Made by a program: the position numbers and the translations under genes. Shown here one piece after another: positions 1 through 25,159 of a DNA stretch of 25,159 bases. The notes beneath the pieces are model-generated. The model was not told where the DNA came from. It searched no databases and saw only the letters and a program-made list of their open reading frames with translations. Origin of the DNA: Cochliopodium minus (Eukaryota; Discosea; Himatismenida; Cochliopodiidae); assembly GCA_024220525.1 (NCBI GenBank), contig JAMYWO010000320.1, positions 15,809-40,967 of the forward strand, read 5' to 3'. Every line of letters starts with the position of its first letter. The first letter of the stretch is position 1.

Positions 1-113
1 GCAATAGTAGAATCTTAGATAATTTTTTTAATCTAATATATTTTAGATAATTAGTATACTAATTTTGGGAAGGCCTGGGACTCAAAGATTATAGCAATAA
101 TAATAGAGCTGAA

Positions 114-1804
114 ATGATCGATAATGAATGTAATATTTGCAAGATTAGCTCAAGGATTAGAACAGATAGATTGGATAATTCTTTGTCATGCATTAAATGT
201 TCTGAAATAAAGAGGGAATATAAAAATTTGGGACGATTTGAAAATTTGGAGAATTTAAAATTGGATGAAAAGGAAGAATTGAAAATGATTTATCTTTGTT
301 GGAGAGATGATCTTGATTTGAATGAATTTATCAAAGCATCCCAATCAAATTATTCGATATCAGTAAGAGATAATTATAAAAGAACTCCTCTTCATTATCT
401 TTGTTGGAATAACAATGTATCTATCGATTTCTTGAATTATTTTCTCGAGAATAAAGCAAATCTGAACGAAGAGGATATTAATAAAAAAATTCCTCTTCAT
501 TATTTTTTGGAGAACAAAAATGAAAGACAAGATTTTGAAGAAATTTTGTATACCTTGGTTGAAAAGAAAAGTGATCTCAACATCCTCGATTCTGATAGAA
601 GAACACTCTTTCATTATCTTTTTCTTTACCAATCTAAAAAGTTAAACACAAAAGTTTTGAATCTTTTTCTTTCAAACACAAAAGAATCAGACATAAACTT
701 GAAAGATAAATTGAACAACTCTCCTTTCTCTTATCTTTTTTATCAAGAAGAAAAAAATATTAACATTGAAACAGTCAAATATTTGGTTGAAAACAAAGCA
801 AACATCAACTTGACATTTCACAAAAACAAATCTCTTCTTCACCTTTTATCCGGAAAAAATTCTGATGATAATGAAATCTTTCGTTATCTTATTGAGAACA
901 AAGTCGATCCAAATTTGAAAGATCAAATCGGAAATCATTTTCTTTTCTCTTTCATTGAACAATCAAAATTGGATACTTCTTTCCTCAACTTTTTGATAGA
1001 AAAAAAAATTAATCTTGAAGAAAATATGGGAGGGAAAGGACCTATTTGGTTTTATTATTACCAAAAGACACTCCAAAAACCTTTTCTTTTTGAAAAAGAA
1101 GTTTTCTTCATTTTGCTTGAGAATTCCAAAACAAAAGTCAACATCTCTCAATTTGTTTCGCTTTCTAATTACGAAAATTTTAAAAAAGAAGATGTAATAA
1201 GTATGATGTGTCATGGTTTGTTTCATATAAGGGTACCAGTTTTCAAACTAACTTGTTTTTTTTTAAAATAAAAATTATTTTTTGTGTTAGGAAAATTTAG
1301 TAGATTATAGTTGCTCCGATTGCAAAAATAAGTTAAATCCTAATGCGAAATTTTGTCTTAAATGTGGAAAAAAACTAATTCCTAACGTAAAACTTTTTTT
1401 CCTTTTTATTGAAAACAAATAATCACATGTATTGTTTTCAAAAATCTCATTTAGTTAATTTGCGGCCATAAATTCAACGAGAAAAATATTTGTGATAAAT
1501 GTAAATTTGAATTACCTTTCAAGCTTTCTTTTGTAAATTTTTTTGTGAATTCTATTTTAATTATCAAATTATTTAAATTTTTTAAAAGTATAATAGAATA
1601 ATCAAATCTTTGGAAGAAAAAGGCACGATATGGGAAAAGAATTTTCATGAATTATTTCCTTGTTCATTCAAGAAGAGAATAGAAAGTTTTGTGATGGGTG
1701 TTCATCTTTTCAACAAAACAAATCCTCATCTAAAATTTCCAAAACCAATTGTTTTGATGATCATTCGCCATTACTCCATTCCCTTTTTAGTATCAATTTT
1801 ATAA
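114..1804 (+). CDS. Ankyrin-repeat protein with N-terminal zinc finger and C-terminal zinc ribbons (tandem copy 1)
   Basis: Four-exon model 114-1232, 1291-1386, 1455-1532, 1589-1804, about 502 aa; all introns are gt..ag and the phases agree. The N-terminus has two CxxC pairs (CNIC, then CIKC) fitting a small zinc finger. Residues about 60-330 are degenerate ankyrin repeats (e.g. RTPLHYLCWNNN, KIPLHYFL, ENKANLN). Exons 2 and 3 encode two zinc ribbons (CSDC..CLKC and CGHK..CDKC). The last exon encodes a conserved module (GTIWEK, ELFPCSFKKRIESF, FPKPIVLMII) that could be an F-box-like helix pair; that is a guess. Ankyrin and zinc-ribbon parts suggest a cytosolic protein-binding adaptor, but I recognise no named gene. 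It is head-to-tail with its paralogue, with 56 nt between stop and next start. The exon 3-4 splice is supported because it restores the frame matching the paralogue. Confidence 0.82.
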
Positions 1805-1860
1805 ATTAAATTTCAAAAAAAAAAAAGAACCCACCCCATTCAATTCATTTTATTCAAATA

Positions 1861-3555
1861 ATGAATATCCAAAAGAAATTATGCAAATTTATAAATGATT
1901 GTGAGGAATGTAATGAAAAACTTGAAAATGCCCACAAAAATGATAGAAAATTTCAAGATTATTTGTTATGCACTGAATGCTCCGAAATAAAGAGGGAATA
2001 TAAAAATTTGGGATTGTTTGTAAATTTGGAGAATTTAAATTTGGATGAAAAGGAAGAATTGAAAATGATTTATCTTTGTTGGAGAGATGATCTTGATTTG
2101 AATGAATTTATCAAAGCATCCCAATCAAATTATTCGATATCAGTAAGAGATAATTATAAAAGAACTCCTCTTCATTATCTTTGTTGGAATAACAATGTAT
2201 CTATCGATTTCTTGAATTATTTTCTCGAGAATAAAGCAAATCTGAACGAAGAGGATATTAATAAAAAAATTCCTCTTCATTATTTCTTACTTAACAACAT
2301 TAAACAGAAAGATTTTGAAGAAATTTTGTATACCTTGGTTGAAAAGAAAACTGATCTCAGTATCCTTGATTCTGATGGAAGAACACCCTTTCATTATCTT
2401 TTTCTTTACCAATCTAAAAAGTTAAACACAAAAGTTTTGAATGTTTTTCTTTCAAACACAAAAGAATCAGACATAAACTTGAAAGATAAATTGAACAACT
2501 CTCCTTTCTCTTATCTTTTTTATCAAGAAGAAAAAAATATTAACATTGAAACAGTCAAATATTTGGTTGAAAACAAAGCAAACATCAACTTGACATTTCA
2601 CAAAAACAAATCTCTTCTTCACCTTTTATCCGGAAAAAATTCTGATGATAATGAAATCTTTCGTTATCTTATTGAGAACAAAGTCGATCCAAATTTGAAA
2701 GATCAAATCGGAAATTATTTTCTTTTCTCTTTCATTGAAAAGTCAAAATTGGATACTTCTTTCCTCAATTTTTTGATAGAAAACAAAATTAATCTTGAAG
2801 TCAAAAATGTCCATTCAACACCACTTGTAACCTATTACAATAATTCATCTCATCAACCCACTGTTTTTGAATTTAAAGTTTTCTTAACTTTACTTGAGAA
2901 CACCAAAACTCCTCTTAACATTTCCCATTTTTTGACTCATCGAAAAGTAAGTGATTTGGATACTAAGATGATTATTAGTATATTTTGCAATGGATTGGTC
3001 GAATTAGAGCTTAAAGTTTATCTCCTTTTTGTTTTTCAAATTTTATTTTTAATCTTATTTTATTTTATTAAACAGGATTGGTGTTTTGAATGCGGATATT
3101 TAACTGAGGTTGATGGTTGTTTTTGCACCCAATGTGGTTCCAGTTTTAGATTGAATGTGATAACTTTTTTTGTTTCTAAATTTTATAATTTTATATTTTA
3201 AAAGTGCAATTGTGTTTATGACCAAAATTGGCTTTGTCAGATATGTTCATTCGAATTACCAAGCTATACATCTTTGGTGAAAATCATTCTTTTTTATTTT
3301 TCTAAAAATTTAATTACAAATAATCGAACAATCAAAACTTTGAAAGAAAAAGGAACGATATGGGAAAAGAAATTTCATGAATTATTTCCTTGTTCATTCA
3401 AGAAGAGAATAGAAAGTTTTGTGATGGGTGTTCATCTTTTCAACAAAACAAATCCTCATCTAAAATTTCCAAAACCAATTGTTTTGATGATCATTCACCA
3501 TTACTCCATCCCTTATTTCTACGAAAAATATAAAAAACAAATATTTGATAGTTAA
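1861..3555 (+). CDS. Ankyrin-repeat protein with zinc ribbons (tandem copy 2)
   Basis: Three-exon model 1861-3015, 3076-3156, 3205-3555, about 528 aa. Same architecture as the upstream copy: N-terminal CxxC/CxxC finger (CEEC..CTEC), ankyrin repeats, zinc ribbon (CFEC..CTQC), a second Cys set (CNC..CQIC) and the tail module ending SIPYFYEKYKKQIFDS. The N-terminus is 11 aa longer than copy 1. The first intron is 60 nt with no in-frame stop, so retention would still be translatable. The third intron of copy 1 has no counterpart here: no ag acceptor lies before the tail module and the frame reads straight through. The ankyrin core and tail are nearly identical to copy 1 at DNA level, while the zinc-ribbon exons and introns have diverged. 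Function is unknown; a protein-binding adaptor is likely. Confidence 0.82.
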
Positions 3556-3699
3556 ATAAAATACGAAATCTTTGAATTAAGAACAAAAGAAATAGAACGG
3601 TTTTTTTTTAAAAAATTTTTTTTTAAACACTCGTTTATTTACAATAGAAAAAAAGTTATCAAAATGAAAAAGTTTTTTGAATGAAAGAAAAAAATAAAA

Positions 3700-4059
3700 T
3701 CAACACTTGAACCATTCATGTTGAAGAGCCTCTGTAATTTTCATTCTCTTCTTCCAATTTTTACACAACAAGCCACCCAGCAAGGAGCACAAATGATCAT
3801 CGAAAAATGAGGAGATCTTTGCATCATCATAACAGACAGAATAACCCAATTTCTTTATTTTTGGTTCGTTGAAAGGGAAAACTCCCGACAACATTTTGAA
3901 TAAAAGAACACCACAGCTCCATGCATCGCTCAATCTTCCATCATAAACCATGTGATGGAATTTTTCTGGTGGTGTGTAAACGGGAGTTCCTTGTAGACAT
4001 GTCATGGTACTTAATTGAGTTTCATCTTCGCAAATAGTACTGAATCCAAAATCAATAAG
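3700..4059 (-). CDS. Serine/threonine protein kinase, C-terminal lobe only (partial, 5' end lost at the sequence gap)
   Basis: One exon of 119 codons plus stop, entered through a ttttag acceptor at 4060-4061. It starts LIDFGFS, the magnesium-binding DFG motif of subdomain VII. It continues through the activation segment (GTPVYTPPEKF, where PPE takes the place of APE) and subdomain IX (DAWSCGVLLFKML), ending at subdomain XI (the KRMKITEALQHEWF region, with the usual Arg). This pattern fits CAMK/SnRK-type kinases. The glycine loop, the VAIK lysine and the HRD loop should lie upstream on this strand. That position instead holds a T-rich array, an 'n' at 4085 and then an oppositely oriented gene. 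I infer the missing half is a gap artefact rather than gene decay, because the surviving part is intact. It converges with the upstream ankyrin gene, 144 nt stop to stop. Confidence 0.8.
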   Translation of the reverse strand, partial: LIDFGFSTICEDETQLSTMTCLQGTPVYTPPEKFHHMVYDGRLSDAWSCGVLLFKMLSGVFPFNEPKIKKLGYSVCYDDAKISSFFDDHLCSLLGGLLCKNWKKRMKITEALQHEWFKC

Positions 4060-4084
4060 CTAAAATTAAAAATTTGAATAAAAA

Positions 4085-4085
4085 N
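4085..4085. other. Ambiguous base marking a probable assembly gap
   Basis: A single 'n' at the left edge of an ATTTTT array. The minus-strand kinase to its left lacks everything before DFG, and the plus-strand Roco gene to its right starts with a mid-gene exon. Both truncations at one ambiguous base point to a collapsed gap rather than a sequencing miscall. Confidence 0.75.
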
Positions 4086-4282
4086 TATTTTTATTTTTAT
4101 TTTTATTTTTATTTTTATTTTTATTTTTATTTTTATTTTTATTTTTATTTTTTATTTTTTATATTTTATATTTTATTTTTATTTTTATTTTTATTTTCAT
4201 TTATTTTTATTTTTCATTTCCATTTTCATTTTATTTTTTATTTTTTATTTTTCATTTTTTTAAATTATTTTTCATTTTATTA
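4086..4282 (+). repeat. T-rich low-complexity array, (ATTTTT)n then degenerate
   Basis: About 11 units of ATTTTT from 4086 to about 4150, then imperfect T/A/C-interrupted units up to the tag acceptor at 4281-4283. The T-rich strand is the sense strand of the Roco gene to the right, matching the T-rich 3' ends of its other introns, so it is probably the end of one of that gene's introns. Confidence 0.8.
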
Positions 4283-4283
4283 G

Positions 4284-7200
4284 AAATAAAACCACCAAAA
4301 GAAATTTCTTATGAAAATTGGATCATGAGATTTTTCAATGAGGAATACATCGAATTTTGTAAAGAGAACCTTTCTCGGTTGAAACATGAACGAATTTCTT
4401 TTTTGAAAGAAATAATCAACACTGGAGAGAAGAACAAAATCGTTTTGAAAGAAAGTCACCTCACTGAAATCAAAAGAAAGTTGAAAAACAATATTCCTAA
4501 AATTGCAAGTGAAAAAGTACCATTTGGGGAGTTTCTTGGAACCAACATCTATGATTTAAGTGGTAATAACTAATTTTATTTAATTTTATTTAATTTTATT
4601 TAATTTTTTAATTTTTTATTTGATTTTTTTTTTTGTTTTTTTTTTATTTTTTTTTTAAAAAATTTTATTTCACTTTTTTTACTTTTTGCACTTGTTTTTC
4701 TTATTTTCATTTTATTAATTTTATCAAAAAAATTTTTAACAGGAAATGATTTGAGCAATATCCCTCCCCCTCCTCCAATTCTAGAACTTTTGCTTCCAGT
4801 TTTTGAAGAAAATAACAAAAAACAAACAAAACTAAAAATCAGTAATTATTTTTAATCTATTTATTTAAATTTTATTTTTTAACAATAAACTTTTAATTCA
4901 AAAAGAAGAGCAAATTAATGATGATTCGCAAGTATTTTCTCTTGACAAGGATGTTTTTGTAGAAAAAACTGCACTGAGTGTAGAAGAATCTAAAGAGAAA
5001 ATGAAAAGAGATGTTGACAAATACAAAAATTTGAAGAGAAAAACCAACAAAAAACTCAACCTAAGGGTTCCTTTAATTAACAAAATAATGACAGAAATAC
5101 GTTCATTAATTTCGAGTAAAATTATTTTTTTATTTATTTTTTTTAATTTATTATTTTTTATTTTTTTTAAAATTTTTTTTTCAAATAAAATAAAAGCTTT
5201 TTATACATCCACTGTTGCAGAAAAGATAAAGGAAAACATCTTTTGTACAGAGTGTCTCAAACTCAAATTAAACACCAAAATATCACAAAGCCACGTTGTA
5301 GAAAATTTTGTGAAAGATTCTAAAACTATCACTTGTTCCAACAATCATATCCTTGACATTTCTACCATTGCCCCTGATGTAAAAAAAAAAAATTTTTTAT
5401 TATTTTTTTTTCAATTAATTAAAATTTTTTAAATTAAAAGATAACTCTTTCTCATGTCCACGTTTTAAACAATCATATTGTTGTCAAAGAAAAATTGGGG
5501 TTATCAAATGTTTTTTTTATAAATTTTAATGCAAATTTTTTTCTTTATTGTTTTTTTATTTTTAATTTCCGTTCATTTTTTTTCATTTATTTGGTTTGAT
5601 TTTATTTTTAATGTTTTAAATTTAATATTATTTTTTTTGAATATAGTTCTGGAGCTTTTGCGAATGTTTACAAAGGATTGTTGGTGTATGAGTCAAAGTT
5701 TGGGAAGAATGAGATTGTGGTTGCTGTTAAAGAGCTCATATTCCAAGAACAAGAAAGTTCTTCTCTGATCAGTGAAAAATTTCGTCAATTTAATCATGAA
5801 GTTAACCTTTTTAAAAGATATTTTTTATTTCAATTTTTATATTATTATTTCAATTTTTTTTTATTTTATTAAATTTTTTTTTTTTATTTTTATTTTATTA
5901 ATTTTTTTTTATTTTATTAATTTTTTTTTTTTTTTATTTTTTTTTTTATTTTATATTAATTTTATTTTTCATTTAGGTTTCAATGATGAGTCAACTGGTC
6001 AATCCTTACGTAGTAAAGCTTTATGGAATCACAACAACTCCTCAATTAAGAATAGTGATGGAATACTGTCCTTTACCGAATCTGAGAGACCACCTCTCTT
6101 CAGAAAGTTTGCTTTCCTCCTCCCAATATGATTTAGATCTAAAACTCTTGTTTTGTTTGGACATAGCCAAAGCAATAGAATATTTACATTCAATGAAACC
6201 TCCTGTTGTTCATCGGTAAAATAAATAAAAAGAAATTTTTTCATTTTTATTTTTATTTTTATTTTTATTTTCAATTTTTTATTTTTTAGAGATTTAAGGA
6301 GTCCCAATGTAAGTTTTTTATTTTTTATTTTTTTAAATAAAAAAAAAGTTTAAATTCAAAGTTTTATCCAATTAATCAAATTTTTTTTTTTTGAAAACAG
6401 ATTTTTGTGATCAGTTGTGATCCAAATGCGAACATAAGATTGAAAGTAGGTGATTTTGGTCTTGCTCAATCAGGTAAAATAATAACAAAAAAAAAAATAT
6501 TTCATTTGTTTAAATCTCTCCTTTACTTATTGTTCCAATTTTTTTCTTTTTTGTAGTTTCACACGAAATAAAACAAGCATTGGCTACTTTTTGTTGGCTT
6601 CCACCTGAAGTTTTTAATGGAGGAAAATACAACCAAAAATGTGATATATACAGTTTTGGAATTATCATGAGCGAAATTTATACAAGGAGTAATTTTTTAT
6701 TGTTTAAATAAAAAAATTAAATTATTTTTATTTTTATTTTTATTTTCTTTAATTTAGAATACCCTTTCAGTGATTATTCCCAATATTTTGTCGCAAAAGA
6801 AAATATAAAGTATGTTGACATTTGCAGTGTTTGTGGGCCTGATTGCCTCAAAAAAGAAAATTGTAAAATGGAAACCAAAAAAATTGAAGAAACAAACATC
6901 ATTTGGTAAAAAAAAAAAAAAAATTCTTTTCAATTTATAATTTTCTTTAATATTAGGTCGAATTCAGGGTTTGATGTTCAAAATGCAATTACAAACCAAA
7001 AATTGAGACCTAAATTGACAGAAGATGTAAAAAAAAAAAAATTAAATTTTTTTTTTGGTTGTTTAAAAATTATTGTTTTGTTAAACCATTCATAATGAAA
7101 AAGATACCAAAAGAGATAGTTTCTGTTGCTATGAAATGTTGGGACCAAAACCCTAATGAAAGACCTTCTTCCTCTAAAATCGTGGACAAGTTGGTTGATC

Positions 7201-8462
7201 TTTTGGGAGACGAAAACTCCATTAAAGAAAGAAAGAAGAAAAGGGAAATCAAAATGAATAAGTACAAACTTATGTACAACAAAGACGATGAAAATGAAAG
7301 TGACAGCATTTTGAGTGTAAAAAAAATTTTTGTTTTTTTATTTCAAATTTTTATTTTATTTTTATTTTTATTTTTATTTTTATTTAAATTTTAATTTTAA
7401 TTTTTATTGTCAATTTGATTAGACTTCTCCTTTGATCCCAGAATTTCGATTTTATGCTAAACAGATGAAGATGTTGATAGAAGGAAAACAACAGTTACTC
7501 TACCTCAATGGAGGAAATGAAATCAGACTTTATGATTTGACTTCCAACAAACTCATCGACAGTAGCTTTCCTATTTTGTCAGGATGTTCTTCCATAGAAT
7601 TTGTCAACAATGACATTTGGGCCATTAACGAAAACGACAATGTCATTAGAGTTTATTCGAAGAAGAAAAAGGATTTAAAGTTGAAAAAGCAAATGAAAAA
7701 CTCGAAGAACAATCTTTTCATTAACAAAATCTACGAATTTGAAGAAAAAACTTTTTTTAATTTCAAAAAAACTACTTGCAGGGTCTTGGTAGTTGGATTT
7801 GGCAATCATATTAGCTTGTGGGAAAGTTTCAACTTGATAAACTCTAGCTATTCGATTCCTGAGAATCTTGGGAAGATCAATGATGTTCATGTAGGAGAAC
7901 ATGATGTTGTGTCAAAGTACAGCTTCATCTTTTTATCTTTAAAAAATGCAGTTTTAAAACTTAAATGGTAAAAAAAAAAAATTAATTCTGAGAATTTTCT
8001 TTTTTATTTTAATTTCATTTTTATAATTTTTTTTTTTTTTTCTAAAGGTCAAGAGACAATGATAAATTGGAAACAAATCAGATCATCTCTTACGATTCTC
8101 TATCTTTTGATAAGTTTGCTTTTCATGATAGATATATTTTCACATCCGCTCTCAGCAACATCTATGTCTGGGATATCCACAAAAAGAATCTTAAAAAACC
8201 TATATTCAACTTTGTGATTGAGGGACTGGAAATTTCCTTCAAATTATTTCGTGTAATTATTTCAAAAGGAAAATTTTTTCTTTTTGTTGTTTTTAGTAAT
8301 CGAATTGTTGTATTGAAACTGGGTGGCGATTCTTTATCTGTGGTTTCTAATTTGGTTGGTGATTCTGATTTTTTTGATTTAATTCAATTAAATGACGAAG
8401 AAATTATTTGTTCTTGTTCAAATGGTGAAATTTTGAAGATTGATCTGAACAATTTGGATTAA
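4284..8462 (+). CDS. Roco/LRRK-like protein kinase, 3' part: Cys-containing linker, TKL kinase, beta-propeller (5' end lost at the gap)
   Basis: Fifteen exons: 4284-4562, 4743-4841, 4906-5115, 5197-5378, 5441-5499, 5647-5800, 5977-6215, 6290-6308, 6401-6473, 6557-6688, 6758-6905, 6957-7026, 7104-7316, 7423-7967, 8048-8462; about 944 visible residues. The first exon is entered mid-gene in phase. Visible residues about 1-195 are a charged linker with a proline run; about 196-256 carry FCTEC and CSNNHILDISTIAPD, like the Cys/His linker before Roco kinases. The kinase (about 270-600) has the loop LGSGAFANVYKG, VAVKEL, HRDLRSPN, DFGLAQ and CDIYSFGIIM, a TKL signature with all catalytic residues present. 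A Cys cluster (CSVCGPDC..C) lies in the C-lobe. The C-terminus has WD-like blades (EIRLYDL, VIRVYS, HISLWES, IYVWDI), as in LRRK proteins. Roc and COR would lie upstream in the missing part; that placement is inference. The HRD loop sits on a 19-nt exon. Confidence 0.85.
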
Positions 8463-9015
8463 AAAGTTTAAACATGAGATATTCTACTTTTTAAGAATAT
8501 TTTAATTGAAAAAAATAAATAAAAAATGGAGGTATATCCAAATTGAATGTAAACCAATCTTCATAAAATTATTGATAAAGAAAGAATGTTTTGAACAATA
8601 AAAGAATCACAACAAAGGAAGAGAAGAATATGTTTGTTTCTATCCTGGATGTGAGAAGATATTTTCTTCAAAATTGGAATAATCATTATATATGTCATAA
8701 AGAAACCATCACTATTGATAGAAAATCGTATAGGATTCCTAATTATGATATATATTTGAGATAAAAATCCTTCCAATCCATCATCTTTTTTATTATCATC
8801 AAACCATAGAATCCAAAAATTTTAAAGGTAAATATACCCTACAAAACTATTATATATCCTCAATCAGATAAAAAAAATATGATATGTTTTACAAGATAAC
8901 CATCAATAACCAAGGTTTGTATTATAAATTAAATACTTTGTAAATCTGATTAAAATATATCCATATATTTTAACATTGTATGAAAAAATTCAAATTTTAA
9001 TCGCATTCCTTTTTA
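8463..9015. other. Intergenic, no intact gene; one possible zinc-finger relic
   Basis: No open frame here has gene-like content or splice sites. A short plus-strand stretch near 8620-8679 reads like the start of a C2H2 zinc finger (CFYPGCEKIFSS) but is surrounded by stops. The rest is AT-rich without repeats or RNA-gene structure that I can see. Confidence 0.5.
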
Positions 9016-9960
9016 AAAGATAAATGAAGAAAACATTAAAGATTATCAGCTTGCTGTAACTCTTTTCCACAAAAATTGTTTCAATAGGGAAGTCTTGTGA
9101 TAAAAGTTATTACGAGAAATTTTTAAAGCTTAAAACAACACTTGGCAGAAAAGGAGGAGATATCAAGAAAAAAGGAGCTCAAAATTAATCCAACAAAAAT
9201 GCATCACTTTTCAAGACTTCATTCTGAAGTTTACCATAACAGCTCCTACACGCAAATAGCAGAGCTTTAGAGGGGATGATGAAGAATGAAGATGAGGATG
9301 TTGTTCGTGTTGTAAAATTTTATTCCGATTCAATTTTCTCTGATTATAAAAAGTTTCATACTCTCAGAAACACTTATTTTACACAAAAAAGAATTAAAGG
9401 GATGTTGCTTGGAGACGAGAAAGCTGTGAACCTATGATTCATTTATCACAAAGGACAAGGTATTTATGGAATGGTTTGGATCATTCATTAGTCTTGTGGG
9501 GAATTCTAAAGTCATCTATCAACTCAGAAACTAAGAATATGAAAAGATGGAAAGAAATTATTGATGGATCTTTTGATAAGGGAGCATTTAAAGGGATCAA
9601 ATGCAAGGAATCCTTTCTTTCAGTTGTCAACACTAGTTAAAAGAAACCAAAGAAAATCTTATGTGCGAAATTTGTCATTCTGATATTAAAGAAGAAAAAG
9701 TTTTTTGCAAGTCCGAAAGATAGTTTTTCATTTGTGAACGTTGTGAAAAGTTTGATGAACTCACCATCGAAACTCTATTTTCTCGAAAAGAAATTGAGAA
9801 ACTCAACACCAGTGCGAAAAAGAAAAAAGAAAAAAAAGAAAACAAAAAGATGGAAATTGAAGATCTTTCTCGCAACATCCCCTTCCCAACCTTCTACTAA
9901 GCCCTCAAGAAAAAGAAAACAACCAAAGAAGATCAAAAAGAAATCAAATACAAAAAAATA
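9016..9960 (+). pseudogene. Decayed protein-coding sequence of unknown family
   Basis: Protein-like codon usage continues for about 950 nt on the plus strand but moves between frames and is crossed by several stops, with no gt/ag pairs that would explain it. Readable pieces include KDYQLAVTLFHKNCF near 9037, a piece around 9100-9185, a 53-codon stretch from 9276 (MMKNEDEDVVRVVKFYSD) overlapped in another frame by a stretch from 9434, and from about 9661 a CxxC..CxxC finger-like segment (CEICHSDI..CERC) followed by a Lys/Glu-rich tail. The finger resembles the N-terminal CxxC pairs of the ankyrin genes at the left of the window, so a broken relative is possible. I cannot name the parent. Two neighbouring relics rather than one gene are also possible. 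Confidence 0.55.
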
Positions 9961-10139
9961 ATTAAAAATGTTTTCATCTTTTGATTGTTTTGATATTTTG
10001 ATTGATTTCAATATTCAAATTTTTTGTTGATTTTTTTTTTAAAAGTTATTTTTGATCAAAAAAAAAAATACAAGTTTAATTGAATGTGAAATATAAAAAA
10101 AATAAAAATCTCGAGTGTTTTTCAATTCAATCCTTTCGA

Positions 10140-10219
10140 ATGGAAAGAAAATTTAATTATTGCAAAAATTGTAATTCAAGTTCAACTAATGCCAAATTTT
10201 GCACTAAATGTGGACTCAA
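10140..10219 (+). CDS. Zinc-ribbon protein, first 26 codons (3' end lost at the gap)
   Basis: The ATG at 10140 opens a frame beginning MERKFNYCKNC and continuing through TNAKFCTKCG, a CxxC-x12-CxxC zinc ribbon. It closely resembles the zinc ribbon of ankyrin copy 1 (NAKFCLKCG), so this may be another member of that family with the ribbon moved to the N-terminus. The frame runs into the 'n' at 10220 and then an A-rich array, where similarity ends. Function cannot be judged from so short a piece. Confidence 0.6.
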
Positions 10220-10220
10220 N
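10220..10220. other. Ambiguous base marking a second probable assembly gap
   Basis: A single 'n' interrupts the zinc-ribbon gene on its left and is followed by an A-rich array leading into a minus-strand transporter that lacks its 3' end. This is the same arrangement as at 4085. Confidence 0.72.
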
Positions 10221-10302
10221 AATAATAAAATAATAAAATAATAAAATAATAAAATAATAAAATAATAAAATAATAAAATAAAAAATAAAAAATAAAATAA
10301 AT
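10221..10302. repeat. AATAATAA-type octanucleotide array
   Basis: About six or seven units of an 8-nt AATAATAA period, grading into AAAAAT units. On the minus strand it is T-rich, consistent with being intron sequence of the transporter to the right. It abuts the 'n' at 10220. Confidence 0.8.
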
Positions 10303-10320
10303 TTTAAATCTAATTTTTAC

Positions 10321-11030
10321 TTTTAGGATTTGTTCGTTGTAGACCATGGCGGAGGCAGAAAGACATTGGTGAAAAAGGAGGAAGGACAAAGCGGCGATAT
10401 TCAAATAAAAATAAGAGATGTTGTCCACTTGAACTAGAATCGATCCCATCAACAACAACGCCAATGATCCCCATCCCTTTGTCCCTAAAATCAAAATTAA
10501 TTAAAAATTTTTTTAAAATATTCTTATTTTATTTTAATTTTATTTATTTTTATTTTTATTTTCATTTTTATTTTTATTTTTTATTTTTTATTTTTCATTT
10601 TTTATTATATTCATATTTTTGATGTTTTTTTTTAACTTTTTCATTTCTTATTTTTTATTATTTTTATTTTTATATGTTTTTGAGATTTTATAACTTATTT
10701 TTATTTTTTCATTTTTTATTATATTCATATTTTTAATGTATTTTTTAACTTTTTCATTTCTTTTATTTTTATTTTTTTTTTATTTGTTTTAATTTTTATT
10801 TTTTATTATTTAGTATGCAATTTTATTTTATTTAACCTATTTTCTTTTTCATCCAATAAGATTCCAAAAAGCCAACCAACATAGTATGAACACTTTGAAT
10901 CATTCTATACGCTTCTGGAGCGAAAATGACCATGGAAATCGGAGAAAACTGGAAATACAACGAATACAACATCGCTGGTATGATATAGTCCTTCGCCTTA
11001 TCGAATTGCATCCATATTTTTTCGTTTGGT
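10321..11030 (-). CDS. Nucleotide-sugar transporter, SLC35A-like, internal part only
   Basis: Two exons on the minus strand, 11030-10837 then 10484-10321, phases consistent, about 119 residues. The peptide runs DYIIPAMLYSLYFQF, EAYRMIQSVHTMLVGFL, KGWGSLALLLMGSILVQVD, then SASAMVYNEQILK. This matches the order in SLC35A transporters: the P..LY.LQNNL helix, the Y...Q.K...T helix, the next helix ending LVQ, and the G..YFEKILK motif. The family exchanges UDP- or CMP-sugars for the matching nucleotide across Golgi or ER membranes; substrate cannot be read here. The first 80-100 residues were not found upstream, and the 3' end is lost toward 10220. The intron between the two exons (352 nt) is A-rich on the coding strand, unlike the T-rich introns of neighbours. 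Confidence 0.72.
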
Positions 11031-12234
11031 CTTTGAAAAAAAATAAAACATAAAAATTAAATAAAAATTAAATATAAATTTTATTATCAATAATCTTCTT
11101 TGAGTTTCTTCTATTTAATTTGCACTTTTTTTTATGCTTTTTTTTTTTTTTTAATTCAAGTTAATGATATTAAATAATAAATTCATAAAATTATTTTTCT
11201 TAGACCATATTCACCAAAATTCAATTCATCTTTGGGGGTCCATTTATTATATCCATTATATAATCGAATCCTCTTTTTATTGTATATTGTTTTTTTAACG
11301 ATGGAAAGGGGCAGAAGATAATATGTGAGGTGAAATGAAAATAAAATTAATATTGGTTTTTTATATCACCCATATTATGAATAGGATTGAATCCAATATC
11401 CATATAATAATTCAGAAAGGATTATTGAAAGCAGATATAAATTAATTAAATTTATACTTTAAGGAAGATATTGAAAGAGGATATATTTTTTCTGAGTTCC
11501 ATTACAATGATTGAAATCTGAGCAATATATAACTAGATATTATCTTCAAAGATTCCTATGAAGAATACGATGATCAAGGGATCATATTCCCTGTTGGATC
11601 CCACTTCCTTCTTTCCCATTTCACGATGATATCTGACATCACAGCAGATGAAAGTAATGAGATGATCAATGATATCTTGTGGTGGTTCTTTTGAAGTGTT
11701 GCAATAAAGATTCAGAGATCATTTTTTAAATATATTTTTATTTTGAAAGCGCCAAAGTTTCCAAAAAATTATCTTTCTTTAACTTTTAATTTGATTTCCT
11801 TCACATTTTCAATAACAATCTCCTTTGACAATTCTTTTTTATTGAGCTAGAAGTTTATTCTTTTATAAATTGCTTACTTTCTGATGAAAAAGGATGAAGA
11901 TGTTAAATAAAGTTAAGGTTTCTAGATTAAATATTTTTCACTTTATTGTCAAACATATTTATTTTATCTTTATTTCAAAAAAAAATTTAAATTTTAAAAT
12001 TCATCTTCACGAAAAATTGAAGGGAGTAAAAGATGAAATTATTTAAAATCAATTCACTTTCAAAAATCTTTTCGACGAAGCACAATCAAAATTTTTTTGT
12101 TTTCGATGAAAATTTAAAATATCAATTTCCTGCGAATAAATGAAAATTAAAAATAAAAAATAGACTCACTTTGTTATATATTTGCGGTCGAAGGCAAATA
12201 CAAATCAAAAAAGCAAGAAAGAATAAGATAAAAT
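11031..12234. other. 1.2 kb without a supported gene; two open, gene-like minus-strand stretches
   Basis: Minus-strand segments 11183-11365 (60 codons, with LTYYLLPLSIVKKTIY and NGYNKWTPKDELNFGEYG) and 11533-11718 (61 codons, with DVRYHREMGKK and YDPLIIVFFIGIFED) are open and less AT-rich than true spacer. They have no convincing splice sites linking them to each other or to the transporter at 11030. They could be exons of an unrecognised gene, lost 5' parts of the transporter, or relics. A 36-codon ATG frame at 12033-12143 (+) is probably chance. The remainder, 11740-12020, is AT-rich spacer. Confidence 0.4.
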
Positions 12235-13580
12235 GGATATCCTATCAATCTTCCGGGCAATCTGATAAAATTCTCAAATGAATTCATCTACAACCACGAT
12301 CTGCCAGCATCGACCATCCGAGCAGTGCTGACGATAATAATGGGATATCTGCTAATCCTCTTCCTATTGAAGAAGATAATAACGAGGGGATTCAAATTAG
12401 AAGGGGTATTGATCTTCCACAATGCCTTCCTGCTCATCTTATCGCTCATAATGTTTTTTGGCATCACCCATCAGGTATATGTGGTGATCAATGCGAGGGG
12501 GATCTTCGATCTCTGGTGTGATGCAGAGGGATTCAACAGGAGGGGCAGAATCTATTTCTGGCTGTATGTATTTTATCTCTCCAAGATATATGAGCTGTTG
12601 GATACCTTCTTCTTGGCATTGAAAAAATCGAATATAAGATTGTAAAGTGATATTTATTTATTTTTTTGAAAATTAAAAAATCATAAATTATAAAATAATA
12701 AATAAAAGAATCAAAAAATAAATAAAGAACATCAATTTCTTTTTTCATTTTTTTTTTTTTCATTTTTTTTTCATTTTTTTTAGATTACAAGTTTATCATC
12801 ATTGTTTGACCCTTTTTATTTCATGGTTAGCACCTGTCACAAACAACACATCTGCTTGGATCCCCATGATCGTAAACACAGGTACTCTCGTTTATTCTAA
12901 ATAAATGAATAAAAATTAAAATAAAATAAAAATAAAAATAAAATCAAAAAATGTAATAAATAAATGAATAAAAATTAAAATAAAATTAAAATAAAAAATT
13001 AATAATTTCTTTTATTAATTTTTTTTTTAATAGGTGTTCACGTATTGATGTACTTTTATTACACTTATCATTCTTTAACTGGGAAGAGATTATGGTTCAG
13101 AGTAAAAAAAAAATTTCTTTTAAATTATAAACCAAAAAAAAATTATAAAATTAATTTTATTGTTTAAATTAAAATTTTTTATTGTTTAAATTAAATTTTA
13201 TGTTTGTAAAATTAATTTATTTCTAAATTAATTTTCTAAATTAATTTTTTAAATTTTGGTAGAAAACAGTTTTGAAAATAATAATAAATTAATTTTAATT
13301 TTTTTATTTTTTTAATTTTTATTTTTTTACTTTTTAAAATTAATTTAATTTATTTTTAATTTTTCTTAAGAAATATTTGACCATTCTTCAAATGTCACAA
13401 TTCGTCTTTAATCTGATAGCAGCTTCCTTGTGGTTCTACTGGGTGTTTGTGGAGAAGCACAACTGTTCAGGGGAACTGTACGGATACTTTTTGGTTTTGT
13501 TTGCGATGATCTCTTTCTTTTATTTATTCAACCTTTATTACAAAGAAACTCATTCTAAAAGATCCCAGAAAGAAGAATGA
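12235..13580 (+). CDS. ELO-family very-long-chain/PUFA fatty-acid elongase (3-ketoacyl-CoA synthase)
   Basis: Exons (start unresolved) -12641, 12784-12881, 13034-13101, 13371-13580; phases fit. ELO enzymes condense malonyl-CoA with fatty acyl-CoA in the ER membrane. Family boxes appear in order: KIYELLDTFFLALKK (KxxExxDT), LQVYHHC (HxxHH position), NTGVHVLMYFYYTYHS (NxxxHxxMYxYY) and KYLTILQMSQFV, with several hydrophobic segments and a basic Lys-rich C-terminus (HSKRSQKEE). The first His of the HxxHH box is Gln. The frame is open from 12235 (GYPINLPGN..) with no ATG until 12340; the family length of 260 aa or more favours the upstream part being real, so the start may lie in an unseen exon or the 5' end may carry an error. 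From 12340 alone the product would be 225 aa. Exon 1 is less AT-rich than the other exons. Confidence 0.88.
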
Positions 13581-13782
13581 TTTATTTTTTTTTTCTTTTT
13601 CATTTTCACTTATTTAAAAAAATTTTTATTTAGAAGGATTGAAAGCAAAATAAAACTTTCACCTACTAAATTGTTTTTTCTTTGTTTAAAAAAAAAAAAA
13701 AGATTTAAACTTTCTAAGTTTTCAAGTGAAATAATTGGAATTGAAAGTAAAAAATAAATAAATAAATTATAAATAAATAAAA

Positions 13783-15771
13783 ATGGAAAGTGACAATGAA
13801 TTGGGTAAATTTCTTTTATAATTGAATTGATCAAACTTTAAATCAATTATGAAATAAATATAAATTTGCAACCTTGAAAGAATGCAAAATCAAGAAAATT
13901 AAAACATGTTTATCATGCAAATAAATGAAATTTCTTTTAAATAATATCTTTTTATTTTCGAATTTAGGAGATTATGAAATAAACAAGGTATCAATCGAAA
14001 ATGGAAATGAAAGTATGGATGAAATCCAGAAATGGTATTTCTACAGCGAGAGATACAGATGGATAACCCTCCTAATTTTTTTGGGGAGTATGCTGATAGG
14101 GGCTATTGTTTCTTTAGCTTGCATTTATGAAAACAATCTTTGGGAAAAATATAAAGCAAGAGAATTTGCTGCACACCTAATATCTTTTACTCCACTAATC
14201 TCTACTATTGTTTTCATGTAATAAAAAAAATTTTTTTGTTAGTTTATTTTTAAAATCCTATTAAAAAACAAATTCACTTTATTTTTTTCTTTTTAAAAGT
14301 GGATTTCCTCCTGCAAGAAGAGACTTTGATAAAGTAAGTTTTTAATTTTTATATAATTAAAAAAAAATTAAAATTTTTTAGTTGATCAAAGAGACAAGAT
14401 TAGAAAGGTAAAAAAAAGAAAAAAACTAAAAAAATTAAAAAATTATAAATTTTAAAACTAAAAACATTTTAGATACAATCACATAATATTGGGATCATTG
14501 ATTGCTTTTTGTTGGTTTCTTAATGCAGTAATCATGGGAAATTTTTTACCACTTCAACTCATCTACGTGTTTGCACTTTGTATTTTGATAGTTGGGATTT
14601 TGAAGTCGGAGTATGAGAGGAGAATCACCAACAAGAACCACTCTCTCTTTAGTTTTGAACTAATGTTGATTTTATTCATTGTTTTTGTTCCTCTAGATTT
14701 GTAAAACTAAAAATAAAAAAAAAATTGATAATAATATTCAAAAGTTAATTTAAAAGAACTATTTATTTATTCAAAATTAATGGACAATTTGAATTTGAAT
14801 TATTTTATTTTTTAGACGTTGGGTCTATGTCCTTTTTTACTATGGACCTAGCAACTTGGGTCAAACTTTTTTTTTCCTTTTTTTAAAAAATTATTTTATA
14901 AATTTTAAATTTATTTAGCTTACGATTACTGGGTAAAAAAAAAAAATAAAAAAAAAAAAATTGAAAAATACTTTTGTTAGTCAGGTACATTTACCTCGTT
15001 ATTGTTAGTGGGGTTTGTGTTAATAAACAAATTTCCAAATATGAACTATCGTTTGATTCCACATTGGAAAGACCCTGTATTGGCATTTGCAACTTTACTT
15101 TTTTATGGAGTCATCATCATACCCATTGGTAATATTAAGAATGAAAATAAAAAAAAAAATTTTTTCTTTTTTTTTATTTTTTTAATTAATTTTTTGTTAT
15201 TTCTTAAAAAAAATAAAGGTTTGTTGACAAAATTTTTAAAGTTCCCTTCTCAAAACAAAATATCTTTTATTGGGGTTAGTTGCACTTTTTTGGAAATCTT
15301 TTTCACTGTTGCAACTACAGAAGAGATAATTTTTCGAGGAGTCCTGTAAAACACAATCGTTAAATCATCTTCAAATTTATTTCATTTTATTTTATTGCAT
15401 TTTGATTTAGATACACAGGGCTCGAAAAAAGATTCAATAAAAAATGGCCAGCTATTTTAATAGCAAATATAATGTTTGGTAATCAAGTTTTCATTAATTT
15501 TTTTTCTTTAAAATGTTTTTAAAACATTTGTCAAAGGATTGATGCATTGGGTAAGAGAAAAAACATTAACAGGATCTTTGGCTTACAGTGGGTTATCTTT
15601 TATTGCTGGGATACTTAACAATTTGTGTTACATTTATTCTGGAAATTCACTTTTATCTCCGATACTTGCCCGTAATTCTAATTTTTTAATTTTATATTTA
15701 CAATAAATGCCTTTTTCATAAAATTTTCAGATACCATTGTCGACACTGTTTGGAAATATACATTTGATTAA
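13783..15771 (+). CDS. CPBP-family (CAAX/Abi-type) intramembrane metalloprotease
   Basis: Twelve exons: 13783-13804, 13968-14217, 14300-14333, 14382-14407, 14473-14700, 14816-14859, 14919-14932, 14981-15128, 15219-15345, 15411-15478, 15537-15671, 15731-15771; 378 aa. The N-terminus is MESDNELGDYEIN, followed by multiple hydrophobic segments (WITLLIFLGSMLIGAIVSLA, LQLIYVFALCILIVGIL). The C-terminal domain has the three family motifs: TTEEIIFRG (EExxxR), NIMFGLMHW (FxxxH) and LAHTIVDTVW (HxxxD; many members have Asn there). The Glu, Arg and His residues expected to hold the metal and water are present. Wording around the motifs (EEIIFRG, FGLMHW, SGNSLLSPILAH) is closer to bacterial-type CPBP proteins than to eukaryotic Rce1, so substrate is open. 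Exon 7 is only 14 nt but is needed to keep phase. It lies 202 nt after the elongase and converges with Ras. Confidence 0.88.
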
Positions 15772-16000
15772 AAGATTTCTTTCACCAAAAATTAAAAAAT
15801 ATCATTAATAAAACATATAAATCTTCAGTTTGAAGAATGCTTTTATAAACAAATAATGAGGAAGGAATACAGAGGATATAATTTTTTTTTAAGGTTTTTT
15901 ATTGAATACACTTTTGAATTTTTTTTTATATTTTCATTCTCTTTTTAATGTAATCCCAAAAAAGTACAGAAAAAGAGATGGTGGGGAAATCTCTTGGTTA

Positions 16001-16975
16001 TTACAAAAGGGTGCACAATTTAGCCATACCTCCACCAGATTTCTTTTCCTTTCCCTTTCCCCCAGTAGTGGTGCTACTTTGATTATGTTTTCTGACTTCT
16101 CTGACCAATTGGAAGAAAGATTCTTCTATATTAATTCTACTCAAAGCGGAGGTTTCAAAAAATGGAACTCCGAAAGATTTGGTCAAATCTTCTCCTTCAG
16201 TTCTGGAGACTTCTCTATCGTTATCAAGATCGCATTTGTTACCACATACTACCATTGGTACTTTATCAGCATCTTTTACTCTGAGAATTTGATCTCTGAA
16301 GGTTGTTACTTCATCAAATGAATCTCTGCTGTTGATAGCATATACAATTAAAAATCCCTGTTAACAAAAAAAATTAATTCAGTATAAATATAAAATTCTG
16401 ACGTTATATACATTTAATTTATTTATTTTTTAAAGTATATTTTTTTTTTTACCTCTCCTCCTTGCATATATTGATCTCTCATTGCAGAATATTCTTCTTG
16501 TCCTGCAGTGTCAAGAATATCTAAAAGACAAGTTTCATCATCAATGGTTACTTGTTTTCTATAAGAATCTTCAATTGTTGGATCGTATTCTTTAAAAAAG
16601 GAGGAAAATTAGTTTTATTGAGTAAATATAAAAAAATATTTATATAATTTTTATTACCATCCATAAATTGAGATTGAACCAATTGGATTGTCATTGCAGA
16701 TTTTCCTACTCCACCACCTCCAAGAATTACAAGTTTATATCTTGAAAAAAAAAAAAAAGATAAAGATTAGAATTTTTCAGTTGTTATAGGATTATTATTC
16801 ATAATTTAATTGCATTTTAGGGTTTTATTTGAAAAATAAAAATTTTTGAATATAAAACTTTTGTAAAAATAAAAAAAAGGTATTACTCAGTTGCCACTTT
16901 AGAAGAAAGAAAAAAGAGGTTGATTAATAAAATTTGTAAGCTTTTTTTTTAAGGATTATTTCTAGAAAATTTACT
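16001..16975 (-). CDS. Ras-family small GTPase
   Basis: Minus-strand exons 16896-16887, 16740-16658, 16589-16453, 16357-16001, plus one initiating A that I place at 16975; 195 aa. Boxes: LGGGGVGKS (P-loop, with the residues equivalent to Gly12 and Gly13 present), YDPTIEDSY (canonical Ras effector loop), DTAGQEEY (Gln61 equivalent present), GNKCDL (NKxD) and ETSAL. The C-terminus is Gly/Lys-rich and ends CTLL, a CaaX box whose final Leu predicts geranylgeranylation, so a membrane-anchored GTP switch. The effector loop makes this Ras proper rather than Rap or Rho. Before ATEYKLV the genome reads GTG, preceded by an ag. A 78-nt intron (16974-16897) would join A to TG and create the ATG, leaving a 10-nt second exon. 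A GTG start is the alternative. Its 3' end faces the CPBP protease 229 nt away. Confidence 0.92.
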
Positions 16976-17243
16976 TTTATTTTGTTCTTATTTACTTTTT
17001 TTTTTTTATTTTTATTATTTTTGAAAATAATTAAAGATACTTTTATTTTTGAAAAAATATTATTTTTAAAATGTTTTTTTTAAAAATGGAAAAATATGAT
17101 TTCAAAAAAAAAAAAAAATCAAAATCAAAGGTATGTTCAACAAAAATGAGAAACTTGAAGTGAAATCAAAAATTTTGTTTCCAAAAGAATGCTTTTATAA
17201 TTCAAAAAAAAGATACAATTTTCAAAATAAATAAATTCTCTTT

Positions 17244-19119
17244 TTAATTAAAAGAATAAAATTGAGAGGACTTGTTGTTAAAAATCCAAAAACCAGGACG
17301 ATAGTGACTCGTACGAGAAGGAGAAAAGAAGGAATCAAACCTTAATTCAAAATCAACCTCTTCTCCTTCCACCTGTTGATATTCCAAGGGAGATTTCCAA
17401 TTATCAACACAACAAACATTGTTGATTTGGGAATTAAAAGGACCATAAGTTTGTAATAGCTTTGCATTATCAAGCGACCAAATCTAAAATAAAATTTAAT
17501 TTTTAAAAAAACAAATAGAAATTTAAAATTAAAGAATTTGTTATTTACTCTGACATATTTATCTTGACCACCACTTACAAGAACATTTTCCAAGTAAGAA
17601 ACATCAAACTTTAAGTTTGTGTTGTACTCATTAAAATGACCCTCAAAGTCCATTAAACTTCCGCTCTCCAGTTTTCTTAAATCAAAAAGAGATATTTTGT
17701 GATCGACAGTACTAATGATAATGGAGTTGTCATTTGAACCGTTTTTAATACAAGTGACCGATTTTTTAATGTTTTTGTTAAAGTTTTTCTTCAAGTTTCT
17801 TTTGTCCACAAAGTCCAGGTATCCTTGCCTCGTGCCGTTGTAGAGAATATTAGGTTTGGAGGTGGACCAAAGTTGACAGAGTATGTCGTCCTTTTCGTAG
17901 TTGAGTTTTTGATATTTTTGTGTAGGAAGATGATAGATATACAATTTGTTTTTACATCCTCAAAAAAAAAAAAATTTAAACAAAAATAAAATTTAACAAG
18001 AAAAAGTGGTGAAAATAATGAAAAAATATTCAATAAAAAGATAATTTTAAAGCCAAAATAAAAATATTAATTAAATAAATAAGAAAAAAATCAGTTTTTT
18101 TTTATTTTTTCTTTTACCAACACTTATAGAATCGAAATTAGATTTATCCCATTCCATCGTAAACGCATTATCATTTTTATACATGCTGAATTGAGAAAGG
18201 ACATTTTCATTATTATGCAAATGTCCAAAACTTACAAATGGTCTCACATCGTCATTCAAAGTTGCGACCAATTTAGGATATTTTTCGTTGAACCTGAAAC
18301 ACGTAACTCCTGTGAAGGGTCTCACGTTCTCATAATATCCTTTGTAAGAAAAAACTCCGTTTTCTCTTTTTTTAAAGTTTGTTCTTTCAATAAACAAAAA
18401 TTTTCCAAGCTTTGAAAAAAGAATTAATAAATTAAAAATTTTTTATATTTAATTTGAGTAGTTTGTATGAATTTGAATTTTATATTTTGAAATTATAATT
18501 TATAATTATTATTTTAAATATTTTTTTTTTTTTACTGCAGTTGTCAATATTCCAGATTCTTTTTGATATTGTATATCTTGTGCATCATTGAATCTGTTTA
18601 TCGTATTCGTTATGGTTAATAATGGCTCCTTTAATTTCTGGATGATGCATTTCCTCATCAACAATCTTCCTTTGCCCACATTGTATTCTCCTGTCTGCAT
18701 TTTGTTGAAGATGGAGAAGAGATTATCTTGATTCTTTAATATTTTCTTCTCCTTCTGTATCTTCACTTCATTTTGCTGATTAATTTTCTCTTCAGTTAAT
18801 TTATGTTGTATCCTTTCATCTTTCTTGTAATATCTTTTGGTGACAGCATCGAAAATGTAGCCATTTCTCTCCATGAATCCTAATTCCGTACTTGTTTTTT
18901 CTTTATTTTCATTGATTTGTGAATTGATAAATATATCATCCGATGGAGGCTTATAATTCTGATTCCTATTGTTATTCTTCTTTCCTAATGGTATGATAAA
19001 TGATTTCAATGAAAAAAGATATATTTATTTTTGATCATATTCAAAATGAAATGAGTACTGTATCTTTTCTTGTTGGTATGATTATTATTATAGTGATTGT
19101 TATAATTATTATGGTTCAT
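17244..19119 (-). CDS. DCAF4/WDR21-like WD40 protein, probable CUL4-DDB1 substrate receptor
   Basis: Minus-strand exons 19119-19059, 18984-18536, 18409-18118, 17958-17549, 17483-17244; 483 aa. The N-terminus is Asn/His/Lys-rich (MNHNNYNNHYNNNH), then GFMERNGYIFDAVTKRYYKK, matching the short GFYFDxxxxRYF motif before the propeller in DCAF4. WD-like repeats follow: CQLWSTSKPNILYNGTRQG, HKISLFDLRKLESG, DFEGHFNEYNTNL, VSGGQDKYVRIWSLDNAKLL. The GHxNEY and GQDxYxRIWSLxxAxLL strings are close to human DCAF4. A DFDLR/DLR step (LFDLRKL) could be the DDB1-binding WDxR variant. In the family these receptors recruit substrates to CRL4 ubiquitin ligase, mostly nuclear. Exon 1 is my addition: a simpler model starts at ATG 19009 (471 aa), but the splice 19059/18984 is in phase and extends the N-rich leader. 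Length matches the family. Confidence 0.82.
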
Positions 19120-19241
19120 TTTTCTCTTATTTTTCTTGAACATTTATTTATCAACAATTTTTTTTTTTTATCCATTTTGAAATAATGAGAAAATCAAAAA
19201 GCAAAATAAAGATACATCCAATGTTTTCATAAACTCTTTAA

Positions 19242-19998
19242 TTATTCATCTACTTGATTGATCATTTCATCCAAATCAGATTTTGTGAGAAAACCAATGA
19301 TACATTCTCTTGATCCATCGATTTTATCGATATATTCTTCCATTTCTTCAATACAAAAACTTCCAGCACAATACATTACTGTTCCTTTTTCAATTAATTT
19401 ATCTATAAACAATTCTGACACTATGATAATAAATAAATTAGCAATTCAAAAGATGTATGTGATTGATATATTGGTATATTATTACTTGTTTTGAAAGTGA
19501 TGGTTGATGTGAATAATTTTTCAACACATTTATTTGTTTTGGCATTTTTGACAGATATTCCAACAAATGATTTGATGAGAGATCCATTATTATAACTTGT
19601 GAGATTCTCTTTTGCTTCTTCCTAATTTATTTTAAATTATTTTGGTATATTAGGTTATTATGAATATTTACCTTTGAAATGGGCTTTTCTCTAATCTTAT
19701 TATCTGAAAATATGACTTGATCAGAAGTAATTATGATACCTTCTTTTATTGTTTTGGTTAATTCCTCCATTTTTGCTCTTGATATCTAAAAAATTTAGAT
19801 AATGGCAATTAGAAATTAGATTGAATGATATGAAAGTGATTTCAATACTTTTAAAACTAATTCAGATGGATTTTCATCTCTTATTGCTTTTTCGTCTATA
19901 TTTGGAGAGGATATAGTATATTTATATCCAAATTTATCCATTAATTCTCTTCTGAATATAGAGGAGCTTCCCAATATTATATTATTCCTTATTTTCAT
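19242..19998 (-). CDS. Maf-like nucleoside triphosphate pyrophosphatase
   Basis: Minus-strand exons 19998-19849, 19785-19672, 19621-19486, 19420-19242; 192 aa, the usual family length. Maf/ASMTL-type enzymes hydrolyse non-canonical or UTP/dTTP nucleotides to monophosphates in the cytosol. Motifs in order: IILGSSSIFRRELM (the N-terminal LASxSPRRxxLL loop), SSPNIDEKAIRDENP (the DE..R region), IIITSDQVIFSDNKIREKP (normally ADTVV...KP; here TSDQV keeps the key Asp), then YCAGSFCIEEM and IDGSRECIIGFL (normally AGxFxIEG...I.GS..NVxGLP). It stays near consensus at the active-site loops though several positions are unusual, so altered specificity is possible. It is 122 nt upstream of the DCAF4-like gene on the same strand, and divergent from the Roco gene to its right. 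Confidence 0.85.
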
Positions 19999-20155
19999 TT
20001 TTTTTTTTTTTTCATTTCATCTTAAACATTCTTGTCACTTATTTTCTTTTCATCATTCATACGAAACAAGTTATTTTTTTTTTCTTTATAAAGTTTATAT
20101 TTCAAATTAAAATATAAAAAATATTGAAGCAAAAACTTCCGAATTGAAAGAATAA
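19999..20155. promoter_or_regulatory. Divergent intergenic region between Maf-like and Roco genes
   Basis: The 157 nt between two opposed start codons must hold both 5' leaders and both promoters. It contains a T run directly before the Maf ATG and a run of A-rich sequence before the Roco ATG (gaattgaaagaataa). I see no motif I would name as a defined promoter element. Confidence 0.4.
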
Positions 20156-23100
20156 ATGTCAAGAACTTCAAGAATTTTTGGTGGCAGCAATGAATCTACA
20201 GAATCTTCAAAGAAAAAAAAATTCAAACAAAAATTTAAAGAGAAAGAATCAAAGAAAAAGATTGAATCATCAAGCGAATCTAGCGAAGATATTAAGGAGT
20301 CCAAACAAGAAATAAGCAATAATATACCACTAATAACAAGAAAAACAAGTATTGGGATGATGGATAGAATTGATTTGAAAACAAGCATGAGTTTGAAGGA
20401 TGTCCCTCAGATATCTGAAAAAGATAGCCAGAAATCGAATATTAATACCCATGATTTGGATGAAATGATCCAAAAGAAAAGGATAGAGAATATAATGAAT
20501 GCAACCAAGATGGAAAAAAATATGACAGAAATTCAAAAGAAGAATATAGCAATGATAAATGAAATAGAAGATTGGAAAAGTGGATCAAGCCTGAAACAAG
20601 TATATCATATTCAATTAAACGATATCTATCCTGCCAACAATTCATTTTTTTTTTAGTTTCTTGGGAAAGATTTTAATCCAATAGTTAATACACCAAGTGG
20701 TACAAACCCTGTTATTGTAGCTGCAGCAAATAATAATACAGAGTGTAAGATATTTTTAAAGTTTTATTTAATTATTATGTTTATTTATGGGAAGGTCTTC
20801 AATTTTTTCTCGACAATGGTGTTTCTTTGAGGGCACAAGATGAATTAGTACAATTTTTTATCAAATAACATTAAATAAATAAATAAAATAAAATAATATT
20901 TATTAGGGAGCCTATACGATACACAGTGCTTCCTATAATAACTGTATTGAAAGTGTAAAGTTTTTGTACGATAAACTTGGACCATCTTGCTTAACGGACA
21001 AAGATTTTTCCGAAAGTAAAATTTTTTTGAATTTTTTTTTAAAATTTAAAACTATATTTAAAAAATAGAAACTTGTTTGGACAATGCGATTAATGCAGGG
21101 AACAAAGAAGTAACAAAATTTCTGCAAGAGAAACTGATTGATTCAATATGGGGAGAAGTAGAAAGAAATAACCCTGAAAAACTAAAAAAGCTATTGGAAT
21201 CCATAGACATTGACTCTTTCGATTACATACAATCTGAAATGCTCGATTTTTCTTGTAAGAAAAAATATGTGGATGTTGTTAATGTTCTTTTCAATTTTGG
21301 TGCTTCTTGTTATTTATCTCACAAGGATTCTCAGGGGTACAATACTTTGGAGTCTCTATTTCTTTCCCAGAAAGACCAAGTAGTTTTGGACCAAGAAACA
21401 ATTTCCTTGATAAAACTTCTCCAAAGTAAAGGAGCAATCGTTTTCATTCACGATAAAGGACACACAATAGAAGATTTTACAGGGAAAAATAATCATTTAA
21501 AAGGTTTAAAAATTAAAATTTCAATTTATTCTCTTTGTTTATTTATTTTATTTTTATTTTATTTTATTTTATTTTATTTTATTTTATTTTATTTTATTTT
21601 ATTTTATTTTTATTTTATTTTTATTTTTATTTTATTTTTTATTTTTATTTTTTAGGGATTCTGCTTGATTCTCCACCAACTCAACTAGATTTGTCAGTCA
21701 ATATTCTTTCTTCTATCAAAGAATTAGATCTTACAAATGCTTCTTTGAAAACAGTTCCCCAATCCATTTCTCTTTTTATCTACTTGGAAAGGCTCTATAT
21801 TGCTGATAACAATTTGGATGTTTTGCCTTCTTTTTTGACAAAGTTGAATCACTTGTATTGGGTTAATTTAGATTGGAATCAGGGAAATGATTTATCCACC
21901 ATTCCTGACGAGATTTTGGGTAAAATTTTTTTTTCAGATTTTTTTATTTATTTAAAATTTTTTTTGTTTTTATTTTTTGTTTATTTTTTTGTTAATTTTT
22001 GTTTATTTTTTAAATTTTTTTTGGTTAAATTTCGTTCTTTTTAATAGATGATTTCAAAAATGGAAAGATAGAATCTTTGAAATCTTATTTAAAACATCTT
22101 GAAGGATCAAAGGAGATATGGAATCAAGTAAAACTTGTGGTTGTTGGAAAGGAAGGTGTAGGGTAAAAAAACAAAGAATTTTTTAATTTTTTGTTTTTTT
22201 ATGTTAAATATTAATAATTTTTAAAAAGGAAAACTCATCTTTTGAAAGCTTTGAAGGGAATCAGAAAGCATGAGAACATATCAACGGATGGGATTAGCAT
22301 TGACAATAACTGGAAAATTCAAAGGATGGAAGGTGAAATTACTATTCGTACTTTCGGTAAGAAATAAGAATCATTTTTTAAAAAATAATTTTTGTTCATT
22401 TTTTTGAAATAAATAAAAAGATTTTGGTGGGCAAGCTGTCTATTGTAAATTTTTTTAAAATTTTTTAAAATTATATCTAAATTAAATTTATTATTTCAAG
22501 ATCCAACCCATCAAGTAATAATTCCTTCAAAAAAAAAAAAAAATTTTATTAACATTTTTAAATAGTTTTTTTTGACAGGAAATTCTATATATTGCATTGT
22601 TTTCAATTTAACAGATCCAAATTACTTTGTAAGAATTAACTATTGGATATCTACCATCAATACAGTCATAAAGGGTTCTCAAAGGCCAAGTGTTTTATTA
22701 ATTGGTTAATTTAGAATAAAAATAATAAAATTAAAAATTAAAGTATATTTTGAAAGGATCTCATCTTGATGTTGTCTTGTTGAAGAAAATAGACTTGAAG
22801 CCAATAGAAAAAAATTTAGAAAAAATCAAAAAGAAAAACAGGCAGATATTGGGTTTTGTTTGCATTTCTTGCATCACAGGTGATGGAATAGAAGAATTGA
22901 AAGAGTATATTCTAGAGGTAAAAAAAAATTTATGAATAAAATATTTTTCATTTTAAATTTTTTTTTTTTAAATTTATTTTTCTTTAAAATTTAGATTGCT
23001 GTAAATAAAAAACTTGTCAATAAAGTAGTACCAAAATATTACAAAGGCATAACAATTTTCTTTTTTTTAAAATAATCATTTTTCCATTTATTTTTTTAAT

Positions 23101-25159
23101 TCATTTATTTTAGATTTGGACACAATCGTTTCTAACATGGGACTCAAAGGAAACAATGCTAAAGAATACATTTCATGGTCGGAATATAAATCAATAACTG
23201 ATAATTTCAAAGTCCCTGAAAACGCCATCATTGTTGCGACAAAATTTCTAAATGATTGTGGAAGTAAAATAAATTCATTTATATCCATTTTTTATTCAAA
23301 TTTAAATTAATTTTTTTGTTTTTTTTTTTTAAAAAGGTTTAATGTGGTTTGGAGATTCAGACATGGTTTCCATTCAGAAGGATTCTCTTGCTGACATTGT
23401 CATCTTCAATCTCCAGTGGTTGGCTGACAGAATGAGCAGCATAATTTCTTACAAGCTTTCTTGGTAAATTAAATAAGAATTATTTTTCGGAAAATTAATT
23501 TTAAATTTTTTTTTTAAAAAAAGTTCATTTTTTTTTTTTTATTTAATAGGCAAAAAGGAATTATTCCTATAAAATCTTTGAGGTCAATTTGGGATGAAAA
23601 ATTTGATCTATCAGTTCAAGAAAAGATAATCAACATTCTAGAGAAATTTGAAATAATATTTTGTTCTTACAAAGCCACTGATTCGGAGGGAATGGAAACC
23701 AAAAAAGGGATAGAAACTTTGGATCATCTTTTGATACCATCTTTATTGCCTGCAAAATCTCCAAAGAGCGAGTATGAAAACGGTATTTTGCCTTTAGACA
23801 AAGAAAGAAAAGATTTGGTTCATCATCAAAGGGAAATCAATTTTCAGTTCATTGCCTTGTTAGAAGAAAACTTTCGAAATTTTTTTTAATTTTCTTTTAT
23901 TTTTTAAAGAGGATTCTTTTCGAGATTGGTTGTAAGATTTTTGAACTCTGGAAATTTCAAAGTTGAAGAATATTGGTTGAATGGTGAAAAAAAAAAAAAG
24001 AAATTTTTTTTTCAAACCTTTTATTTATTTATTATTAAAGGATTGGTTGTTTCTGATGATATCGGAGATAAAGCATTGATACTGTGTGACATCGATCATT
24101 CTCACTCTCAATATTACTTGAAGATTATCTCAGAATATTCCCAAGAAAAGAAGAAAGTACAAATTGATCTTCCTGACATAATCGAGCAAGTTTTGAACAA
24201 CAATGAAGAAGAGGAGCCAGAAAATCAAGAGAAAAAAATTATAGATGAGAGATCCAACAGTAATTCAAATTCTTCTTTGGAAGCAGAAAAGAGCCCAAAA
24301 GAAATAAAGAAAAACGATGATGATGATTCTGATATAGAATATGAAGATTTTGCTTATAAAAATACACTTGGAAAGAAAGAAGCTACCATTGGAAATAATA
24401 ATAAGAAGAAGGGAAGCATTTTTATTGCTAACAAAAAACCCAATAACAACATCAGTTCTGGGATCAATTTAGGTATTTTGGACAATTCTTTTGTGATCAG
24501 CAACGAAATCAAAAAACTTTCTCAAAAACACCACTTGTTGAACAGGCTGAACATAGATTCCATTGCAAGATGTCTCAACACTTTCCAAACTGAGAAAACA
24601 GGAGAACTTTCGTTTAAAGAAGGAGACATCATCCACATCATTTCTCCCGAAAAAATGTTGGCGAGATCTCCTTGTTCAAATGAACTCTTACACTATGACG
24701 AAAGGATGATCCAAACCATTACTGATTCTCCTGAACTTAATTTAACCACCAGTTGGAACTACTTTTCTCCTAAAACATCTAGCTGGCAGAGTTTATCAAG
24801 TTATGCAGACAAAATCGAAAAGAATTTCTGTAAATTTATTGCTAGGGGACATCCCAACACTCTTCTCGTTGGAGAATTTGAAATCAACTTTCAAACAATG
24901 AAAATCTTCAAAAAGTTTTTCTCGGAAAAAAATCAATCTTATCATCTTATCAGAGGAAATCGTGATTTGATATTTACTAGTGGAGATCTTTTGTTTGTTG
25001 CAAAGAAATTGTTGTATCTCATTGATCATTTTGAGGAGGGAGAAAACATGGAGAAAGAAAACAACCTCTCTTCTTCTCAAAAGCTTTCTTATCGACAAAA
25101 AATCTTAAAAATCAGATCCAAACTTTCTCAGGTTGTCAAAGAAATAGAAAAATCCCAAA
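20156..25159 (+). CDS. Roco-family protein, 5' part: ankyrin, LRR, Roc GTPase, COR, SH3-like and WWE-like segments (continues past the window)
   Basis: Eighteen exons: 20156-20599, 20657-20744, 20795-20847, 20907-21015, 21069-21503, 21656-21919, 22048-22162, 22229-22356, 22421-22444, 22501-22514, 22566-22704, 22757-22917, 22995-23046, 23114-23263, 23337-23463, 23550-23858, 23910-23983, 24041 to the edge; about 1268 residues visible. A charged leader (about 1-148) precedes ankyrin repeats (about 149-375) and LRRs (about 377-464; SIKELDLTNASLKTVP, YLERLYIADNNLDVLP). Roc (about 490-650) has GKEGVGKT, STDGISI, DFGGQ, GSHLD and ITGDGIEEL. COR (about 680-930) has DIVIFNLQWLADRM, LLIPSLLP and GFFSRLVVRF. 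An acidic linker (DDDDSDIEYEDF) leads to an SH3-like start (about 1069; ARCLNTFQTEKTGELSFKEG) and a WWE-like segment (about 1132-1203). Roc-COR is the GTP-dependent dimerising switch of the family; a kinase is expected downstream but not seen. The intron after 23046 appears to be GC-AG. Confidence 0.85.
21541..21652 (+). repeat. (ATTTT)n pentanucleotide array inside an intron
   Basis: About a dozen near-perfect ATTTT units followed by ATTTTT-type units, filling most of the 152-nt intron 21504-21655 of the second Roco gene and running into its ttttttag acceptor. It acts as an extreme polypyrimidine tract and is likely to vary in length. Confidence 0.85.

Follow-up and report, generated by a model that had tools for sequence, protein, structure and literature searches.

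A Roco gene of Cochliopodium minus with a putative SH3-like and WWE-like cassette inside COR-B

The window analysed here, a stretch of 25,159 nucleotides from the genome of Cochliopodium minus, ends in a Roco gene that, in our judgement, probably represents a subfamily of Roco GTPase-kinases carrying, inside COR-B, a docking cassette made of an SH3-like half-domain and a diverged WWE-type segment. This subfamily would comprise at least three cassette-bearing copies together with a related gene represented by its 3' part. For LRRK2, the Parkinson's-disease kinase, a central question is by what means COR-B links the GTPase with the kinase; if the reading is right, a Roco family with a cassette at this junction would reveal which part of COR-B tolerates insertion, and the cassette family could offer a naturally ligand-gated LRRK-like kinase.

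A Roc domain is evident from the P-loop GKEGVGKTH and the DxxGQ-type switch II motif DFGGQ, which lie in frame across introns of the gene at 20156-25159, and COR follows Roc, with COR-A scoring above its family cut-off and the beginning of COR-B falling short of its own. Against the Pfam COR-B cut-off of 27 bits, the match reaches 20.9 bits in the full model, 23.3 on the window piece and 29 on the piece from a paralog, C126 (see below). The hand-spliced model runs through 1268 residues with no stop, and its introns comprise 16 of the GT-AG type and one GC-AG intron at 23047-23113, the sole non-GT-AG intron among the 17 and one that the model requires; the G+C content is 33% in exons and 10% in introns. 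The long exon from which the cassette was originally predicted does run without a stop from 24041 to 25159, where the contig ends, and is the last exon (18) of the model. The features of the gene are as follows.

20156..25159, plus strand: Roco gene, 18-exon model of 1268 codons, splice sites placed by hand, truncated by the contig end
20585..21199, plus strand: ankyrin repeats, spliced, about residues 144-275 (Pfam Ank_2 5.1e-16, best stretch 144-220; end set by eye)
21703..21879, plus strand: short leucine-rich repeat stretch, residues 393-451 (Pfam LRR_14 0.0073, below cut-off)
22131..22770, plus strand: Roc GTPase domain, spliced, with GKEGVGKTH and DFGGQ (Pfam Roc 3.8e-16)
23152..23748, plus strand: COR-A, spliced (Pfam COR-A 2.8e-18, above cut-off)
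23827..24228, plus strand: N-terminal part of COR-B, spliced (Pfam COR-B 3.3e-4, profile 5-95 of 145, below cut-off; own-genome COR-B profile 42.3 bits)
24193..24498, plus strand: acidic/polar low-complexity linker (sequence inspected directly)
24499..24726, plus strand: SH3-like half-domain and, before it, a basic stretch, possibly a helix by eye (SH3_1 matches; hhalign against own-genome SH3 domains)
24751..24960, plus strand: WWE-like segment with W, W, IE, FEINF..M and a terminal R, the adenine-binding Gln replaced by Ile (profile and profile-profile comparisons)
24961..25159, plus strand: region after the WWE-like segment to the contig end, its first part alignable in both paralogs (three-copy alignment)

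A protein search with the cassette segment reveals two further occurrences in the same 44.65 Mb genome, on C137 (E 4.4e-23, 36% identity) and C126 (E 3.7e-5, 25%), which sets the copy number at three or more, a lower bound drawn from the best-scoring candidates only. In reciprocal searches each of these copies retrieves itself and the window, and neither finds the other. Both cassettes adjoin a COR-A match that is below the family cut-off, and ankyrin, Roc and COR exons can be recognised by eye at both loci in a six-frame reading. Aligned together, the three copies share 19 invariant columns, and the order predicted originally for the window, an SH3-like part followed by a WWE-like part in a Roco protein, holds there and is repeated in C137 and C126. 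The kinase that had been expected downstream is found in C126, where it follows the cassette (PK_Tyr_Ser-Thr 4.9e-32 over exons joined by eye), as well as in a separate 3' fragment; the window itself shows none, the contig stopping before any kinase, and on C137 an N base interrupts before a kinase becomes visible. The genome holds 82 COR-A places at E ≤ 1, 21 of them above cut-off, which suggests a large Roco family, though some of the weak places are not Roco. One such place on C110, where a WWE match accompanies a weak COR-A match, was rejected as a further Roco protein with a WWE domain: the WWE frame lies about 4 kb off among other frames, and the COR-A place is by eye of the mitochondrial calcium uniporter type.

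The separate 3' fragment lies within the window:

4284..8300 (ends approximate), plus strand: 3' portion of a further Roco gene of this subfamily, comprising the post-cassette region, the C-terminal part of COR-B and a kinase (own COR-B profile 10.9 bits, profile 59-162; PK_Tyr_Ser-Thr 4.9e-32, exons joined by eye)

An N at 4085 precedes this fragment, whose assembled part starts downstream of where a cassette would lie. The window assembly contains single N bases at 4085 and 10220; the former divides a minus-strand stretch, by eye the end of a kinase, from the plus-strand Roco tail, and the join between these two may be a scaffold artefact. Tandem ankyrin-repeat reading frames at 63-1271 and 1810-3201 share long, nearly identical stretches and probably reflect a recent duplication. 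The PDB entries nearest to the neighbouring myosin are myosin-2, presumably that of Dictyostelium, in keeping with an amoeba. A search of Rfam is negative at the gathering threshold.

The original prediction placed the cassette after COR, which needs correcting: the COR-B match of the window is unfinished where the cassette begins, and in C126 it resumes beyond it. Using a COR-B profile built from six other Roco genes of the same genome, and C126 exons joined by eye with runs of X, we find profile positions 1-79 at residues 1-81 of the joined query and positions 62-167 at residues 555-668, two parts of one match that stand about 470 residues apart, the cassette lying between them and the kinase beyond. 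A profile of the same six COR-B sequences matches LRRK2 throughout residues 1693-1896 and LRRK1 weakly (E 0.02), and on LRRK2 the insertion break precedes a 22-residue stretch that ends at L1795. A variant survey preprint reports L1795F as strongly activating in LRRK2, and describes COR-B as a PMM-like part followed by a distal U-box-like module (PMC13321175); in view of this division, the cassette may have been inserted where two sub-domains meet and not in mid-fold. At least two other Roco genes of the genome, L020 and L027, have low-complexity insertions at roughly this position in COR-B, which is why we take the site to be one that tolerates insertion. The autoinhibitory COR-B loop of LRRK1 was considered as the same insertion and set aside, since by an estimate from chain coordinates it lies about 31-65 residues past the start of the match, ahead of the cassette site.

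The motifs from which the cassette was predicted are present as described, with ARCLNTFQTEKTGELSFKEGDIIHIIS at 24565-24645 and WNYF...SSW...IEKNF...GEFEINFQTMK...HLIRG at 24754-24957. For the N-terminal half of an SH3 domain, with its ALYDF...ELSF..GD.i pattern, the prediction stands. SH3_1 matches the scanned segment above cut-off (E 2.2e-5 to 3.3e-5) over profile positions 6-26 of 48 only, scores 23.3 bits against a cut-off of 22.9 at the window segment in a six-frame search of the genome, and falls below cut-off in the full-length model (20.1 bits); SH3 families match two of the three cassette copies. Against 16 SH3 domains encoded in the genome itself, hhalign aligned the SH3-like part over 30 columns with P 6.1e-10 and a score of 47.8, against a maximum of 17.6 in 400 column shuffles, none of which scored as high, and cross-controls were negative. 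The similarity covers the N-terminal half alone: the SH3_1 match stops at position 26, the second half with its Trp pair and G-x-x-P-x-x-Y is not recognisable, and the absence of any Trp between the SH3 match and 24754 sets the segment apart from a PxxP-binding SH3 domain.

The WWE-like segment shows the two-Trp-one-Glu pattern as W, W, IE in the window and in C137 and as W, M, ID in C126. Pfam WWE (PF02825) matches the genome at 35 places (E ≤ 1), none of them on the contig of the window. WWE_4 (PF23466) is the only non-SH3 family in a scan of the window segment against the whole of Pfam, where it remains sub-threshold (E 0.0076-0.0086, 16.7-16.9 bits against a cut-off of 24.5); it matches one of the three copies, is absent from the matches to the full-length model at E ≤ 0.1, and in a six-frame search of the genome gives one match, elsewhere than in the window. 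We assembled a reference set of 30 WWE domains, 4 from PDB alignments and 26 distinct ones from the genome itself, the latter being the 35 PF02825 places less 4 not taken (31) and less one with a stop, three exact duplicates and one poor sequence. An HMM of this set gives 10.5 bits for the window, 7.5 for C137 and 3.2 for C126; the maximum among 193 decoy segments is 6.4 bits, where one decoy, ranking outside the top 12, contains the C126 cassette itself and a second one (5.7 bits) comes from the C126 locus.

Profile-profile comparison by hhalign gives P 1.9e-5 against 8 WWE domains of the genome and, for the three-copy profile against all 30 domains, a probability of 90.3, P 1.5e-6 and a score of 32.7. 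The controls for this score reach 14.6 at most in 400 column shuffles, 11.3 with the reversed profile and 19.4 at most in 200 natural triples, which were drawn from 23 open frames at COR places (strand as stored, so that some are antisense) with the C126 locus L040 excluded. Taken singly, the copies score 25.9 (window), 21.6 (C137) and 16.3 (C126) against maxima of 16.5, 15.3 and 15.5 in 150 shuffles each. C126 alone is thus not distinct as a WWE domain, its 3.2 bits being reached by 11 of the 193 decoys and its hhalign score lying close to the shuffle maximum. Multiplied by the 24736 families of Pfam, the P of 1.5e-6 becomes about 0.04, and we regard the case that the profile comparison makes for a WWE relative as good, though not overwhelming.

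Searched against the PDB, the three-copy WWE profile gives no WWE chain at E ≤ 10; its six matches to S100-A9-type sequences, the best at E 0.17, were rejected, and PDB matches of the whole-segment profile for columns about 119-185 (Glycoprotein GP1, G1 and GP complex chains, E 0.043 and worse) were taken as chance. AlphaFold models from the window sequence alone have a mean pLDDT of 35.4 (186 aa) and 50.8 (84 aa), too poor to use, and a Foldseek search with the 84-aa model has a best E of 0.1, none at or below 0.001, and no WWE domain among the best 50 of 833; we treat these poor single-sequence models and the Foldseek outcome as uninformative and do not count them against a WWE domain. The originally predicted WWE domain thus survives as a profile-profile match that PF02825 misses and WWE_4 finds below threshold, and the segment at 24751-24960 is, as judged from these alignments, most likely a diverged WWE relative.

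Counted exon by exon, the genome contains 29 PARP and 13 macrodomain matches (E ≤ 0.01) as well as the 35 WWE matches (E ≤ 1). Because of the PARP and macrodomain matches, ADP-ribosylation probably exists in this cell. WWE matches stand in rows on C156, C105, C63, C114 and C129, and two arrays on C156 are identical in two domains. On the first four of these contigs, WWE domains lacking the adenine-binding Gln, with Cys, Leu or Asp in its place, adjoin others that bear it. On C50, C120 and C167, macrodomain, WWE and PARP matches follow one another in a row on one strand, which we take to be the arrangement of PARP14-like proteins.

The original prediction went further and proposed that the protein reads ADP-ribosylation, that is, that a working WWE domain binds iso-ADP-ribose or poly-ADP-ribose and relays this signal to the kinase. 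Apart from the WWE-like profile match and the probable presence of the signal in the cell, indicated by the PARP, macrodomain and WWE matches, this idea draws on an aromatic residue two positions past the first Trp, which by eye is retained in the window and C126. In WWE structures, however, a highly conserved Gln makes a double hydrogen bond to adenine (PMC11269756). In the corresponding column the window has Ile (hhalign register), C137 Ile and C126 Val (alignment), whereas the 26 WWE domains of the same genome have 18 Gln, 7 other residues and one gap (18 of 25 with a residue); the Tyr that precedes the I-D-F strand is also replaced by F, V and R in the three copies, by eye. Since the adenine-binding Gln is lost in all three copies, the ADP-ribose reading is not supported: the cassette probably does not bind poly-ADP-ribose in the canonical manner, and we consider a working WWE domain relaying ADP-ribosylation quite unlikely.

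It could also be argued that the cassette is an ordinary, fast-evolving linker between COR and kinase that resembles SH3 and WWE domains by chance, as the negative PF02825 result, the low identity between paralogs (25-36%) and the low-complexity inserts of L020 and L027 at about the same site would allow; we find this doubtful in view of the 19 columns that remain invariant across paralogs and of three-copy SH3 and WWE profiles that outscore every decoy. A different proposal concerns the SH3-like part, which might be a helically extended SH3 (hSH3) domain of the ADAP/PRAM-1 kind by which the Roco protein would be anchored to acidic membranes. In a PDB search the three-copy profile of the whole segment retrieves SH3 proteins, the fifth being the SH3 domain of FYN-binding protein (2gtj, E 0.0024), which we take to be ADAP. 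The alignment to 2gtj starts at profile position 5 and takes in the stretch before the SH3 core, a reach that suggests a helically extended SH3 domain at the level of sequence. Such hSH3 domains are reported to bind acidic lipids and not proline-rich peptides (PMC8152464). Against this, the SH3 stretch itself scores 14.9 bits (i-Evalue 0.14), no hSH3 family appears in the Pfam results, FYN-binding protein is not among the 29 PDB matches of the window sequence alone, and the helix stretch is missing from the aligned part of C126, so that a membrane-tethering hSH3 domain seems to us rather improbable. Least probable by far is an assembly chimera in which the cassette is foreign to the Roco gene: the contig does end in the cassette exon, and isolated N bases occur at 4085 and 10220, but part of COR-B and the cassette share one uninterrupted exon, and the same order is repeated on C137 and C126.

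We favour a Roco subfamily with a docking cassette inside COR-B. Beyond what has been computed (the gene model and its paralogs, the resemblance of the profiles and the interruption of the COR-B match in C126), the cassette would be borne on low-complexity linkers between the sheet part of COR-B and a C-terminal helix with a cysteine-bearing stretch leading into the kinase. There it would fold and bind a partner or ligand; binding would, via the linkers, shift the COR-B helix linking the Roc-COR switch with the kinase, and the kinase would then respond both to the GTP state and to occupancy of the cassette. We infer the regulatory step by analogy with LRRK2, and the autoinhibitory loop of LRRK1, residues 1048-1082, is an earlier example of an element of COR-B that acts on the kinase (PMC10643122). 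More speculatively, and with low confidence, one might see the junction of COR-B and kinase as a sensor socket, where the cassette would gate the kinase on a lipid, a protein or a non-canonical nucleotide, over and above the GTP switch.

We did not find a WWE domain in a Roco protein in the literature available as open-access full text, and two Roco papers (PMC6337361 and PMC11378527) mention neither WWE nor SH3 in their main text; we make no claim of novelty for SH3 in Roco proteins. Among known systems, LRRK2 and LRRK1 are close; LRRK2, which a COR-B profile of this genome matches end to end, has no long insert in that match between the COR-B sheet and the C-terminal helix, while the autoinhibitory loop described for LRRK1 is short and, by our estimate, lies earlier in COR-B (PMC10643122). 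The Roco proteins of Dictyostelium are likewise amoeban kinases with many accessory domains, those named in the literature consulted being DEP, WD40, RhoGEF and PH. With the SH3 domains of ADAP and PRAM-1 the cassette has in common an SH3 core preceded by an extra stretch and devoid of the usual proline-pocket residues, and it differs in that the match is single and weak and the helix putative. The WWE domains of RNF146, DTX1, TRIP12, HUWE1 and PARP11 have the W..W..IE..(Y/F)xIDF..M pattern in the same order, whereas the cassette has no Gln after the Met, is negative with PF02825 and in one of its three copies lacks the second Trp. Finally, VPS13A and VPS13C, although hosts unrelated to Roco, are reported to carry a WWE domain inserted within a large protein, one that databases annotate in a minority of cases (PMC7613979).
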